This document shows, piece by piece, positions 1 through 64,000 of a stretch of DNA of 64,000 bases. Origin of the DNA: Allokutzneria sp. A3M-2-11 16. Its GTDB lineage: Bacteria > Actinomycetota > Actinomycetes > Mycobacteriales > Pseudonocardiaceae. The DNA lies in NCBI RefSeq assembly GCF_024213555.1, contig NZ_JANAVO010000001.1:186001-250000 (forward strand). Reading direction: 5' to 3'. The position numbers and the translations under genes were made by a program. Each line of letters starts with the position of its first letter. The first letter of the stretch is position 1. The notes below the pieces were generated by a model. It made no database searches, was not told where the DNA came from, and saw nothing but the letters and a program-made list of their open reading frames with translations.

Positions 1-93
1 CTTCTTCACGTCCAAGCCCTGGTCAGGGGCGTATCATGGGTGCATGCACGCCACCCACCCGCGCACCCGATCGGTCCGCGAGGTGGTCTAGAG

Positions 94-162
94 AACCCCG
101 TTTCGTACTCATAACGGGAAAGAGAGCGCTCCCCTGAACCGCTATGAGTACGAAACGGGGTT
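94..162. repeat. Inverted repeat, TACTCAT family, copy 1
   Basis: Two perfect 19-base arms (94-112 and 144-162) contain the core CCCGTTTCGTACTCAT and its complement, separated by 31 bases that include AGCGCT. It lies just past the 3' end of ftsK and may act as its terminator. The same arms and the same centre recur at 60578-60639, so this is a dispersed element and not a one-off terminator. Confidence 0.8.
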
Positions 163-216
163 TTGGCGACGCCGGCGGACGTTGAGGGGGACTGGGAGGG
201 ATGGGCGGACGAGTGG

Positions 217-2679
217 CTAGTCGTCGTCGATCGGGCCGCCGCCGCGGATGGAGTAGAGGACCGAGTCCAGCTCGTCCGGCTTGACCAGCACCTCGCGCGC
301 CTTCGAGCCCTCCGAGGGGCCGACGACGCCGCGGTTCTCCATCAGGTCCATCAGCCTGCCCGCCTTGGCGAAGCCGACGCGCAGCTTCCGCTGCAGCATC
401 GAGGTGGAGCCGAACTGGCTGGTCACCACGAGCTCCACCGCCTGGACGAGCACGTCGAGGTCGTCGCCGATGTCCGGGTCGATCTCTTTCTTCTCGCCCG
501 CCTTGGCCGCGGTGACGCCGTCGGTGTACTCCGGCTCCGCCTGCTCCTTGGTGAAGGCGACCACCGTGTTGATCTCGTCGTCGCCGATGTAGGCGCCCTG
601 CACGCGGACCGGCCGCGAGGCGCCCATCGGCAGGTACAGGGCGTCGCCCATGCCGATCAGCTTCTCCGCGCCCGGCTGGTCGAGGATGACCCGCGAGTCG
701 GTCAGCGAGGACGTGGCGAAGGCCAGCCGGGACGGCACGTTGGTCTTGATCAGGCCGGTGACCACGTCCACCGAGGGCCGCTGGGTGGCCAGCACCAGGT
801 GGATGCCCGCGGCCCGGGCCTTCTGGGTGATCCGGACGATCGCGTCCTCGACGTCGCGGGGCGCGGTCATCATCAGGTCGGCCAGCTCGTCGACGATCGC
901 CAGGATGTAGGGGTACGGGCGGTACTCCCGCTCCGAGCCCGGTGGCGCGGTGATCTCCCCGGACTTGACCTTGCGGTTGTAGTCGTCGATGTGCCGGACC
1001 CGGTTGACCTGCATGTCCTGGTAGCGCTGCTCCATCTCCTCGACCAGCCAGGCCAGCGCGGCCGCGGCCTTCTTCGGCTGGGTGATGATGGGCGTGATCA
1101 GGTGCGGGATGCCCTCGTAGGGCGTCAGCTCGACCATCTTCGGGTCGATCAGGATCATCCTGATCTCCTCCGGGGTGGCCCTGGACAGCAGCGAGACCAG
1201 CATCGAGTTGACGAAGCTGGACTTGCCGGAACCGGTGGAGCCCGCGACCAGCAGGTGCGGCATCTTCGCCAGGTTCGCGGTGACCATGTGGCCCTCGATG
1301 TCCTTGCCGAGGCCGATCACCAGCGGGTGGTTGTCGTTGAGCGCGGTGCCGGACTTGAGCACGTCGCCGAGGCGGACCATCTCACGGTCGCTGTTGGGCA
1401 CCTCGATGCCCACGGCCGACTTGCCCGGGATCGGCGCCAGCAGCCGCACGTTGTCGGTGGCCACCGCGTAGGCGATGTTCTTGGTCAGCGCGGTGATCTT
1501 CTCGACCTTCACGCCGGGGCCGAGCTCGACCTCGTAGCGGGTCACGGTCGGGCCCCTGGTGAAGCCGGTGACCTGGGCGTCGATGGAGAACTGCTCCAGC
1601 ACGCCGGTGATCGCCTCGATCATCGCGTCGTTGGCGCGGCTGCGGGCCTTCGGCGCCTCGCCCGCGGTCAGCAGCGTCATCGGCGGCAGCTTGTAGTCGC
1701 CCTCGACGGCGCGGGTCATCGTCATCTTGGCCGGTGCCTTGTCGACGACCTGGGGGGTCTCCTTGACCGCCCGCGCGGGCTTGGCGGACTCCCTGGGCAC
1801 GTCGTCCAGGCTGAGCTGGTCGTCCTCGGCCGGGACCGCGGCCTGGCGCCGCCGGGAGGGCTTGCGCAACCGCACCGAAGCCGGGTCGACGTCGTCGAAG
1901 AGGTCGTCCGCGCCGACGTCCTCGGAACCGTCGTCGTAGGGCTCGCCCTGGGTGAGCGCGCGCAGTCGTCCGGGCACCTCGCGGATCGGGGTCCCGGAGA
2001 TCAGCAGGCCACCCCGGATCACCAGGAGCAGCAGCAGCGGGACGGTGACCCAGGTGGTCAGCCCGCGGGAGAGCGGATCGCCGATGGCGTAGCCGATCGC
2101 GCCGCCGCCGGTCATCCAGCCATCGGAGTTCTGCGGGCGGGCGGTGAAGACGTGCAGCAGCCCGAGCACCGCGAGCGTGAGCAGGATCGAGCCGAGCACG
2201 GTCCGCAGCCGCGCCTCGGGAGTCGATTCCCGGACCATCACCGTGATCCCGATGCCGAGCAGCAGCAACGGCAACACCACCGCGCCCGCGCCGATCACGC
2301 TGCGCACGGCCCAGTTCACGCCCTCGCCGACCGGACCCCCCGCCTGCCACCACACACCGGCCGCCGAGATCACCGCGACCGCGATGAGCAACAGGCCGAC
2401 GGTGTCGCGGTGGTGCGCGGAGTCGATCTCCTTGGTGCGCGCGACCGTGCGGGCCATCCCGCCGATGCCCTTGGCGAGCAGGCCCCAGCCCGCGCGCAGC
2501 CCTCGGCCGATCGGGTTACCCGTCTTGCGCGGCGCGGGCCGCTTGGCGGGAGTGCGGCTCTTGGCGGCTGGCGGCTTGGACCTGGGTTTGGCCGGTGACC
2601 TGCCGGAACTCGAACGTGGCTTGCCGCCGCCCCGGGAGCTGGGGGTCCCTCTCCTCGCCGGAGTCGCACGGTTGGCCAT
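217..2679 (-). CDS. ftsK: DNA translocase FtsK/SpoIIIE
   Basis: Septum-associated, ATP-driven DNA pump that moves chromosome ends through the closing division septum. The 820-residue product begins with a basic, Pro/Ser-rich tail. About four membrane helices follow (roughly residues 90-230), then a linker, then the motor domain with Walker A GSTGSGKS near residue 480 and Walker B ILAIVDELADLMM near 596. The C-terminal winged helix, with SQFGSTSMLQRKLRVGFA, is the gamma domain that reads polar DNA motifs. The ATG at 2679 is chosen because the 33 upstream in-frame codons look non-coding. It is the last gene of the dapA-rnj-ftsK stretch typical of actinobacteria, although it is not close to rnj here. 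The divergent acyltransferase starts 116 bases away. Confidence 0.96.
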   Translation of the reverse strand: MANRATPARRGTPSSRGGGKPRSSSGRSPAKPRSKPPAAKSRTPAKRPAPRKTGNPIGRGLRAGWGLLAKGIGGMARTVARTKEIDSAHHRDTVGLLLIAVAVISAAGVWWQAGGPVGEGVNWAVRSVIGAGAVVLPLLLLGIGITVMVRESTPEARLRTVLGSILLTLAVLGLLHVFTARPQNSDGWMTGGGAIGYAIGDPLSRGLTTWVTVPLLLLLVIRGGLLISGTPIREVPGRLRALTQGEPYDDGSEDVGADDLFDDVDPASVRLRKPSRRRQAAVPAEDDQLSLDDVPRESAKPARAVKETPQVVDKAPAKMTMTRAVEGDYKLPPMTLLTAGEAPKARSRANDAMIEAITGVLEQFSIDAQVTGFTRGPTVTRYEVELGPGVKVEKITALTKNIAYAVATDNVRLLAPIPGKSAVGIEVPNSDREMVRLGDVLKSGTALNDNHPLVIGLGKDIEGHMVTANLAKMPHLLVAGSTGSGKSSFVNSMLVSLLSRATPEEIRMILIDPKMVELTPYEGIPHLITPIITQPKKAAAALAWLVEEMEQRYQDMQVNRVRHIDDYNRKVKSGEITAPPGSEREYRPYPYILAIVDELADLMMTAPRDVEDAIVRITQKARAAGIHLVLATQRPSVDVVTGLIKTNVPSRLAFATSSLTDSRVILDQPGAEKLIGMGDALYLPMGASRPVRVQGAYIGDDEINTVVAFTKEQAEPEYTDGVTAAKAGEKKEIDPDIGDDLDVLVQAVELVVTSQFGSTSMLQRKLRVGFAKAGRLMDLMENRGVVGPSEGSKAREVLVKPDELDSVLYSIRGGGPIDDD

Positions 2680-2795
2680 GCCGGACACGGTAGTGGGCCG
2701 CACGTCGTGCCCGAAGCCGTCACGCCGTAACGCACCCGACAAATTCGGACTTGGTCGCACACCGGTCGCCGCAGACATGCAATGCTGCCCTCGCC

Positions 2796-3626
2796 ATGGT
2801 TTCTTTGCCTTCCACCCCAGAAGACCCGTCAGACCGGCCGGGGCCGCTGCGGCGCCCGCCCCTGCTCTGGCGAATCCTTCTGCGCGCCAACAGGGTCTTC
2901 GTCGCGGTCACCGGCAAGCTCGTCGTCACCGGCGAGGTTCCGGAGGAGCTGCGCGGTCAACCGGTGCTCGTCGCCTCCAACCACATCGGGGTCTTCGACG
3001 GCTTCGTGCTGGTGGCGGCGTGCCACAAGAAGGGCGTCATCCCGTACCTGATGTCCACCGGCGGCCTGTTCGACGCCCCGGTGGTCGGCTGGGCGTGGCG
3101 GACCTGTCGGCACGTCCGGGTGGACCGCGGCGAGAAGACGGTCACCCAGGCCATGGACAACGCCATCGACGCGCTCAACCGCGGCAAGACGCTGGTGATC
3201 TACCCCGAGGGTCAGATCTCGCTGGACCCGGGCCTGTGGCCGGAGCGCGGCAAGAGCGGCGCGGCCCGGATCGCCCTCGGCGCGAAGACCCCGGTGCTGC
3301 CGGTCAGCCAGTGGGGCGCGCACGAGGCGGTCGTCTGGGGCTCGAAGAACGTCGAGGGCTGGAGCGACTTCAAGCCGCTGATGACCTCGTGGTTCAAGTC
3401 GGTCTTCAAGCGCCCGAAGTTCAAGGTGCACTTCGGCCCGCAGGTCCCCTTGGACGACCTGTCCCCCACCACGCCGGGCGACGCCGTGCGCGCCCGCGAC
3501 CGGATCATGCGCTCCATCGCCACCGGCATGGTCCCGCTGCGCGAGGACGAGCTGGGCGAACCGCGCTTCAAGGACAAGACGCGCCCCATCAAGTCCAAGA
3601 GCCCCTGGACGCCGGACAAGCTGTGA
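2796..3626 (+). CDS. 1-acyl-glycerol-3-phosphate acyltransferase family protein
   Basis: PlsC/LPLAT family enzyme of 276 residues that transfers an acyl chain to a lysophospholipid or related acceptor at the inner membrane face. Near residue 62 the sequence NHIGVFDG supplies the HX4D catalytic motif. YPEGQIS is the family's EG-type substrate-binding motif. The ATG at 2796 precedes MVSLPSTPEDP and fits the family length; upstream in-frame codons look like intergenic DNA. It diverges from ftsK, and a strong hairpin (3629-3679) follows the stop at once. The exact acyl acceptor cannot be told from sequence. Confidence 0.88.
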   Translation: MVSLPSTPEDPSDRPGPLRRPPLLWRILLRANRVFVAVTGKLVVTGEVPEELRGQPVLVASNHIGVFDGFVLVAACHKKGVIPYLMSTGGLFDAPVVGWAWRTCRHVRVDRGEKTVTQAMDNAIDALNRGKTLVIYPEGQISLDPGLWPERGKSGAARIALGAKTPVLPVSQWGAHEAVVWGSKNVEGWSDFKPLMTSWFKSVFKRPKFKVHFGPQVPLDDLSPTTPGDAVRARDRIMRSIATGMVPLREDELGEPRFKDKTRPIKSKSPWTPDKL

Positions 3627-3628
3627 TG

Positions 3629-3679
3629 CCCTGAACGGGTCGTTCGGGGCGTTAGATTCCCCGAACGACCCGTTCAGGG
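3629..3679. terminator. Perfect 21-bp hairpin, dispersed-repeat module
   Basis: CCCTGAACGGGTCGTTCGGGG (first 21 bases, 3629-3649) is followed by a 9-base loop and its exact complement (3659-3679). It starts three bases after the acyltransferase stop and lies between convergent genes, so it probably terminates both. A second inverted pair, GCGTTAGATT and AATCTAACGC, overlaps the loop and could form an alternative fold. Related modules recur at 29164-29220. Confidence 0.8.
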
Positions 3680-3720
3680 AATCTAACGCCCCAAATGCGG
3701 CGTTGGCGTGGGGCGGAGCG

Positions 3721-4734
3721 CTAGTGGTAGCGGGTGATGGCGGGGGTCAGGTCGCCCTGTTTGGCCAGGCCGACTGCCCACAAGCCCCCGTTGCCCGCTG
3801 CGGCCAGCCCGCGGACGGAGATGTCGGGGGCGGGGGCGGGGGTCCAGCTCCGAGCGGCGGCGTTCCACCGCAAAGCGACCGTGGCGGTTCCCTTGCCACC
3901 GACTGCCCACAGGTCCGCACCGACACGGGCGGCGCCGCGCAGTCGTCCGTCCGCGACGTCCGGGGTCGGCGTGATCGTCCAGCCGCGGCCGTCCCAGCGC
4001 ATCGCGAACGGGCGCTCCGCGGTGCCCTTCACGCTCCCGCCGACTGCCCACACCTCGTTGGCGTTGTTCGCCGTCAGCCCGGAAACCCACGTGTGCGAGC
4101 CCGCGACGCTCGGCGAGTCGATCTTGCGCCACGTGCGGCCGTCCCAGTGCACGACGAGCGTGGCCTGCGTGGCACCGGCGGTGGTGTAGCCCGCCGCCCA
4201 CACGTTGTCCGGCGCGAGCGCGGCGATGCTGGTCAGCGTGCCCTTGCCGAGCTGCGGCAACGGTTGCCTGCGCCAGCGCGAGCCGTCCCACGCCTGCACG
4301 TCGGGCACGCTGTCCTTGATCGAGTCGGGGGTGTTCGCCCCCGCCACCCAGGTGCGGCCCCCGACCGTGGCCAGCGCCTCGGGCACCATCTCGCCCTCCA
4401 GCGCGTGCTTGGTCCAGGTGCTGCCGTCCCAGTGGCTCGTCCCGTCGCCCGCCTCCCAGATGTCGTTGGCCGCGGCGACCGCGATGGCCTGCGGGAAGGT
4501 CCTGGCGGGCAGCGTGGACTCCTGCGTCCAGGTCCGCCCGTTCCACCGCAGGGCGACGGCCTGGAGGTTCGTGGTGCTGATGAGCCGGTAGCCGAGCGCC
4601 CACGCGTCGCGGTCGCTGAGCGCGGCCACGGCGGCGATGTCGCCCTTGTCGATCGGGACGGGGGTGCGGGTCCAGCTCGCCGGCTGCCCGCCGAAGAGCA
4701 GCGCGACGGCGCTGACCAGTGCCGCGATGCGCAT
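3721..4734 (-). CDS. Secreted seven-bladed beta-propeller protein
   Basis: A 337-residue protein with an N-terminal export signal (MRIAALVSAVALLFGG) and little else but repeats. About seven units carry a WAxG-like strand (AWALG, IWEAG, TWVAG, VWAAG, VWAVGG, LWAVGG, LWAVG), and between them six units carry a W(D/N)G..W strand such as WNGRTW and WDGSTW. This pattern implies a seven-bladed propeller, a binding scaffold outside the cell. No catalytic motif is visible. Its ATG overlaps the stop of the upstream dioxygenase in a TGATG, so the two are translated together and probably work together. No precise family was recognised. Confidence 0.7.
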   Translation of the reverse strand: MRIAALVSAVALLFGGQPASWTRTPVPIDKGDIAAVAALSDRDAWALGYRLISTTNLQAVALRWNGRTWTQESTLPARTFPQAIAVAAANDIWEAGDGTSHWDGSTWTKHALEGEMVPEALATVGGRTWVAGANTPDSIKDSVPDVQAWDGSRWRRQPLPQLGKGTLTSIAALAPDNVWAAGYTTAGATQATLVVHWDGRTWRKIDSPSVAGSHTWVSGLTANNANEVWAVGGSVKGTAERPFAMRWDGRGWTITPTPDVADGRLRGAARVGADLWAVGGKGTATVALRWNAAARSWTPAPAPDISVRGLAAAGNGGLWAVGLAKQGDLTPAITRYH

Positions 4735-5384
4735 CAGCTGTCTCCCCTGGTCTTGATGACGAAGTCGAACCGGCCCGTGTAGCGGCCGTCGCGCGGCGGG
4801 TTCAGCGCGATGGTGCAGGCCCGGTTGATCAACGCGTCACCGGCGTTGAGCTCGGCGAAGTTCCGGCCGTACGCCTGGGTGTTGTCGGGGAAGTAGAGCT
4901 GCGTGACCAGCACCGGGCCGCCCGGTGCCTGGACCTGGGTGTGGATGTGCGGGGCACGGCGGCCCCACCGCCCGTAGTAGTCCCTCGGCACGATCGTGCT
5001 CAGCCGGTAGGAGCCGTCCGCCGCGGTGAACTGGTGTCCTCGCAAGGAGAACCCGACCGTGTCGTAGTCGCCGTTCTGGTCGCACTGCCAGAACTCCAGC
5101 AGCGCGCCCGCGATCGGCCTGCAGTCCGTGGCGTAGACGAACCCGGTGAAGTCGAGCAGCACACCGGTGCTGGTCCCGGGCGTGACGAACTTGGTGGTCT
5201 CCGGCGAGTTCGGCTTGAACAGGGGGCCTTCCATGGCCGCCGGGGTCTCGTGCCCGGAGCAGGCGGGCGTGACCGGCCACGGCGCGTCGCCGAGGGCCGG
5301 TGCGGCGGCCGAGGTCCCCAGTGCGACCGTGGTGGCACCGAGCGCGCCCGCTCGGATGAAACTTCGTCGGGATGAAGTGCTCAT
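4734..5384 (-). CDS. Tat-secreted intradiol ring-cleavage dioxygenase
   Basis: Related to the beta chain of protocatechuate 3,4-dioxygenase and to catechol 1,2-dioxygenase: a non-haem Fe(III) enzyme that opens catechol-type rings between the two hydroxyls. The 216-residue product begins with a twin-arginine signal (SRRSFIRAGALGATTVALG), so it is exported folded. Candidate iron ligands are Tyr107 (QNGDYDTVGF), Tyr136 or Tyr137 (RDYYGRW), His146 and His148 (APHIH). The ATG at 5384 is chosen because it places the RR motif at the N-terminus. It is coupled to the propeller gene downstream. Secreted members are known to act on plant-derived aromatics; the substrate here is unknown. Confidence 0.87.
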   Translation of the reverse strand: MSTSSRRSFIRAGALGATTVALGTSAAAPALGDAPWPVTPACSGHETPAAMEGPLFKPNSPETTKFVTPGTSTGVLLDFTGFVYATDCRPIAGALLEFWQCDQNGDYDTVGFSLRGHQFTAADGSYRLSTIVPRDYYGRWGRRAPHIHTQVQAPGGPVLVTQLYFPDNTQAYGRNFAELNAGDALINRACTIALNPPRDGRYTGRFDFVIKTRGDS

Positions 5385-5430
5385 GGCGCCAGCGTCGGGA
5401 CGCCCGCGCGGCGGCACATCCCCCAACCGA

Positions 5431-7758
5431 TCACGCGTTACGAAAGCGCTCCGCCACCCACAGCGCGATCCTGGTCCGCGACCGCAGCCCGAGCTTGTCC
5501 CTGATCCGGTTGAGGTGCGCGGCGACCGTACCGCCGGACACCCGCAGCCGCTTCGCGATCTCGGGGTTGGTCAGCCCTTCCGCGACGAGCCTGGCCACCT
5601 CCGCCTCGCGTGGCGTCAGCGGATGTTCGACCGCTCGGGTTTCCTTGTCCCGCAACAGAAACGCGGTCAACCGGGCACCGTGAAGCGACTCGCCCGCCGC
5701 GATCGCCGACCGTGCGGCGGTCGCTGTCAGCCGATCCTGTGCGAGCGCGAGGCTGGCGTCCAGCTTTTCCTGCCACGGCCCCTCCGCCGGGATGTCGAGG
5801 CGGTCGCGGATCGAGGCGGCGGCAGCGCCGAGGGTCAGCGCCCGCGTCAGGTCGCCCCGCCGCACCGCGACGAACGCCAGCCCCTCGATGGTGGGCGCCA
5901 TGTGCGAGCTGTCGATCGGCACGACGTCCAGCGCCTCCACGAAGAACCGCTCCGAACCGTCCACATCGGACAGTTCGAGCCGGAGTGCGCCCGCCGTCTG
6001 CAACGCGGCGGCGAGCTGGGCCGGTGAGCCGTGTTCCCGAAGCACGGGCAAGCACTTCGCCAGCATCTCCTCCGCTCCGACCACGTCGCCGACGCGGAAC
6101 AACGCCCACGCGACGGTGTACTCGCAGAACGCCGTCTCGGCCACGCGCCCCAACGGACGCACCAGTTCCAGGCATTCGCGGTACACCGCGACCGCGGCCG
6201 GACCTTCGTCGCACACCAGCAGAGCGAGCGCGAGCGTGTCCAACGCGTCGACGAGCGCAATCGGGTCCTCGCGCCCGCGCTGAGCCTCAACCGCTTGCCG
6301 AGCAAGGGAAAGCCCCACTGATCGATCCAGCTGGAAGCACGCGAAGCGCGCGGCCATCGCCAGCGCCATCCCCCGGTACTCCGACACCGGCACCCGATCC
6401 AGGGTCGCCGCCAGCAGTTCCCGCGCCGGAGCCGGGAGTTCGCGCTGCTGCCACACGCTGGCCAGCGCCATCGCGAGCAGCACGTGCCGGTCGTCGCGGT
6501 CGCCTGCCGTGTGTTCGACCGCCGCGATCAGGTTCTCGTGTTCGTCGCGCACACCCTCCGCGAGGGAGTCCCCGAAGAACAGCGGACCCACCGGCGATCC
6601 GGCCAGCCCCGCCAGCCACGAGGCGGCCCGATCCCGCGTCGCCGCCAGCTCTCCGGACTCCGCGAGCCGCTCCGCCGCGTACACCCGGATCGGGTTGAGC
6701 TGCCGGAACCGGTCGCCGTTGCGCACTATCAACGACTTCGCCTCAAGCGCGCAGACCAGTCGGCGCACGGTGGCCGAGTCCTCGCCGCACACCGCGATCG
6801 CCCCGCTCATGTCGAAGCCGCCCAGCAGCACCGAAAGCCTGCGGAACACCGCTCGCTCGGCGGGTTCGAGCACGCGATGGCTCCACTCGATCGCCGCGGC
6901 CAGCTCGCGGTGCCGTGGCGGCGCGGTACGGCTGCCATCGGTGAGCAGGGCGAGCTGATCGTCAAGCCCGGCAAGGATTTCCGGCAGCGACAGCGCTCCT
7001 GCCCGGCGCGCGGCCAGCTCGATCGCCAACGGCAGGCCGTCCAACCTGCGGCACACCTCGGCGAGGACCCCGGCGGGTTCCGGCACGAAGGCGGGGTCAC
7101 TGCCGCGGGCGCGCTCGACGAACAGCCGCGCCGCGTCGGAGCGCAGCACCAGCGCCAGGTCGTCCTCGACCTCAGGCACGGAGAGCTGGCCGAGCCGGAA
7201 GACCACCTCGCCCGGGACGCGGAGCGCCTCGCGGCTCGTCGCGAGCACCCGCAGACCGGGACAGCGCCGCAGCAGCCACTCGACGAGCGAGGCGCACGAG
7301 TCGATCACGTGCTCGCAGTTGTCCAGCAGCAGCAACACTTCCCGCTCGCGCAGCTCGGCGAGCAGGGCTTCGCGCAGATCCGTCTCGGCGCGTTCACGCA
7401 TCCCGAGCGCGGCCGCGAGCGCCTGCGGCACCAACTCGCCCCGGCCGACGGAGTCCAGCTCGGCCAGCCGCGCCCCGCGCAGACCGTGCACCACCTCCGT
7501 CGCCAACCGCGTCTTGCCGACGCCGCCCGGCCCGACGACGGTGACCAGGCGAGCGGAGCGCAGCAGCGAGCGCACGCGCGGCAGCTCCAGCTCACGGCCG
7601 ACGAACCCGTCGAGAGCCCGCGGCAGCGGTTCACCGGCGGGCGCCTTGGGCGATCGGCGGCGGAACGCGCGCTGACGGCACGCGCCGGAGCAGTACTTCG
7701 TCGGCCGCCCCACGCCACCGTCCACCAGCGCGGTCCCGCAGACCGCACACACCCGCAT
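5431..7758 (-). CDS. LuxR-family regulator with Zn motif and NTPase domain
   Basis: A 775-residue transcription regulator. The N-terminus has a four-cysteine, zinc-ribbon-like motif (C4, C7, C23, C27; CAVCG and YCSGAC). An AfsR/STAND-type ATPase follows, with Walker A GPGGVGKTRLA at about 76-86 and LLLLDNCEHV as Walker B. A helical, TPR-like middle comes next. The C-terminal LuxR helix-turn-helix (LTPREAEVARLVAEGLTNPE) lies in the last 60 residues. Such proteins act as ligand-gated switches. The ATG at 7758 starts at the zinc motif; upstream codons look like promoter DNA. It is divergent from the secreted protease and precedes the dioxygenase pair on the same strand, so either may be a target (inference). 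Confidence 0.85.
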   Translation of the reverse strand: MRVCAVCGTALVDGGVGRPTKYCSGACRQRAFRRRSPKAPAGEPLPRALDGFVGRELELPRVRSLLRSARLVTVVGPGGVGKTRLATEVVHGLRGARLAELDSVGRGELVPQALAAALGMRERAETDLREALLAELREREVLLLLDNCEHVIDSCASLVEWLLRRCPGLRVLATSREALRVPGEVVFRLGQLSVPEVEDDLALVLRSDAARLFVERARGSDPAFVPEPAGVLAEVCRRLDGLPLAIELAARRAGALSLPEILAGLDDQLALLTDGSRTAPPRHRELAAAIEWSHRVLEPAERAVFRRLSVLLGGFDMSGAIAVCGEDSATVRRLVCALEAKSLIVRNGDRFRQLNPIRVYAAERLAESGELAATRDRAASWLAGLAGSPVGPLFFGDSLAEGVRDEHENLIAAVEHTAGDRDDRHVLLAMALASVWQQRELPAPARELLAATLDRVPVSEYRGMALAMAARFACFQLDRSVGLSLARQAVEAQRGREDPIALVDALDTLALALLVCDEGPAAVAVYRECLELVRPLGRVAETAFCEYTVAWALFRVGDVVGAEEMLAKCLPVLREHGSPAQLAAALQTAGALRLELSDVDGSERFFVEALDVVPIDSSHMAPTIEGLAFVAVRRGDLTRALTLGAAAASIRDRLDIPAEGPWQEKLDASLALAQDRLTATAARSAIAAGESLHGARLTAFLLRDKETRAVEHPLTPREAEVARLVAEGLTNPEIAKRLRVSGGTVAAHLNRIRDKLGLRSRTRIALWVAERFRNA

Positions 7759-7983
7759 GGCACCGACCCTGCCCAGCGCGCTGTTTGTCCGACGTGAAGG
7801 GCGGGTGAAAAAGTGAATGGCCCTTGGGTCTTGCTTGTGCGCGCAACGATGGCGACAGTTGTCCCATCGCATTCAAGGCTTCAATGGAATGCGGCCAGGC
7901 CGGAGCGAGAAATTCGGCGGACCCCTGCTGTCCGCCGATTCCTCCCTGCTTCGCTCCGGCCTGCCAGAAAAAGGAGCACCACT

Positions 7984-9177
7984 TTGTCACGCTCATCGAA
8001 AGTTTTGGTGACGGCACTGGCCGCCGGTCTCCTCGGGTTCTCCGGCACCGCCGTGGCGAGCCCCTCGAACTCCTACGACCGGGGAATGCTGGACGCGCTG
8101 TCGAGCAGCCTCGGGATCAGCCCCGGTGCCGCGGCCGCGCGGCTGGACAGCGAGGGCGTCCAGCAGCAGCGCCTCACCGAGCTGCGCGGCTCCGGTGCGG
8201 CGGTGGACGGCGCGTTCTTCGTGAACGGCCAGCTCATCGTCAACGCCGCGGACAAGGCCACCTCGGCCAAGGCCAAGGCGAAGGGCCTCGCGGCCCGCAC
8301 CGGAGCCCGCGGCGCCGCCGCGCTGGAGCGCGTCTCCGCCGACCTGGACCGCGCCGCCAGCGCGCACCGCCCGGACGGCGTGAACTCGTGGGCCGTCGAC
8401 CTGGCCGCCGACGCGGTCGTCGTGACGATCCAGGAGGGCCGCCGCTCGGCCGCCACCGAGAAGTTCCTGGCAGCGGCGGCCAAGCACGGCACCGCGGTGC
8501 GCGTGGAGACCACCACCGAGCGCCTGGCTCCGACCGCGGACGTGTACCCGGGCAGCAAGATGACCTTCAGCGCCGCGGGTGGCGGCTGGTGTTCGGTGGG
8601 CTTCGGCGCCACCAACACCTCCGGCCAGCGCTTCCTGGTCACCGCGGGGCACTGCGTTGAGGGGCTGCCCGACCTCTACCTGGGCAGCACGCACTTCGGC
8701 AAGGCCACCCACACGCGCTTCGGCCTCGGCAAGGACAGCGTGGACATGGGCATCGCCCGGATCGACGCCGAGGACCGGATCATGACCTCGGTCGGCACGT
8801 GGGGTGCGGCCGGGACCGTGGCGGTGCGCGGCGCGAACCGGGCCGCGGTGGGCTCGACGATCTGCAAGTCCGGCGCCACCACCGGCTGGACCTGCGGAAA
8901 CATCAAGTCCTACAACGTCACGGTCACCTACACCGACCCCAACGGCGGCCCGCAGACCGTCGTGCGCGGGCTCGGCAGCTCCTCGGTCTGCACCGCGGGC
9001 GGTGACTCCGGTGGCGCCTACATCTCCGGCCACCAGGCGCAGGGCATGACCTCGGGCGGACCGATGGGTCAGACCTGCACGTTCAACGGCGGCACCATCG
9101 CTGGGAAGTCCTCGTACTTCCAGCCGCTCAGCGACGCGCTGAGCTACTACGGACTGTCCGTGCAGACGGCGAGCTAG
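7984..9177 (+). CDS. Secreted S1E-type serine protease (streptogrisin/alpha-lytic)
   Basis: A 397-residue preproprotease: signal peptide (VLVTALAAGLLGFSGTAVA), a pro-region with the repeated AK-rich helix expected of alpha-lytic type proteases (about residues 30-190), and a chymotrypsin-fold domain. The catalytic triad is visible as His223 (VTAGHCVEG), Asp254 (SVDMGIARID) and Ser342 (AGGDSGGAYI). The TTG start at 7984 is preferred because AAGGAG lies 7-8 bases upstream and the signal peptide then begins properly; the longer frame adds 57 unlikely residues. It acts outside the cell, degrading proteins after autocatalytic removal of the pro-region. Confidence 0.9.
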   Translation: MSRSSKVLVTALAAGLLGFSGTAVASPSNSYDRGMLDALSSSLGISPGAAAARLDSEGVQQQRLTELRGSGAAVDGAFFVNGQLIVNAADKATSAKAKAKGLAARTGARGAAALERVSADLDRAASAHRPDGVNSWAVDLAADAVVVTIQEGRRSAATEKFLAAAAKHGTAVRVETTTERLAPTADVYPGSKMTFSAAGGGWCSVGFGATNTSGQRFLVTAGHCVEGLPDLYLGSTHFGKATHTRFGLGKDSVDMGIARIDAEDRIMTSVGTWGAAGTVAVRGANRAAVGSTICKSGATTGWTCGNIKSYNVTVTYTDPNGGPQTVVRGLGSSSVCTAGGDSGGAYISGHQAQGMTSGGPMGQTCTFNGGTIAGKSSYFQPLSDALSYYGLSVQTAS

Positions 9178-9198
9178 AAAGCCCGTCTGTTCGAACGA

Positions 9199-9234
9199 AA
9201 CGGCCGTGCGTCCTTTCGGGGGCGCGCGGCCGTT
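9199..9234. terminator. Bidirectional terminator hairpin
   Basis: AACGGCCGTGCG and CGCGCGGCCGTT form a 12-bp stem with one G-U pair around a 12-base loop. It sits between the end of the protease gene (+) and the end of the HTH gene (-), touching the latter's stop codon. Confidence 0.75.
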
Positions 9235-10213
9235 ACCATTCCCAGGTGATTCCGTGCACTCCGGGGACGCAATCGCTGTGCAGCGAGTGCACCATTCCCG
9301 AGCGGCCTATCAGCAACTCGTTGCGCACGTGGTCCGGAGTCTGCGCATTGTGCCTGCTGAACTCGAATACCCGGCGCGGAACCGCCGTGGGGTCGAAATG
9401 GACCTGGAGCAGGTACTCGCGGACGGGGTAGCGGGCCCGGCGGTCCGAGGACAGGGCGATCGCGCCGCCCTCCGGGAAGTCGATCTCGTACTCCACCACC
9501 GCGGTCTCACCGCGGTCGAGCATCCGGTCGAAGAGGATCTCGAAGACCAGGAAGCCGGACTCGTCGTCGGACCACACCCGGCCCAGTTCGCCGTACCGCA
9601 CGGTGATCACCGAGGGGATCTGCTGGTCCGGGTCGTCGCCTCGGAAGATCGCCACCACGCGGTCGATGCCGTCGCGCTCGGCGCGCAGCACCTGGCTGGT
9701 CACCACGCGGCGCTCGGTCCGGTCGGCGCCGATCCAGTACTGGTCCTTGATGGTCAGCCCGGTGACGTGTTCGTTGAGCCGGTCGCTGGCCTCGTCGAGG
9801 ACCCGCTCCAGCGCCCAGTGGTCGGTCCACAGCCGGTCGAAGGTCAGCGGGCGCGGCGACCCGGCCTGCCAGCGGCCCCGCGGACGACGCGGGCCGAGCA
9901 GGTTGAGCAGCGAGTTCGGCGGCAGCCGCAGCACCTCTTCGAGCAGCTCGACCGCCTTCAGCGATTCGATCCGCTCGGGGCGGCTGCGCCCGCGCTGCCA
10001 GTAGCTCAGGGTGGCCAGGCTGACCCGGACGCCGCGGGTCAGGAGGCGGGACTGCACGCGTTCCAGCGCGAGGCCGCTGCGGCGGATCGCGACGCGCAGC
10101 GCCTCGGAGAACGGGCCGGTGCGCAGCGCGGCCAGCAGTTCGGGATCGTCGATCTCGGCGATGGAGCGCGTGTCCGCACGCCCAGCGACCGGGGTGACCG
10201 AGTCGAGGGTCAT
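9233..10213 (-). CDS. Helix-turn-helix protein with unknown C-terminal domain
   Basis: A 326-residue protein. Residues about 35-85 form an XRE-like helix-turn-helix (SEALRVAIRRSGLALERVQS then VSLATLSYWQRGRSRPE). The remaining 230 residues have a beta-rich pattern (EILFDRMLDRGETAVVEYEI; YLLQVHFDPTAVPRRVFEF) that I do not recognise. The ATG at 10213 has GGGAGGA just upstream. It is probably a DNA-binding regulator with a sensory or partner-binding domain; no target can be named. The neighbours are convergent (protease) and upstream same-strand (rnj, which has its own terminator), so it is likely transcribed alone. Confidence 0.7.
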   Translation of the reverse strand: MTLDSVTPVAGRADTRSIAEIDDPELLAALRTGPFSEALRVAIRRSGLALERVQSRLLTRGVRVSLATLSYWQRGRSRPERIESLKAVELLEEVLRLPPNSLLNLLGPRRPRGRWQAGSPRPLTFDRLWTDHWALERVLDEASDRLNEHVTGLTIKDQYWIGADRTERRVVTSQVLRAERDGIDRVVAIFRGDDPDQQIPSVITVRYGELGRVWSDDESGFLVFEILFDRMLDRGETAVVEYEIDFPEGGAIALSSDRRARYPVREYLLQVHFDPTAVPRRVFEFSRHNAQTPDHVRNELLIGRSGMVHSLHSDCVPGVHGITWEW

Positions 10214-10415
10214 GGCTCCTCCCAGCCCGGCGGCGTCGCACGGCCGTCCAGGTGGGGAACTAGTTAACCTTGCCAACACACCGGAAACCAGTCCCGAACG
10301 CCTGGCAAACCTTTTCCAATATCCCCGTGACCAGCGACAATGCCGCCGCACGCCTGCGCCAACTGTGAAAATCACTGAAACAGACCCCGGCGTTCGGGGG
10401 TGGCGCTTCGGCCGT

Positions 10416-10450
10416 CCGCGTGGGCGCCGCGGGCACCGGCGCCCACGCGG
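10416..10450 (-). terminator. rnj terminator
   Basis: A perfect 13-bp stem (CCGCGTGGGCGCC with GGCGCCCACGCGG) and 9-base loop lie 6 bases downstream of the RNase J stop. There is no T-run, as is usual for high-GC actinobacterial terminators. Confidence 0.75.
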
Positions 10451-10456
10451 GCGGCG

Positions 10457-12175
10457 TCAGACGGGGATGACCGTCGGGACGATCATCGGGCGGCGGCGGT
10501 AGGTGTCGGCGACCCAGCGGCCGACCACCCGGCGCACGGCCTGGGCGATGCGGTGCGAGTCGGTGATGTTCTCCGCCTCGGTGCGCGCCAGCTCCATCTC
10601 CACCAGCGGCACCACCTGGTCCAGCGCCTTCGGGTCGTCGGAGAACCCGCGCCCGGAGATCGTCGGCGGGGCCACCGCGCGCCCGGTCGCGGCCTCGATG
10701 GCGATGGTGATCGAGATGAACCCGCCCTCGCCGAGCACCAGCCGGTCGGACAGCGTGGACTCGCCCACGTCGCCCACGGAGAGCCCGTCCACGTACACGT
10801 GCCCGACCTCGACCCGCCCGGTGATGGTGGCCTGGCCGTCGACCAGGTCCACGACGACGCCGTCCTCGGCGATCACCACGCGCTCCGGGGCCACGCCGGT
10901 GAGGATGGCCAGCTCGGCGTTGGCCCGCAGGTGGCGCCACTCGCCGTGCACCGGCATCACGTTGCTCGGCCGCACCGCGTTGTAGAGGTAGAGCAGCTCG
11001 CCCGCGGAGGCGTGCCCGGAGACGTGCACCTTCGCGTTGCCCTGGTGCACCACGTTCGCGCCGAGCCGGACCAGCCCGTTGACCACGCCGAACACCGCGT
11101 TCTCGTTGCCCGGGATCAGCGAGCTGGCCAGCACCACGGTGTCCCCGGCGCGGATGCTGATCTGCCGGTGCTCGCCGCGCGCCATCCTGGACAGCGCCGA
11201 CAGCGGCTCGCCCTGGGACCCGGTGGAGACGAACATGACCTTGTCCTCGGGCATGGCCATGGCCTCGTTGAGGTCCACCAGCAGCCCGTCCGGCACGTTG
11301 AGCAGGCCCAGCTCGGACGCGATGCCCATGTTGCGGACCATCGAGCGGCCGACGAAGGCGACCCGGCGACCGTGGTTCACCGCCACGTCGAGCACCTGCT
11401 GCACGCGGTGCACGTGGCTGGCGAAGCACGCGACGATCACCCGCTGGGTGGCCTTGCGGATCACGTTGTCCAGCACCGGGCCGATCTCGCGCTCCGGCGT
11501 GACGAACCCGGGCACCTCGGCGTTGGTGGAGTCGACCAGGAACAGGTCAACGCCCTCGTCGCCCAGCCGCGCGAAGCCCGCGAGGTCGGTCAGCCGCCCG
11601 TCCAGCGGCAGCTGGTCCAGCTTGATGTCACCGGTGTGCAGCACCACCCCGGCCGCGGTCTTGATCGCCACCGCCACCGCGTCCGGGATGGAGTGGTTCA
11701 CGGCGAAGAACTCGCAGTCGAACTGGCCGATCGCGTGGTGCTCGCCCTCCTTGACCTCGACCAGGCGCGGGGTCTGCCGGTGCTCCTTGCACTTGGCCGC
11801 CACCAGCGCCAGCGTCAGCCGGGAACCGTAGACCGGCAGGTCCGGCCGCAGCTTGAGCAGGAACGGCACCGCGCCGATGTGGTCCTCGTGCCCGTGGGTG
11901 AGCACCAGGCCGACGATGTCGTGCAGGCGCTGCTCCAGCGCGCGGAAGTCCGGCAGGATCAGGTCGACGCCCGGCTGCATGTCCTCCGGGAACAGCACGC
12001 CGCAGTCGACGATCATCATCTCGCCGGCGTGCTCGAAGACCGTCATGTTCCGGCCGACCTCGCCGATGCCGCCGAGCGCGACGACCCGGAGGCCGCCTTC
12101 CGGCAGCTTCGGGGGCGGGATGGGCGCGGTGGAACTGTGCATCTGCACGCGACTGGCAGCGGTCGGCGAAGTCAC
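10457..12175 (-). CDS. rnj: Ribonuclease J
   Basis: Metallo-beta-lactamase/beta-CASP ribonuclease with endo- and 5'-exonuclease activity in mRNA decay and rRNA maturation. The 572-residue product shows the zinc-binding HGHEDH (residues 94-99), the later GSQGEP and SGHASAGE loops of the beta-CASP domain, and a C-terminal domain. The GTG at 12175 overlaps the dapA stop as GTGA. This removes 106 upstream codons that merely read dapA in another frame. The dapA-rnj pairing is conserved in actinobacteria and implies co-translation. Confidence 0.95.
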   Translation of the reverse strand: MTSPTAASRVQMHSSTAPIPPPKLPEGGLRVVALGGIGEVGRNMTVFEHAGEMMIVDCGVLFPEDMQPGVDLILPDFRALEQRLHDIVGLVLTHGHEDHIGAVPFLLKLRPDLPVYGSRLTLALVAAKCKEHRQTPRLVEVKEGEHHAIGQFDCEFFAVNHSIPDAVAVAIKTAAGVVLHTGDIKLDQLPLDGRLTDLAGFARLGDEGVDLFLVDSTNAEVPGFVTPEREIGPVLDNVIRKATQRVIVACFASHVHRVQQVLDVAVNHGRRVAFVGRSMVRNMGIASELGLLNVPDGLLVDLNEAMAMPEDKVMFVSTGSQGEPLSALSRMARGEHRQISIRAGDTVVLASSLIPGNENAVFGVVNGLVRLGANVVHQGNAKVHVSGHASAGELLYLYNAVRPSNVMPVHGEWRHLRANAELAILTGVAPERVVIAEDGVVVDLVDGQATITGRVEVGHVYVDGLSVGDVGESTLSDRLVLGEGGFISITIAIEAATGRAVAPPTISGRGFSDDPKALDQVVPLVEMELARTEAENITDSHRIAQAVRRVVGRWVADTYRRRPMIVPTVIPV

Positions 12176-13098
12176 TGAGCGACCGCCTCCTCGGCGAGGT
12201 CGAGGCCGGCGGAGCGCAGGTCGGCGGCGAGGGCGTCGCGCTCGGCGGCGGTGGCGGGCGGGATGGGCAGTCTGGGTTCCCCGACGGGGAGGCCGCGCAG
12301 GCGCAGCGCTGTCTTGCTGAAGATCACACCCCCCAGTCTGCCGAACGCCGCGTAAACCGGCAGCAGGTCCCGGTTGATCTGGCGCGCCGCGGTGACGTCG
12401 CCGCGCTCGTGGGCGTCCAGCATCTCGCGCAGCCGCCCCGCGACCACGTGCCCGACGACGCTGACGACGCCGACCCCGCCCAGGGAGAACCACGGCAGGT
12501 TGATCATGTCGTCACCGGAGTAGAACGCCAGGTCGGTGCGGCTCATCACCTGGGTGCTCGCGTACAGGTCGCCCTTGGCGTCCTTCACCGCGACGATGTT
12601 CGGGTGCTCCGCGAGGCCGCAGAGCGTCTCCACTTCGATCGGCACCGCTGTTCGCCCGGGGATGTCGTAGAGCATCACCGGCAGCGACGTGGCGTCGGCA
12701 ACCGCCGAAAAGTGCGCGAACAGCCCGGTCTGCGCGGGCCGCGAGTAGTAGGGGGAGACCACCAGCAGCCCGTGCGCGCCCGCCTTCTCCATGGCGATGG
12801 CCTGCTGCACGCTGTGCGCGGTGTCGTTGGTGCCCGCGCCCGCGAGGATTCCGGCCTTGCCGCCGACCGCGTCGACCACCGCGCGGACCAGGTCCGCCTT
12901 CTCAGCGTCGGAGGTCGTCGGGCTCTCCCCGGTGGTGCCGTTGAGCACCAGCCCGTCGCAGCCCGACTCGATGAGGTGTACGGCGAGCTTCTGCGCCGCG
13001 TCCAGGTCCAGTTTCCCGGTCTCGGTGAACGGGGTGACCATGGCGGTGAGCACCCGTCCGAACGGGCGGCCTGGGGTTGCGGTGGGGCATCCGGTCAT
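12172..13098 (-). CDS. dapA: 4-hydroxy-tetrahydrodipicolinate synthase
   Basis: First committed step of lysine and diaminopimelate synthesis: condenses pyruvate with aspartate semialdehyde. The 308-residue TIM barrel shows the substrate loop NGTTGES (53-59), Tyr144 in LYDIPGRT, and Schiff-base Lys172 in NIVAVKDAKGD. Its length is normal for the family. It overlaps rnj by four bases and lies in the same gene block as dapB, though not adjacent to it. A half copy of the GTCTTCAAG element lies upstream of its start. Confidence 0.95.
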   Translation of the reverse strand: MTGCPTATPGRPFGRVLTAMVTPFTETGKLDLDAAQKLAVHLIESGCDGLVLNGTTGESPTTSDAEKADLVRAVVDAVGGKAGILAGAGTNDTAHSVQQAIAMEKAGAHGLLVVSPYYSRPAQTGLFAHFSAVADATSLPVMLYDIPGRTAVPIEVETLCGLAEHPNIVAVKDAKGDLYASTQVMSRTDLAFYSGDDMINLPWFSLGGVGVVSVVGHVVAGRLREMLDAHERGDVTAARQINRDLLPVYAAFGRLGGVIFSKTALRLRGLPVGEPRLPIPPATAAERDALAADLRSAGLDLAEEAVAQ

Positions 13099-13280
13099 GG
13101 CATGACGCTACCGCGCGACCTGCCTGGTCCACGCGGTGCGACCCCCTCGTGACCACGCTCTCCAGGGCCCCGCGCAATGCCTTCCGCCAAACGCCGCCGA
13201 GCCCCGCTTTTTCTCCGCCGCACCACGTGCTCCGCGCGCTGACTTTCCGTGTGAGCTACCCCGCGGCGGCCGAGGGGTTC

Positions 13281-13345
13281 GCCGGTCTTCAAGTACCCCC
13301 GACCCCCGCCCCCGAGGTCTCAAACCACGACCAACCCCCGGGTGG
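13281..13345. repeat. Half copy of GTCTTCAAG palindromic element (A)
   Basis: GCCGGTCTTCAAGTACCCCC at 13281-13300, followed by ACCCCCG-rich DNA and CCAACCCCCGG, matches the left arm of the complete elements at 14033, 33113, 47555 and 53386. The matching right arm is missing, so this looks like a decayed or truncated copy. It lies between the dapA start and the end of the next gene. Confidence 0.7.
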
Positions 13346-13376
13346 CGACGCTCCAGCGCGAGGTCCGGGCCTCGGG

Positions 13377-14003
13377 TCAGATGCCCCGGCTGAGTCCGTT
13401 GACCACCGCGATGGCCCGCTGCTCGCCCTCGAACTCCACCCGCACCGCGTCGCGGCCGAAAGCGTGCAGCAGCAGCTCGCCCGGCTCGCCGGTCAGCGTC
13501 ACCGTGCTCGGCCCGCGCTTCGCCGTGATCGCCGCGCCGTCCGGGCGCCGCAGCTCCACGCCCACCGGGCTGCGGCGGTAGTTCAACCGCGCCACCTTCT
13601 TGACGTTGCGCCACACCGCTTCGTCGCGGTTCGTGTCGGCCTGGCGCGGCTCCCACCCCGGGCCGCCGCGGCGGACATCTTCGTGGTGCACGAAGAACTC
13701 CGTGCCGTTGGCCGCCTCGTCGACGCCCGGCAGGGAGAAGGGTGACAGGGTCGGCGGGCCCGTGCGGACCAGCTCGACCAGCTCGCGCCAGGGCTTCGCG
13801 GCGTAACCCCGCTGCACGCGCTCGGTGTAGCCCGCCAGCGGGCCGATGAGAATCCCGGCCGCGGCGTCCGGCCTGCGCTCCCTGACCACGAGGTGCGCGG
13901 CGAGGTCCCTCGTCAGCCAGCCCCCGCAGAGCGTCGGCGCGTCCGGCCCGACCTCCTCGAACAGCTCGGACAGTGCACTTCGCTCATCCCGCGCGAGACC
14001 CAT
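13377..14003 (-). CDS. TIGR03085-type DinB/maleylpyruvate-isomerase fold protein
   Basis: A 208-residue actinobacterial protein of the DinB-like four-helix superfamily that includes mycothiol-dependent maleylpyruvate isomerase. Family-type features are LCGGWLTRDLAAHLVVRERR near the start, TEFFVHHEDVRR in the middle (candidate metal-binding histidines) and a C-terminal beta domain (GEPGELLLHAFGRDAV). Members are thought to bind a metal and possibly mycothiol; no reaction is established for this branch. Both flanks carry palindromic elements, so it is probably a single-gene transcript. Confidence 0.8.
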   Translation of the reverse strand: MGLARDERSALSELFEEVGPDAPTLCGGWLTRDLAAHLVVRERRPDAAAGILIGPLAGYTERVQRGYAAKPWRELVELVRTGPPTLSPFSLPGVDEAANGTEFFVHHEDVRRGGPGWEPRQADTNRDEAVWRNVKKVARLNYRRSPVGVELRRPDGAAITAKRGPSTVTLTGEPGELLLHAFGRDAVRVEFEGEQRAIAVVNGLSRGI

Positions 14004-14032
14004 GCACCCACCCTAAGCGCCCCCGGGGGTTC

Positions 14033-14194
14033 GCCGGTCTTCAAGCACACCCAACCCCCACCACCGGGAGTACGTACCCAATGTGGCATTTGTTTCGTCA
14101 GACGTAACGAAAGCCACATTGGGTACGCAAGCGTTCGGGGTTGGGGGCGGTTAGCGATCGTTGGCGGAGGGGTTCGTGGGACTTGAAGACCGGC
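14033..14194. repeat. GTCTTCAAG palindromic element, complete copy B
   Basis: Outer arms GCCGGTCTTCAAG (14033-14045) and CTTGAAGACCGGC (14182-14194) are exact complements. Inside lie CCAACCCCCACC and GGGGTTGGGGGCGGTTA, as in the other copies. The loop holds a second nested hairpin: GTACCCAATGTGGC at 14074-14087 with its exact complement at 14113-14126, plus inner TTTCGT/ACGAAA. The right arm contains the last codons and stop of the ACT-domain gene (14151). Confidence 0.85.
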
Positions 14195-14585
14195 CAACTT
14201 CGGCGTGCACACGATGGCCCGCGTTCTCCAAGGCGGTTATCGCGCGGTGGAGGTGCTCCTCGCGGACCATGAGGTGGTCGGTGTCGTAGGTGGACAACGC
14301 GAACAGCGGGACCCCGGCCTCGGCGAGCGGAGTGGACAGCGCGGCCATGATCCCGGTCAGCGCGAAGTCGAACGGGCCTCGCGCGGTGAGCAGCCGCCAG
14401 CCGCCCTCTGCCTCGTCAGCGGGCGGGGCGACCGCGGTCGGGCACACCACGGACAGTTCGTCCGGCGTTCTGGTGACCGACACGAACCCTTGTGCGGCAA
14501 GGACTTCCACCGGCGCGGGGGCGTCGGCGGCGAGCCGGAGAACGCTGTAGGGCTCCGACCGCAGATCCAGCTCCACAGCGTTCAC
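14151..14585 (-). CDS. ACT-domain protein
   Basis: A 144-residue protein with two ACT-like halves: an N-terminal strand-rich part (VELDLRSEPYSVLRLAADAP) and LTARGPFDFALTGIMAALST then GVPLFALSTYDTDHLMV. This is the pattern of small CASTOR/ACT amino-acid-binding proteins. The GTG at 14585 lies 8 bases after the thyX stop, with GAGGG upstream. The last 14 residues (a Ser/Pro/Asn-rich tail) and the TAA come from the palindromic element that ends the gene, so the native C-terminus may have been replaced. Ligand and target are unknown. Confidence 0.72.
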   Translation of the reverse strand: MNAVELDLRSEPYSVLRLAADAPAPVEVLAAQGFVSVTRTPDELSVVCPTAVAPPADEAEGGWRLLTARGPFDFALTGIMAALSTPLAEAGVPLFALSTYDTDHLMVREEHLHRAITALENAGHRVHAEVGRSSSPTNPSANDR

Positions 14586-14593
14586 CGTGTGGC

Positions 14594-15346
14594 TCAGCCC
14601 TCGGCGACCAGCGGGCTGGAGGCGACCTCGGTGCCGTCCGGCAGCGAGGAGATCTCGAAGTCGCTGAACACGTTCTCCGCGGCCTTCTGCAGGTGCCGCA
14701 GGCATTCCACGGCGAGCGCGCGGATCTCCACGTCGGCGTGCTCGGTGGCGCGCATCGCGATGAAGTGCCGCCAGGCCCGGTAGTTGCCGGTCACCACGAT
14801 GCGGGTCTCGGTGGCGTTGGGCAGGATCGCGCGGGCGGCCTGGCGAGCCTGCTTGCGGCGCAGGGTCGCGTTCGAGACGTCGGCGAACTTCTTCTCCAGC
14901 CCGGCGAGCAGCTCGTTGTACGCCGCCACGCTGGCCTCGGCCGCCTTGGCGAACATCTCGTGCAGCTCGGGGTCGTCGGCGATGACGTCCGGCTCGACCA
15001 TGGCCGCGTCCGACTCGGGCACGTAGCGCTGCGACAGCTGCGAGTACGAGAAGTGCCGGTGCCGGATCAGCTCGTGGGTGAGCGAGCGGGACATGCCGGT
15101 CAGGTAGAAGCTCACCGACCCGTGCTCCAGCACGGAGAGGTGACCCACCTCCAGGATGTGCCGCAGGTACCCGGCGTTGGTCGCGGTCCTGGGGTTGGGC
15201 TTGCGCCAGGACTGGTAGCACGCCCGCCCGGCGAACTCCGCCAGCGCCTGGCCGCCGTCGGCGTCGGTGGACCAGGGCACCTCGGCGGGCGGGAAGAACT
15301 CCGTCTTGGCGATGAGTTGCACCTTCGGGGACACCGTCTGCGCCAT
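14594..15346 (-). CDS. thyX: FAD-dependent thymidylate synthase ThyX
   Basis: Makes dTMP from dUMP with methylene-tetrahydrofolate, FAD and NADPH. The 250-residue protein carries the ThyX signature [14 protein letters not shown] at 95-108 (RHRX7S) and the downstream [19 protein letters not shown] substrate region. It diverges from the ribbon-helix-helix gene, and the 119-bp shared promoter region contains the TGRCGYCA array, so that regulator may also affect thyX. It is followed closely by the ACT-domain gene. Confidence 0.95.
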
Positions 15347-15414
15347 GCCTTGCCCTTTGTTCGCCGCGATTCTGCCGTCGTCAACCCTAAGCCAGAGGAT
15401 TCGATCTCCAATCG

Positions 15415-15466
15415 TGGCGTCACCGCTTCCTTGACTGACGTCACAAGTGACGCCATAGTGACGTCA
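15415..15466. promoter_or_regulatory. Operator-like array of TGRCGYCA octamers
   Basis: Four 8-base palindrome-like sites lie in 52 bp: TGGCGTCA (15415), TGACGTCA (15436), TGACGCCA (15448) and TGACGTCA (15459), the last overlapping the ATG of the ribbon-helix-helix gene. Start-to-start spacings are 21, 12 and 11 bases, about one or two helical turns. Tandem sites at helical spacing are typical of Arc/CopG-type repressors, so autoregulation is the likely meaning. Confidence 0.65.
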
Positions 15467-16044
15467 TGGACCTCACGCCCTACATCGCCGCACTTCGCGA
15501 GGATCTCGCCACCGCGGCGTCGGCCGGGGACGAGCAGACCAGGCGGACCGCGGCCGTGCTCTCCGCCGCGCTGGAGCCCGCGGCCCGGCTCGCCATCATG
15601 AACGCGCTGTCCGACCTCGCCGCCCAGGTCACCGCCGCCCAGGACGAGCACGTCGTCGAGGTCCGGCTGCGCGGCCGCGACGTCGAGGTGGTGACCAGCC
15701 CGGTCCACGCCCCGCGCCCGAGGCCCGAGCCCAAGGCCACCCCGGAGCCCGAGCCCTCGGCGGAGGCCGAGGAGGAACCGGAGGAGCCGAAGGACGAGAC
15801 ACCGCTGAAATCCGCCTTCGACGACGCCACCGGCAACATCAGCCGGGTCACCCTACGGATGGTCGACGAGATCAAGTCCAAGGCCGAGAAGGCCGCCGCG
15901 TCGCAGGGCGTGTCGCTGAACAGCTGGATGGGCTACGCGGTGCGCAGCGCGCTGCAGAACCGGGCCAACAACCAGCAGAAGGCCCGGCGCGAGCAGGAAC
16001 AGCCGGAGACCGGCGAACGCATCCGCGGCTGGGTTCGTGGCTGA
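15466..16044 (+). CDS. Ribbon-helix-helix DNA-binding protein, likely autoregulator
   Basis: A 192-residue protein in three parts. The N-terminal helical region (1-75) includes RLAIMNALSDLAAQV. An acidic, Pro/Glu-rich linker follows (about 80-112). The C-terminal ribbon-helix-helix (about 126-164) has the strand SRVTLRM, helix VDEIKSKAEKAAASQG, a turn at VSLNSW and a second helix, then a basic tail. It resembles the Arc/HicB C-terminal DNA-binding fold. The DUF4097 gene follows 19 bases downstream and is probably co-transcribed. The TGRCGYCA array overlaps its start. The targets are inferred, not shown. Confidence 0.7.
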   Translation: MDLTPYIAALREDLATAASAGDEQTRRTAAVLSAALEPAARLAIMNALSDLAAQVTAAQDEHVVEVRLRGRDVEVVTSPVHAPRPRPEPKATPEPEPSAEAEEEPEEPKDETPLKSAFDDATGNISRVTLRMVDEIKSKAEKAAASQGVSLNSWMGYAVRSALQNRANNQQKARREQEQPETGERIRGWVRG

Positions 16045-16063
16045 GGCCAGGGGGAGAGACGAG

Positions 16064-16984
16064 ATGAACGAGTCCACCACCAGCACCGAGCACGGCGTCG
16101 TCCGCCAGCACGAGTTCGTCACCAACCGGCCCGCCGAGGTCGAGGTGCACGTCAACGCGGGCCGGGTCGACGTCGAGCTGGTCGGCGACCACGGCGCCTC
16201 GGTGACCGTGCGCCGCCTGACCGAGGGCGGGGACACCCTGGTCAACGGCCTGTCCGGGCTCTTCAACTGGGTCAACTCGCAGTTCGTCGGCGGCGAGCAG
16301 GACGCGCCGACCGACGAGGCGGTGAAGCAGACCCGGGTCGAGCAGACCGGCAACCGGCTCGTGGTGCGCGGCCCGCAGGGCATGCCGCTGCGAGTGGTGC
16401 CGCTGTCCATCGTGGTGCGCGTGCCCAGGGGCTCCCACGTGAACGTCACCACCGGCTCCGCCGCCGTGAACCTGACCGGCGCGACCGGCGCCGCCGCCGG
16501 GCGGATCGACCTGACCACCTCCAGCGGTGACGTCACCGTGGACCGCACCGACGGCAGCACCAACGTCCAGACCGGCACCGGCACCGTCCGCCTCGGCCCC
16601 GTGCACGGCACGCTCCGGGCGAAGAGCGGCAACGGCGCGCTGGAGATCTCCGCCGTCCACGGCCCCAGCAAGCTCGTCACCACCGGCGGCGACGTGTGGC
16701 TCGGCGCGGTGCAGCACGACGTCGAGGTCCGCACCGGCAGCGGCGACCTCACCGTGGCCGACGCCGCTTCCGGCCGCGTCCACCTCGCCAGCGGCTCCGG
16801 CTCGCTCCGAATCGGTGTGCGCCAAGGCATCGTGGCCGAGCTCGACCTGCTGTCGGTCTCCGGCGAGGCACGCAGCGAGCTGCCCGTGTTCGAGGAACGC
16901 CAGTCCGGCTGGGACAACCCCGCGCTGCGCATCGAGGGCCGCACCGCCTCCGGCAACGTCCTCGTCACCACCTCGGTCAGCTAG
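16064..16984 (+). CDS. DUF4097-type beta-repeat protein
   Basis: A 306-residue protein without signal peptide or membrane segment. After an N-terminal beta sandwich (about 20-70), it has a run of Thr/Ser/Gly repeats of the form TxSGxVxV (TTSSGDVTVDR, TGTGTVRLG, SGNGALEIS, TTGGDVWLG, TGSGDLTV, SGSGSLRI) that forms a right-handed beta-helix or beta-roll, as in DUF4097 proteins. The ATG at 16064 has GGGGAGAG upstream. Pairing with the ribbon-helix-helix gene suggests a two-gene unit. The role is unknown; family members often accompany envelope-stress regulators. Confidence 0.75.
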   Translation: MNESTTSTEHGVVRQHEFVTNRPAEVEVHVNAGRVDVELVGDHGASVTVRRLTEGGDTLVNGLSGLFNWVNSQFVGGEQDAPTDEAVKQTRVEQTGNRLVVRGPQGMPLRVVPLSIVVRVPRGSHVNVTTGSAAVNLTGATGAAAGRIDLTTSSGDVTVDRTDGSTNVQTGTGTVRLGPVHGTLRAKSGNGALEISAVHGPSKLVTTGGDVWLGAVQHDVEVRTGSGDLTVADAASGRVHLASGSGSLRIGVRQGIVAELDLLSVSGEARSELPVFEERQSGWDNPALRIEGRTASGNVLVTTSVS

Positions 16985-17095
16985 CGCCATCTCGCTCGTT
17001 CCCTCGAACACCACCCCGGCTGCATATTGGCGTTCACCCGACTAACCGGCGACGACGCCACCGAGGGGCGTCCTCAGCCGTTGGCACGTGCTGAA

Positions 17096-18604
17096 ATGCG
17101 TGGCGTGCGTCGAACGGACCCGCTCACGCAGCGGCAGGTAGAGGTCCTGCAATGGATCGCTGATGGTTGCCAGGACGGCGTCATGGGCGACCACACCCAC
17201 AAGCTGACCGCCCGGGCGCTGGAGGGTCGGCGGCTTGTGAAGATCAGCAAGGGAAAGGGGACGTGGTCGGCGACGGTAACCACGGCTGGGAGGTACTACC
17301 TCGATCACGGGTCGTTCCCGTCACGTCTCGATGCGGCGAACTCAAAACCTCGTCGCCAGCCAGTTGACCGCAGTTCTGCTCCTCGCACCCGCATAGGGAC
17401 CAACCCTCGTGAGGCGGCGCCCGCCTCAGCTCCGCGAGCGGGCAAGCCGCGAAAGCTCTCGCCGACAGAGCAGCTCGTGGCGGACGTCGTCGCGGCCGGA
17501 GGTTCGTTGCGGGAACCGAGAGACACCAGGAGCAAGGGGTGGCGCGGGGTAGACCAGCTCGTTCGAAATGCGAACCGGCATGGAAAGACACCGCCTGGCA
17601 AGCGTTTGGCGCACGACGTCGTCCGCGAGGGTTCGCACTGGTCCGCGCCGTCATTTGACTTGTTCACCCTGGAAGACGGTCCAGCGGGCATGGACGCCCA
17701 GCTCATGCCGGTGCTAGTTCCGGATGAGGTCAAGCGTTACCACCCGGCTGTGTCCGCGCTGCGGAAAGCCAAGCTTCTCGAGCTTGGATCGACCGTCCTA
17801 CCCCGCGCAGTGCGCATCTTGCATGCGATCGCTACCGAAGCCGAACAGCGCGGCTTCTCAGTCAAGGAACATCTGTCAAAGACCACCGGCCGTCAAACCG
17901 GAGCGTCGAAAACATGGCACTTGCTCCTCACCAGCGGACACGAGACTGTGCCGCTGCGCATCGAAGAGGAGACCGACCGGGTCGAACACGTCCCGACTCC
18001 CCACGAACGCAAGGAACAGCAACGTCATTCGTGGATGCGTATCCCCACGCATGACCATGTAGCCAGCGGCCGACTGCGGATCGAGATCGGCGGCCAGTCA
18101 CAGCTGGACCGCAAGGCCAATTGGGCCGACAGGGCTTCCTGGAGCCTGGAGGAGAAGCTGCCAGAACTGCTGCGAGAGATCAGCGTGCGTGCTGATGAAC
18201 TACGACTGCGCCGCGAGGCGAAGGCGCGGGCGGAGGTGGAGCATCAGCAGGCGGTTGAACGCGAGCAGGAACGGGCTCGTGCCCGCGCTGCCGAGGCGCA
18301 CCGCAGGGAGGTCTTGGAACAGCAGCTCACCAGTTGGCGAGCCGCCAAGGAGCTTCGGACCTACGCGGTGGCGGTCGCGGCCGGGATTGCGGCTGCTGAT
18401 GCGGCCGACCAGGAATCCAGCGAGGCGATCGGACAAGCGCGTCAATGGTTGGCCTGGATCAACAACCGAGCCGACCACCTGGACCCGACCAAGAGGCTTG
18501 CCGTCTGGCTGGAGCCTCCCGAGTTGCCGTACTACGAGCTGCAGAAGTTCATGAATCGCGTTCCGGAGACAGTCGAGATGCGCTACCAGCCGGAGCAGTA
18601 CTGA
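17096..18604 (+). CDS. Unrecognised 502-aa wHTH/coiled-coil protein
   Basis: Not assigned to a named family. Residues 10-75 resemble a winged helix (LTQRQVEVLQWIADGC, then ALEGRRLVKI, then TWSATVTTAGRYYLDHG). A basic Pro/Arg-rich linker follows, with a second possible helical DNA-binding segment (LSPTEQLVADVVAAGGSL) and a conserved-looking middle (SWMRIPTHDHVASGRLRIEI). The segment from about residue 350 to 440 is a charged coiled coil rich in Arg, Glu and Ala. Codon use is visibly less GC-biased than in the neighbours. The start is uncertain: ATG at 17096, or TTG at 17027; neither has a clear ribosome site. Similar frames are seen as hypothetical proteins in actinobacteria. Confidence 0.6.
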   Translation: MRGVRRTDPLTQRQVEVLQWIADGCQDGVMGDHTHKLTARALEGRRLVKISKGKGTWSATVTTAGRYYLDHGSFPSRLDAANSKPRRQPVDRSSAPRTRIGTNPREAAPASAPRAGKPRKLSPTEQLVADVVAAGGSLREPRDTRSKGWRGVDQLVRNANRHGKTPPGKRLAHDVVREGSHWSAPSFDLFTLEDGPAGMDAQLMPVLVPDEVKRYHPAVSALRKAKLLELGSTVLPRAVRILHAIATEAEQRGFSVKEHLSKTTGRQTGASKTWHLLLTSGHETVPLRIEEETDRVEHVPTPHERKEQQRHSWMRIPTHDHVASGRLRIEIGGQSQLDRKANWADRASWSLEEKLPELLREISVRADELRLRREAKARAEVEHQQAVEREQERARARAAEAHRREVLEQQLTSWRAAKELRTYAVAVAAGIAAADAADQESSEAIGQARQWLAWINNRADHLDPTKRLAVWLEPPELPYYELQKFMNRVPETVEMRYQPEQY

Positions 18605-18637
18605 ACTGAACTCGACCCGATAATCCACAGTGGACGG

Positions 18638-19876
18638 TCAGATCGCCTTGCGCAGCTCCTTCGCCAGGTCACCGCGAGCGCCGATCCAGACGCCGGACAA
18701 GCCCAGCCACTCGGCCATCTCGCGTAGTTGCCCGGCGAGCTCGGCGACGACGCGCGGGCGGTCCACGTCGGGCTCGGAGAAGGCGCCCTGGACGCGCAGC
18801 ACGCCATCGGCCCGGTCGGCCTTGAGGTCGACGCGCGCCACCAACTCCTCGTCGAGCAGGAACGGGAACACGTAGTAGCCGAACTTCCGCAGCTCGGCCG
18901 GGACGTAGATCTCGATGCGGTAGTGGAAGCCGAACAGCCGCTCGGTGCGCGCCCGCTCCCAGATCAGCGGGTCGAACGGGCACAACAGCGCGCGGCCGCG
19001 GACCCGCCTGGGCATCTTGGCGTCCACGTGCCGGTAGGCGAGGTTGCGCCAGCCCTCGACCTGGACCGGTTCGAGGACGCCGTCCTCGATGAGCTCGGCG
19101 ATGGCCTGCCTGCACGGCTGCACGCCCAGCCGGTAGTAGTCGCGCAGGTCGGTCTCGGTCGCGACGCCGTGCGAGATCGCGGAGCGCTCCACCAGGCGCC
19201 GCGCGGCCTCGGTGAGATCGGGCTCGGGCAGTGTGTGAATCTCTTGCGGCACAACGCGTTCGGTCAGGTCGTAGAGCCTTTCGAAGCCGCGCCGCGCCCC
19301 GGTGGTCAGCTCGCCGACCGCGAACAGGTACTCACACGCGATCTTGGTGTTGCTGCGGTTCCACCACCCGCCCTTGCCGAGCTTGCCGGGCCCGCCCAGC
19401 TCCCGTTCCAGGGTGCCCGCGCCGATCGGCCCCAGCTCCTTGATCGCCGCCAGCACGTCGGAGATCAGCTCGGGCTCGCTGTGCGCGGCCTTCCAGTGCT
19501 TGCCCTTCAACGACTCGTACCGCCGCATCCGCCAGCGGAACAGCGGCCAGTCGGCCACCGGCAGCAGGCTGGCCTCGTGCGCCCAGTACTCCACGAACAG
19601 CCGGGGCCTGCGCGCGGAGTGCGACCACGCCGCGTCGTCGAGCAGCTCCATCGGATAGGGCCCCACCCGCGCGAACACCGGCGCGTAGTGGGCGCGCACG
19701 GCCACGTTCACCGAGTCCAGCTGGAGCAGGCCGGTGCGGTCGAGCACGCGCTGGAGGTGCCGTCTGGTGGGCGGGCCCGCGGGCCGGGCGTCGGTGAACC
19801 CCTGCGCGGCCAGCGCCGCCCGCCTGGTCGCCGCCAACGAGAGTGTCTGCACGACCGGGATAGTGGCATCACCCAC
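18638..19876 (-). CDS. YcaQ/AlkZ-type winged-helix DNA glycosylase
   Basis: A 412-residue member of the HTH_42 family, which unhooks interstrand crosslinks and bulky alkyl adducts. It has three winged-helix units and the catalytic motif QLD in LLQLDSVNVAVRAHY (near residue 54), the QxD variant described for the YcaQ/AlkX branch. Other family marks are FVEYWAHEASLLP, KGGWWNRSNTKIACEYLF and a C-terminal beta-barrel (RVDLKADRADGVLRVQGAF). The GTG at 19876 overlaps the upstream transporter stop by 8 bases. The co-directional transporter might export damaging compounds (inference). Confidence 0.85.
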   Translation of the reverse strand: MGDATIPVVQTLSLAATRRAALAAQGFTDARPAGPPTRRHLQRVLDRTGLLQLDSVNVAVRAHYAPVFARVGPYPMELLDDAAWSHSARRPRLFVEYWAHEASLLPVADWPLFRWRMRRYESLKGKHWKAAHSEPELISDVLAAIKELGPIGAGTLERELGGPGKLGKGGWWNRSNTKIACEYLFAVGELTTGARRGFERLYDLTERVVPQEIHTLPEPDLTEAARRLVERSAISHGVATETDLRDYYRLGVQPCRQAIAELIEDGVLEPVQVEGWRNLAYRHVDAKMPRRVRGRALLCPFDPLIWERARTERLFGFHYRIEIYVPAELRKFGYYVFPFLLDEELVARVDLKADRADGVLRVQGAFSEPDVDRPRVVAELAGQLREMAEWLGLSGVWIGARGDLAKELRKAI

Positions 19877-20867
19877 TGACAGTCCCCTCGACCGGCGAGG
19901 ACTCCGTGATCACCGCCCGCCGCGACCGGCGCTCCGCTCGCACCACCAGCACGACCGCGACCAGCACCAACGCGCCGCCCGCGAGCTGGACGAGGTCGAA
20001 GTGCTCCCTCGCCAGCAGCACGCCGAGCACCACCGCGATCACCGGGTTGACGTACGCGTAGGTGGCCACGGTGGACACCGGCAGCTTGCGGAGCGAGTAC
20101 ACGTACGAGCTGAACGCCAACACCGAACCGAACACCACCAGGTAGCCCCACGCGATCCAGGACGACGCGGTGATCGCGCCGAGATCGATCCGCTCCCCCG
20201 AGACGAGCCCGGCCACGCTCAGCACCGAGCCACCCACCACCATCTGCACGGCCGAGAGGGTGAAGGGGTTGGCGGGCACGGGGAGCTTGGTCGTGGCGAA
20301 CGACCCCGTCGCCCAGAACATCGCGGCCAGCAGCACCAGCCACGGCCCCCACCACGCCGAGCCGTGGGTGCCCGCGGACGTCGAACCGCCGAGCAGCAGC
20401 ACCGCGAGCCCGGCCAGCCCGAGGGCGATCCCGGCGAAGGTGATCAACGGCGGCCGCTCACCGCTGATCCGGCGCAGCACCACCACGTACAGCGGCACGC
20501 AGGCGACCAGCAGCGCGGCCAGCCCGGACGCCACCTGGAACTGGGCGATGACGACGATTCCGTTGCCCAGGGCGGGAAGCAGCAGTCCGCCGAGCGCGGC
20601 GGTGCCCAGCTCCCGCGCCGACATCCGCAGCGCGGAACGGCCGGAGACGACGAGGACGACGACCGCGAGCAGCAGACCGGCCAGCAGGAACCGCAGCCCG
20701 GCGGACAGCAGCGGCGGCATGGAGGTGATCGTGAAGCGGATACCGAGGTAGGTCGAACCCCACACCAGGTAGACCACGCCGAGCGCGGCCCAGGGGAGCC
20801 AGCCGGGGCTGCGGTGTGCGGTGGAGTCGGCGGAGGACCCTGTCGAAGAAGCGGCTGAGGTCGTCAC
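19869..20867 (-). CDS. EamA-family (DMT) transporter
   Basis: A 332-residue inner-membrane protein with ten predicted helices in two EamA repeats. The first repeat begins ALGVVYLVWGSTYLGIRF and the second WLVLLAAMFWATGSFATT. The final repeat region, LPVSTVATYAYVNPVIAVVLG, is the family's typical ending. It is a probable exporter of metabolites or amino acids; the substrate cannot be read. The GTG at 20867 is chosen because the 31 codons upstream are promoter-like. It is translationally linked to the glycosylase gene by an 8-base overlap. Confidence 0.85.
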   Translation of the reverse strand: MTTSAASSTGSSADSTAHRSPGWLPWAALGVVYLVWGSTYLGIRFTITSMPPLLSAGLRFLLAGLLLAVVVLVVSGRSALRMSARELGTAALGGLLLPALGNGIVVIAQFQVASGLAALLVACVPLYVVVLRRISGERPPLITFAGIALGLAGLAVLLLGGSTSAGTHGSAWWGPWLVLLAAMFWATGSFATTKLPVPANPFTLSAVQMVVGGSVLSVAGLVSGERIDLGAITASSWIAWGYLVVFGSVLAFSSYVYSLRKLPVSTVATYAYVNPVIAVVLGVLLAREHFDLVQLAGGALVLVAVVLVVRAERRSRRAVITESSPVEGTVSG

Positions 20868-21010
20868 ACGCCAACGTTCGCACGCACCTCCGACAAAAAT
20901 CTGGCGGTTTCCCGCCATGCAGGACATCGACAAGATCAATATTTTGTGTCGCGCCCGCAACGACGGGAGAAAAGACCACCCACATTTCCCTCAGCGCGAG
21001 AAACGCCCAC

Positions 21011-21178
21011 TCAGGAAAGGCGGGAGGCACCGCGCTGACGGGGTAGGACCCCGGCGAGCGCCACCTCGGCCGCCACGGCCTCGGCCAGGCGCTTGGCCAG
21101 CCACTCCTGCGAGGTGTCGCGCATGCCGCGGAGGAGGTCGTCCGTTGTCGGCTCGGAGCCCGGATCCACCTGGCGCAT
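21011..21178 (-). CDS. Small hypothetical protein (55 aa)
   Basis: A short frame beginning MRQVDPGSEPTTDDLLRGMR with a helical middle (SQEWLAKRLAEAVAAEVALA). The codons follow the local GC3 bias, which supports translation. GGGGAAA lies about 5 bases upstream of the ATG. No family recognised. It sits alone between the transporter promoter and the trypsin-like gene. Confidence 0.4.
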   Translation of the reverse strand: MRQVDPGSEPTTDDLLRGMRDTSQEWLAKRLAEAVAAEVALAGVLPRQRGASRLS

Positions 21179-21466
21179 CACTGTTTCCCCACTCCCACGC
21201 CTCGGTCGAGGCGAACAGCCCATTCTCGGACCCGCACCCGGGAGATCGGCATTCCCAGGACGAGTGACGCGAGCATCACTTTCCGCGACAACGACGAACG
21301 AAGCGGGACGAATGGCGGAGCGCGCTGTGCGAATGCAGCACTACTCATGAGGAAAGTTGCGGCGAACGGAGCTGACTCGTAAAGCCGATCTTTCCCCAGA
21401 CTACTGATATCTCCACCTTCGAAACCGCACCCCTGCGCGGTTTCTTCCCCCTGCAAGGAGATCATC

Positions 21467-22231
21467 ATGCGCTTCACAAGCATGCGGCTGGCCACCCTCA
21501 GCGTGGGTTTCGCCGCCGCGGTGTCCACCGTGCTCGCCCCAGCGGCGACGGCGGCCCCGGCCCCCGACGACGCGCAGACGCAGATCGTCGGCGGCGGGTT
21601 CGTCTCCTCCGCGAAGCCGTGGATCAGCGCCCTGCACCGCAACGGCGGCTTCACCTGCACGTCCTCGATCATCGCGCGCCGGTGGGTGCTCACCGCCGCG
21701 CACTGCGTCACCGCCGCGGGCACCTACACCGTGCGCGTGGGCTCGCTGACCCGCAGCAGCGGCGGCCAGACCGCCACGGTCGCCCGCAAGGTCATCCACC
21801 CCAGCTACAGCTGGCCGAGCGCGGACATCGCGCTCCTGCAGCTGGACCGCGACGTCGTGGTGTCGCAGTACTCCGTGCTGGCCTCCGCCGCCGATCTCGC
21901 GGACAACAAGGCCGCGCAGGTCCTCGGCTGGGGCTCGGAGAAGGCGGACTGGAGCGGCCCGCTGCCGGAGCGGCTCAAGTACGCCGACGGCCGGATCAGC
22001 AGCGTCGACTGCGCGCAGAGCAACGCGACGCCCCGCGCGATCTGCACCCAGACCAACGGCAGCATCGCGGGCGGTGACTCCGGCGGCCCGGTGACCGTGC
22101 GCAACGCTGCCGGGAACACCGTGCAGGCGGGCGTCTGCGCGATCGGCCACCGCCCGGCGGGCAGCGGCTGGGCGGGCTACACCAACGTCACGCTGTTCCG
22201 TAACTGGATCCACACCACCTCAGGCGTCTGA
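21467..22231 (+). CDS. Secreted trypsin-like serine protease (S1A)
   Basis: A 254-residue preproenzyme: signal peptide to about residue 30, a short pro-segment, and the mature start IVGG at 40-43. The catalytic triad is His79 (LTAAHC), Asp120 (SADIALLQL) and Ser205 (GGDSGGPV), with four cysteines (64, 80, 182, 193) placed for disulfides. The residue six before Ser205 is Ser199, so a trypsin-like Asp at S1 is not obvious here. The ATG follows AAGGAGATCATC, a good ribosome site. It is followed by its own terminator, so it is monocistronic. Confidence 0.88.
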   Translation: MRFTSMRLATLSVGFAAAVSTVLAPAATAAPAPDDAQTQIVGGGFVSSAKPWISALHRNGGFTCTSSIIARRWVLTAAHCVTAAGTYTVRVGSLTRSSGGQTATVARKVIHPSYSWPSADIALLQLDRDVVVSQYSVLASAADLADNKAAQVLGWGSEKADWSGPLPERLKYADGRISSVDCAQSNATPRAICTQTNGSIAGGDSGGPVTVRNAAGNTVQAGVCAIGHRPAGSGWAGYTNVTLFRNWIHTTSGV

Positions 22232-22237
22232 GCGGTC

Positions 22238-22265
22238 GCGGAGCACGGCGCCCGCCGTGCTCCGC
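22238..22265 (+). terminator. Terminator of the trypsin-like gene
   Basis: GCGGAGCACGGC and GCCGTGCTCCGC form a perfect 12-bp stem with a GCCC loop, starting 7 bases after the stop. Confidence 0.8.
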
Positions 22266-22323
22266 ACCCTCGCGGGTAGGTTCTCCCAGGCACCTTCCCG
22301 CGATTCCCCACGGAGCTCCCCCG

Positions 22324-22884
22324 ATGGCCCTCGCCGCCGTTCGCCCGGCGACACTCGACGACGTCGCCGAGATCGCCCGCATCCAGCTCGACACCTGGCG
22401 GCTGGCCTACGCCGCCCTGCTGCCCGCGGACCTGCTCGCCGAACTGGACTCCGAGAGCGCTGAAACCGTGTGGCGCCAAGCGATCGAGGACGGCCCGGGG
22501 CTGGTCTTCGTGGCCACCGAGGGCGAGTGGACCGTGGGCTTCTGCGCGATCCTGCCCGCCCCGGAGGACGAGGTGGCGGCGGCGGACGGAGCGCTGCCCG
22601 AGGACGCGCTGCACGTCGTCCAGGTCGGCACCTTGCTCGTCGAGCCCAGGTGGGGCCGTCGCGGGCACGGCGGGCGCCTGCTGGCCACCGCCACCGCCGC
22701 CTACCGCGAGAAGGGCGGAGTGCGCGGTGTGGCCTGGGTTCCCCAGGAGGACAAGGCTTCGCTGAACTTCTACCGGGCGGCGGGGTGGGACACCGACGGC
22801 ACGGTGCGCACCCTCGACGCGGGCGGGCGCCCCCTGCGCGAGTACCGGCTGACCGGCTCCCTGGAGCTCGAACTACGGGATTGA
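22324..22884 (+). CDS. GNAT-family N-acetyltransferase
   Basis: A 186-residue GNAT enzyme. The acetyl-CoA loop is seen in VEPRWGRRGHGGRLLATATA (R-x-x-G-x-G/A type), preceded by the strand VVQVGTLLV. The late motif ASLNFYRAAGWDTDGTVRT is typical of the C-terminal half. The N-terminus, LAAVRPATLDDVAEIARIQ, is the usual GNAT opening. It transfers acetyl from acetyl-CoA to an amine; the acceptor is unknown. It is transcribed with or just before the small membrane-protein gene. Confidence 0.85.
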   Translation: MALAAVRPATLDDVAEIARIQLDTWRLAYAALLPADLLAELDSESAETVWRQAIEDGPGLVFVATEGEWTVGFCAILPAPEDEVAAADGALPEDALHVVQVGTLLVEPRWGRRGHGGRLLATATAAYREKGGVRGVAWVPQEDKASLNFYRAAGWDTDGTVRTLDAGGRPLREYRLTGSLELELRD

Positions 22885-22926
22885 GTCATCCGTTGGGGTG
22901 CTAGCCTCCACAGTCGGCTTTTTGCT

Positions 22927-23430
22927 ATGGGGGTACCGCAGTTGCTGGGTTGGTTGAGCGCGAGCCTCGGCATGGCGGTGTTGTCCTCGGTGATCCCGCC
23001 CGTGCTGATCGAGCCGTGGGTGCTGGCCGTCGCCCTGACGCAGCCTGAGGTGCCGTGGTGGGCGCTCGCGCTGGTGGTCGCGGTCGGCTCGGTCGCGGGC
23101 AAGCTCGTCTACTTCTACGCGGGCAAGGGAATGCTGCGGTTGCCCTCGTTCCTGCGTCGCAAGCAACAGAACGCCGAGCACGTGCAGGGGCGCTGGGGCG
23201 GTTACATGGAGCGCTTCGCCATCGAGTGCGAGAAGCGACCCGTGTGGACCTACGGCGTGCTGTTGCTGTCGTCCTCGACCAGCCTGCCGCCGTACTTCGC
23301 GGTCGCGGTGGTCGCCGGAGTGGCCAACGTGTCGCTGACGAACTTCATCTCCGCGTGCCTGATCGGCCGCTTCGCCCGGTTCGCCGCCCTCGCCGCGATG
23401 CCTTCGGTGTTCAGCGTGTGGCTCACCTGA
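22927..23430 (+). CDS. Small VTT/YqaA-like membrane protein
   Basis: A 167-residue integral membrane protein with four or five hydrophobic segments (LGWLSASLGMAVLSSVIPPV; WALALVVAVGSVAGKLVYFY; VWTYGVLLLSSSTSLPPYFA; FISACLIGRFARFAALAAM). The order, with a Pro in helix 1 and a G-rich re-entrant loop, resembles SNARE-associated VTT/YqaA proteins, though DedA motifs are incomplete. Its 3' end overlaps the convergent TPR-like gene by 8 bases. Function unknown; possibly lipid handling. Confidence 0.6.
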   Translation: MGVPQLLGWLSASLGMAVLSSVIPPVLIEPWVLAVALTQPEVPWWALALVVAVGSVAGKLVYFYAGKGMLRLPSFLRRKQQNAEHVQGRWGGYMERFAIECEKRPVWTYGVLLLSSSTSLPPYFAVAVVAGVANVSLTNFISACLIGRFARFAALAAMPSVFSVWLT

Positions 23431-23865
23431 GCTGGAGCTCGATCGCTTTCCGCATCGCCTCACGGCCCCGCTTGCGATCCCCGGCCAGGTCGTAAGCCTG
23501 CGCCACCTTGAACCACGCGCGCCAGTCCTCCGGAGCCTCGTCCAGCTCCTGCTTGCGCTCGGCGAAGTAGGCGTCCGCCGCGTCCCACTCCACCCGGCCA
23601 GAGGGACGGCGCGGCAGCCCTGACGTGTCGGGGAACTCCCCGTCGGCGTCCAACAACCGCGCCAACCGCTCGGTCTGCGCGCCGAACCGCCACTCGAAGA
23701 CGATCAGGATCACGCCGAGCACGGGCAGCACCAGGATCGCCGCGCCGAGGAGCACCCCGACCACGGTGCCGGACGCGATGAGGTCGATGCCCCGCCCGGC
23801 GAGCAGCACGAAGTAGACCGCGAGAGCCACGGTCAGCACGACGGCCATCCGCCGGGCGGTGAACA

Positions 23866-23866
<1 letters not shown>
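23423..23866 (-). CDS. Membrane-anchored TPR-like protein, coupled to dapB
   Basis: A 147-residue protein with two N-terminal membrane helices (VVLTVALAVYFVLLAGRGI; VVGVLLGAAILVLPVLGVIL) and a cytoplasmic tail ending in a TPR-like pair of helices (WRAWFKVAQAYDLAGDRKRG then REAMRKAIEL). Its ATG overlaps the dapB stop as TGATG. Function unknown. The coupling and conserved position after dapB suggest a protein needed at a ratio to DapB or for a membrane step nearby. Confidence 0.7.
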
Positions 23867-25940
<2,074 letters not shown>

Positions 25941-25993
25941 GCCGCTGTTCCCGTTGGCACTGTTCGCGTTCAGGGTCGGACTCCTCCGCTACG

Positions 25994-26026
25994 CCGCAGG
26001 GGGCGCTTTGTGAGCGCCCCCTGCGG
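25994..26026 (-). terminator. Hairpin between pnp and the M16 peptidase gene
   Basis: CCGCAGGGGGCGCT and AGCGCCCCCTGCGG form a 14-bp perfect stem with a 5-base loop, 31 bases beyond the pnp stop. It either ends the rpsO-pnp transcript or makes it partially read-through into the peptidase-dapB genes. Confidence 0.85.
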
Positions 26027-26057
26027 AGTGGATTGCGTTGTACTACAACGACAACCG

Positions 26058-28304
26058 CTAGTTCGCGGCCACCTCGGCCGGAACCTCGGCGTCGGACTTG
26101 TCGGCCGTCTCGGTGTTCTCGGTGTTCTCTTCGGACACCAGCACCAGGCTGATCTTGCCGCGGTTGTCGATGTCGGCGATCTCCACGCGGAGCTTGTCAC
26201 CGACCGAGACGACGTCCTCGACCTTGGCGATGCGCTTGCCGGCGCCCAGCTTGGAGATGTGCACCAGGCCGTCCTTGCCCGGCAGCAGCGAGACGAACGC
26301 GCCGAAGGCGGCCGTCTTCACCACGGTGCCGAGGAAGCGCTCCCCGACCTTGGGCAGCTGCGGGTTGGCGATCGCGTTGATCATGTCGATCGCGGCGTCG
26401 GCCGAGGGGCCATCCGCGGCGCCGACGTAGATCGTGCCGTCGTCCTCGATGGAGATGTCGGCACCGGTCTGCTCGGTGATCGAGTTGATCATCTTGCCCT
26501 TCGGGCCGATCACCTCGCCGATCTTGTCGACCGGGATCTTCACCGCGGTGACGCGCGGCGCGAACGGGCTCATGTCGTCCGGCGCGTCGATGGCCTCCTG
26601 CATGACCTCCAGGATGGTCAGCCGGGCGTCCTGCGCCTGGCTGAGCGCCTTGGCCAGCACGTCCGACGGGATGCCGTCGAGCTTGGTGTCCAGCTGGAGG
26701 GCGGTGATGAACTCCCTGGTGCCCGCGACCTTGAAGTCCATGTCGCCGAAGGCGTCCTCGGCACCGAGGATGTCGGTCAGCGCGACGTAGCGGGTCTCGC
26801 CGTCGACCTGGTCGGAGACCAGACCCATCGCGATGCCCGCGACCGGCGCCTTCAGCGGCACACCGGCGTTGAGCAGCGACATCGTCGAGGCGCAGACCGA
26901 GCCCATCGAGGTGGAGCCGTTGGAGCTCAGCGCCTCGGAGACCTGGCGGATGGTGTAGGGGAACTCCTCGCGCGAGGGCAGCACCGGCGCCAGGGCCCGC
27001 TCGGCCAGCGCGCCGTGGCCGATCTCGCGGCGCTTGGGCGAGCCCACGCGGCCGGTCTCACCGGTGGAGTACGGCGGGAAGTTGTAGTGGTGCATGTAGC
27101 GCTTGCGCGTCTCCGGCGTCAGCGCGTCGATCTGCTGCTCCATGCGCAGCATGTTCAGCGTGGTGACACCCAGGATCTGGGTCTCGCCGCGCTCGAACAG
27201 CGCCGAGCCGTGCGCCCTGGGGATCAGCGCGACCTCGGCGGAGAGGCTGCGGATGTCGGTGGTGCTGCGGCCGTCGATGCGGATCTGGTCGCGCAGCACC
27301 CGCTCGCGGACCAGCTTCTTGTTCAGCGAGCGGAAGGCGGCGGCGACCTCCTTCTCCCGGCCCTCGAAGGCGGAGCCCTCGGTGACCACGCGCTCCAGGG
27401 CGGCGGCCTTGACCTCGTCGAGGCGGGACTCGCGCTCCTGCTTGCCCGCGATGGTCAGCGCCTGGGCCAGCTCGTCGGCGACGGCGGCGGAGACGGCCTC
27501 GTAGGCGTCCGGCTGGTAGGCCGGGAACACCGGGAACTCGCGGGTCTCCTTGGCGGCGACCTGCGCCAGCTGGGCCTGGGCCTCGCACAGCACCTTGATG
27601 AAGGGCTTGGCGGCCTCGAGACCGGCGGCGACGATCTCCTCGGTCGGGGCCTTGGCGCCCTCGGCGACCAGGGTGGTGACCTGCTCGGTGGCCTCGGCCT
27701 CGACCATCATGATCGCGACGTCGTCACCGACGACCCGACCGGCGACGACCATGTCGAAGACGGCGCTCTCGAGCTGCTCGTAGGTCGGGAAGGCGACCCA
27801 CTGGCCCTCGATCAGCGCGACGCGGACGCCGCCGACCGGACCGGAGAACGGCAGCCCGGCGAGCTGGGTGGACGCGGACGCGGCGTTGATCGCCACCACG
27901 TCGTAGAGGTCCTTGGGGTCCAGGCTCATCACGGTGATGACGACCTGGATCTCGTTGCGCAGGCCGTCGACGAAGGACGGGCGCAGCGGGCGGTCGACCA
28001 GGCGGCAGGTCAGGATCGCCTCGGTGGAGGGACGGCCCTCGCGGCGGAAGAACGAGCCGGGGATGCGGCCCGCGGCGTACATCCGCTCCTCGACGTCGAT
28101 GGTCAGCGGGAAGAAGTCGAAGTGGTCCTTCGGCTGCTTCGACGCGGTGGTCGCGGAGAGCAGCATGGTCTCGTCGTCCAGGTAGGCGACGACGCTGCCC
28201 GCGGCCTGACGGGCCAGCCGGCCGGTCTCGAAACGCACCGTCCGGGTTCCGAAGCGGCCGTTGTCGATGACGGCGCTCGCCTCGTGCACTGCAAGTTCGG
28301 TCAC
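26058..28304 (-). CDS. pnp: Polyribonucleotide nucleotidyltransferase (PNPase/GPSI)
   Basis: Phosphorolytic 3'-5' exoribonuclease that can also polymerise tails. The 748-residue product has two RNase PH domains ([17 protein letters not shown]-type motifs in the first; [14 protein letters not shown] and [14 protein letters not shown] in the second), then KH ([20 protein letters not shown]) and S1 ([20 protein letters not shown]) domains. The GTG at 28304 has AAGGAG 6-7 bases upstream. It lies downstream of rpsO with an intervening hairpin, the standard arrangement in which the leader is processed by RNase III and PNPase autoregulates (family knowledge). Confidence 0.96.
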
Positions 28305-28505
28305 AAATGCTCCTTGTTTGCGGGCCGCCGCGTCGACGTCACGGGTGTGCGGTCCGAACAAGGCCGGTCTTCGATCGAAGTCCCCGGCTGATTCCGGAGA
28401 CCACTACCGAGGACCGGCGAACGTGCGTCCCGCGAGTGCGGTGGCGACTAGGCCCTGGTTTTGGTTTGTACTGCTGGTTCTTCTGGTGCTGCGTTGTTCT
28501 GTGCT
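28305..28505 (-). other. pnp leader region
   Basis: About 200 bases without a gene between the rpsO terminator and the pnp start. It contains the palindrome CTTCGATCGAAG and flanking CCGGT/ACCGG pairs that could fold. Leaders of pnp are autoregulatory in other bacteria; nothing more specific is seen here. Confidence 0.35.
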
Positions 28506-28536
28506 GAGGGGGAGCGGCCCGTGGCCCCTCCCCCTC
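28506..28536 (-). terminator. rpsO terminator
   Basis: GAGGGGGAG pairs with CTCCCCCTC, with inner CGGCC/GGCCC pairing, 10 bases after the rpsO stop. It is a terminator or an RNase-processed spacer before pnp. Confidence 0.75.
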
Positions 28537-28545
28537 GTCAGTGCG

Positions 28546-28815
28546 TCAGCGGCGCAGGCCGAGGCGCTGGATCAGCGACCGGTAGCGCTCGATGTCCACC
28601 TTGGCCAGGTAGTTCAGCAGACGGCGGCGACGGCCGACCATCAGCAGCAGACCCCGGCGGGAGTGGTGGTCGTGCTTGTGCACCTTCAGGTGCTCGGTGA
28701 GCCCGCTGATGCGCTTGCTCAGCAGGGCCACCTGGGCCTCGGGGGAGCCGGTGTCGCCCTCGCGGACGGCGTACTCGCCGAGGATGCTCTTCTTCTGCTC
28801 AGTGGACAGAGCCAC
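28546..28815 (-). CDS. rpsO: 30S ribosomal protein S15
   Basis: Binds the three-way junction of 16S rRNA early in 30S assembly. The 89-residue product begins [20 protein letters not shown] and carries the canonical [16 protein letters not shown] and [20 protein letters not shown]. The GTG at 28815 has AAGGAG 9 bases upstream. It is followed by a hairpin and pnp. About 400 bases upstream hold no other gene. Confidence 0.97.
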
Positions 28816-29091
28816 GTGTAGATCTCCTTGCATGGTGTTCCGTGCGGCCGCGTGTGCGAGGTCCGCGTCACGCGAAGACGGTCGTGGCCGCCACGGAACG
28901 CAGCCAGACCCAACTACTGAGGTTAGCAGGCTCGTCTCAGCAGTTCGTCACGGCAAGCGTCACACTGCGCACGAACGAGTGGACCTAGATCAACAGAGTC
29001 GATCCGCAGGGTGGTCCTCGTCAGGCGCATACCCCTCCACTATGCCCACGCGAGCACCCCCACGCCACCACATTTCCGCAGCCGGGGTTCC

Positions 29092-29155
29092 CCGGTCTTC
29101 AAGTACCCCCAACCCCACCCCCCACCGTCTCCAACCGCCCCCAACCCCCACCCCA
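29092..29155. repeat. Half copy of GTCTTCAAG element (C)
   Basis: CCGGTCTTCAAGTACCCCCA followed by ACCCC runs and CCAACCGCCCCCAACCCCC matches the left arm and inner left stem of the complete elements. The right half is absent; other repeat modules begin where it should be. Confidence 0.75.
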
Positions 29156-29163
29156 ACGCCGCA

Positions 29164-29220
29164 TTCGGGGCGTTGAGGTCCCTGAACGAGTCGTTCGGGG
29201 CGTTGGAGTCCCTGAACGCA
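29164..29220. repeat. Two 30-base direct repeats, CCCTGAACG family
   Basis: TTCGGGGCGTTGAGGTCCCT and TTCGGGGCGTTGGAGTCCCT, each followed by GAACG, start at 29164 and 29194. The words TCCCTGAACG and GTCGTTCGGGGCGTT also occur in the hairpin at 3629-3679, so the two loci share one repeat family. Confidence 0.75.
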
Positions 29221-29233
29221 TACGTGACGGGGG

Positions 29234-29725
29234 TCAGTCGCCTTCGGCGGCGGCGCGGGAGAGCAGACCGGCCAGGGCGGGGTAGCGCTCGCCCAGCAGG
29301 CGCGCGGCTCCGGCCAGCTCGTCGGCGACGGCCAGCTCGCGCAGCCGGGCGACGGCGGCCTGCTCGGCGCCGCGCTCGTCGACGGGGAGCGTGTCCAGGC
29401 CGACGGTCGGCTGCGAGGCGCGGACCTCCTCCAGCGCGCGCTCCACCGCCTCGCGGTCGCCCGCGGCCACGCCCGCGGTGAGCACCCGGCGCTCCAGCAT
29501 CACGAGCCTGGCCAGCACCGCGGGGTTGCCGATCTTGGCCCGGCGGCCGCTCATCACCTGGCTGAGCATGGGGGCGCTGATCCCGAGCACGTCGGCCAGC
29601 TGCGCCTGCGAGGTGGAGTAGGCCACCACCAGCCGCCGCACGCGGTCGCCGAGGGGTTCGCCGTACCACTCGCGTTGCAGCGCGAGGTTGCGCTGCACGA
29701 TCTTCTGGTCGTCCACCGCACTCAC
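29234..29725 (-). CDS. Helix-turn-helix protein coupled to ribF
   Basis: A 163-residue protein with a Cro/C1-like helix-turn-helix at about residues 30-65 (STSQAQLADVLGISAPMLSQ then VMSGRRAKIGNPAVLARL) and a helical C-terminal half (AAVARLRELAVADELAGAAR). The GTG at 29725 overlaps the ribF stop as GTGA; upstream codons only read ribF out of frame. It is a probable DNA-binding regulator. Targets unknown. Confidence 0.75.
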   Translation of the reverse strand: MSAVDDQKIVQRNLALQREWYGEPLGDRVRRLVVAYSTSQAQLADVLGISAPMLSQVMSGRRAKIGNPAVLARLVMLERRVLTAGVAAGDREAVERALEEVRASQPTVGLDTLPVDERGAEQAAVARLRELAVADELAGAARLLGERYPALAGLLSRAAAEGD

Positions 29726-30684
29726 CCGTCGGCCAGCAGCTCGCGGCACGTCGCCACGTCGAGGTGCATCTGTTCGATCAACGCCTCGACGTTGTCGTAC
29801 CGCTCCTGACCGCGCAACCTGGCGACGAAGTCCAGCGCGACCCGCTGGCCGTAGAGGTCCTCGTTGGTGTCGAGCACGAAAGCCTCGACGCGGCGTTCTC
29901 GCCCGGAGAACGTCGGGTTGGTACCGACGGACACCGCGGCCATCCGCGGCTCGGGGAACTTCGGCGTCGAGCCGGGGCGGCCGTGGCCGATGTCGACGAA
30001 GCGGCACGCGTACACGCCGTCCGCGGGCACGGCCGCGGTGCGCGCGGTCGACAGGTTCGCCGTGGGGAAGCCGAGTTCGCGGCCGCGGCCGTCACCCCGG
30101 ACGACGATGCCCTCCACCCGGTGCGAACGGCCGAGCGCTCCGGCGGCAGCGGCCACGTCGCCCGCGTCGATGCACGCGCGGATGTAGGTGGAGGAGAAGG
30201 TGACCTGCTCGTCGGAGAGCAGTCGCGCGCCCTCGGTGACGAAGCCGAAGCGGCGGCCGAGCGTCTCCAGCAGCGCCACGTCGCCCTGCGCGCGGTGGCC
30301 GAAGTTGAAGTTCTCCCCCACCACGACGGCGGCCGCGTGCAGCCGGTCGACGAGGATCTCGTGCACGAACTCGTCGGCGGGGATTCGGGCGACGTCGGGG
30401 GTGAACGGCAGCACGCAGAACACGTCGACGCCCAGCTGCTCCACCAGTTCCGCGCGACGGCGCAACGTGGTGAGCTGCGCGGGGTGGCTGCCGGGCCGGA
30501 CCACCTCGGAGGGGTGCGGGTCGAAGGTCAGCAGCACGCACGGGAGGTCGCGGTCGCGGGCCAGCTCCACCGCCCTCGTGATCAGCTGCTGGTGCCCCCG
30601 GTGCACGCCGTCGAAGACTCCGACGGTCAGCACACAACGACCCCAGCCACCGGGCAGGTGCTCTAGTCCACGCCAACGCTGCAC
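29722..30684 (-). CDS. ribF: Bifunctional riboflavin kinase/FAD synthetase
   Basis: Converts riboflavin to FMN and FMN to FAD. The 320-residue protein has the nucleotidyltransferase motif GVFDGVHRGHQ at 22-32 and SSTYIRACI in the first domain. The C-terminal flavokinase domain is marked by GFPTANL near residue 200 and the SVGTNPTF loop. The GTG start at 30684 lies 21 bases downstream of the truB stop, so the two are co-transcribed, as is common in bacteria. Confidence 0.95.
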   Translation of the reverse strand: MQRWRGLEHLPGGWGRCVLTVGVFDGVHRGHQQLITRAVELARDRDLPCVLLTFDPHPSEVVRPGSHPAQLTTLRRRAELVEQLGVDVFCVLPFTPDVARIPADEFVHEILVDRLHAAAVVVGENFNFGHRAQGDVALLETLGRRFGFVTEGARLLSDEQVTFSSTYIRACIDAGDVAAAAGALGRSHRVEGIVVRGDGRGRELGFPTANLSTARTAAVPADGVYACRFVDIGHGRPGSTPKFPEPRMAAVSVGTNPTFSGRERRVEAFVLDTNEDLYGQRVALDFVARLRGQERYDNVEALIEQMHLDVATCRELLADG

Positions 30685-30705
30685 GACGGGAAGCTTACGG
30701 GCGGG

Positions 30706-31629
30706 TCAGCCGTCCAGGCTCAGCACCACGAGGGAACGGGTCCTGCCCTCGACCTCCTCGGCGAGCGCGATCGCCTTGCCGCTGGGGTCGAAAACCCCGT
30801 GCGTACCGGCGATCCCGGCGCCGCGCAGGCGCTTGCCGGTGAGCAGCGCGGCGGCGTCGGCCTCGCTGACGTCGCGGCGGGGGAAGGCCGCCGCGACGGC
30901 CGAGGTGAGGTCCAGCGCGAGCGTCGGCTCGGCCTCCAGCTGCTCCAGGGTGCGGGCGAGCGCGATGCCGAACGGGCCGACGCGGGTGCGGCGCAGCGCG
31001 GCGAGGTGACCGCCGACGCCGAGCCCGGCACCGAGGTCGCGGGCCAGCGCGCGCACGTAGGTGCCGGACGTGCACTCCACGAGCACGTCGAGGTCGGTGC
31101 AGGTCTCCTCGCGCCGCATCGAGAGCACGTCGAAGCGCTGCACGGTGACCGGGCGCGCCTTGAGCTCGACGGTCTCGCCGTCGCGGACCCTGGCGTAGGC
31201 GCGCTTGCCGTCGATCTTGACCGCGCTGACCGCGCTCGGGACCTGGTCGATCGGCCCGGTGAGCGCGCCGATGCCCTCGGTGATCGCCGATTCGTCCACA
31301 GTGGACGCGTCGGCGGTGGAGAGCACCTCGCCCTGGGCGTCGTCGGTGGTCGTGGCCGCGCCGAGGCGGATGGTGGCCAGGTACGCCTTGGTGTCCAGCG
31401 CGAGGTGGCCGAGCAGCTTGGTCGCGCGCTCGATGCCCAGCACCAGCACGCCGGTGGCCATCGGGTCGAGCGTGCCCGCGTGGCCCACCTTGCGGGTGCC
31501 CATGATCCGCCGCACCCGCGCGACCACGTCGTGCGAGGTCATCCCGTCGGGCTTGTCCACGATGACCAGCCCCGGCGGGACGTTCGATGTCGGCCGGTCG
31601 GACTTGCGGTCCCGTCGTGCTCTTGTCAC
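30706..31629 (-). CDS. truB: tRNA pseudouridine-55 synthase
   Basis: Isomerises U55 in the T-arm of tRNAs. The 307-residue enzyme has the catalytic Asp55 in HAGTLDPMATG, the opening GLVIVDKPDGMTSHDVV and the SGTYVRALARDLG motif. The C-terminal actinobacterial extension is present. GTG start at 31629. It heads the truB-ribF-HTH run; the MFS gene upstream is on the same strand 25 bases away. Confidence 0.95.
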   Translation of the reverse strand: MTRARRDRKSDRPTSNVPPGLVIVDKPDGMTSHDVVARVRRIMGTRKVGHAGTLDPMATGVLVLGIERATKLLGHLALDTKAYLATIRLGAATTTDDAQGEVLSTADASTVDESAITEGIGALTGPIDQVPSAVSAVKIDGKRAYARVRDGETVELKARPVTVQRFDVLSMRREETCTDLDVLVECTSGTYVRALARDLGAGLGVGGHLAALRRTRVGPFGIALARTLEQLEAEPTLALDLTSAVAAAFPRRDVSEADAAALLTGKRLRGAGIAGTHGVFDPSGKAIALAEEVEGRTRSLVVLSLDG

Positions 31630-31654
31630 GACGGGAAACCCTAATCCGGACGGC

Positions 31655-33046
31655 TCAGGCCGCGAGGGCCAGGTCCTCGTCCCAACGGCGGTGCCGGAGC
31701 TGGACCGGGACCTCCTCGCCCCGGGCCTCGGCGGCGAAGACCACTCCGCGAGCCCGGCGCCACCACACGGCCGTGCGCCAGGTGCCGAAGACCAGCACCG
31801 CGGCGACCGCGATCAGGGCGATGCGGAACGAGGTCGCCGGCCCGAGGGACCGGGTCAGCTCCAGCAGCACTCCGACCGAGAGGGCGGCCACCGTCGTCGC
31901 CGTGAAGCCGCCGACGTTGACCACGCCCGTCGCGGTGCCGACCACGCGCAGCGGGTTGTAGTCACGGGCCAGCGCGAACGCGACCGCGGACGCGGGCCCA
32001 CCGAGGGAGAGCACGAAGAGGCCGACCGCGATGAACGGTGTCGGCACGTGCCCGCCGGGCCAGGACAGCAGCACCGTCCACACGACGAGCGCGCTGATCA
32101 GGTAACCCACCACGATCGGCATGCGCAGTTCCGGGCGCCGACCGATCAGCGCGCCGACGACCGGGCTGCCGAAGACGCCGCCGAGCACCAGGACGCCGAG
32201 CAGCGCGCTGGCCGCGTGCGGGTCCATGCCCTGCGCCTCGACGAGGTACGGGAAGCCCCAGAGCAGGCCGAGCACGGCGGGCCCGAACATGGTCGAGAAG
32301 TGCACCCAGAAGCCGAGCCGGGTCCCCGGCACCCGCCACGAGTCGGCGACGCGGTGCAGCACCTGGCGCGGCGACACGGGATCGGCGGCTCGAACCTCGT
32401 GCCCCGCCGGGTGGTCGCGCAGCTTGGACACCGCGAGGACGGAGTAAGCGGCGGTGACCAGGCCGACCGCGAGGAAGGTCCACGTCCAGCCGACGTTGTC
32501 CAGCGCGAGGGTCAGCGGAACCGTCGAGACGAGGTTGCCCGCCGCGCCGAGTGCTCCGGAGAACGACACGACCACCGAGTACTGGCGGCCGGGGAAGTGA
32601 CCGGCGATCAGCCTCAGCAGGCTGACCCAGGTCATGGCGTCGCCGCTGCCCAGCACCGCGCGGGCGACGAGGGCGAGCGCGTAGGAGTCGGCGACGGCGA
32701 ACAGCAGCTGACCGGTGCCCATCAGCAGGGCGGCGACGGTCAGCACCCGGCGCGGGCCGAAGCGGTCCACGAGCACGCCGGTGGGGATCTGCATGAGGGC
32801 GTACACACCGACCTGGAGGACGGTGAAGACGCCGAGTGCGGCGGGGCCGACCCCGAAGCGCTCACCGGCCTGGAGACCGGCGACGCCGAGCGAGGTGCGG
32901 TGGAAGACCGCCGCGACGTAGATGGCTACCGCAATGGTCCAGACCAGCCAGCCCTGGCGGGTGGCGCGCTCGACCGAAGGCAAGGAAAACCCTCCGAACC
33001 TGGAGAAGGGGAAATGGGAATCTGCCAACGTTGGCACTCTGTCCAT
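31655..33046 (-). CDS. MFS transporter
   Basis: A 463-residue major facilitator with twelve membrane helices. The first half shows LVDRFGPRRVL, the loop 2-3 signature. GALIGRRPELRMPIV is its repeat in the second half. It is most like broad drug/metabolite exporters; substrate unknown. Start uncertain: the ATG at 33046 has AAGGAG 12 bases upstream, while a TTG at 32983 has GGAGGG at ideal spacing and gives 442 residues that begin right before helix 1. It lies between the MATE gene and truB. Confidence 0.85.
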   Translation of the reverse strand: MDRVPTLADSHFPFSRFGGFSLPSVERATRQGWLVWTIAVAIYVAAVFHRTSLGVAGLQAGERFGVGPAALGVFTVLQVGVYALMQIPTGVLVDRFGPRRVLTVAALLMGTGQLLFAVADSYALALVARAVLGSGDAMTWVSLLRLIAGHFPGRQYSVVVSFSGALGAAGNLVSTVPLTLALDNVGWTWTFLAVGLVTAAYSVLAVSKLRDHPAGHEVRAADPVSPRQVLHRVADSWRVPGTRLGFWVHFSTMFGPAVLGLLWGFPYLVEAQGMDPHAASALLGVLVLGGVFGSPVVGALIGRRPELRMPIVVGYLISALVVWTVLLSWPGGHVPTPFIAVGLFVLSLGGPASAVAFALARDYNPLRVVGTATGVVNVGGFTATTVAALSVGVLLELTRSLGPATSFRIALIAVAAVLVFGTWRTAVWWRRARGVVFAAEARGEEVPVQLRHRRWDEDLALAA

Positions 33047-33112
33047 CGCCCGCCGCCTCTCCTTCTGTTAGCCGCCCAAAACGTGCACTCGCCCACACCT
33101 GGCGCCGCGCCG

Positions 33113-33250
33113 GTTGGAGCGTCTTCAAGTCCTACGAACCCCGCGAACGATCACCACTAACCGCACCCAACCCTCCGGGACGTCGCCGGGGTTGGGGGCG
33201 GTTAGCGACCGCTGGGAGGGGGGGTCGGGGGTACTTGAAGACGCCCCAAC
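33113..33250. repeat. GTCTTCAAG palindromic element, complete copy D
   Basis: Outer arms are 33113-33129 (GTTGGAGCGTCTTCAAG) and 33234-33250 (CTTGAAGACGCCCCAAC), with one mismatch in 17. The inner stem is CTAACCGCACCCAACCC with GGGGTTGGGGGCGGTTAG. It lies between the MATE and MFS genes. Confidence 0.87.
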
Positions 33251-33268
33251 CCGCTCAGGGACGTCGTG

Positions 33269-34570
33269 CTAGCGGATAGCGCCGGGGACGGCCCACGCGC
33301 CGGAGCGGGCGCGGAGGAGCGCGGCGGAGAGGCGGAGGAGCATGAAGGCGGAGAGCGCGGTCCAGACTCCGGCCAGGCCCCAACCCGCCGCCAGGGAAAC
33401 CCACACCAGCGGGAGGAAGCCGATCATCGCCGAGGCGAGGGTCGCGTTGCGGAGGTAGGCGGCATCGCCCGCGCCCAGCAGCACGCCGTCCAAAGCGAAG
33501 ACCACGCCCGCGATCGGTTGCAGCGCAACGAAGAACCACCACGCGTGCGGGATCTGCGCGAGCACCGCGGGTTCTGGGCTGAACACCGGCGGGAGCACCG
33601 TCACAAGCGCCGCGAAGACCACGCCCAGAGCGACGCCGAACCACAGGCCGTAGATCGTGATCTGCCGGGCGAGAGCCTTGGCGCGCAAGGAATCCGAGGA
33701 GCCCAGCGCCGCGCCGACGAGCGACTGCGCCGCGATCGCGAGCGAATCCAGCACGAGCGCCAGGAAGGTCCACAGCTGCAACACGACCTGGTGCGCGGCG
33801 GCGGCCTCCGCCGAGGTGCGCGCGGCCACCGCTGCCGCGGAGACGAAGCACGCCTGGAACGCCAGGCTGCGCACGATGAGGTCGCGACCGAGGCCGAGCT
33901 GCGCGCGCATCAACCGCGGTACCGGGCGCAGCGGCACGCGCTCCACCACCAACGCCCGGACGAACAGGGCGGCGGAGATCGCCTGTGCCACCACGTTGGC
34001 GACCGCGGAACCCGCGAGGCCCCAGTCCGCCCAGTACACCAGCACCGGACACAGCACGGCCGAAATCCCGTTGCCCGCCAACACATATCGGAGCGGCCGG
34101 GCGGTCTCCTGCACGCCGCGCATCCACCCGTTGCCCGCCATGGTGATCAACACCAGCGGCGCGCCGAGCAACGCGATGCGCAGCCAGCCCACCGCCGCGT
34201 CGGCGATCGCACCCGGCCCGGCGAGGGCGTGCGCGATCGGGCTCGCGAGGAGCTGCCCGGCCAGCACCAGGACCAGACCGACCGCCACGGCCAGCCAGGT
34301 CGCCTGCACGCCCTCCGCGACCGCCTCGGCCCGCCGACCGGCGCCGTGCAGCCGCGCCGCGCGAGCGGTCGTGCCGTAGGACAGGAAGGTCAGCTGAGTG
34401 GAGACCTGGGCGAGGACGATCCCGCCGATCGCGAGCGCCGCCAGCGGGACCGCGCCGAGGTGGCCGACGACCGCGGTGTCCACGAGGAGGTACAGCGGCT
34501 CCGCCGCCAGCACGCCGAGCGCGGGCAGCGCCAGGCCCAGCACGTGCCGCGGCGACTCCACAACCTTCAC
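33269..34570 (-). CDS. MATE-family efflux transporter (DinF-like)
   Basis: A 433-residue multidrug/metabolite exporter with twelve helices. The opening LGLALPALGVLAAEPLYLLV followed by DTAVVGHLGAVPLAALAIGG is the DinF-type MATE N-terminus. The repeat half begins near SLAFQACFVSAAAVAARTSA. The GTG at 34570 lies 31 bases after nrnA; the longer frame reads into nrnA. This position after nrnA is that of dinF in mycobacteria. A palindromic element follows its stop. Confidence 0.88.
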   Translation of the reverse strand: MKVVESPRHVLGLALPALGVLAAEPLYLLVDTAVVGHLGAVPLAALAIGGIVLAQVSTQLTFLSYGTTARAARLHGAGRRAEAVAEGVQATWLAVAVGLVLVLAGQLLASPIAHALAGPGAIADAAVGWLRIALLGAPLVLITMAGNGWMRGVQETARPLRYVLAGNGISAVLCPVLVYWADWGLAGSAVANVVAQAISAALFVRALVVERVPLRPVPRLMRAQLGLGRDLIVRSLAFQACFVSAAAVAARTSAEAAAAHQVVLQLWTFLALVLDSLAIAAQSLVGAALGSSDSLRAKALARQITIYGLWFGVALGVVFAALVTVLPPVFSPEPAVLAQIPHAWWFFVALQPIAGVVFALDGVLLGAGDAAYLRNATLASAMIGFLPLVWVSLAAGWGLAGVWTALSAFMLLRLSAALLRARSGAWAVPGAIR

Positions 34571-34601
34571 GAGCCGAGCGTAGGTCAGCCCACCGACAGC
34601 C

Positions 34602-35633
34602 TCAGCGCAGCGAGGGAGCGGACTCCAGGGCGGAACGCACCTGGTCAACGGCCTCTTTGAGGCCACAGTGGAGGGTCACCCCTGAGGCGAGGCGGTGACC
34701 ACCGCCACCCAGTGATTCGGCGACGGCCCCCACGTCGAGCCGGGCGATCGCGCGCAGCGACACCGTCCACGTCGCCGGAGCGGTCTCCTTGAACACCGCG
34801 GCGACCTCGGCCTCGCGGGTGGTGCGCAGGATGTCGATCACGCTGTCCACGTCCTCGCCGCGCAGCCCCTCGGCATCGGCGGCACGGACGGCGGCGTGCA
34901 CGAAACCCAGTCCCTGAGCCGAATCCGGCTCCAGGCTGGCCCCGCCGAGCACCGTGGCGAGCATGCCCATCCAGCCGAACGGGTGCGTGTCCAGCAGCGG
35001 GCGCAGGGTGGCGTCCGGATCGACCCCGGCCTCGACGAGCCGGGCCGCGGTCGCGTACGTCGCGCCGGTGGCGACGCGGAAGCAGCGGGTGTCGGTGGCC
35101 AGGCCCGCGTAGAGGCACCGGGCGATCGGTTCGTCGACCAGCGCGCCGAGCTCGTCCAGCACGCGCAGCACGATCACCGCTGTGGCCTCGGCCTTGTCGT
35201 CGACCACGTTGAGCGTGCCGAAACGGGTGTTGGAGACGTGGTGGTCGAGCACGATCACCTCGCCCCCGGCGGCCGCGGTCGCGGCCACCCGGTCGCCGAG
35301 CACGCCGAGCCGGTCGACGCTGCCCGCGTCCAGCGCCACCAGCAGCGGCGGCACGGCGGGCACCTCCTCGACGGGCACCACGATGCCGGTCGAGTCCAGC
35401 CCGCGCAGCGATTCCGGCACCGCCGCGGGATGCCCGAAGGACACCCGCACGGTGGCGCCGCGCCGCTGGAGGGCGATGCCCAGCGCCACCGCGGAACCGA
35501 GCGCGTCGGCATCGGGGTTGACGTGGGCGAGCAGGGTGACGTCAGGCGCGTCGGCCAGCAGCCGCGCCGCGCTGAGGGCAGTGCCGACGCTCGACCCCGC
35601 AAGCGGGTCTTCGGCACCCTGCCCGCGTACCAC
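34602..35633 (-). CDS. nrnA: DHH-family phosphoesterase (nanoRNase/pAp phosphatase)
   Basis: Degrades 2-5-mer RNAs, cyclic-dinucleotide products and possibly pAp. The 343-residue protein shows HVNPDADALGS at 37-47, the DHH triad VLDHH at 128-132, and the DHHA1 motif GGGGHRLASG near the C-terminus. The GTG start overlaps the rbfA stop by one base (TAGTG). It is part of the rimP-to-MATE run. Confidence 0.94.
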   Translation of the reverse strand: MVRGQGAEDPLAGSSVGTALSAARLLADAPDVTLLAHVNPDADALGSAVALGIALQRRGATVRVSFGHPAAVPESLRGLDSTGIVVPVEEVPAVPPLLVALDAGSVDRLGVLGDRVAATAAAGGEVIVLDHHVSNTRFGTLNVVDDKAEATAVIVLRVLDELGALVDEPIARCLYAGLATDTRCFRVATGATYATAARLVEAGVDPDATLRPLLDTHPFGWMGMLATVLGGASLEPDSAQGLGFVHAAVRAADAEGLRGEDVDSVIDILRTTREAEVAAVFKETAPATWTVSLRAIARLDVGAVAESLGGGGHRLASGVTLHCGLKEAVDQVRSALESAPSLR

Positions 35634-36073
35634 TAGTTCTCGTCCTCTTCGGCTTCGCGGGGCTTGCGGTACGGGTCGGCCTCCCCGGCGGGCTGGGCGC
35701 CCGCGGCGATCCGGGCCACGTCGGCGTCGGCCGCCTGGGCCTTGGCCAGCAGCTCCTCCATCTGCCGGGCGGTGTCCGGCACCGCGTCCAGCACGAAGGC
35801 CAGCGAGGGGGTGTAGCGCACACCGGTGCGTTGTCCCACCAGGGAACGCAGCACACCGGTCGAGCTGGCCAGCGCGGCGGCGGTGCCCGCGTGGTCGGCG
35901 TCGTCCCCGAGGACGGTGTAGAACACGGTCGCCTCGCGCAGGTCGCCGGTCACCCTGGCCTCGGTCACCGTGACCATGGCCAGGCGGGGGTCCTTCACGT
36001 CGTGCTCCAGCGCGGACGCCACGATCTGCGCGATCCGCTTGGCGAGCCTGCGGGCGCGGGCCTGGTCGGCCAC
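35633..36073 (-). CDS. rbfA: Ribosome-binding factor A
   Basis: Assists late 30S maturation at the 16S 5' end. The 146-residue protein has the type II KH fold signature: [20 protein letters not shown], then [20 protein letters not shown], and [20 protein letters not shown]. The C-terminal tail is acidic and basic, as in other actinobacteria. It is coupled to nrnA by a one-base overlap. Confidence 0.96.
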
Positions 36074-36115
36074 GGCGCTCCTCCTGTCTTTCTCGTACAG
36101 CGCCTCACGACGCGG

Positions 36116-36418
36116 CTATTCGTCCTCCGGCCCGAACATGCGATGACGGGCGGAGAGCAGTTCCAGTTCCGGGCGTCCGGCGACCAAGCGCTCGCAGGAC
36201 AGCAGGACGTCCCGGACGTGCTGGGTGTCCCCGGCGACCGCCGACACCCCGATCAGGGCGCGGCGGTGCAGGTCCTGGTGACCGGCCTCGGCGGCGGCCA
36301 CCTCGAAGCGCTTGCGCAGCTCGGCGATGACCGGCCGCACCAGGGAGCGCTTCTCCTTCAGCGAGTGCACGTCCCCGAAGAGGACGTCCAGCTCCAACGA
36401 TCCCACGTACACGGGCAT
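36116..36418 (-). CDS. ylxP: YlxP/DUF503 family protein
   Basis: A 100-residue protein with the DUF503 pattern (YVGSLELDVLFGDVHSLKEK, RSLVRPVIAELRKRF, ALIGVSAVAGDTQHV). Homologs sit between infB and rbfA in many bacteria and were linked to 30S assembly as RbfA-like helpers (family knowledge, limited). ATG at 36418 or GTG one codon earlier. It is separated from infB by a strong hairpin, so expression may be attenuated relative to infB. Confidence 0.88.
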   Translation of the reverse strand: MPVYVGSLELDVLFGDVHSLKEKRSLVRPVIAELRKRFEVAAAEAGHQDLHRRALIGVSAVAGDTQHVRDVLLSCERLVAGRPELELLSARHRMFGPEDE

Positions 36419-36435
36419 CACCGTTGTGAATTAAG

Positions 36436-36469
36436 CGGTGGCCGGGCGCGCACACGCGCCCGGCCACCG
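36436..36469 (-). terminator. Perfect 15-bp hairpin between infB and ylxP
   Basis: CGGTGGCCGGGCGCG and its exact complement enclose a CACA loop, 7 bases past the infB stop. It is a likely terminator or attenuator inside the nusA-infB operon. Confidence 0.87.
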
Positions 36470-36476
36470 TCGGATA

Positions 36477-39400
36477 TCAGCTGCGCGGCTTCTCGCGCAT
36501 CTCGAACGTCTCGATCGAGTCGCCGATCTTCAGATCGCCGTACGAACCGAGCGTGATACCGCACTCGTAGCCCTCGCGGACCTCGGTCGCGTCGTCCTTG
36601 AACCGGCGCAGCGAGGTGATCGAGAGGTTGTCGGCCACCACGACGTTGTCGCGGAGCAGACGCGCCTTGGTGTTGCGGCGGATCTCACCGGACATGACCA
36701 GGCAGCCGGCGATGGTGCCGAACTTGGAGGACTTGAAGACCTCGCGGACCTCGGCCTTGCCGAGCGCGACCTCTTCGTAGATCGGCTTGAGCATGCCCTT
36801 GAGCGCGGCCTCGATCTCGTCGATCGCCTGGTAGATGACCGTGTAGTACCGGATGTCCACGCCCTCGCGGTTGGCCATCTCGGTGGCCTTGCCCTCCGCG
36901 CGGACGTTGAAGCCGAGCACGATCACGTCGTCGGCGATGGCGAGGCTGATGTCGCTCTCGGTGATGCCACCGACACCGCGGTGGATGACCCGCAGTTCGA
37001 CGTCCTCACCGACGTCCAGCTTCAGCAGCGCGCTCTCCAGAGCCTCGACGGTACCGGAGTTGTCACCCTTGATGATCAGGTTGAGCTGGCGCGTCTCCTT
37101 CAGGGCCGCGTCCAGGTCTTCCAGGCTGACGCGCTTGCGCTTGGCCGCCTGCTGGGCGTTGCGCTCGCGAGCGCGCCGCCGGTCGGCGATCTGGCGGGCG
37201 ACCCGGTCCTCGTCGACGACGAGGAAGGTGTCACCGGCACCCGGCACCGACGTGAACCCGATGACCTGGACCGGACGCGACGGGGTCGCCTCCAGCACGT
37301 CCTCGTTGTACTCGTCGACCATCCGGCGCACGCGGCCGTACGCGTCACCGGCGACGATCGAGTCACCGACGCGCAGCGTGCCGCGCTGGACCAGGACGGT
37401 GGCCACCGAGCCGCGGCCGCGGTCGAGGTGGGCCTCGATCGCGATGCCCTGGGCCTGCATGTCCGGGTTGGCCCGCAGGTCCAGCGTGGCGTCCGCGGTC
37501 AGCAGGATCGCCTCCAGCAGGCCCTGGATGTTGATGTTCTGCCGCGCGGAGATGTCGACGAACATCGTCTCGCCGCCGTACTCCTCGGCGACCAGGCCGT
37601 AGTCGGTGAGCTGCTGCCGGATCTTCTGCGGGTTCGCGTCCGGCTTGTCGATCTTGTTCACCGCGACCACGATCGGCACGTTCGCCGCCTGGGCGTGGTT
37701 GATCGCCTCCACCGTCTGCGGCATCACACCGTCGTCGGCGGCGACCACGATCACCGCGATGTCGGTGGAGTTCGCCCCGCGGGCACGCATGGCGGTGAAC
37801 GCCTCGTGACCCGGGGTGTCGATGAAGGTGATGAGCCGCTCGCGACCCTCCAGCTCCGCGGCCACCTGGTAGGCGCCGATGTGCTGGGTGATGCCGCCGG
37901 CCTCGCCCTCGTGCACGTTCGCCTTGCGGATGGTGTCGAGCAGGCGGGTCTTACCGTGGTCGACGTGACCCATGACGGTGACGACCGGCGGGCGGAACTC
38001 GAGCTCTTCCTCGCCGCCCTCGTCCTCGCCGTAGCTGATGTCGAAGGACTCCAGCAGCTCGCGGTCCTCCTCCTCGGGGCTGACCACGAGGACGCGGTAG
38101 TTCATCTCCTGGCCGAGCAGCTCCAGGATCTCGTCGGTGACCGACTGCGTCGCGGTGACCATCTCACCGAGGTGGAACATCGCCTGCACCAGCGCGGCCG
38201 GGTTGGCGTTGATCTTGTCGGCGAAGTCGGTCAGCGAGGCGCCGCGCGCCAGCCGGACGACCTCGCCCTGGCCCTTCGGCAACCGCACGCCACCGATGGA
38301 CGGGGCCTGCATGTTGTCGAATTCCTGGCGCTTCTGCCGCTTCGACTTGCGGCCCTTGCGGCTCGGGCCGCCGGGGCGGCCGAACGCACCCGCGGTGCCA
38401 CCGGCGCGGCCACGGCCACCACCGCCGCCACCCGGGCGGAAGCCACCGCCACCGGGACGGAAACCACCGGCGCCGCCACCGGCACCCGGGGCACCGGCAC
38501 CGCCGCCGCCACCGGGACGGAAACCGCCGCCACCGCCACCACCGCCGCGGAAGCCACCGCCTCCGCCGCCGCCACCGGGACGGAAGCCACCGCCACCGCC
38601 ACCGGGACCACCACGACCGCCACCGGCACCGCCGGGACCACCACGGCCACCGGCACCGCCGGGACCGCCACGACCGCCACCGGGACCACCGGAGGGGCGC
38701 TGCGGCCGGGGCGGCATCATGCCGGGGTTCGGGCGCGGGGGCATGTTGCCGGGCGTGGGACGCGGGCCGCCGGGACGCGCGTCACCGCGCGGGGCCGGGG
38801 CCGGACGGCCCTCGCCACCGGGACCGGGACGGGAGTCGCCACCCGGGCGGCCTTCGCCACCGGGGCGCTGGCCGCCGGGACGCGGGCCCGGGGTCTGCGG
38901 ACGCTGGGCGGGAGCCCCGCCACCGACGCCGAAGGGGTTGTTGCCGACCCGGGGAGCGCGCGGACCCGGCTTCGGGGACTGCGGCTTCGGCGGGACGACG
39001 GACGGGCTGGCCTGCGCGGGCTTGGGGCCGGGGCGCGGGCCGGGCCTGGCACCCGACGGGGACGCGGACGCCGCGGGAGCGGCGGGCGTCTCGGGCTTGG
39101 GGGCCTGCTCGGGCGCCTTGGGCGCGGGAGCGGCCTGCTTGAACTCGGTGACCGCGGGCTTGGACTCGACCACCGGGGCCGGAGCGGGCTTGGCCTGCTC
39201 GACCGGCTTCGGGGCCGGGGGCCTGGGGCCGGGCTTGGGGCCGGGGCCCGGGCGCGGCGCGGACTTCGCCTCCGAAGAAGACGCAGAGGACACGGTCGGC
39301 GCGGGCTTCGGCCCGGGCGTCGGGGCCGGGGCACCGGACTGCGGTGCCGCCGGGCCGGGCTTGGGAGCCGGGGGCCCGGGCTTGGGCGCGGCGGGACGCT

Positions 39401-39572
39401 TGTCCGCCTTGCCACCCGGGTACGAGTCCCGCAGCTTGCGGGCGACCGGCGCCTCCACTGTGGAGGACGCCGACTTCACGAACTCACCAAGCTCCTTGAG
39501 CTTGTTCAGTACGTCCTTGCTGGTGACACCGAGCTCTTTCGCGAGCTCGTGCACACGGGCCTTGCCTGCCAC
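36477..39572 (-). CDS. infB: Translation initiation factor IF-2
   Basis: GTPase that places initiator tRNA on the 30S subunit and drives subunit joining. The 1031-residue product begins with the IF2N helix-turn module ([20 protein letters not shown]). A long Pro/Ala/Lys segment (about 60-270) and a Gly-rich RGG-like segment (about 280-410) follow. The GTPase domain starts near residue 525 with GHVDHGKT, then DTPGHEAFT and NKIDKPDA. Domains II-IV end EMREKPRS. The GTG at 39572 follows AGGAGACAA. It is co-transcribed with rimP, nusA and ylxR. Confidence 0.97.
38395..38700 (-). repeat. Low-complexity Gly-rich coding repeat in infB
   Basis: Short degenerate repeats of CCACCGGGACC/CCGCCACC type encode runs such as [14 protein letters not shown]. 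They are internal to infB and in frame. Such tracts vary in length between related actinomycetes and are prone to slippage and assembly errors. Confidence 0.8.
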
Positions 39573-39650
39573 TTGTCTCCTCACTGGGAGGCCGAGCGGC
39601 AAGCCCGCACGACCTCGTCCTACCGTCGAAGCGCGTTCATGTCTTCAGCT

Positions 39651-39983
39651 TCACGGCTGATTCATGATCGGTCGACCTGCTTCCTTCGTATTGCGCGACG
39701 GGGAGGTTCCCTCGTCGGTCGAGAGCCGGGCCGCCTTGGCGAGGTGGGAGCCGACCGGGGCGGTGTCGAGCGGGCCTGCGACACGCAGTGCTCGCGGGAA
39801 CGCCCTGCGCCGTTCGGCGAGGCGAAGGCACTCGGGATCGGGGTGCAACCACGCGCCCCGTCCCGGGAGCCGACGCCGGGGGTCGGGGATCGCACAATCG
39901 CCCGAGACCACCACACGCAGAAGCTCAGCGGTGAGCGCCCGAGTTCGGCATCCCACACACGTTCGGACAACAGACGTGTGCAT
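39651..39983 (-). CDS. ylxR: YlxR/DUF448 RNA-binding protein
   Basis: A 110-residue protein. VRTCVGCRTRALTAELLRVV is the DUF448 signature, and GRGAWLHPDPECLRLAERRR the second half, giving an RNA-binding fold. Homologs associate with RNase P or act as nucleoid factors in some species. The ATG at 39983 is chosen at the family start. It lies between nusA and infB as usual, 78 bases before infB. Confidence 0.92.
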   Translation of the reverse strand: MHTSVVRTCVGCRTRALTAELLRVVVSGDCAIPDPRRRLPGRGAWLHPDPECLRLAERRRAFPRALRVAGPLDTAPVGSHLAKAARLSTDEGTSPSRNTKEAGRPIMNQP

Positions 39984-40075
39984 TGAATCCCGTTCCCCGG
40001 CGCCCTGAACCACTCATGAGTCTAACGCCTAGGGCGAACCGGTTGTTCACCGGAGCCCGGAGAGCTTGCCGACAC

Positions 40076-41098
40076 TTACTCAGGAGTACTCGCCGTCGCT
40101 GCTCCGGGCGCACTTGGCGTGTCCGGAGCGGCGTCGCTGCGGATGTCGATCCGCCAGCCGGTCAGCCGGGCGGCGAGGCGGGCGTTCTGCCCCTCCTTGC
40201 CGATGGCCAGCGAGAGCTGGAAGTCCGGCACCACCACGCGGGCGGTCTTGGCCCGCTCGTCCACCACGGTCACCGAGATGACCTTGGCGGGCGAGAGCGC
40301 GTTGCCGACGAAGGACGCCGGATCGTCGGCGTGGTCGACGATGTCGATCTTCTCGCCCGCCAGCTCGCTCATCACGTTGCGCACCCGCGCGCCCATCGGG
40401 CCGATGCACGCGCCCTTGGCGTTCACCCCGGGCACGGTGGACCGGACCGCGATCTTGGTGCGGTGCCCGCCCTCGCGCGCGACCGCGGCGATCTCCACGG
40501 TGCCGTCGGCGATCTCCGGGACCTCCAGCGCGAACAGCTTCTTGACCAGACCGGGGTGGGTCCTGGACAGGGTCACCTGGGTGCCCCGCGCCGCCCTGGA
40601 CACGGTGACCACGTAGCACTTGAGCCGCATGCCGTGGGTGTAGGTCTCCCCCGGCACCTGCTCGGCGGGCGGGATGACGCCCTCGATGTCACCGACCTTG
40701 ACGACCACCATGCCGCGCGAGTTGGCGCGGGCGTCGCGCTGCACGACCCCGGCGAGGATCTCGCCCTCCTTGGTGGCGAACTCGCCGAAGGTGCGCTCGT
40801 GCTCGGCGTCGCGCAGCCGCTGCAGGATGACCTGGCGCGCGGTGGTCGCGGCGATCCGGCCGAAGCCCTCCGGGGTGTCGTCCCACTCGTCGGCGACCAC
40901 GCCGTCGGGCTGGACGTCCTGGGCGAGCACCCGGACGATGCCGGTCTTGCGGTCGATCTCCACCCGCGCGTGCTGGAAGTGGCCCTCGGTGTGCTTGTAC
41001 GCGGTCAGCAGCGCGGTCTCGATGGCCCCGAGCACGGTTTCGAAGGGGATCTCTTTTTCGCGCTCGATCGCCCGGAGCGCGGCGATGTCCACGTTCAT
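40076..41098 (-). CDS. nusA: Transcription termination/antitermination factor NusA
   Basis: Binds RNA polymerase and nascent RNA. The 340-residue protein has the N-terminal polymerase-binding domain ([20 protein letters not shown]), an S1 domain ([20 protein letters not shown]), and KH1/KH2 domains ([40 protein letters not shown]). It lacks the acidic repeats of the enterobacterial protein, as is normal for actinobacteria. Its ATG overlaps the rimP stop as ATGA. Confidence 0.97.
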
Positions 41099-41640
41099 TT
41101 CGACTCCTCCTCCGTTGTGTCATTCGCGCCCAGCAGGGCCAGGTCCGCGGCCTTGGGCTCGCTGAACTCGACCTCGACCAGGGCGCGGGCGATGTCTGTG
41201 TAGGTCACGCGTCGCAGGGAACCGCCGACCAGCAGCTGGACGCCCTCGTCGTCGGCGTCGCCGACCCGGCCGACGAACTCGGCACCGTCGGACAGCCGAA
41301 CCTTAGCGAGGCGCAGCCGGGTGTGCCGCCAGTGCCGGGGCTTGGTCAGCGGGGCGTCGAGGCCGCGCGAGGAGACCTCCAGGGTGTAGGCGTCGGGCAA
41401 CACGTCCTCGCGCGCGTCGAGCGCCTCGGCGACCGAACGGGAGGCGTCGGCCACCTCGTCCAGGTTCACCCCGCGCTCGGAGTCGACGACGACGCGCAGA
41501 ACCCGGCGGCGGCCCGCCGACCGCACGTCGAGTTGCTCCAACTCGAACCCGGCGGCGCGGACCGCCTCGTCCACGACGGGTTCGAGCTGCGCGGTGAGCT
41601 GGTCCCGTGGACCAGGCCCCCCGTGCTGCCTGCTGGACAC
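41095..41640 (-). CDS. rimP: Ribosome maturation factor RimP
   Basis: Needed for 30S maturation. The 181-residue protein has the N-terminal domain [20 protein letters not shown] and [40 protein letters not shown] is the family signature, and a C-terminal SH3-like domain follows. The GTG at 41640 with GGGAG 9 bases upstream is preferred; the longer frame antisense to the DUF4439 gene is not credible. It heads the nusA operon and diverges from the lipoprotein gene. Confidence 0.93.
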
Positions 41641-41803
41641 CTGACGGGCTCCCTGCTCTTGAAGTAGCTGTGGCTTGAGTAGCGAAGAAAACGGCCGGTG
41701 CGCACATCTCACCGGTCCGGTCGCACAGCGTATCTTGCCGCGAGCGATGAGCCGGTATCCGCGATCACCGCTCGTTCGGGCGAGCCTGGCAGGATGGGCG
41801 CTC

Positions 41804-42292
41804 GTGGTCTCCCGAAATTCCTCCGGACATTCCCGTCGCAGCGTGCTGCTGACCGGGCTCGCGGGCGCGGCGGTGCTGCCGCTGACCGCGTGCACCGGCG
41901 AGCCGACGCCGAACAAGCCCGATCCGCTTGAGGAACTCGCCGCGCAAGCGCGTTCCGACGCCGACCTGGCCAAGGCGATCGCCGCAGCGCACCCCTCGCT
42001 CGCGGCGAAGGTCGACGCGGTCGCGACGGACCGGCGGGCGCACCACGGGGCGATCGAGAAGGAGCTGAACCGGGCGCGTCCGGCGCGGGTGAGCACGACC
42101 GCGACCCCGGCTCCCGCTCCGGCCCCCAGCGCTCCCCAGCAGGCGTCAGCGGCTTTGAGCGCCTTGAAGGACGCGATCACCACCGGGGAGAAGCGCGCGG
42201 CGGAACTGGTGCCGTCGCTGCCGAAGCACCGCGCGGGCCTGATCGGCTCGGTCGCGGCGAGCTGTGCGTGCCTGCGGGAGGTGCTGGCCTGA
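41804..42292 (+). CDS. Lipoprotein, Rv2843-position homolog
   Basis: A 162-residue exported protein with an RR-containing signal and lipobox (SRRSVLLTGLAGAAVLPLTA followed by Cys), then an Ala-rich helical domain. The GTG at 41804 puts the signal at the N-terminus. Its stop overlaps the next start (TGATG). The pair next to rimP corresponds by position to Rv2843/Rv2844 in mycobacteria. Function unknown. Confidence 0.72.
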   Translation: MVSRNSSGHSRRSVLLTGLAGAAVLPLTACTGEPTPNKPDPLEELAAQARSDADLAKAIAAAHPSLAAKVDAVATDRRAHHGAIEKELNRARPARVSTTATPAPAPAPSAPQQASAALSALKDAITTGEKRAAELVPSLPKHRAGLIGSVAASCACLREVLA

Positions 42293-42753
42293 TGTTGGTC
42301 CGGACGCAGAAGAACACGCCGTCGCCGGAGACGGTGAACGCGGTGCAGCAGGCGCTCGCCGCCGAGCACGCCGCCGAGTGGGCCTACGGCCTCGCGTCGG
42401 CGTTCCTGCCCGCCTCGGCCGATTCCGCGATCCGCGAGGGCGCGACGGCGCACCGGGCGCGGCGGGACTCGGTGGAGCGGCTGTTGCGCGACGCCGGGGC
42501 AACGCCCGTTCCCGCTGAGCCCGCCTACCAACCGCCGCAGCCGGTCACGAACCAGGCGAGCGCCGCCGGGCTGCTGGCGTCAGCGGAGACGGACGCGGCC
42601 GCGGCGTGGCACGGCGTGCTCGAACGGTCGGAGGAGGAGTCGCTGCGGCGCACCGCCCTCGAAGGGCTGACCTCGGCGGCCGTGCGCACCGTGCGCTGGC
42701 GGAAGATGGGCGGGCAGACCCCGGCCATGACCGCGTTTCCCGGTCGCTTGTAA
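42292..42753 (+). CDS. DUF4439 ferritin-like domain protein
   Basis: A 153-residue all-helical protein. AVQQALAAEHAAEWAYGLAS and GATAHRARRDSVERLLRDAG give an E..EH...Y/H..R pattern like a ferritin-type four-helix bundle. ETDAAAAWHGVLERSEEESL and the final helix complete it. Metal binding is uncertain. It is coupled to the lipoprotein gene by TGATG and ends 7 bases from the convergent gene. Confidence 0.78.
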   Translation: MLVRTQKNTPSPETVNAVQQALAAEHAAEWAYGLASAFLPASADSAIREGATAHRARRDSVERLLRDAGATPVPAEPAYQPPQPVTNQASAAGLLASAETDAAAAWHGVLERSEEESLRRTALEGLTSAAVRTVRWRKMGGQTPAMTAFPGRL

Positions 42754-42760
42754 GGACTTC

Positions 42761-43498
42761 TCAGCGCCTCGGGCGCCCGAGCATCGCGCTCCCGACGAGA
42801 AGCGTGTCCTTGCTGACTTCCCGGAGGAGGTCGACGTCCTTGCGCGTGTGGTTGTAGAAGTCCGACTCCGCGATCAGAACGGTCACGCCGTCCACGGCCG
42901 AGGCGTAGCCCGCGTCCTTGAGCGAAGGAGGCCCTCCTGGCACGTTGCGGCCCTCGCGAACGAGGTCGTTGACGTTGCCGGTGTTGTTCGACTGGGTCAG
43001 CTTCTCCAGCTCGGTGGCGTCGTGGGAGCTGAACATCGTGACCACCGCGAGGGAGACGACGACCGGCGCGCCGTCCTTGGCCTTGGTGGCGAACAACGTG
43101 CGGACCAGGCTCTTGCACGGGGTCTTCTGGAAGAACTTCTGCGTGTCGTCGTAGGCGTGCGCGGCGCAGTCGCTGGTGTTGTGCGTCGCGTGCTCCTCGT
43201 AGACGAGCTGCGGCGGGTCGGACGGCAGCTCGGCGAGCCCGGTGACGGTGCGGTCCGCCGCGCTCCAGAGGGTGCCGGAGAGCAGCGCGACGCCCGCGAG
43301 GACCCCGCCCTTGATGAGCCAGCCCTTGCGGGAGCGGTCGGCGACGAGGTCGGCCAGCCGGTCGGCCGGGCTGTCCCTGTCCTGCTCAGGGCGCTGCGCA
43401 GGCGGCTCCGCAACCGGGGCCTCACCCCGCGGTCGCGGAGCTGGGGCGGCTTCGGTCAGGGGCGAGGTGTCCCACTCCGCGGGCTCCACTCGCGTCAT
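42761..43498 (-). CDS. Single-pass membrane protein, unknown
   Basis: A 245-residue protein: Pro-rich cytoplasmic N-terminus, one membrane helix (GWLIKGGVLAGVALLSGTLW) near residue 70-90, and an extracytoplasmic domain with two Cys (TSDCAAHAYDD and FQKTPCKSLVRTLF) that may pair. The domain ends ADSEFYNHTRKDVDLLRE-like (actual residues AESDFYNHTRKDVD). The ATG at 43498 is chosen; a GTG at 43531 would add 11 residues. No family recognised. Confidence 0.65.
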   Translation of the reverse strand: MTRVEPAEWDTSPLTEAAPAPRPRGEAPVAEPPAQRPEQDRDSPADRLADLVADRSRKGWLIKGGVLAGVALLSGTLWSAADRTVTGLAELPSDPPQLVYEEHATHNTSDCAAHAYDDTQKFFQKTPCKSLVRTLFATKAKDGAPVVVSLAVVTMFSSHDATELEKLTQSNNTGNVNDLVREGRNVPGGPPSLKDAGYASAVDGVTVLIAESDFYNHTRKDVDLLREVSKDTLLVGSAMLGRPRR

Positions 43499-43649
43499 CA
43501 CCTGTCCGTCCGATGAGCGCAGATCCGACACGATGGCTCACGGTAACGGTCGGCACGGGGAAACGCGACGCGTACCTACAACCTTCAGAACCGGGAGCGC
43601 CAGCCCCGACTCTCACCCGTACGCGTGAACAGCGGTAACGGACGGCTCG

Positions 43650-44450
43650 TCACAGTCCGGACAATTCCACCCAATCGAGGATCAGGTCGAGTACCCGCTC
43701 CTGCCCGGAGTCCAGCATCAGCGCATGTCCGACGCCGTCCACCCAGCGCGGCGTCGTGCCGTAGTGCCGCGCGGTCGCCCGCACGCTGGACATCGGGATG
43801 ATCCGGTCCGCCGTCGCGCCGACCACCAGCACCGGAGCACCTCCGAGCGGGCTCGGCGGGCGCCGGTGGAAGAGCAGCTGGCACTGCGCGAGCGCGCCCG
43901 TGGGCCCCTCTCGCAGCAGGTCAGGGCGCGGTGTGCCGACGAAGCGCATCCGCTCCGGGAACGTCATCGACCGGCCGACCAGCGCCTGCCCCAGGGTGCG
44001 CGGCGACCGGACCGCCAGCACTCCGAGCCCGGCCACCTCGGGCCCCGCACCGACAGAGCCGAGCAGCACTCCGGCTCGCGCTGGGTAGTGGGCGAGCGCG
44101 CGCTGCACGATGAGCCCACCTAGGGAATGACCTATAAGAATCGGTTGGCGTGGCAGTCGAACGGCGGTCTGCACGACGTCGTGCACGTAGTGGCGCAGTC
44201 CGGTCAGGAGCCGCCGTCGCGCGCCGCCGCTGCCGCCCGCACAACGCAGGCTGAGCGCATAGGCCGGGAAACCGCGCTCCGCGGCGGCTTTGAGCCAGTG
44301 CTCGGCGAACTGCCACGCTCCGCCGCCCACGCCGTGGACGAACAGCAGCGGAGGCTTGCCGGTGTCGGTCTCCGGCAGCTCGGAGAGCACTTCGCGCTGC
44401 ACTGACGGCACAGGGAACGCCCAGTCGAAGACACGCATCGCTCTGGCCAT
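43650..44450 (-). CDS. Alpha/beta hydrolase
   Basis: A 266-residue serine hydrolase. LLFVHGVGGGAWQFAEHWL is the oxyanion-hole region, the nucleophile is Ser109 in GHSLGG, and VLVVGATADRIIP and DGVGHALMLD give the late Asp and His. It overlaps the monooxygenase stop as TGATG, so it is third in a tetR-monooxygenase-hydrolase operon. A monooxygenase making esters followed by an esterase is a logical pair (inference). Confidence 0.85.
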   Translation of the reverse strand: MARAMRVFDWAFPVPSVQREVLSELPETDTGKPPLLFVHGVGGGAWQFAEHWLKAAAERGFPAYALSLRCAGGSGGARRRLLTGLRHYVHDVVQTAVRLPRQPILIGHSLGGLIVQRALAHYPARAGVLLGSVGAGPEVAGLGVLAVRSPRTLGQALVGRSMTFPERMRFVGTPRPDLLREGPTGALAQCQLLFHRRPPSPLGGAPVLVVGATADRIIPMSSVRATARHYGTTPRWVDGVGHALMLDSGQERVLDLILDWVELSGL

Positions 44451-45760
44451 CACGCGGCCCCTAACGAGTCGATGGTGCTTTGTAAGCCGCGTAAGTAGTG
44501 CTGGTGGGCTACCTCGAAGTGGTGACGCGTGCTCTTCACGTAGTCCTGCCCTCCGGTCCAGCGCCGCTCCGCCTGTTCCGCGACCGTCTTCCGGAATGCG
44601 GCGGCACGGCGCGGCGACCGCTCGCGGGCTCGCAGGTAGGACGCGATGGCCACGGTCTGCCAGTGCGCCAAGGCGAACTGGCCGGAGTCGGGCTGGATCA
44701 GCCCTGCCACGAACAAGGTCTCGTGCGCGGGCGAGAAAACGTGTTGGTACAGCTTGGGTTTGGTGTGCGCTTCGCCGTCCCACGCCAGCAGCGCGGGGTT
44801 CAGGAACGGCACGCGGAGCAGGTAGCCGGTCGCGAGGACGACCAGGTCGACCTCAGCGCGCTGCCCGTCGCTCAGCACGACCGTGGAGCCCTCGAAGCGC
44901 TCGACGTCCGGCACCGGCTTGATGTCACCGTGGCCCACGTAGTACGTGAGCAGGCTGTTCACGATCGGATGGGTCTCGAAGAGCGCGTGGTCCGGCTTGG
45001 GGAGCCCGGCGCGCGGCGGGAGGCCGACCGTCGCGAGGAGCGTCAGCTTGGTCATGAGGCGGCGAACGGGTTTGGGCAGCCGCAACCCGATCAGGGCGTC
45101 CGCGATCTGGTCCGAGGGCTTGCCGAGGATGTACTTCGGCACGTACCAGTAACCGCGCCGCGTGGAGTGCCACACGGAGTCCGCGTGCTGAGCGGCCTCC
45201 ACCGCGATGTCGCAGCCCGTGTTGCCCGCGCCGATCACCAGAACCCGTTGCCCGCGAAGGACATCGGGCCCCTTGTAGTCGGCGGAGTGGAGCACCCTTC
45301 CGGAGAACTCCGCGAGCCCCGGGTACTCCGGCACCTTGGGATGCCAGTTGTGCCCGTTGGCCACGACGAGCGCGTCGAAGTGCGTGGGCGCCTTGCCTTT
45401 CACGGTCACCGACCACCCGTTGCCGTCAGGCTCCGCGCCGACCACCTCCTGCCCGAACCGAACGTGGTCGAGCAGGCGGAAGTGTTCGGCGTAGCGCCGG
45501 AAGTACTCGCGGAGGTGGCTGTGGTGCGGGTAGTCGGGCCACTCGTCCGGCATCGGGAAGTCCGGGTACTGGGTGAACGGCTTGGAGGAGATCGTGTGCG
45601 TGCTGGCGTAGACCCGGCTGCCCGGAGCACCGAAACACCAGTTGCCGCCGACCTCGTCGTGCCTTTCGTAGGCCACCGCGTCGAACCCGGCCTGCCGGAG
45701 GTTCTTCAGCGCGACCAGGCCGGAGGAGCCCGCGCCGATCACGCACACCGTCTTCGTCAC
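44450..45760 (-). CDS. Flavin-containing monooxygenase (FMO/BVMO type)
   Basis: A 436-residue enzyme that uses FAD, NADPH and O2 to oxidise a ketone or soft nucleophile. FAD loop GAGSSGL at 9-15, NADPH loop VIGAGNTGCDIAVE, and between them the FMO signature FSGRVLHSADY (FxGxxxHxxxY). LATGYLLRVPFLN is the ATG-containing motif. The GTG at 45760 overlaps the TetR stop as GTGA. Substrate unknown. Confidence 0.9.
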   Translation of the reverse strand: MTKTVCVIGAGSSGLVALKNLRQAGFDAVAYERHDEVGGNWCFGAPGSRVYASTHTISSKPFTQYPDFPMPDEWPDYPHHSHLREYFRRYAEHFRLLDHVRFGQEVVGAEPDGNGWSVTVKGKAPTHFDALVVANGHNWHPKVPEYPGLAEFSGRVLHSADYKGPDVLRGQRVLVIGAGNTGCDIAVEAAQHADSVWHSTRRGYWYVPKYILGKPSDQIADALIGLRLPKPVRRLMTKLTLLATVGLPPRAGLPKPDHALFETHPIVNSLLTYYVGHGDIKPVPDVERFEGSTVVLSDGQRAEVDLVVLATGYLLRVPFLNPALLAWDGEAHTKPKLYQHVFSPAHETLFVAGLIQPDSGQFALAHWQTVAIASYLRARERSPRRAAAFRKTVAEQAERRWTGGQDYVKSTRHHFEVAHQHYLRGLQSTIDSLGAA

Positions 45761-46422
45761 GCTTTGCCTCCCAGTAGTGGGGCGAGCAGCCTGCGGACCG
45801 TGTCCCGGATCGTCTCCGGGGGTGCGCCGTGCAGCCCGAACACCGGGTCGAGGCCCGGCAGGAACGGCGCCAGCGCGAGATGGGGGACGAGCAACATCAA
45901 CCAGGCGATGACCACGTCGGGGTCGGCGTCCAGTTCGCCGCGTTCGACCGCGGCGATCACCAAGGGCCGCAACACTTCCAGGTAGTGCCGGTGCGCAACG
46001 TCGCGGACCGCGGCGCGCACGACCGGGTCCATCTCCAGGTTGGTCGCCGCGGTGACGCCCCGCTCCACCGGGTGCTCGGCGAACCACCGGACCCAGACGT
46101 CCAGCGCGTCGACCACGAACTCGGCGAAGTCCGGACTGCCCAGCTGTCCGAGTCGCGGCTCGATGGCCGCGCGCACCCGCAGGGACACCACTTCCGCCGC
46201 AGTTGCGAACAGGTCGAGCTTGTCGTGGAAGTACTGGAACAGCGAGCCTTTGGCGATCCCGGCCTCGCGCGCGATCACGTTGAGCGACCCGCGCGAGTAG
46301 CCGAGCGCGGCGAACTCGTCGAGGGCCGCCGCGAGCACGCGTTCGCGCTTGGCCGCGGGCAGGTTGCGCCAGACGTCGGTGGGCAGCTCCGCCACCTCCC
46401 GAAAAAGTGACCACCTGGTCAT
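45757..46422 (-). CDS. TetR-family transcriptional regulator
   Basis: A 221-residue repressor. The N-terminal helix-turn-helix (about residues 25-70: AALDEFAALGYSRGSLNVIA then REAGIAKGSLFQYFHDKLDL) is typical. The C-terminal helical domain binds the inducer. A 32-bp palindrome is centred on its ATG, so it most likely represses its own operon with the monooxygenase and hydrolase, each coupled by 1-4 base overlaps. The start could lie inside the operator, implying a short or absent leader. Confidence 0.88.
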   Translation of the reverse strand: MTRWSLFREVAELPTDVWRNLPAAKRERVLAAALDEFAALGYSRGSLNVIAREAGIAKGSLFQYFHDKLDLFATAAEVVSLRVRAAIEPRLGQLGSPDFAEFVVDALDVWVRWFAEHPVERGVTAATNLEMDPVVRAAVRDVAHRHYLEVLRPLVIAAVERGELDADPDVVIAWLMLLVPHLALAPFLPGLDPVFGLHGAPPETIRDTVRRLLAPLLGGKA

Positions 46423-46438
46423 ATGACCGGGCGGTCAC
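46407..46438. promoter_or_regulatory. 32-bp palindromic operator over the tetR start
   Basis: GTGACCACCTGGTCAT is followed directly by ATGACCGGGCGGTCAC; 14 of 16 positions are complementary. The centre coincides with the ATG (46420-46422). Size and symmetry suit TetR-family dimers. Confidence 0.8.
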
Positions 46439-46464
46439 CATCGTGGGCCGGGTTCGCCGAGCTG

Positions 46465-47493
46465 TCAACGCTTGAGTGTTCGCACGACCAAGTCGACGTC
46501 CTCCGCGTTGTTGTAAAGGTGGAAGCCCAACCGCGTCCTGCCCGCACGGGAGGCCGACCTCACCCCGGCTTCGGACAACCGCCGCGCCTGCTCGTCGTTC
46601 AGTTCCAGTGACACGATCGCCGATCCGGTTCCCGGCAGGTCCAGTTCGGCGAGCAACGCGTCGGTCAACCGCACCGAATGCGCGCGCACCTCAGCGAGGT
46701 CCAATGTGGACAGATACTCCAGCGAGGCGGTCGCGCCGACCTGGGCCAGCCACACCGGCGAGAGGTCCAGCCGCCGCGCGTTCCGCGCCAACCGCAACGG
46801 CAGCCCGTAGATCGACTGCCACGGGTCCTCGCCCGCGTACCAGTTGGCCGAGTGCACCACCAGCTCGTCCAGCGCGTCCGGCCGCACCGCCAGCCAAGCC
46901 GCGCCTCGCGGGCAGAGCATCCACTTGTAGGCGGCGGCCACCACCCAGTCCGCCCACGCCAGGTCCAGCGGCATCCACCCCACCGCCTGCGTGGCGTCGA
47001 GCAACACTCGGGTCCCCGTCGCGGCTTCGCGCAGCGCGGCCAGGTCGACCTCCGCGCCGTTGGCCGACTGCACGACGCTGACCGCCACGAGATCGTGACC
47101 GTCCACTTCGGACGGGATATCGGCCAGCTCGACCTCGGTCACCTTGACCCCGCGATGTGCTTGTGCGGCAAAGGGAAACGTCAGGCTGGTGAACTCGCCC
47201 CGGGCGACCAGCACCCGACTCCCGTCCGGCACGCTCGCCGCGACGATGCCCGCCAGTTGGGACCCGCTGGCCCCCGCCGCCACGTTGTCCGCGTCGACGC
47301 CGACCAGCTTCGCGAAGGCCGCCCGCGCCCGCCGCACGTGCTCGTCGAAGTCGGCGGGGTGGTCGGCCCCCGCACCCCATCGCGTCACGGATTCGCGCAC
47401 GGCGTCGGTGGTCAGCGTCGGCGGGATGCCGATGCTCGGCGTGTTGAGATACCCGGTGGGGACGTCGAAACTCGCTCCGAAGGCATGGCGCAT
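46465..47493 (-). CDS. Class V aminotransferase-fold PLP enzyme
   Basis: A 342-residue PLP enzyme of the cysteine desulfurase/kynureninase superfamily. The PLP-binding Lys lies in AAYKWMLCPRG, preceded by the phosphate and pyridine contacts LLDATQAVGWMPLD. The N-terminus, YLNTPSIGIPPTLTTDAVRE, is the isopenicillin-epimerase-like opening. No catalytic Cys of a desulfurase is evident. ATG at 47493. Its promoter region carries palindromic element E. Reaction unknown. Confidence 0.8.
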   Translation of the reverse strand: MRHAFGASFDVPTGYLNTPSIGIPPTLTTDAVRESVTRWGAGADHPADFDEHVRRARAAFAKLVGVDADNVAAGASGSQLAGIVAASVPDGSRVLVARGEFTSLTFPFAAQAHRGVKVTEVELADIPSEVDGHDLVAVSVVQSANGAEVDLAALREAATGTRVLLDATQAVGWMPLDLAWADWVVAAAYKWMLCPRGAAWLAVRPDALDELVVHSANWYAGEDPWQSIYGLPLRLARNARRLDLSPVWLAQVGATASLEYLSTLDLAEVRAHSVRLTDALLAELDLPGTGSAIVSLELNDEQARRLSEAGVRSASRAGRTRLGFHLYNNAEDVDLVVRTLKR

Positions 47494-47554
47494 GCCCCGA
47501 GCGTATGCGCGGCACCAGCGGTTTTCCGCCACATCCTGACCGCTGGCCGAGTTG

Positions 47555-47683
47555 GGGCGTCTTCAAGTACCACCAACCCCCTCCCCAGCGATCGCCAACC
47601 GCCCCCAACCCCGGAAGCGTCGCGGGGGTTCGCGGTGGTTAACGGTGATCGCGGGCGGGGTTCGTAGGACTTGAAGACATCCG
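47555..47683. repeat. GTCTTCAAG palindromic element, complete copy E
   Basis: GGCGTCTTCAAGTACCACC begins the left arm, and GGTTCGTAGGACTTGAAGAC ends the right arm. The inner stem GCGATCGCCAACCGCCCCC pairs imperfectly with GCGGTGGTTAACGGTGATCGC. It lies between divergent genes (PLP enzyme and yjbQ), so it is within a promoter region. Confidence 0.83.
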
Positions 47684-47730
47684 CATCACCGCGCGGCGCC
47701 GGGTCGCCGACACCGGGCTAGCGTTGGGGC

Positions 47731-48141
47731 ATGCGTTCTGAGGTGATCGAGATCAGGACCGGCTCGGTCGAGGTGGTCTACGACCTGACGGCGGAGTGCG
47801 AGCGGTTCCTGGCGGGGGTGGACGGCGCGGACGGGCTGCTGCACGTGTGGGTGCCGCACGCGACGGCGGGCCTTGCGGTCCTGGAGACGGGCGCGGGCAG
47901 CGACGACGACCTGCTGGCGGCGCTGCGCGAACTCCTCCCGGCCGACGACCGCTGGCGGCACCGCCACGGCTCCAAGGGGCACGGCCGCGACCACGTCCTG
48001 CCCGCGCTGGTCCCGCCCTACGCCTCGGTCCCGGTCTTCGGCGGGCGGATGGCCCTGGGCACCTGGCAGTCGGTCTGCCTGGTCGACACCAACCGCGACA
48101 ACCCGGTCCGCAGCGTGCGGTTCAGCTTCCTTCCCGGCTGA
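47731..48141 (+). CDS. YjbQ/UPF0047 family protein
   Basis: A 136-residue protein with the family's metal-binding motif HGSKGHGRDH and the closing GTWQSVCLVDTNRDN. LLHVWVPHATAGLAVLETGA is the signature strand. Members show thiamine-phosphate-synthase-like activity in vitro; the physiological role is unclear. Its 3' end overlaps the vapC 3' end by 20 bases (convergent). Confidence 0.9.
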   Translation: MRSEVIEIRTGSVEVVYDLTAECERFLAGVDGADGLLHVWVPHATAGLAVLETGAGSDDDLLAALRELLPADDRWRHRHGSKGHGRDHVLPALVPPYASVPVFGGRMALGTWQSVCLVDTNRDNPVRSVRFSFLPG

Positions 48142-48541
48142 CCACCCGGGACGTGATGTCGGGCAGCTCCCCGAACCGGGCCCGCGCGTCCGTGGTGACG
48201 AGCGTCCGGCGGGTGGCCCGAGCGGTGGCGGCGATGATCAGGTCGTGCGCCCCTCGCGGAGTCCCGGTGCGGCGCACGTGCGCGAGCAGTTCGGCGTGGT
48301 GCACGGCGATGCCCGGCGTGTAGTCCTCGACCGGGACGACCTCGAGGACGTCGGAGATGAACGCCTGCCGGAGCCCGCGCACGGCGGCATCGGGTGCGAG
48401 CGCGACACCGGTGAGGTACTCGGCGATGGTGACCGCCGCCAGCACCGCGTCGTCGTCGGCCCCGACCACGCGGTCCAGCGCCAGCCGTCCGCGGGCGGCG
48501 TCGATCAGCACGCCGGTGTCCAGGATCAGGCGGTCGCCCAC
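48122..48541 (-). CDS. PIN-domain toxin VapC
   Basis: A 139-residue PIN ribonuclease. The acidic metal site is intact: Asp8 (LILDTGVLID), Glu41 (TIAEYLTG), Asp100 (GAHDLIIAA) and Asp118 (LVTTDAR). It probably cleaves a tRNA or rRNA when free of antitoxin. GTG start, 16 bases inside the antitoxin gene, giving coupled translation. Confidence 0.9.
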   Translation of the reverse strand: MGDRLILDTGVLIDAARGRLALDRVVGADDDAVLAAVTIAEYLTGVALAPDAAVRGLRQAFISDVLEVVPVEDYTPGIAVHHAELLAHVRRTGTPRGAHDLIIAATARATRRTLVTTDARARFGELPDITSRVVSREGS

Positions 48542-48783
48542 GGGTCCTCGTCCAGTCCGACGCCCGCGCGTGCGCCCGCGACGTCGCCCGCGAACCCCTC
48601 GTCGAGGCGTCCCGCCCAGCGACGGGCCAGTGCGGCCAGTTCCGCGCCGTTCGCCCTCGGCGCCGGGGAGAGCAGGGCGACCCGCCGCCCCCCTCGGGTG
48701 ACCACGATCGTCTCGCCCTCCTCGACCTCGTCAAGGACGGCGGAGAAGCGCCGGGAGGCTTCCGACGCGGTCAGCACCTTCAC
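48526..48783 (-). CDS. Phd/VapB-type antitoxin
   Basis: An 85-residue antitoxin. MKVLTASEASRRFSAVLDEV and EEGETIVVTRGGRRVALLSP form the Phd/YefM DNA-binding domain. The acidic, Ala/Gly-rich C-terminus (GLDEDPWATA) would wrap the toxin. It likely autorepresses through the AT-rich site just upstream. Confidence 0.88.
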   Translation of the reverse strand: MKVLTASEASRRFSAVLDEVEEGETIVVTRGGRRVALLSPAPRANGAELAALARRWAGRLDEGFAGDVAGARAGVGLDEDPWATA

Positions 48784-48791
48784 GGGGTAAC

Positions 48792-48814
48792 ACTATCAGA
48801 TTCAGATAATCAGA
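48792..48814 (-). promoter_or_regulatory. Candidate vapBC promoter/operator
   Basis: An AT-rich island in GC-rich DNA, 10-30 bases before the antitoxin start, with three TCAGA words (48796, 48802, 48810) and a TATC...GATA inverted pair. It is a plausible site for VapBC autorepression. The site is short and the assignment tentative. Confidence 0.4.
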
Positions 48815-48909
48815 ACCAGCTTGACCGGCCGCTCCCGCGCGGGTGGTCGGCATGGCACTCGCCCCGGAGACCCGGCGCAGCAGCCCGCGCTCCGGGTAGC
48901 GTGCCGCAT

Positions 48910-49626
48910 GTGACGAGGCCGAACGCACGCCGGAACGCGCTGATCACCGCACTGTTGCTGGTGATCGTCGTGGCCGGTGGCACGGCGACCGCGTTGCTGC
49001 TCTCGCGCGGTGGCGGCCAGACCGCGCCCAGCACCACCGCGCCTCCTCCGCCCGAGAAGACCACCCCGCCACCGGTCACCACGAGACCCCTGCCGCCCGC
49101 GCGCAACGCCGGCTGGCAGGTCATCGCCAACCACGACTCGGGACTGATCTACGAGGTGCCGGGCTCCTGGGCGCTGGGCGGCGCCCGGATGGCCCGCCCC
49201 GGCGGAGTGCTGTCGCTGAGCGGGCTCGCCGCCGCGCGGCCCTTCCAGTGCGACGGCAAGGAGTTCGTCCGCGGCGAGGTCGGCTCCGGCCGGATGCTCC
49301 GGCGGGACGATCCGGCGATCGTGGCGGGCGCCGTCGCCGAGGGGGCCGCCAAGTCCAACTACGGCTCCCCCACCGTCGAACTCGGTCCGCCCGCCCCGGT
49401 CGCCGTGGACAACCTCGCGGGTGCGACGGTGGTCGCCGACGTCTCCTCCACCGCGCCAAGTCCTTGCCACGCAAGCAAAGCGCGGATCACCGTGCTCGCG
49501 CTGACGGTGCCCAACGGCACGGTCGCGGTCAAGATCGAGGTGCCGGAGGACGGCAAGGACGCGCAGTTCTCGCCGAGCGCCGACGAGGTGCGCCGAATCC
49601 TGGAGTCCGTCCGCCTGCTGAGCTGA
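48910..49626 (+). CDS. Membrane-anchored extracytoplasmic protein, paralog 1
   Basis: A 238-residue protein: short basic N-terminus, one membrane helix (ALITALLLVIVVAGGTATAL), a Pro/Thr-rich spacer, and a soluble domain beginning AGWQVIANHDSGLIYEVPGS. The domain has two Cys (FQCDGKEF and SPCHASKA) likely to pair. The next gene encodes the same layout with matching positions (PGWKIVPN...LVYEVPAAW), so they are tandem duplicates. GTG at 48910; a GTG at 48901 is possible. Function unknown. Confidence 0.72.
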   Translation: MTRPNARRNALITALLLVIVVAGGTATALLLSRGGGQTAPSTTAPPPPEKTTPPPVTTRPLPPARNAGWQVIANHDSGLIYEVPGSWALGGARMARPGGVLSLSGLAAARPFQCDGKEFVRGEVGSGRMLRRDDPAIVAGAVAEGAAKSNYGSPTVELGPPAPVAVDNLAGATVVADVSSTAPSPCHASKARITVLALTVPNGTVAVKIEVPEDGKDAQFSPSADEVRRILESVRLLS

Positions 49627-49665
49627 GTTGCCTCCGCCGTGCGCCCTGGTAGTACCGTCGCTGCC

Positions 49666-50643
49666 GTGACATGGCCAGGTGGTGGACAGGACCAGCAGGG
49701 GCAGGGCGGCTGGGGCGGGTACCCCCAGCAGCAGCCGCAACAGCAGCCCCAACCGCAGTGGGGCCAGCAGGCTCCGCAGCAGCAGCCCCAGCAACCCCAG
49801 TACGGCGGGTTCGGCCAGGGCGGCTACGGCGGCCTCGGCGCCTTCGGCCAGCAGCAGCCGCCGCCGAACAAGAGCAAGCGCAACAAGGCGATCCTCTTCA
49901 GCGCGCTCGGTGTCGTGCTGGTCGCCGCCATCGTGGTCACGGTGGTCCTGCTGACCAACGGCAACAGCCCGCAGGCCGGGCCGACCACCACCACTCCCGC
50001 GGGCCCGACGACCACCACGAAGGCCATCGCGAAGCCGCCGGAGCCGATCAACGAGGCCGCGAAGAACCCGGGCTGGAAGATCGTGCCCAACCTGATCACC
50101 AGGCTGGTCTACGAGGTTCCCGCGGCCTGGAAGCCCGCCCCGACCGGGGAGACGCGGTCGGCCGCGGGCGCGGCGGGCATCAACACCATCGCCACGCTGG
50201 GGTCCTACCAGTGCGGCGGCGCGACCTACTCGCGCGGCGTCACCGGCATGGTCACGATCAGGCCGCTGGAGGGCAAACCGGGCCTGGAGGCGGGGAAGGT
50301 CGCCACCGACTTCGCCAACGGCTACGCGTCGTCGTTCTACGAGTTCTCCAAGGACGGCAAGACGCAGAAGCCGCAGGTGAAGCTCGGCCAGCCGAAACCG
50401 GTGGAGCGCCAGGGCTTCAGCGGCGTCATCCTGGAGGCCACCGCCACGACCGCGCCCGGCGAGCCGTGCATGGCGGCCACCGGCAAGGTGCTCGTGGTCG
50501 CGATGACCAACCGGCCGGAGAACGGCATCGTCATGGTGATCAACGCCGACACCGCGCCCGTGCCCGGCCAGGAATCGGCGCCGACCGCGACCGACGAAGA
50601 GCTGAACAAGATCGCCGACAGCTTCCGCGTCGCGGAGAGCTGA
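49666..50643 (+). CDS. Membrane-anchored extracytoplasmic protein, paralog 2
   Basis: A 325-residue relative of the preceding gene. It adds an N-terminal Gln/Gly/Pro-rich tail (about 65 residues, QQQPQ and GGFGQGGYGG repeats). Then comes a helix (AILFSALGVVLVAAIVVTVV), a Thr/Pro spacer (TTTTPAGPTTTT), and a domain with the two conserved Cys (SYQCGGATYSRGV and GEPCMAATGK). The low-complexity tail resembles those of actinobacterial membrane proteins with cytoplasmic partners. GTG at 49666. Function unknown. Confidence 0.72.
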   Translation: MTWPGGGQDQQGQGGWGGYPQQQPQQQPQPQWGQQAPQQQPQQPQYGGFGQGGYGGLGAFGQQQPPPNKSKRNKAILFSALGVVLVAAIVVTVVLLTNGNSPQAGPTTTTPAGPTTTTKAIAKPPEPINEAAKNPGWKIVPNLITRLVYEVPAAWKPAPTGETRSAAGAAGINTIATLGSYQCGGATYSRGVTGMVTIRPLEGKPGLEAGKVATDFANGYASSFYEFSKDGKTQKPQVKLGQPKPVERQGFSGVILEATATTAPGEPCMAATGKVLVVAMTNRPENGIVMVINADTAPVPGQESAPTATDEELNKIADSFRVAES

Positions 50644-50650
50644 TCGCGCG

Positions 50651-51343
50651 ATGGGCCCGAACCGCTTGGTGCTGTGGGACATCGACCTCACGCTGGTCGA
50701 ACTGCGCGGGCTCGGCATGCACTGGTACCGCCGCGCGCTGGCCGCCGCGACCGGGACCGAGCTGGTGCACGAACCGCCCACCGCGGGCCGCACGGAGCGC
50801 TGGATCAGCACGGAGATCCTGACCGCGCACGGGTTGCCCACCGATGACGCCTCGGTGCGCGGGCTCTTCGCCGCGCTCACCGAGGCCGTCGAGGCGGACC
50901 TGGACGTGCTGCCCGTGCGCGGGCGCGCGCTGCCGGGTGCGGTCGAGGCGCTGGACGCGCTCGCGCTGCGCGCGGACGTGGTGCAGGGCTTGGTCACCGG
51001 GAACCTGGTCGAGGTCGCCAAGCACAAGCTCGGCGCCTTCGGCCTGGACCGGCGGCTGGACCTGACGATCGGCGGCTACGGCGCGGAGTCCCTGGTGCGA
51101 GCCGATCTCGTCGCCACCGCCGTCGAGGCCGCGACCGCGAGGCACACCAAGGGTTTCGCGGCCGACGCGGTGATCGTCATCGGGGACAGCCCGCACGACA
51201 TCACCGCGGCCCGGCACCACGGCGCGGTCGCGGTGGGGGTGGCGACGGGTCACAGCAGCGCCGCGGAGCTGCGAGCCGCCGGGGCCGACGTCGTCCTGGC
51301 CGACCTCGCCGATACCGCGGCGGTACTGGAAATCCTTGTGTAG
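50651..51343 (+). CDS. HAD-family hydrolase
   Basis: A 230-residue phosphatase-like protein. LVLWDIDLTLVELRG is motif I (Asp10, Asp12); LVTGNLVEVAKHKLGAFGLD is the motif II/III region (Thr, Lys); VIVIGDSPHDITAARHHG is motif IV. The helical cap lies between I and II, as in phosphoglycolate phosphatase-like enzymes. It follows the paralog pair at 7 bases and ends at a terminator, so the three form an operon. Confidence 0.88.
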   Translation: MGPNRLVLWDIDLTLVELRGLGMHWYRRALAAATGTELVHEPPTAGRTERWISTEILTAHGLPTDDASVRGLFAALTEAVEADLDVLPVRGRALPGAVEALDALALRADVVQGLVTGNLVEVAKHKLGAFGLDRRLDLTIGGYGAESLVRADLVATAVEAATARHTKGFAADAVIVIGDSPHDITAARHHGAVAVGVATGHSSAAELRAAGADVVLADLADTAAVLEILV

Positions 51344-51345
51344 CA

Positions 51346-51379
51346 ACGGGGAGCGGGACCGTCCGGCCCCGCTCCCCGT
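51346..51379. terminator. Bidirectional terminator
   Basis: ACGGGGAGCGGG and CCCGCTCCCCGT form a perfect 12-bp stem with a 10-base loop between convergent HAD and CocE-type genes. Confidence 0.85.
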
Positions 51380-51388
51380 CAGTGCGAC

Positions 51389-53251
51389 CTAGCGCACGCT
51401 CCCGACGATCGGCAGCTCCAGGTTGCTCGGCGCGAGCGCGATCTCCACCTTGTTCGCCTTGGCGTCGGCGGCGATGTAGCTCGGCAGGTTCTGCACCAGG
51501 ACCAGGCCGATGCGGTGCCCGGCCGGGAACACGTAGTCCTTCGGGTGCAGCTCCCACTGGACCCGGTAGGTCCGGCCCGGCACCAGGTCCTGGCCCTGGG
51601 TGAGCGACTGGTGGTTCTTCATGTCGATCGACCCGCGGGTGATCACCTTGTACGGCGTGGCCGCGGTGACCTCGGCGGGCGGGGCCGCGCAACCGGTGCG
51701 CCGGTCGAGGTCGGCCTGTTCGCAGGAGTCGGTCATCAGCTCGATCGGCGACTTGCCCAGCGCCTCGGTGCGCGTCGCCTGGCCGTAGTCGACCAGCAGC
51801 GCCGTCAGCGGGGCACTGGTGGTGTCCGCGCTGGCGTTCACGCTCACCTTCGCCGTCCCGGACAGGCGGACGGCCTCCTTCAGCGGCGCGGTCAGGTAGG
51901 CGAGGCGGTTCGCCTTGGCCAGTTCGGGGTCACCGGCCGCCACGGCCTCCGTCTGCGTCTTCAGGTCGGTGATCAGCTGCTTGCCCGGATCGGCCACCGG
52001 CTGCGGCTTGAGCACGCCCGGCTCGCCCTGGCCACCTGCGCCGAGGAACAGCTTCGCCTTCTTCGCCGCGGCGTCCGGCCAGCTGCCGTGGGTCTCCCAG
52101 GCGCCGTCCGGCCGCTGGACGTCGGCCATCGGCTCGGACATGACGCCGTTCTGCAGGCCGAGCAGCCAGTGGTCCATCCACCGGTGCATGGCCTTCTCCC
52201 ACTCGGCCTTGCGGAAGCCGATCGGGTCGCTGTGCGCGCCCCGGTGCAGCCAGATCTTGCGCGGCACGTTGAGCTTCTGCAGCTCGTACCACCACTTGGA
52301 GAAGTGCCCCGGCTTGACGTTCCAGTCCTCCTGGCCGTGCACCACGAACACCGACGCCTTCACCTTGGCCGCGTCCGGGCGGTAGTCCCGCTCCGACCAG
52401 AACTTGGTGTAGTCGTAGGTGTCGTCGCCCGCCTGGTCGCCGAGTTCCTTCACGAATGCGGCGCACTTCGCCTTGGCGGCCGGGCTGATCACGTAGTTGG
52501 CCAGCCACTCCGGGTACCGCTTGCCCCACGCGCCGTAGTAGCCGATGCCCTGGTCGCGGGTGTAGTCGTACCAGCTGGAGATCGCGGCGATCGGCACGAT
52601 GGTCTTGAGGCCGTCCACGCCGCGCGCGGCGAGCGCGTTGGGCAGCGTGCCGTTGTAGGAGACGCCGAGCATGCCGACGGCACCGGTGCTCCACGACGCC
52701 ACGGCGGGCTTGCCGTCCGCGTAGTAGGCCTTCGCGCGGCCGTTGAGCCAGTCGACCGAGGCTTCGATGGACGAGGTGTCCTCGGAGTCACCGGTGGTCG
52801 GGCAGCCCTGGGAGCGGGCCGTGCCCTGCATCTCGACCTCGACGACGGCGTAGCCGCGCGGCACGAAGAACTCGTCGTACCAGCGACCGAAGCCGCGCGG
52901 GGCCGCGCCGGGCAGGAAGTTCTCGTCGCCGCCGCGGGCGCGGGCGGTGGCCGCGGCGGAGTAGTACGGGCTGGCCTCCATGACGGTGGCCGACTTCAGC
53001 CCGGTGTTGGTCTCCTTGGGCCGCATCACATCCGCGGCGATGCGGTCCGGTTTGCCGTCCGCGTCACTGTCGATCTTGGACTCGATGTAGACCGTCTCCC
53101 GGATCGCCTCGGCGTGGGAGTAGATCGGCTTGGTCTCGTTGTCGACGATATTTCCGGACGGCTGCGCGAAAGCGGGAACCCCGGTGAGGGTCGCCGCTGC
53201 CGCTGCCGCCAACCCGGTCAAGAGCGCGATCGATCTGCGCACGTGTCGCAT
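51389..53251 (-). CDS. Secreted CocE/NonD X-Pro dipeptidyl-peptidase
   Basis: A 620-residue secreted serine peptidase or acylase of the S15/CocE family. Signal peptide MRHVRRSIALLTGLAAAAAA; nucleophile in GVSYNGTLPN (GxSYxG); late His in LHRGAHSDP. The C-terminal beta-sandwich is present (VQWELHPKDYVFPAGHRIGL). ATG at 53251 with AGGAGG 6-7 bases upstream. It likely clips X-Pro dipeptides from extracellular peptides, working with the two secreted proteases of this window. Confidence 0.9.
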   Translation of the reverse strand: MRHVRRSIALLTGLAAAAAATLTGVPAFAQPSGNIVDNETKPIYSHAEAIRETVYIESKIDSDADGKPDRIAADVMRPKETNTGLKSATVMEASPYYSAAATARARGGDENFLPGAAPRGFGRWYDEFFVPRGYAVVEVEMQGTARSQGCPTTGDSEDTSSIEASVDWLNGRAKAYYADGKPAVASWSTGAVGMLGVSYNGTLPNALAARGVDGLKTIVPIAAISSWYDYTRDQGIGYYGAWGKRYPEWLANYVISPAAKAKCAAFVKELGDQAGDDTYDYTKFWSERDYRPDAAKVKASVFVVHGQEDWNVKPGHFSKWWYELQKLNVPRKIWLHRGAHSDPIGFRKAEWEKAMHRWMDHWLLGLQNGVMSEPMADVQRPDGAWETHGSWPDAAAKKAKLFLGAGGQGEPGVLKPQPVADPGKQLITDLKTQTEAVAAGDPELAKANRLAYLTAPLKEAVRLSGTAKVSVNASADTTSAPLTALLVDYGQATRTEALGKSPIELMTDSCEQADLDRRTGCAAPPAEVTAATPYKVITRGSIDMKNHQSLTQGQDLVPGRTYRVQWELHPKDYVFPAGHRIGLVLVQNLPSYIAADAKANKVEIALAPSNLELPIVGSVR

Positions 53252-53385
53252 GCTGTCCTCCTGGACGCCCACCCAGCAGGGTTTCGGGTGAGCCACGAGA
53301 TCCAGGCAACCGGTCGGCGCGGGAGCGCGGAAGCGACCAAAGGCGGGTGATTTTCACGCTTTGCCGTCCACTTGGCCGAACCAGC

Positions 53386-53525
53386 GGGGTTCCCCCGTCT
53401 TCAAGTACCGCGAACCCCCGCCCCCAGCACCGAAAACCGCCACCAACCCCGGCCGCGGCGCGGGGTTGGTGGCGGTTGACGACAGCTGTGAGCCGGGTTC
53501 GGGGGACTTGAAGACCGGCGAACCC
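53386..53525. repeat. GTCTTCAAG palindromic element, complete copy F
   Basis: The left end GGGTTCCCCCGTCTTCAAGT and right end ACTTGAAGACCGGCGAACCC are near-complementary. The inner stem is AACCGCCACCAACCCC with GGGGTTGGTGGCGGTT, an exact pair that differs from copies D and B at paired positions. It lies between the proS 3' end and the CocE-type gene. Confidence 0.87.
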
Positions 53526-53549
53526 GGGCTGGGTCAGCTCCGGCAGAGC

Positions 53550-55298
53550 TCAGTTCCGGCAGAGGTCGACAAGATGCGCGACGACCTTGTCCACGCCGAC
53601 CTCGACGCGCTCGCCGCTGGCCCGGTCCTTCACCTCGACCACGCCGTTGGCCAGGCCGCGGCCCACCACCAGGATCGTCGGCACCCCGACCAGCTCCGCG
53701 TCGGCGAACTTCACGCCCGGCGAGGCCTTGCGGTCGTCGAGGAGCACCCGCACCCCGGCCGCGTCCAGCTCGGCGGCGATCCGCTCACCGCCCTCGCGCA
53801 CGGCCTCGTCCTTGCCCGCGACGACCACGTGCACGTCGGCGGGCGCGATCTCGCGCGGCCACACCAGGCCCTTGTCGTCGGCGCGCTGCTCCGCGATCAC
53901 GGCGAGCGCGCGGGAGACACCGATGCCGTAGGAGCCCATGGTGATGCGCACGGGCTTGCTGTCCGGGCCGAGCGCGTCCAGGCCGAACGCGTCGGCGTAC
54001 TTGCGGCCGAGCTGGAAGATGTGGCCGATCTCGATACCGCGCGCCATGACGAGCTTGCCGCCGCCGTCCGGGGACTCGTCGCCCTCGCGCACCTCGGCGG
54101 CCTCGATCGTGCCGTCCGGGGTGAAGTCGCGGCCCGCGACCAGGTCCACCACGTGGTGGTCGGCCTTGTCCGCACCTGTCACCCACGCCGTCCCGGTGAC
54201 GACGCGCGGGTCGACCAGGTAGCGGACTCCGTTGTCCTGCAACGCCTTCGGGCCGATGTAGCCCTTGACCAGCCACGGGTTCGCCTTGAAGTCGGCCTCC
54301 TCGACCAACGCGATCTCGGCGGGCGCGAGCCCGGCCTCCACGCGCTTGAGGTCCACCTCGCGGTCGCCCGGCAGGCCGATCGCCAGCAGCGTCCAGTCCT
54401 TCTCCCCAGGCACGCGGGTCTTGACCAGGACGTTCTTCAGCGTGTCCGCGCCGGTGAACTCCCTGCCGAGCCCGGCGCCGTTGAGGAAGGCGACCAGCGT
54501 CTCGATGGTCGGGGTGTCCGGGGTGTGGTGCACCTGCGCGGCGGGCAGGCCGTCGAGCGCGCGCGCGGGCGGGACCGGGGTGGTCACGGCCTCCACGTTC
54601 GCGGCGTACCCGCTGTCCAGGCAGCGCACGTAGGTGTCCTCGCCGACCTCCGCGGGCGCCAGGAACTCCTCGCTCGCCGAGCCGCCCATCGCGCCCGAGA
54701 CCGCGGAGACGATGTGGTACTCGATGCCGAGCCGCTCGAAGATCCGGATGTAGGCGTCGCGGTGCGCCTGGTAGGACGTGGAGAGGCCGTCGTCGTCGAG
54801 GTCGAAGGAGTAGGAGTCCTTCATGACGAACTCGCGGCCGCGGAGGATGCCCGCCCGCGGGCGCTCCTCGTCCCGGTACTTGTTCTGGATCTGGTAGAGC
54901 ACGACCGGGTAGTCCTTGTAGGAGCTGAACTCACCCTTGACCATCAGGGTGAACAGCTCCTCGTGCGTCGGCCCGAGCAGGTAGTCGGCGTTCTTGCGGT
55001 CCTTGAGGCGGAACAGCGTGTCGCCGTACTCGGTCCAGCGGCCGGTGCTCTCGTAGGCCTCGCGCGGCAGCAGCGCGGGGAAGTGCACCTCCTGCGCGCC
55101 GATCGCGTCCATCTCCTCGCGGACGATCCGCTCGACGTTGCGCAGCACGCGCCAGCCCAGTGGCAGCCAGGAGTACACGCCCGGGGCGACACGGCGTACG
55201 TACCCGGCGCGCACGAGGAGCTTGTGGCTGGGCACCTCTGCGTCGGCCGGGTCCTCACGCAGGGTCCGCAGGAACAGCGACGACATCCTGGTGATCAC
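53550..55298 (-). CDS. proS: Prolyl-tRNA synthetase
   Basis: Class II synthetase charging tRNA-Pro. The 582-residue bacterial-type enzyme has motif 1 ([20 protein letters not shown]), motif 2 ([20 protein letters not shown]), the editing INS domain inserted at about 225-390, and motif 3 ([15 protein letters not shown]). The C-terminal anticodon domain ends [10 protein letters not shown]. The GTG at 55298 matches the usual start. It sits upstream of the rimP-nusA block as in mycobacteria, but several accessory genes intervene. Confidence 0.95.
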
Positions 55299-55380
55299 TG
55301 GCTGAACTCCTTCTGCTGTGGTTCGAGCAGCCTAACGATGGGCTGCCGGTTGTCGGTGGGCGCGTCTACCGTTCGCCCTC

Positions 55381-55743
55381 ATGGGACTCAACATCGCGTG
55401 CCTCACCATCGACTGCGCCGACCCGGCGAAGCTGACCGGCTTCTGGACCGAGGCGCTGGACCTCGAGGTCGTCGCCGACCTGGGCGAGTTCGTCTTCCTG
55501 GCGCCCAAGGACGCCCGCGGCGCCGCGCTCGGCCTGCAGAGGGTCGACGAGCCGAAGGACCGCAAGAACCGCGTGCACATGGACCTCAGCGCCGACGACC
55601 GGGCCGCCGAGGTGGAGCGGCTGGTCGGGCTCGGCGCCGCCGTCCAGGGCGAGTTCACCGTTCCGGGGCTGACCTGGACGGTGCTCACCGATCCCGAGGG
55701 CAACGAGTTCTGCGTCTCCGAGCGCTCCGAGATGCCGACCTGA
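55381..55743 (+). CDS. VOC-family (glyoxalase-like) protein
   Basis: A 120-residue single VOC unit pair. LTIDCADPAKLTGFWTEALD is the opening beta-alpha-beta module, NRVHMDLSADD the central metal-site strand (His), and TVLTDPEGNEFCVSE the final strand (Glu). It may bind a metal and a small substrate or drug. Substrate unknown. Divergent from proS. Confidence 0.87.
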   Translation: MGLNIACLTIDCADPAKLTGFWTEALDLEVVADLGEFVFLAPKDARGAALGLQRVDEPKDRKNRVHMDLSADDRAAEVERLVGLGAAVQGEFTVPGLTWTVLTDPEGNEFCVSERSEMPT

Positions 55744-55834
55744 GCGGATAACCGACGGCTATCACAGCGGGTCTTGGACGCCGGGCGGGGTCCGGCAACA
55801 GGCTGCTCCCATGCAGACGACCAAGGGAGCGGAC

Positions 55835-56854
55835 ATGCGTTACGTCCTGTTCGGCGACTCCGGCCTCCGGGTGTCCGAGCTCGCGCTGGGCACGATGACC
55901 TTCGGCGACGACTGGGGCTGGGGCGCCGACGCCGCGGAGAGCCGCAAGCAGCTGGAGGTCTTCGCCGAGGCGGGCGGCAACCTGATCGACACCGCGAACA
56001 AGTACACCAACGGCAGCGCGGAGCGGATCGTCGGCGGGCTGATCGCCGCGGACCGGGACCGGTGGGTGGTCTCGACCAAGTACACGCTGTCGATGGGCCC
56101 GGACCCCAACGCCTCCGGCAACTCCCGCAAGAACCTGGTGCGGTCGCTGGAGGCGTCGCTGCGCAGGCTCGACACGGACTACGTGGACATCCTGTGGGTG
56201 CACGCGTGGGACTTCCTGACCTCGCCGTCGGAGGTCATGCGCGCGCTCGACGACCAGGTCAGCGCGGGCAAGGTGCTCTACCTCGGAGTCTCCGACGCGC
56301 CCGCGTGGCAGATCGCGCGCATGCAGACCATGGCCGAGCTGCGCGGCTGGAACCCGTTGGCGGGACTCCAGGTCGAGCACTCGCTGGTGCAGCGCGACGT
56401 GGAGCGCGAGCTGCTGCCGATGGCCGACGCGCTCGGCCTCGGGGTGACGGCGTGGGCGCCGCTCGGCGGCGGTGTGCTGACCGGGAAGTATCGCAGCCTT
56501 GAGGGCGAGCGCCGGTACGCGGAGCAGCCGGAGTGGAAGCTGCGCGTCGGCGACGCGGTGGTCGAGGTGGCCAACGAGCTGGGATTCACCCCGGCGCAGG
56601 TGGCGCTCGCGTGGCTGCGGCAGCACACCGAGCAGCCGATCATCCCGCTGATCGGGGCCAGGACCGCGGCCCAGCTCGAACAGAGCCTCGCGGTGACCGG
56701 GATCGCGCTGCCCCAGGAGCACCTGGACCGGCTGTCCGCGGTGTCCGCGCCCACGCTCGGGTTCCCGCACGACTTCCTCGCCCAGCCGGACATCCGCCAG
56801 GTGGTGCTCGGCGACCAGGCCGACCTGATCGTCCCGCCCCGCCGCCCGCGCTGA
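55835..56854 (+). CDS. Aldo/keto reductase
   Basis: A 339-residue NADPH-dependent reductase. Catalytic tetrad: Asp52 (GNLIDTANKY), Tyr57, Lys82 (VVSTKYTL) and His in ILWVHAWD. The C-terminal cofactor region PIIPLIGARTAAQLEQSLA is as in the AKR12/13-like branch. The ATG at 55835 follows AAGGGAG. Substrate unknown. YaaA follows 20 bases later, so both may respond to oxidative or aldehyde stress (inference). Confidence 0.9.
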   Translation: MRYVLFGDSGLRVSELALGTMTFGDDWGWGADAAESRKQLEVFAEAGGNLIDTANKYTNGSAERIVGGLIAADRDRWVVSTKYTLSMGPDPNASGNSRKNLVRSLEASLRRLDTDYVDILWVHAWDFLTSPSEVMRALDDQVSAGKVLYLGVSDAPAWQIARMQTMAELRGWNPLAGLQVEHSLVQRDVERELLPMADALGLGVTAWAPLGGGVLTGKYRSLEGERRYAEQPEWKLRVGDAVVEVANELGFTPAQVALAWLRQHTEQPIIPLIGARTAAQLEQSLAVTGIALPQEHLDRLSAVSAPTLGFPHDFLAQPDIRQVVLGDQADLIVPPRRPR

Positions 56855-56874
56855 CCCCGGCCTAAGCTCTGCGC

Positions 56875-57615
56875 GTGCTCGTGTTGCTGCCGCCGTCGGA
56901 GACGAAGGCCCTCGGCGGGTTCGGACCGCCGCTCGACCTGGACGCGCTGTCCTTCCCGGCCCTGACCCCCGTGCGCCGCAAGCTGGTCGACGCCCTCGTC
57001 GACCTCGCCGCGGACCCGGCGGCGAGCATGGCCGCGCTCGGGCTCTCCGAACGGCAGCTCGACGAGGTCCGGCACAACGCCGAGCTGCACTCCGCGCCGA
57101 CCATGCTGGCGCTCACCCGCTACACCGGTGTGCTCTACGACGCGCTCGGCATCGGCACGCTGACCAAGGCCGAGCGCGCCCGCGCGGACGCCCGGCTGGC
57201 CGTCGCGTCCGCGCTGTTCGGGCTCGCGCGCGGGACCGACCGGGTCCCGCACTACCGGCTCTCCGCGGGCAGTTCGCTCGCGGCGGTCGGCCCGCTGCGC
57301 GGCGTGTGGAAGCCGGTGCTCGAACCGACTCTGTCCGAAGTGGACGGTCTGGTGGTCGATCTCCGCTCCGGGTCCTACGCCGGTCTGGCCCGCGTTCCCG
57401 GCGCGGTGACCGTGCGGGTGGTCACCGACGACGGCACCGGGCGCCGCAAGACGGTCAGCCACTTCAACAAGGCGCACAAGGGCCGCCTCGCGCGGGTGCT
57501 CGGCTCCGCCCGCAAGGAAGCGTCCACGGTCAAGGACGTCATCAAGATCGCCGGGGCCGCCGGGCTCAGCCTGGAGGTCACCGGCGACACCGAGCTGGAG
57601 CTGCTCACCGACTAA
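56875..57615 (+). CDS. yaaA: Peroxide stress protein YaaA (DUF328)
   Basis: A 246-residue DUF328 protein. LLPPSETKALGGFGPP is the family opening. HYRLSAGSSLAAVGPLRGVW and VSHFNKAHKGRLARVL are conserved cores (helix-hairpin-helix-like DNA-binding region). In E. coli it limits free iron and oxidative DNA damage. GTG start. Likely co-transcribed with the reductase. Confidence 0.9.
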   Translation: MLVLLPPSETKALGGFGPPLDLDALSFPALTPVRRKLVDALVDLAADPAASMAALGLSERQLDEVRHNAELHSAPTMLALTRYTGVLYDALGIGTLTKAERARADARLAVASALFGLARGTDRVPHYRLSAGSSLAAVGPLRGVWKPVLEPTLSEVDGLVVDLRSGSYAGLARVPGAVTVRVVTDDGTGRRKTVSHFNKAHKGRLARVLGSARKEASTVKDVIKIAGAAGLSLEVTGDTELELLTD

Positions 57616-57679
57616 CTCGATTGCGCGGGTGGGCGCGGTCGGCGATCCTGGCGATCCCTACGAAGCAAGGAGGTGCGAC

Positions 57680-57763
57680 ATGCACATGACAGCCATGTCC
57701 GTCCTCCACCGTAGGAGTTCCCACCGTGCGACCGCACGTCCTCCCCGCCTGGCTGATCACTGA
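57680..57763 (+). promoter_or_regulatory. Upstream ORF overlapping the RIO kinase start
   Basis: ATG at 57680 has an excellent ribosome site (AAGGAGGT, 6-base spacing). It opens a 27-codon frame (MHMTAMSVLHRRSSHRATAR...) that stops at 57761-57763, past the kinase start at 57726. Ribosomes on this frame would interfere with or feed the kinase start. The frame has few rare codons and no obvious repeat of one amino acid. Confidence 0.45.
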
Positions 57764-58466
57764 CGACTCGGCAGTCGATCACGACCTCGGGGTTCTCAAG
57801 ACCGGCAAGGAAGCCGACGTCCACCTGATCGAGCGCACCGTTCCCGGTTCCGGGGCGAGCTGCCTGCTGGCCGCCAAGCGCTACCGCGGCTCCGAGCACC
57901 GGATGTTCCACCGCGACGCCGGTTACCTCGAAGGCCGCAAGACCAACAAGTCCCGCGACACCCGCGCCATCGCCAACCGCACGCGCTACGGCCGCGACGT
58001 CATCTCGCAGCAGTGGGCGGAGGCGGAGTTCACCGCGCTCACCCGGCTGTGGGCGGCGGGTGTTCCCGTGCCCTACCCCGTGGCGTACCTGGGCACGGAG
58101 CTGCTGCTGGAGTTCATCGGCGAGCCCGACGGTTCGGCGGCGCCGCGGCTCGCGCGGCTGCGGCCGGACCGCGACGCGCTGCGGGACCTGTGGTTCCAGC
58201 TCGTCGAGGCGATGCTGCTGATGGCCGCCGAGGGCGTCACCCACGGCGACCTCTCCCCGTTCAACCTGCTCGTGCACGGCGACCGGCTCGTGGTAATCGA
58301 CCTGCCGCAGGTCGTCGACCTCGTGGCGAACCCGCAGAGCGAGGTGTTCCTCCGGCGGGACGTGCGCACCACGTGCGCCTGGTTCGTCGCCCGCGGGCTG
58401 CCGGAGGACGTCGCCGACGCCGACTGGCTGGAGGAGCTGCTGCGCCGCGAGGCACGGCTGTTGTAG
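57726..58466 (+). CDS. RIO1-type serine kinase
   Basis: A 246-residue RIO kinase. Flexible ATP loop LKTGKEADVH; Lys in LAAKRYR; the insertion SEHRMFHRDAGYLEGRKTNK; catalytic loop HGDLSPFNLLV; metal-binding VIDLPQ. Archaeal and eukaryotic RIO proteins act in ribosome maturation; the bacterial role is unknown. GTG start with AGGAG 8 bases upstream. An upstream ORF overlaps its start. Confidence 0.9.
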   Translation: MRPHVLPAWLITDDSAVDHDLGVLKTGKEADVHLIERTVPGSGASCLLAAKRYRGSEHRMFHRDAGYLEGRKTNKSRDTRAIANRTRYGRDVISQQWAEAEFTALTRLWAAGVPVPYPVAYLGTELLLEFIGEPDGSAAPRLARLRPDRDALRDLWFQLVEAMLLMAAEGVTHGDLSPFNLLVHGDRLVVIDLPQVVDLVANPQSEVFLRRDVRTTCAWFVARGLPEDVADADWLEELLRREARLL

Positions 58467-58770
58467 GCAGGTGCTCTACTTCACGGTGCCCCGCCCCGCA
58501 GGGCTCTGACCTGCACCGATAGTTGATCATGCGCCCTGCCACGGGAAACTGTTTCCCGTGGCGGGGCACGGATGGACCGCGCCGGTCGGCCGACCGGCTA
58601 CACTGGACAGAGCACCACGTCAGTCGCGCGAAGATCGCGTCTGCCGGCCAGGCCGGCCAGTGGTGCTCCTGACCACTCAACGGCGCACAAGCGCCGGGCC
58701 CGTCCTTGTGACCAGCTCGCGGTATCGATGCGGCGAGAGTCCCCGAGACGTGCCACGTCTCGGAGGATCT
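58467..58770 (+). other. Gap between RIO kinase and helicase: terminator and leader
   Basis: A 304-base gap. It holds a hairpin (CCACGGGAAA/TTTCCCGTGG, 58540-58562) that may end the kinase transcript. Next is an 18-base palindrome GCCGGTCGGCCGACCGGC (58582-58599), immediately followed by TACACT, a possible -10 box. About 160 bases of likely helicase leader then end in the hairpin at 58743-58763. No credible small gene. Confidence 0.5.
58743..58763 (+). promoter_or_regulatory. Hairpin overlapping helicase ribosome binding site
   Basis: CCGAGACGT and ACGTCTCGG pair around a GCC loop. The last two stem bases are the first two of GGAGG (58762-58766), 5 bases before the GTG at 58771. Opening of this stem would affect initiation. 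Cold- or structure-responsive control would suit an RNA helicase mRNA (inference). Confidence 0.5.
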
Positions 58771-60513
58771 GTGTCTATCGCTACACCTGCCCGGCCCGAG
58801 CACGCCCAGCGCAAGCCTCGCAACCGGGCAACCACCCCTGCCGCCATCAAGGCGCAGGACGCTCCCGAGGTCTCGGAGGTCACCGACGTGACCGAGACCC
58901 CGGAAACGAAGACCTTCGCCGAGCTCGGCCTGCCCGAGGTGCTCGTCGAGCGGCTCGCCAAGCGCGGCATCGTCGACGCCTTCCCGATCCAGGCCGCCAC
59001 GCTGCCGGACTCCCTCGCCGGGCGCGACCTGCTCGGCCGCGGCCAGACCGGCTCCGGCAAGACCCTGGCCTTCGGCCTGCCGATGCTGGTCACCCTGGCC
59101 TCCGGCCGCACCAAGCCGATGCAGCCGCGCGGCCTGGTCCTGGTGCCCACCCGCGAGCTGGCCATGCAGGTCCGCGACTCGCTCAACGACCTGGCGGAGG
59201 GCCTCGGCCTGCGCTGCAACATCGTCGTCGGCGGCACCTCCTTCCCGAAGCAGGTCGCCGCGCTGCGGCGCGGGGTCGACCTGCTGATCGCCACCCCCGG
59301 CAGGCTCAGCGACCACATCCGGCAGGGCACCTGCTCGCTCGGCGACGTCCAGATCACCGCGCTGGACGAGGCCGACCAGATGGCCGACATGGGCTTCCTG
59401 CCCCAGGTCCGCGAGCTGCTGGACCAGGTCGCGCCCGGCGGCCAGCGGCTGCTGTTCTCCGCCACCCTGGACGGCGACGTCGACCAGCTGGTGCGGCGCT
59501 ACCTGACCGACCCGGTGACCCACTCGACCGCGCCGTCCTCGGCGAGCGTGTCGACGATGGACCACCACGTGCTGCTGATGAGCAACGACGACAAGCTCGA
59601 CGTCGTCGCCGAGGTGGGCGCCCGCGAGGGCCGGACCATCATGTTCGTCCGCACCAAGCACGGCGTGGACCGGCTGACCAAGAAGCTGCGCTCCGTCGGC
59701 GTGAAGGCCGGTGGCCTGCACGGCGGCAAGACCCAAGGCGCGCGTACCCGGACCCTCGGCGACTTCCGCGAGGGCGTCACCACCTGCCTGGTGGCGACGA
59801 ACGTGGCGGCCCGCGGCATCCACGTCGACGACGTGAGCCTGGTCGTGCACGTGGACCCGCCGCTGGACCCGAAGGACTACCTGCACCGCGCGGGCCGCAC
59901 CGCGCGTGCGGGCCAGGCCGGTGTCGTCGTCACGCTGGCGTTGCAGGCGCAGCGCCGTTCCGTGCAGGCGATGACCACCAAGGCCGGCGTGCGGCCGACC
60001 ATCACCCGGGTCCGCCCGGGCTGGACGGAGCTGAACGAGATCACCGGCGCTCAGGCGCCCAGCGGCATCGAGCTGCCGGACGAGATGGTCCGCCCGGAGC
60101 GCCGCCCGGCCCGTGCCGGTGGTGGCGACCGCGGCGCTCGCGGCTTCGGCCGACGCCCCGCCCGTGAGGGCGACCGCCCGCGCGGCTTCCGGCGCGACGA
60201 CCGGGGCGACCGCGGCTTCCGCAGCGACGACCGCGGTGGTTTCCGCAGGGACGACCGCAGCGAGAACCGTGGCGACGACCGCGGCTTCCGGCGGGACAAC
60301 GAGCGGGGCGACAACGGCTTCCGCAGGGACGACCGTGGCTTCCGCGGCAACGACGACCGCCCGGCTCGCAGTGGCTTCCGCTCCGACGACCGTCCGAGCG
60401 GCCGCCGCGACGACCGCGGGCACCAGAAGTGGGAGGACCGCGGTGGTGACCGCGCCGCCCGCCAGAACCGGGGCACCGGGGGCCGTCCGCGCTTCAACTC
60501 CCCCACCCACTAG
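58771..60513 (+). CDS. DEAD-box RNA helicase with RDD/RGG-like tail
   Basis: A 580-residue ATP-dependent RNA helicase. Q motif FPIQAATLP; Walker A GRGQTGSGKT; motif Ib TPGRL; motif II is LDEADQMADMGF (DEAD); motif III SATLD; motif VI HRAGRTARAG. The last 130 residues are a disordered tail of GFRxDDRG-type repeats, likely RNA binding and prone to condensation. GTG at 58771 with GGAGG. It is preceded by a long leader and ends before a bidirectional terminator. Confidence 0.93.
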   Translation: MSIATPARPEHAQRKPRNRATTPAAIKAQDAPEVSEVTDVTETPETKTFAELGLPEVLVERLAKRGIVDAFPIQAATLPDSLAGRDLLGRGQTGSGKTLAFGLPMLVTLASGRTKPMQPRGLVLVPTRELAMQVRDSLNDLAEGLGLRCNIVVGGTSFPKQVAALRRGVDLLIATPGRLSDHIRQGTCSLGDVQITALDEADQMADMGFLPQVRELLDQVAPGGQRLLFSATLDGDVDQLVRRYLTDPVTHSTAPSSASVSTMDHHVLLMSNDDKLDVVAEVGAREGRTIMFVRTKHGVDRLTKKLRSVGVKAGGLHGGKTQGARTRTLGDFREGVTTCLVATNVAARGIHVDDVSLVVHVDPPLDPKDYLHRAGRTARAGQAGVVVTLALQAQRRSVQAMTTKAGVRPTITRVRPGWTELNEITGAQAPSGIELPDEMVRPERRPARAGGGDRGARGFGRRPAREGDRPRGFRRDDRGDRGFRSDDRGGFRRDDRSENRGDDRGFRRDNERGDNGFRRDDRGFRGNDDRPARSGFRSDDRPSGRRDDRGHQKWEDRGGDRAARQNRGTGGRPRFNSPTH

Positions 60514-60577
60514 CTCCACCAGCACTCCGGCGACCCCCGTCGGCCCACGCAAGCACCGCGTGGGCAGGCGGGGGTTG

Positions 60578-60639
60578 CCCGTTTCGTACTCATAGCGGGC
60601 ATGAGAGCGCTCCTCATCCCGCTATGAGTACGAAACGGG
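60578..60639. repeat. TACTCAT-family perfect palindrome, copy 2
   Basis: CCCGTTTCGTACTCATAGCG (then GG) pairs perfectly over 22 bases with 60618-60639. The 18-base loop is itself nearly palindromic around AGCGCT. It lies between convergent helicase and cobA-type genes and probably terminates both. The arms and centre match copy 1 at 94-162. Confidence 0.85.
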
Positions 60640-60646
60640 AAAACGG

Positions 60647-61852
60647 CTACGGGGTCAGGGCGGTGACGTCGCCGATGACGATGATCGCCGGAGGACGGAT
60701 CGCCTCGGTGGTGATCGTGGTGCCGAGCTTGTCGAGGGTCGTGCGAACCACCCGCTGCGCCCGCGTGGTGCCCTCCTGGATCACCGCCACCGGAGTGGTG
60801 GCGGGGCGGCCGTGCTCGATCAGCGTGGCGGCGAAGGCGTCCGCGCGCTCCACGGCCATCATCAGCACGAGGGTGCCGCGCAGCTTCGCCAGAGCGGGCC
60901 AGTCCACAAGGGACCGTTCGTCGGTCGGGCTCACATGTCCTGACACCACGACGACTTCGTGCGCGACGCCGCGGTGGGTGACCGGAACGCCGCCGACCGC
61001 GGGCACGCCGAAGGCGCTCGTCACGCCGGGGACGACGGTCACCGGGACGCCCGCCTCCGCGCAGGCCAGCAGCTCCTCGAAGCCCCTGCCGAAGACGTAG
61101 GAATCGCCGCCTTTGAGGCGCACCACGAACTTCCCGGCCTTGGCGTGCTCGATCAGCGTCGAGTTGATCACGTCCTGGCTCGCGGCGCGGCCGTACGGGA
61201 TCTTCGCCGCGTCGACGACGAGCACGTGCGGCGGCAGCTCCTCCAGCAGCTCGCGCGGGGCCAGCCGGTCAGCGACCACCACATCCGCCCGCGCCAGCAA
61301 ACGCCTGCCGCGCACGGTGATCAGCTCCGGGTCACCCGGACCGCCACCGATCAACGCCACACCGGGCAGAGGAGGTGAAGCGGCGTCGCCGACCACACCG
61401 GAGCGCAGCGCGTCCAGCACGCCGTTGCGCACGGCCGCGGAACGCCGGTGCTCACCGCCCGCCAGCACGCCCAGCAGCAGCCCGTCGTGCTCGCCCACCG
61501 CGGGGGTCACCGCGGTGCCGAGGCGGGCGACGTCGGCACGCACGCAGAACACGCGCTTCTGTTCCGCCTCAACGGTGATCGCCGCGTTCACGTCCGTGTC
61601 GTCGGTGCACGCCAGCGCGTACCAGGCGCCGTCGAGGTCCCCGTCCGCGTAGGCGCGGCGGGTCCAGGTGAACTCCCCCGCGGTCGCCATCGCCTCGACG
61701 GCCGGGGTCGCCTCCGGCGAGATGACCTCGATGACCGCCCCGGAGGCGACCAACCGCGGCAGTCGGCGCTGGGCGACCGTGCCCGCACCGACCACCACGA
61801 CGCGCCGCCCGGCGAGATCCAACCCGGCGAGGTAGTGCTGCTCAGCCCGCAT
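60647..61852 (-). CDS. Uroporphyrinogen-III methyltransferase/precorrin-2 dehydrogenase
   Basis: Fusion for siroheme and cobalamin synthesis (CysG/CobA type), 401 residues. Residues 1-150 are the NAD-dependent dehydrogenase/chelatase part (VVVVGAGTVAQRRLPRLVAS). From about 160 the SUMT part follows: ALIGGGPGDPELITVRG, VVRLKGGDSYVFGRGFEE, and VVPGVTSAFGVPAVGGVPVT. The enzyme methylates uroporphyrinogen III at C2 and C7 and oxidises precorrin-2. It lies beside the NiCoT gene; together with cobJ beyond, this is a cobalamin block. Confidence 0.93.
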   Translation of the reverse strand: MRAEQHYLAGLDLAGRRVVVVGAGTVAQRRLPRLVASGAVIEVISPEATPAVEAMATAGEFTWTRRAYADGDLDGAWYALACTDDTDVNAAITVEAEQKRVFCVRADVARLGTAVTPAVGEHDGLLLGVLAGGEHRRSAAVRNGVLDALRSGVVGDAASPPLPGVALIGGGPGDPELITVRGRRLLARADVVVADRLAPRELLEELPPHVLVVDAAKIPYGRAASQDVINSTLIEHAKAGKFVVRLKGGDSYVFGRGFEELLACAEAGVPVTVVPGVTSAFGVPAVGGVPVTHRGVAHEVVVVSGHVSPTDERSLVDWPALAKLRGTLVLMMAVERADAFAATLIEHGRPATTPVAVIQEGTTRAQRVVRTTLDKLGTTITTEAIRPPAIIVIGDVTALTP

Positions 61853-61907
61853 GACCGCTAAGCATGCCGATCCGCGCGGCCGAACACATCCGGAGAGCGC
61901 TGTGACA

Positions 61908-62987
61908 TCACTCGCCCACCCGGATCGCGGGGTGCCGGTCCTCGTAGCCGCGGGCCTTCCACCACAGCACCGCGCCGCCCCACGCCAGCAGGAAGGTCGC
62001 GGCGATGCCGTAGCCCATGACCTCGAACTGCTCGGAGATCTCGCCGATCCCGGTCAGCCAGGTCAGCCCGGCCTTCTCGGCGAGCAGCTGCGACACGTAG
62101 ACCACCACCACGAAGGCCGCGATCGCCACGGTGATCGCGGTGGTGACGGTGTTGTAGAACAGGGTCCGCACCGGGTTGCGGTAGGACCACGAGTAGGCCC
62201 GGGTCATCAGCAGCGAGTCGAGCGTGTCGAAGGTGCTCATCCCGGCCGCGAAGATCAACGGCAGGCTGAGCACCGCCACCAGCGGGAGCTGCCCGCCCGC
62301 CGCGTGGGTCGCGGTGAGGCCGAGCAACGTGATCTCCGAAGCGGTGTCCAGGCCAAGGCCCATCAGGAAACCCACCGGGTACATGTGCCAGGAGGAGCGG
62401 ATCAGCACGCGCAGCCTGCCCCCGAAGATCCGGTTGAACACACCGCGGTTCATCAGCACCCGCTCGACCTCGTCCTCGGCCATCTCGCCGCGCCGCAGCT
62501 TCCGCCACAGCCCGGCGAGCGAGCGCAGCACGCCCGCGTTGAGCACGGCGACGAGCAGCAGGAACGAGATCGCCACGATCATCGCGATGGTGCCGGTGAC
62601 CTCCTGAGCACCCTCCACTTCGGACTCGGCGATGGTGCCCGCGGCGAGCGCGACGATCACCGCGAGCACGAGCACCACCGAGGAGTGGCCCATCGCGAAG
62701 AAGAAGCCGACCCCCATGGGTCGCTTGCCGCGCAACAACATCAGCCGGGTGGTGTCGTCGATGGCGGCGATGTGGTCGGCGTCGAAGGCGTGCCGGACGC
62801 CGAGCACGTACGCGATCGCGCCCGCCGACGCGAGGATGCCGGAGCCGGGGAACTGGTCGGCGTAGGCCAGGTAGAGCCCGATGCCCGCGACGTGCAGCAG
62901 CACGATCGCGCCGATGATGCCGGAGAGCCTGCGCCGCTCCGACGCGGTCCACGCGCCGCTGGGAGCCTGGGCGTCAAGGGACGTCAT
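61908..62987 (-). CDS. NiCoT-family nickel/cobalt permease
   Basis: A 359-residue, eight-helix high-affinity Ni/Co importer. The family signature RHAFDADHIAAIDDTTR (65-81) contains the HX4DH metal motif; the usual N before TTR is D here. FFFAMGHSSVV and GLDTASEITLLG are the next signatures. ATG at 62987 with AGGAGG 10 bases upstream. A cobalamin riboswitch lies in its leader and indicates that it supplies cobalt for B12 synthesis. Confidence 0.94.
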   Translation of the reverse strand: MTSLDAQAPSGAWTASERRRLSGIIGAIVLLHVAGIGLYLAYADQFPGSGILASAGAIAYVLGVRHAFDADHIAAIDDTTRLMLLRGKRPMGVGFFFAMGHSSVVLVLAVIVALAAGTIAESEVEGAQEVTGTIAMIVAISFLLLVAVLNAGVLRSLAGLWRKLRRGEMAEDEVERVLMNRGVFNRIFGGRLRVLIRSSWHMYPVGFLMGLGLDTASEITLLGLTATHAAGGQLPLVAVLSLPLIFAAGMSTFDTLDSLLMTRAYSWSYRNPVRTLFYNTVTTAITVAIAAFVVVVYVSQLLAEKAGLTWLTGIGEISEQFEVMGYGIAATFLLAWGGAVLWWKARGYEDRHPAIRVGE

Positions 62988-63049
62988 GAAAGGAACCTCC
63001 TGGGTGCCTCGCCCGAGGGGAGTTCGCGCGGACCACGGCGTGGCCCGCG

Positions 63050-63142
63050 ACCACCAGGGAGTTCCTGACTTCCGGATCATCGTGACCCGATCACAGTGGC
63101 GGGACCGCCCCGGACTCGCACCGGGTTCCTCGCACTGGTGGC
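63050..63142 (-). ncRNA. Cobalamin (AdoCbl-type) riboswitch
   Basis: Read on the minus strand it shows the B12-box layout: GAGGAACCCGGTGCGAGTCC, then GCGGTCCCGCCACTGTGA with GGG, and AAGTCAGGAACTCCC. The outer stem GCCACCAG (63142-63135) pairs with CTGGTGGT (63057-63050). The permease start is 62 bases downstream, with pairing-prone DNA (CCTCGGGCGAGG) around its ribosome site as a possible expression platform. High cobalamin would turn the permease off. Confidence 0.9.
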
Positions 63143-63291
63143 GTCACGCATCGTGGGGGCGGCGGCGACGCCGCGTCAATCCGGCCGGAGGAGGTTGAGC
63201 CCGGCCCGTGTCGGCCACGTGATCTTCGGCGGCGGCGCGGGACAGGGGCGCGGCGGACCGGAGAAAGGAAACGGAATAGGAGCGGAAATGA

Positions 63292-63330
63292 GCTTTGCCT
63301 GCCCCGGGCGGCGGGAGGGGCAGGCAAAGC
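63292..63330. terminator. 14-bp perfect hairpin upstream of the riboswitch
   Basis: GCTTTGCCTGCCCC (63292-63305) and GGGGCAGGCAAAGC (63317-63330) are exact complements with an 11-base loop. It may end transcripts coming from the cobJ-type gene on the minus strand, insulating the riboswitch promoter. Confidence 0.75.
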
Positions 63331-63741
63331 GGGTCGGCGAACGTGAAACTCTTCCAGAAATCGACGAGCCCACGATCCCCGCCTCGACCGTACACTTCGT
63401 CGTCTCTTTCGCGGACGCGATCTCAAGGATCCGCATACCGCTCACACACGTTCAGCACTACTGCGTGGTTCTGGTCGGCTCAGCCGGAAGACCGGGGCCG
63501 GGTGGTGCGGTTGACCGGGCCGTCACGCTCAACCCAGTGGTGACGGAGGATCTCCCGTGGTCAACATTGCCGCGGCCGCGGATTTCATCCTGGCCAGTGG
63601 TCGCAATTTCCACCTCCCACCTGGGACGTGTTACCTCGTCAAGACGGGCATATCCATGGCACACCCGAATGCCCTTGTGCGGCAAGGGGTTGTGGCACCT
63701 TTTCATCACAACGTGCTACCGGTTGCGCATCAATGCATTGA
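63331..63741. other. 411-base stretch without an assigned gene
   Basis: Between the hairpin and the cobJ-type 3' end. It has lower GC than its surroundings. On the plus strand a GTG at 63557 follows GGAGG at 10-base spacing and opens a frame (VNIAAAADFILASGRNFHLP...) that is not closed before the window ends. After about 63740 it runs antisense to cobJ and looks like shadow. It could be a gene remnant. Nothing else is recognised here. Confidence 0.4.
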
Positions 63742-64000
63742 TCAGGGCGGAGTCACCATGCGACCGCCCACCGCGCGGGTCCGCGAACTGCCCACGACAA
63801 CGGTCGCGGCGGGCCGGACACCGGTCGGATCGAAGCCGGTGATCGTCGCCACGTCGGCGCTGATCCCGGGCCCGGCGACGCCGACAGGGGTCCTCGGCGG
63901 CCGGTGCAGCCGGAGCAGGTCCAGCGCGGCGCCGAGCCGCCAGTCCGCGTTGTCCCGCAGGCAGACCACGACGTCGGCCTCGGCGACCGCGCGCACCCGC
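63742..64000 (-). CDS. Precorrin methyltransferase C-terminus, cobJ-like (partial)
   Basis: The last 85 codons of a gene that continues past the right edge of the window. VVVCLRDNADWRLGAALDLL and the ending VVVGSSRTRAVGGRMVTPP match the C-terminus of precorrin-3B C17-methyltransferase (CobJ/CbiH), which contracts the corrin ring. Ends in TGA at 63742. Related precorrin methyltransferases cannot be fully excluded from this fragment. It fits the cobalamin genes next to it. Confidence 0.7.
   Translation of the reverse strand, partial: RVRAVAEADVVVCLRDNADWRLGAALDLLRLHRPPRTPVGVAGPGISADVATITGFDPTGVRPAATVVVGSSRTRAVGGRMVTPP

Follow-up and report, generated by a model that had tools for sequence, protein, structure and literature searches.

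The ribbon-helix-helix (RHH) repressor MetJ binds palindromic 8-bp boxes in tandem arrays, one box per RHH dimer, and the met boxes (AGACGTCT) adjoin one another directly, at 8-bp steps. Many toxin-antitoxin pairs place the regulator gene ahead of its partner and are controlled through a self-operator, and toxin-antitoxin loci have a patchy distribution. In the RHH repressor Arc, residues Gln9, Asn11 and Arg13 contact operator bases (PMC12645479). In Actinobacteria, an operon of RHH, toastrack and ABC transporter genes is in print, and the main text of that work argues that toastrack domains are intracellular, sub-membrane and linked to envelope stress (Ravi et al., 2024, PMC11237479).

We analyzed a 64,000-nucleotide stretch of the Allokutzneria sp. 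A3M-2-11 16 genome (the window), in which an array of palindromic octamers lies at the start of an RHH gene that is followed by a DUF4097 (toastrack) gene. Our main reading, to which we assign a probability of roughly 80%, is that the RHH operon would be autorepressed through these octamers. The features concerned are as follows.

14594-15346, minus strand: thyX (TIGR02170, 1.2e-58), a divergent conserved neighbour, outside the regulatory unit on present evidence
15415-15422, strand not applicable: operator octamer O1, TGGCGTCA, -51 register, 5' of the -35 box
15431-15436, plus strand: -35-like box TTGACT; across 47 promoters the majority consensus here reads CTTG
15436-15443, strand not applicable: operator octamer O2, TGACGTCA, -30 register, covering the final base of the -35 box
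15448-15455, strand not applicable: operator octamer O3, TGACGCCA, -18 register, covering bases 1-2 of the -10 box
15454-15459, plus strand: -10-like box CATAGT, 17 bp past the -35 box and 6 bp ahead of ATG 15466
15459-15466, strand not applicable: operator octamer O4, TGACGTCA, -7 register, covering the end of the -10 box
15466-16044, plus strand: predicted RHH repressor gene, ATG start, 192 aa, Pfam HicB; its product comprises an N-terminal domain (about residues 1-79), a linker, the RHH region (about 127-166) and a tail, according to a sequence alignment and a model
15844-15858, plus strand: codons of the predicted DNA-binding strand, R127-V-T129-L-R131; T129 tracks operator class
16027-16041, plus strand: GWVRG, C-terminal tail motif of the RHH protein, candidate docking peptide
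16064-16984, plus strand: DUF4097/toastrack beta-solenoid protein, ATG start, 306 aa, PF13349 at 3.7e-14

A preliminary description of this DNA had reported four TGRCGYCA octamers overlapping the RHH start, in the region shared with thyX, and their positions are confirmed. The steps from O1 to O4 are 21, 12 and 11. O1 stands two helical turns upstream, and O4 also reaches across the presumed transcription start onto the A of the RHH ATG; the shared region is a divergent intergenic region of 119 bp. Single octamers are commonplace, since the whole window holds 12 TGRCGYCA matches against 6.86 expected. The cluster exceeds chance: four octamers fall within 52 bp, against a simulated maximum of two per 60 bp (in 41 of 1500 order-1 simulated windows). 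Elsewhere in the window, an inverted-repeat element (ACCCAATGTGGC...GCCACATTGGGT; 14050-14150) lies between two minus-strand genes. It is an abundant palindromic repeat with 77 matches in the same genome, corresponding to about 40 places because many matches were counted on both strands.

A predicted sigma-70-type promoter underlies the octamers, with the A of the RHH start codon as its expected start. The consensus over 47 different Pseudonocardiaceae promoters, in which gaps are few and some rows are without individual boxes, is nCTTGnnTGACGTCAnnnnTGACGTCATAGTGGTGTCATG, with CTTG, CATAGT and ATG spaced at canonical distances. Since the A of ATG 15466 lies at the canonical distance from the -10 box, the RHH-operon mRNA is probably leaderless, as judged from promoter geometry.

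Octamers are also found in orthologous promoters, which upholds them as real and conserved, although the allowed motif there, TGRYRYCA, is wider than the TGRCGYCA originally given. Among 69 non-redundant Pseudonocardiaceae upstream regions (less than 80% alike), TGRYRYCA occupies the -7 register in 68, -18/-19 in 57, -29 to -31 in 45 and -49 to -53 in 36, and the mean number of octamers per region is 3.25, against 0.029 in mononucleotide shuffles. An RHH relative occurs in all 120 Pseudonocardiaceae genomes (E <= 0.001), with best matches of merely about 1e-11 in two of them (G068 and G103). In G068, thyX is also missing from the 480-contig assembly; G103 has thyX, and octamers were not found within 3.2 kb around it. 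At 110 Pseudonocardiaceae loci, DUF4097 lies downstream in 110 and thyX is divergent in 108, the sequence of the other two (L023, L093), whose contigs are equally long, stopping 183 bp 5' of the RHH start. More widely, RHH relatives occur in 161 of 249 genomes of the order and 42 of 296 of the phylum (E <= 0.001), or 47 of 396 at E <= 1e-8. Many distant relatives carry octamers at about -29, -18 and -7 ahead of the ATG, and certain deep lineages have none. The co-occurrence of RHH and DUF4097 genes, universal among the 110 family loci, is not invariable outside the family. Together with the promoter geometry and the agreement of operator type with a residue of the regulator, described below, this conservation strongly supports the earlier proposal of an autoregulated pair, and we regard the locus as a real, deeply conserved module of predicted autorepression.

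The regulator itself bears an RHH sequence signature: at E <= 1, Pfam HicB is matched by 29 of 29 members, TacA1 by 27 and Arc by 7, and R127, R131, G148, S150 and N152 are invariant in the 29-row alignment. In the window protein, the HicB match scores 22 bits against a cut-off of 21 and spans residues 129-157 only, and the N-terminal domain matches no Pfam family above cut-off. The monomer model is weak (pLDDT 67.6), with the DNA-binding strand region modelled as helix, and a Foldseek search with it returned no match at E <= 0.001. From its sequence, we assign the protein to the RHH superfamily as a predicted DNA binder and repressor of the Arc/Mnt type.

The following gene encodes a DUF4097 protein, as had been described. 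Its most plausible start is ATG 16064, which has a purine-rich stretch 5' of it, over the mechanical ORF start at 16037. The structural model is a confident beta-solenoid (pLDDT 90.5) that matched 18 chains in Foldseek at E <= 0.001, with TM scores of 0.19-0.49 on the query. These chains are structural-genomics beta-helix proteins, mostly putative adhesins, along with a lipid-binding protein, one chain titled putative pectinase and one secretion-system chain. They include 4qrk (E 1.4e-6, TM just 0.19) and 4opw, both toastrack examples in the main text of Ravi et al. (PMC11237479), and the PF13349 match together with the modelled right-handed beta-helix fold places the protein among the toastracks. 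No signal peptide or membrane helix was apparent by eye. Residues 59-71 (the GLFNWVNSQF region; 16238-16276) form a helix inserted in the solenoid, a low-confidence stretch of the model that might possibly contact a membrane or a partner. The tblastn match of the same genome's paralogue to DUF4097 starts at residue 80, and those of some relatives from residue 18.

The HicB match in all 29 members and the arrangement as a two-gene unit, regulator first, with a self-operator, would fit a type II toxin-antitoxin system in which a HicB-like RHH antitoxin is paired with a DUF4097 toxin. We consider this very unlikely, given that the HicB match of the window protein clears the cut-off by a single bit, that the partner is a beta-solenoid with the fold matches listed above, and that the pair holds a fixed chromosomal place and is near-universal in the family. 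Moreover, no HicA was found genome-wide at E <= 0.001 (the control rings in 7 of 14), nor any PADLOC match at E <= 1. The toxin-antitoxin reading was set aside on the DUF4097 fold matches, the PADLOC result and the absence of HicA.

The RHH and DUF4097 genes look like one operon, predicted to be transcribed as a single mRNA. Of 81 loci, 29 have a gap of 5 bp between RHH stop and DUF4097 start and nine a gap of -4 bp, and the 20 commonest gaps (74 loci) range from -4 to 86, plus one of 185; short gaps are favoured in these counts because the DUF4097 starts were picked by closeness. In 192 of 204 loci, DUF4097 is accompanied by an RHH protein with a GW-like tail, and 6 loci have neither; DUF4097 was found without the tail in 4 and the tail without DUF4097 in 2. 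Of the six with neither, four (L154, L156, L210, L214) form a single clade with ample downstream sequence, while the other two have less than 450 bp downstream. All four clade members carry octamer arrays, and three are from a genus without thyX in the genomes searched. The toastrack gene is thus dispensable for array retention, since these four well-covered loci keep their arrays without it. The losses come from one clade, which makes the tail as a docking site a lead and not a result.

A link between the regulator and the octamers is residue 129 of the predicted DNA-binding strand. The strand has the form R-x-[T/N/S/A]-x-R, and neither arginine varies in a 40-row alignment. We compared this residue with the operators in 144 proteins, reduced at 80% identity. 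The 95 Thr proteins (83 with an octamer) have a TGAC half-site in 258 of 265 octamers. In the 36 Asn proteins (35 with an octamer), TGGC occurs in 93 of 103 octamers and TGAC in 14. The 11 Ser proteins (7 with an octamer) are mixed, with TGGC in 17, TGAC in 12 and TGAT in 11 of 24 octamers, and in the two Ala proteins 3 of 3 octamers are TGATATCA (TGAT). These Ala proteins (L059, L061) are divergent, and their pairing with TGATATCA constitutes a third operator type. No octamer stands at the assigned start in 12 of the 95 Thr proteins, one of the 36 Asn proteins and four of the 11 Ser proteins, among them certain deep lineages. In the Thr class, the strong half-site tends to face outward, being left-only in 23 of 38 octamers at -51 and right-only in 48 of 69 at -7.

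Among Thr and Asn proteins with a clear majority half-site, 110 of 113 obey the rule (exceptions L114, L317 and L288). The residue-129 column also tops the mutual information with operator class among 120 proteins of clear class, at 0.676 bits against 0.578 for the next, in a ranking that covers well-filled columns and in which other columns that separate paralogue clades correlate with operator class as well. In the genomes examined that have both paralogues, each carries the expected type in 10 of 11 (exception G544). Thr/Asn changes on the tree number three, giving one independent pair on supported branches and three on all branches; with so few independent switches, the Thr/Asn rule lies beyond a formal tree test. 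Residue 129 is associated with octamer class (Thr with TGAC, Asn with TGGC, Ala with TGAT), and clade history is a possible alternative cause. A separate, structural argument is that the printed alignment pairs residue 129 with Asn8 of Mnt, and that an equal-length match range pairs it with position 11 of Arc, one of the base-contacting residues named above.

Clade history also provides an argument for the octamers serving another regulator, with the RHH protein unrelated to them, as membership of a paralogue clade could by itself determine both the operator class and the RHH residue. We find this barely credible: octamer letters differ between RHH paralogues of the same genome in those 10 of 11 genomes, they track a residue of the putative DNA-contacting strand in the product of the adjacent gene, and in the genomes scanned the strong array occurs solely at RHH starts.

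Under autorepression, the RHH protein would act as an Arc/Mnt-type repressor of its own operon, one dimer per palindromic TGRYRYCA octamer, inserting a two-stranded ribbon into the major groove. The invariant R127 and R131 would read the constant TG...CA ends, and residue 129 would select bases three and four (Thr for TGAC, Asn for TGGC, Ala for TGAT). With the octamers spaced by one or two helical turns, the dimers may fill the array cooperatively, and the filled array would mask the -35 box, the -10 box and the start point of the leaderless promoter, switching off the RHH-toastrack mRNA. The toastrack protein would be co-made with the repressor and most likely be cytoplasmic or lie beneath the membrane. 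Perhaps through the conserved GW tail, it could modulate the repressor and so place the level of the pair under the control of a signal from the envelope; we put this step forward tentatively, at rather less than even odds.

We assessed the range of the regulator with an array sequence model (R1), which scored the best 150 first-look candidates per genome; scattered single sites are outside its reach. In the genome of the window, R1 found one strong site, the RHH promoter in the window (46 bits, E 4.2e-11). The next best were the same array on the opposite strand (E 0.058), the paralogue promoter (0.125) and the locus L233 (0.129). L233 (E 0.13), with one exact and one imperfect octamer ahead of a possible ATG, was judged to be at chance level as a further target. 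In 30 of 30 chosen genomes, the best site falls in the array at an RHH start, as placed by coordinates in 28 and by reading of the locus in G043 (the paralogue promoter) and G609; the match in G605 is 9 bp off register. Every match with E < 0.01 in the 30 genomes lies in an RHH-promoter array, one of them being the G547 array on the opposite strand. Weaker matches (E 0.012-0.08) comprise opposite-strand arrays, the G034 paralogue promoter and six sites elsewhere, against about three expected by chance. A wider regulon was set aside for lack of a second strong site among the candidates scored in the window's own genome.

These results bear on whether the RHH protein acts chiefly on distant genes or in organizing the chromosome, in which case the array would be a mere feedback site. 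Genus g48 lends this some support, having kept the RHH gene and array without DUF4097 or thyX, for which reason the protein must have another role there. On the other side stand the single strong array in the window's own genome, the absence of any site under E 0.01 outside RHH promoters in the 30 genomes, and the small surplus of weak sites elsewhere over chance. Overall, we judge the distant-gene reading unlikely, and autorepression remains our preferred interpretation.

The preliminary description had further suggested a link to dTMP synthesis, as would follow if the array were a shared operator giving the RHH protein control of thyX as well as of its own operon. The divergent thyX is conserved beside the RHH gene in the family, as counted above, and also adjoins it at nine loci outside Pseudonocardiaceae (L214-L221, L223). 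In the window, a possible thyX -35 box (TTGGAG, minus strand 15411-15406, by eye) lies 3 bp away from O1, a weak sign of a local effect, and at Lentzea loci thyX and the RHH gene are too close together for their promoters not to overlap. The placement of the octamers argues the other way. Across 128 distinct intergenic regions, their density is 92 per kb in the 20 bp nearest the RHH start and 1 per kb at 80-100 bp, independent of region length, with zero octamers beyond 100 bp. Among the 53 regions that are 140 bp or longer, not one has an octamer in the 65 bp adjacent to thyX (some thyX starts being approximate); with just 0.47 expected there, this denotes a lack of enrichment and not depletion on the thyX side. 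In addition, all four genomes searched in genus g48 lack thyX and retain the array (octamers were read in three genomes, and the array model matches in all four, the RHH gene of the fourth having been read as well). At two loci of this genus, the neighbour of the RHH gene was named by eye as dapA-like. Paralogue modules without an adjacent thyX carry the same array. The array therefore tracks the RHH start rather than thyX. RHH control of thyX is not supported, and as a general mechanism we reject it on the octamer positions and on arrays kept without thyX; the dTMP connection likewise lacks support, and we hold a shared operator to be quite improbable. PMC13118837 mentions thyX once, for a different cluster.

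The same genome encodes a second RHH-DUF4097 pair (L002/L003), whose RHH protein is 36% identical to that of the window. No thyX lies within 9 kb around this pair, and kdp-like genes, named by eye, are adjacent. Its promoter has the same layout, with the octamers TGGTGCCA, TGGCGCCA, TGGCGCCA and TGGTGTCA, mostly of the form TGGYGCCA. We counted ABC genes at loci with at least 3.5 kb downstream (tblastn at 1e-20; Pfam checked on one example). Asn-class loci have an ABC ATPase downstream in 24 of 29, and an ATPase with a permease in 20 of 29. At loci without thyX, the ATPase was found in 2 of 14 of the Thr class and 1 of 2 of the Ser class. ABC genes were found at none of nine thyX-linked loci (8 Thr, 1 Ser), all outside Pseudonocardiaceae; the thyX-linked loci of that family had sequence too short for the count. 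In the window, the ORF after DUF4097 (17117-18604, plus strand, 495 aa) matches no ABC family, and no Pfam or NCBIfam family above cut-off.

These findings suggest that HicB-family matches of this kind mark a conserved, self-controlled module that is probably not a toxin system. If the residue-operator pattern holds, it would provide a simple system for the study of DNA choice by RHH proteins and of how duplicated repressors are kept separate, as well as a handle on the role of cytoplasmic toastrack proteins. The fullest version of the proposal, an actinobacterial family of self-repressing RHH-toastrack pairs whose paralogues are insulated by the half-site choice of residue 129 and which signal from the envelope through toastrack and GW tail, is speculative, at well under even odds. 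In a literature search that largely excluded subscription papers and supplements, we found no precedent for the operators, for the branch linked to thyX or for the association of residue with operator.

Compared with known systems, the module is like the RHH-toastrack-ABC operon in having an RHH regulator gene beside a toastrack (DUF4097) gene, whereas the window member adjoins thyX and has no neighbouring ABC gene; operators, a leaderless promoter and the residue pattern were not found in the main-text description of that operon (PMC11237479). HicAB shares with it the Pfam HicB match over the RHH part, but the genome has 0 HicA matches (with the control result given above) and the partner is DUF4097. 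The met box AGACGTCT is similar to TGACGTCA, while the window's steps of 11, 12 and 21 differ from the 8-bp steps of met boxes, and MetJ was absent among the 18 matches of the RHH-region alignment search. There is also a likeness to Mnt and Arc of phage P22: the best alignment of the RHH region is with Mnt (E 0.0029), and there is a weak one with Arc (E 0.035-0.056), with a shared R/H/Q-x-[polar]-x-R strand and short palindromic boxes in tandem at the protein's own promoter. Unlike Arc and Mnt, the window protein is extended by an N-terminal domain (about 79 residues) and by a GW tail, and its module, whose promoter looks leaderless and usually carries three to five boxes, is chromosomal, vertically kept and accompanied by a toastrack partner.
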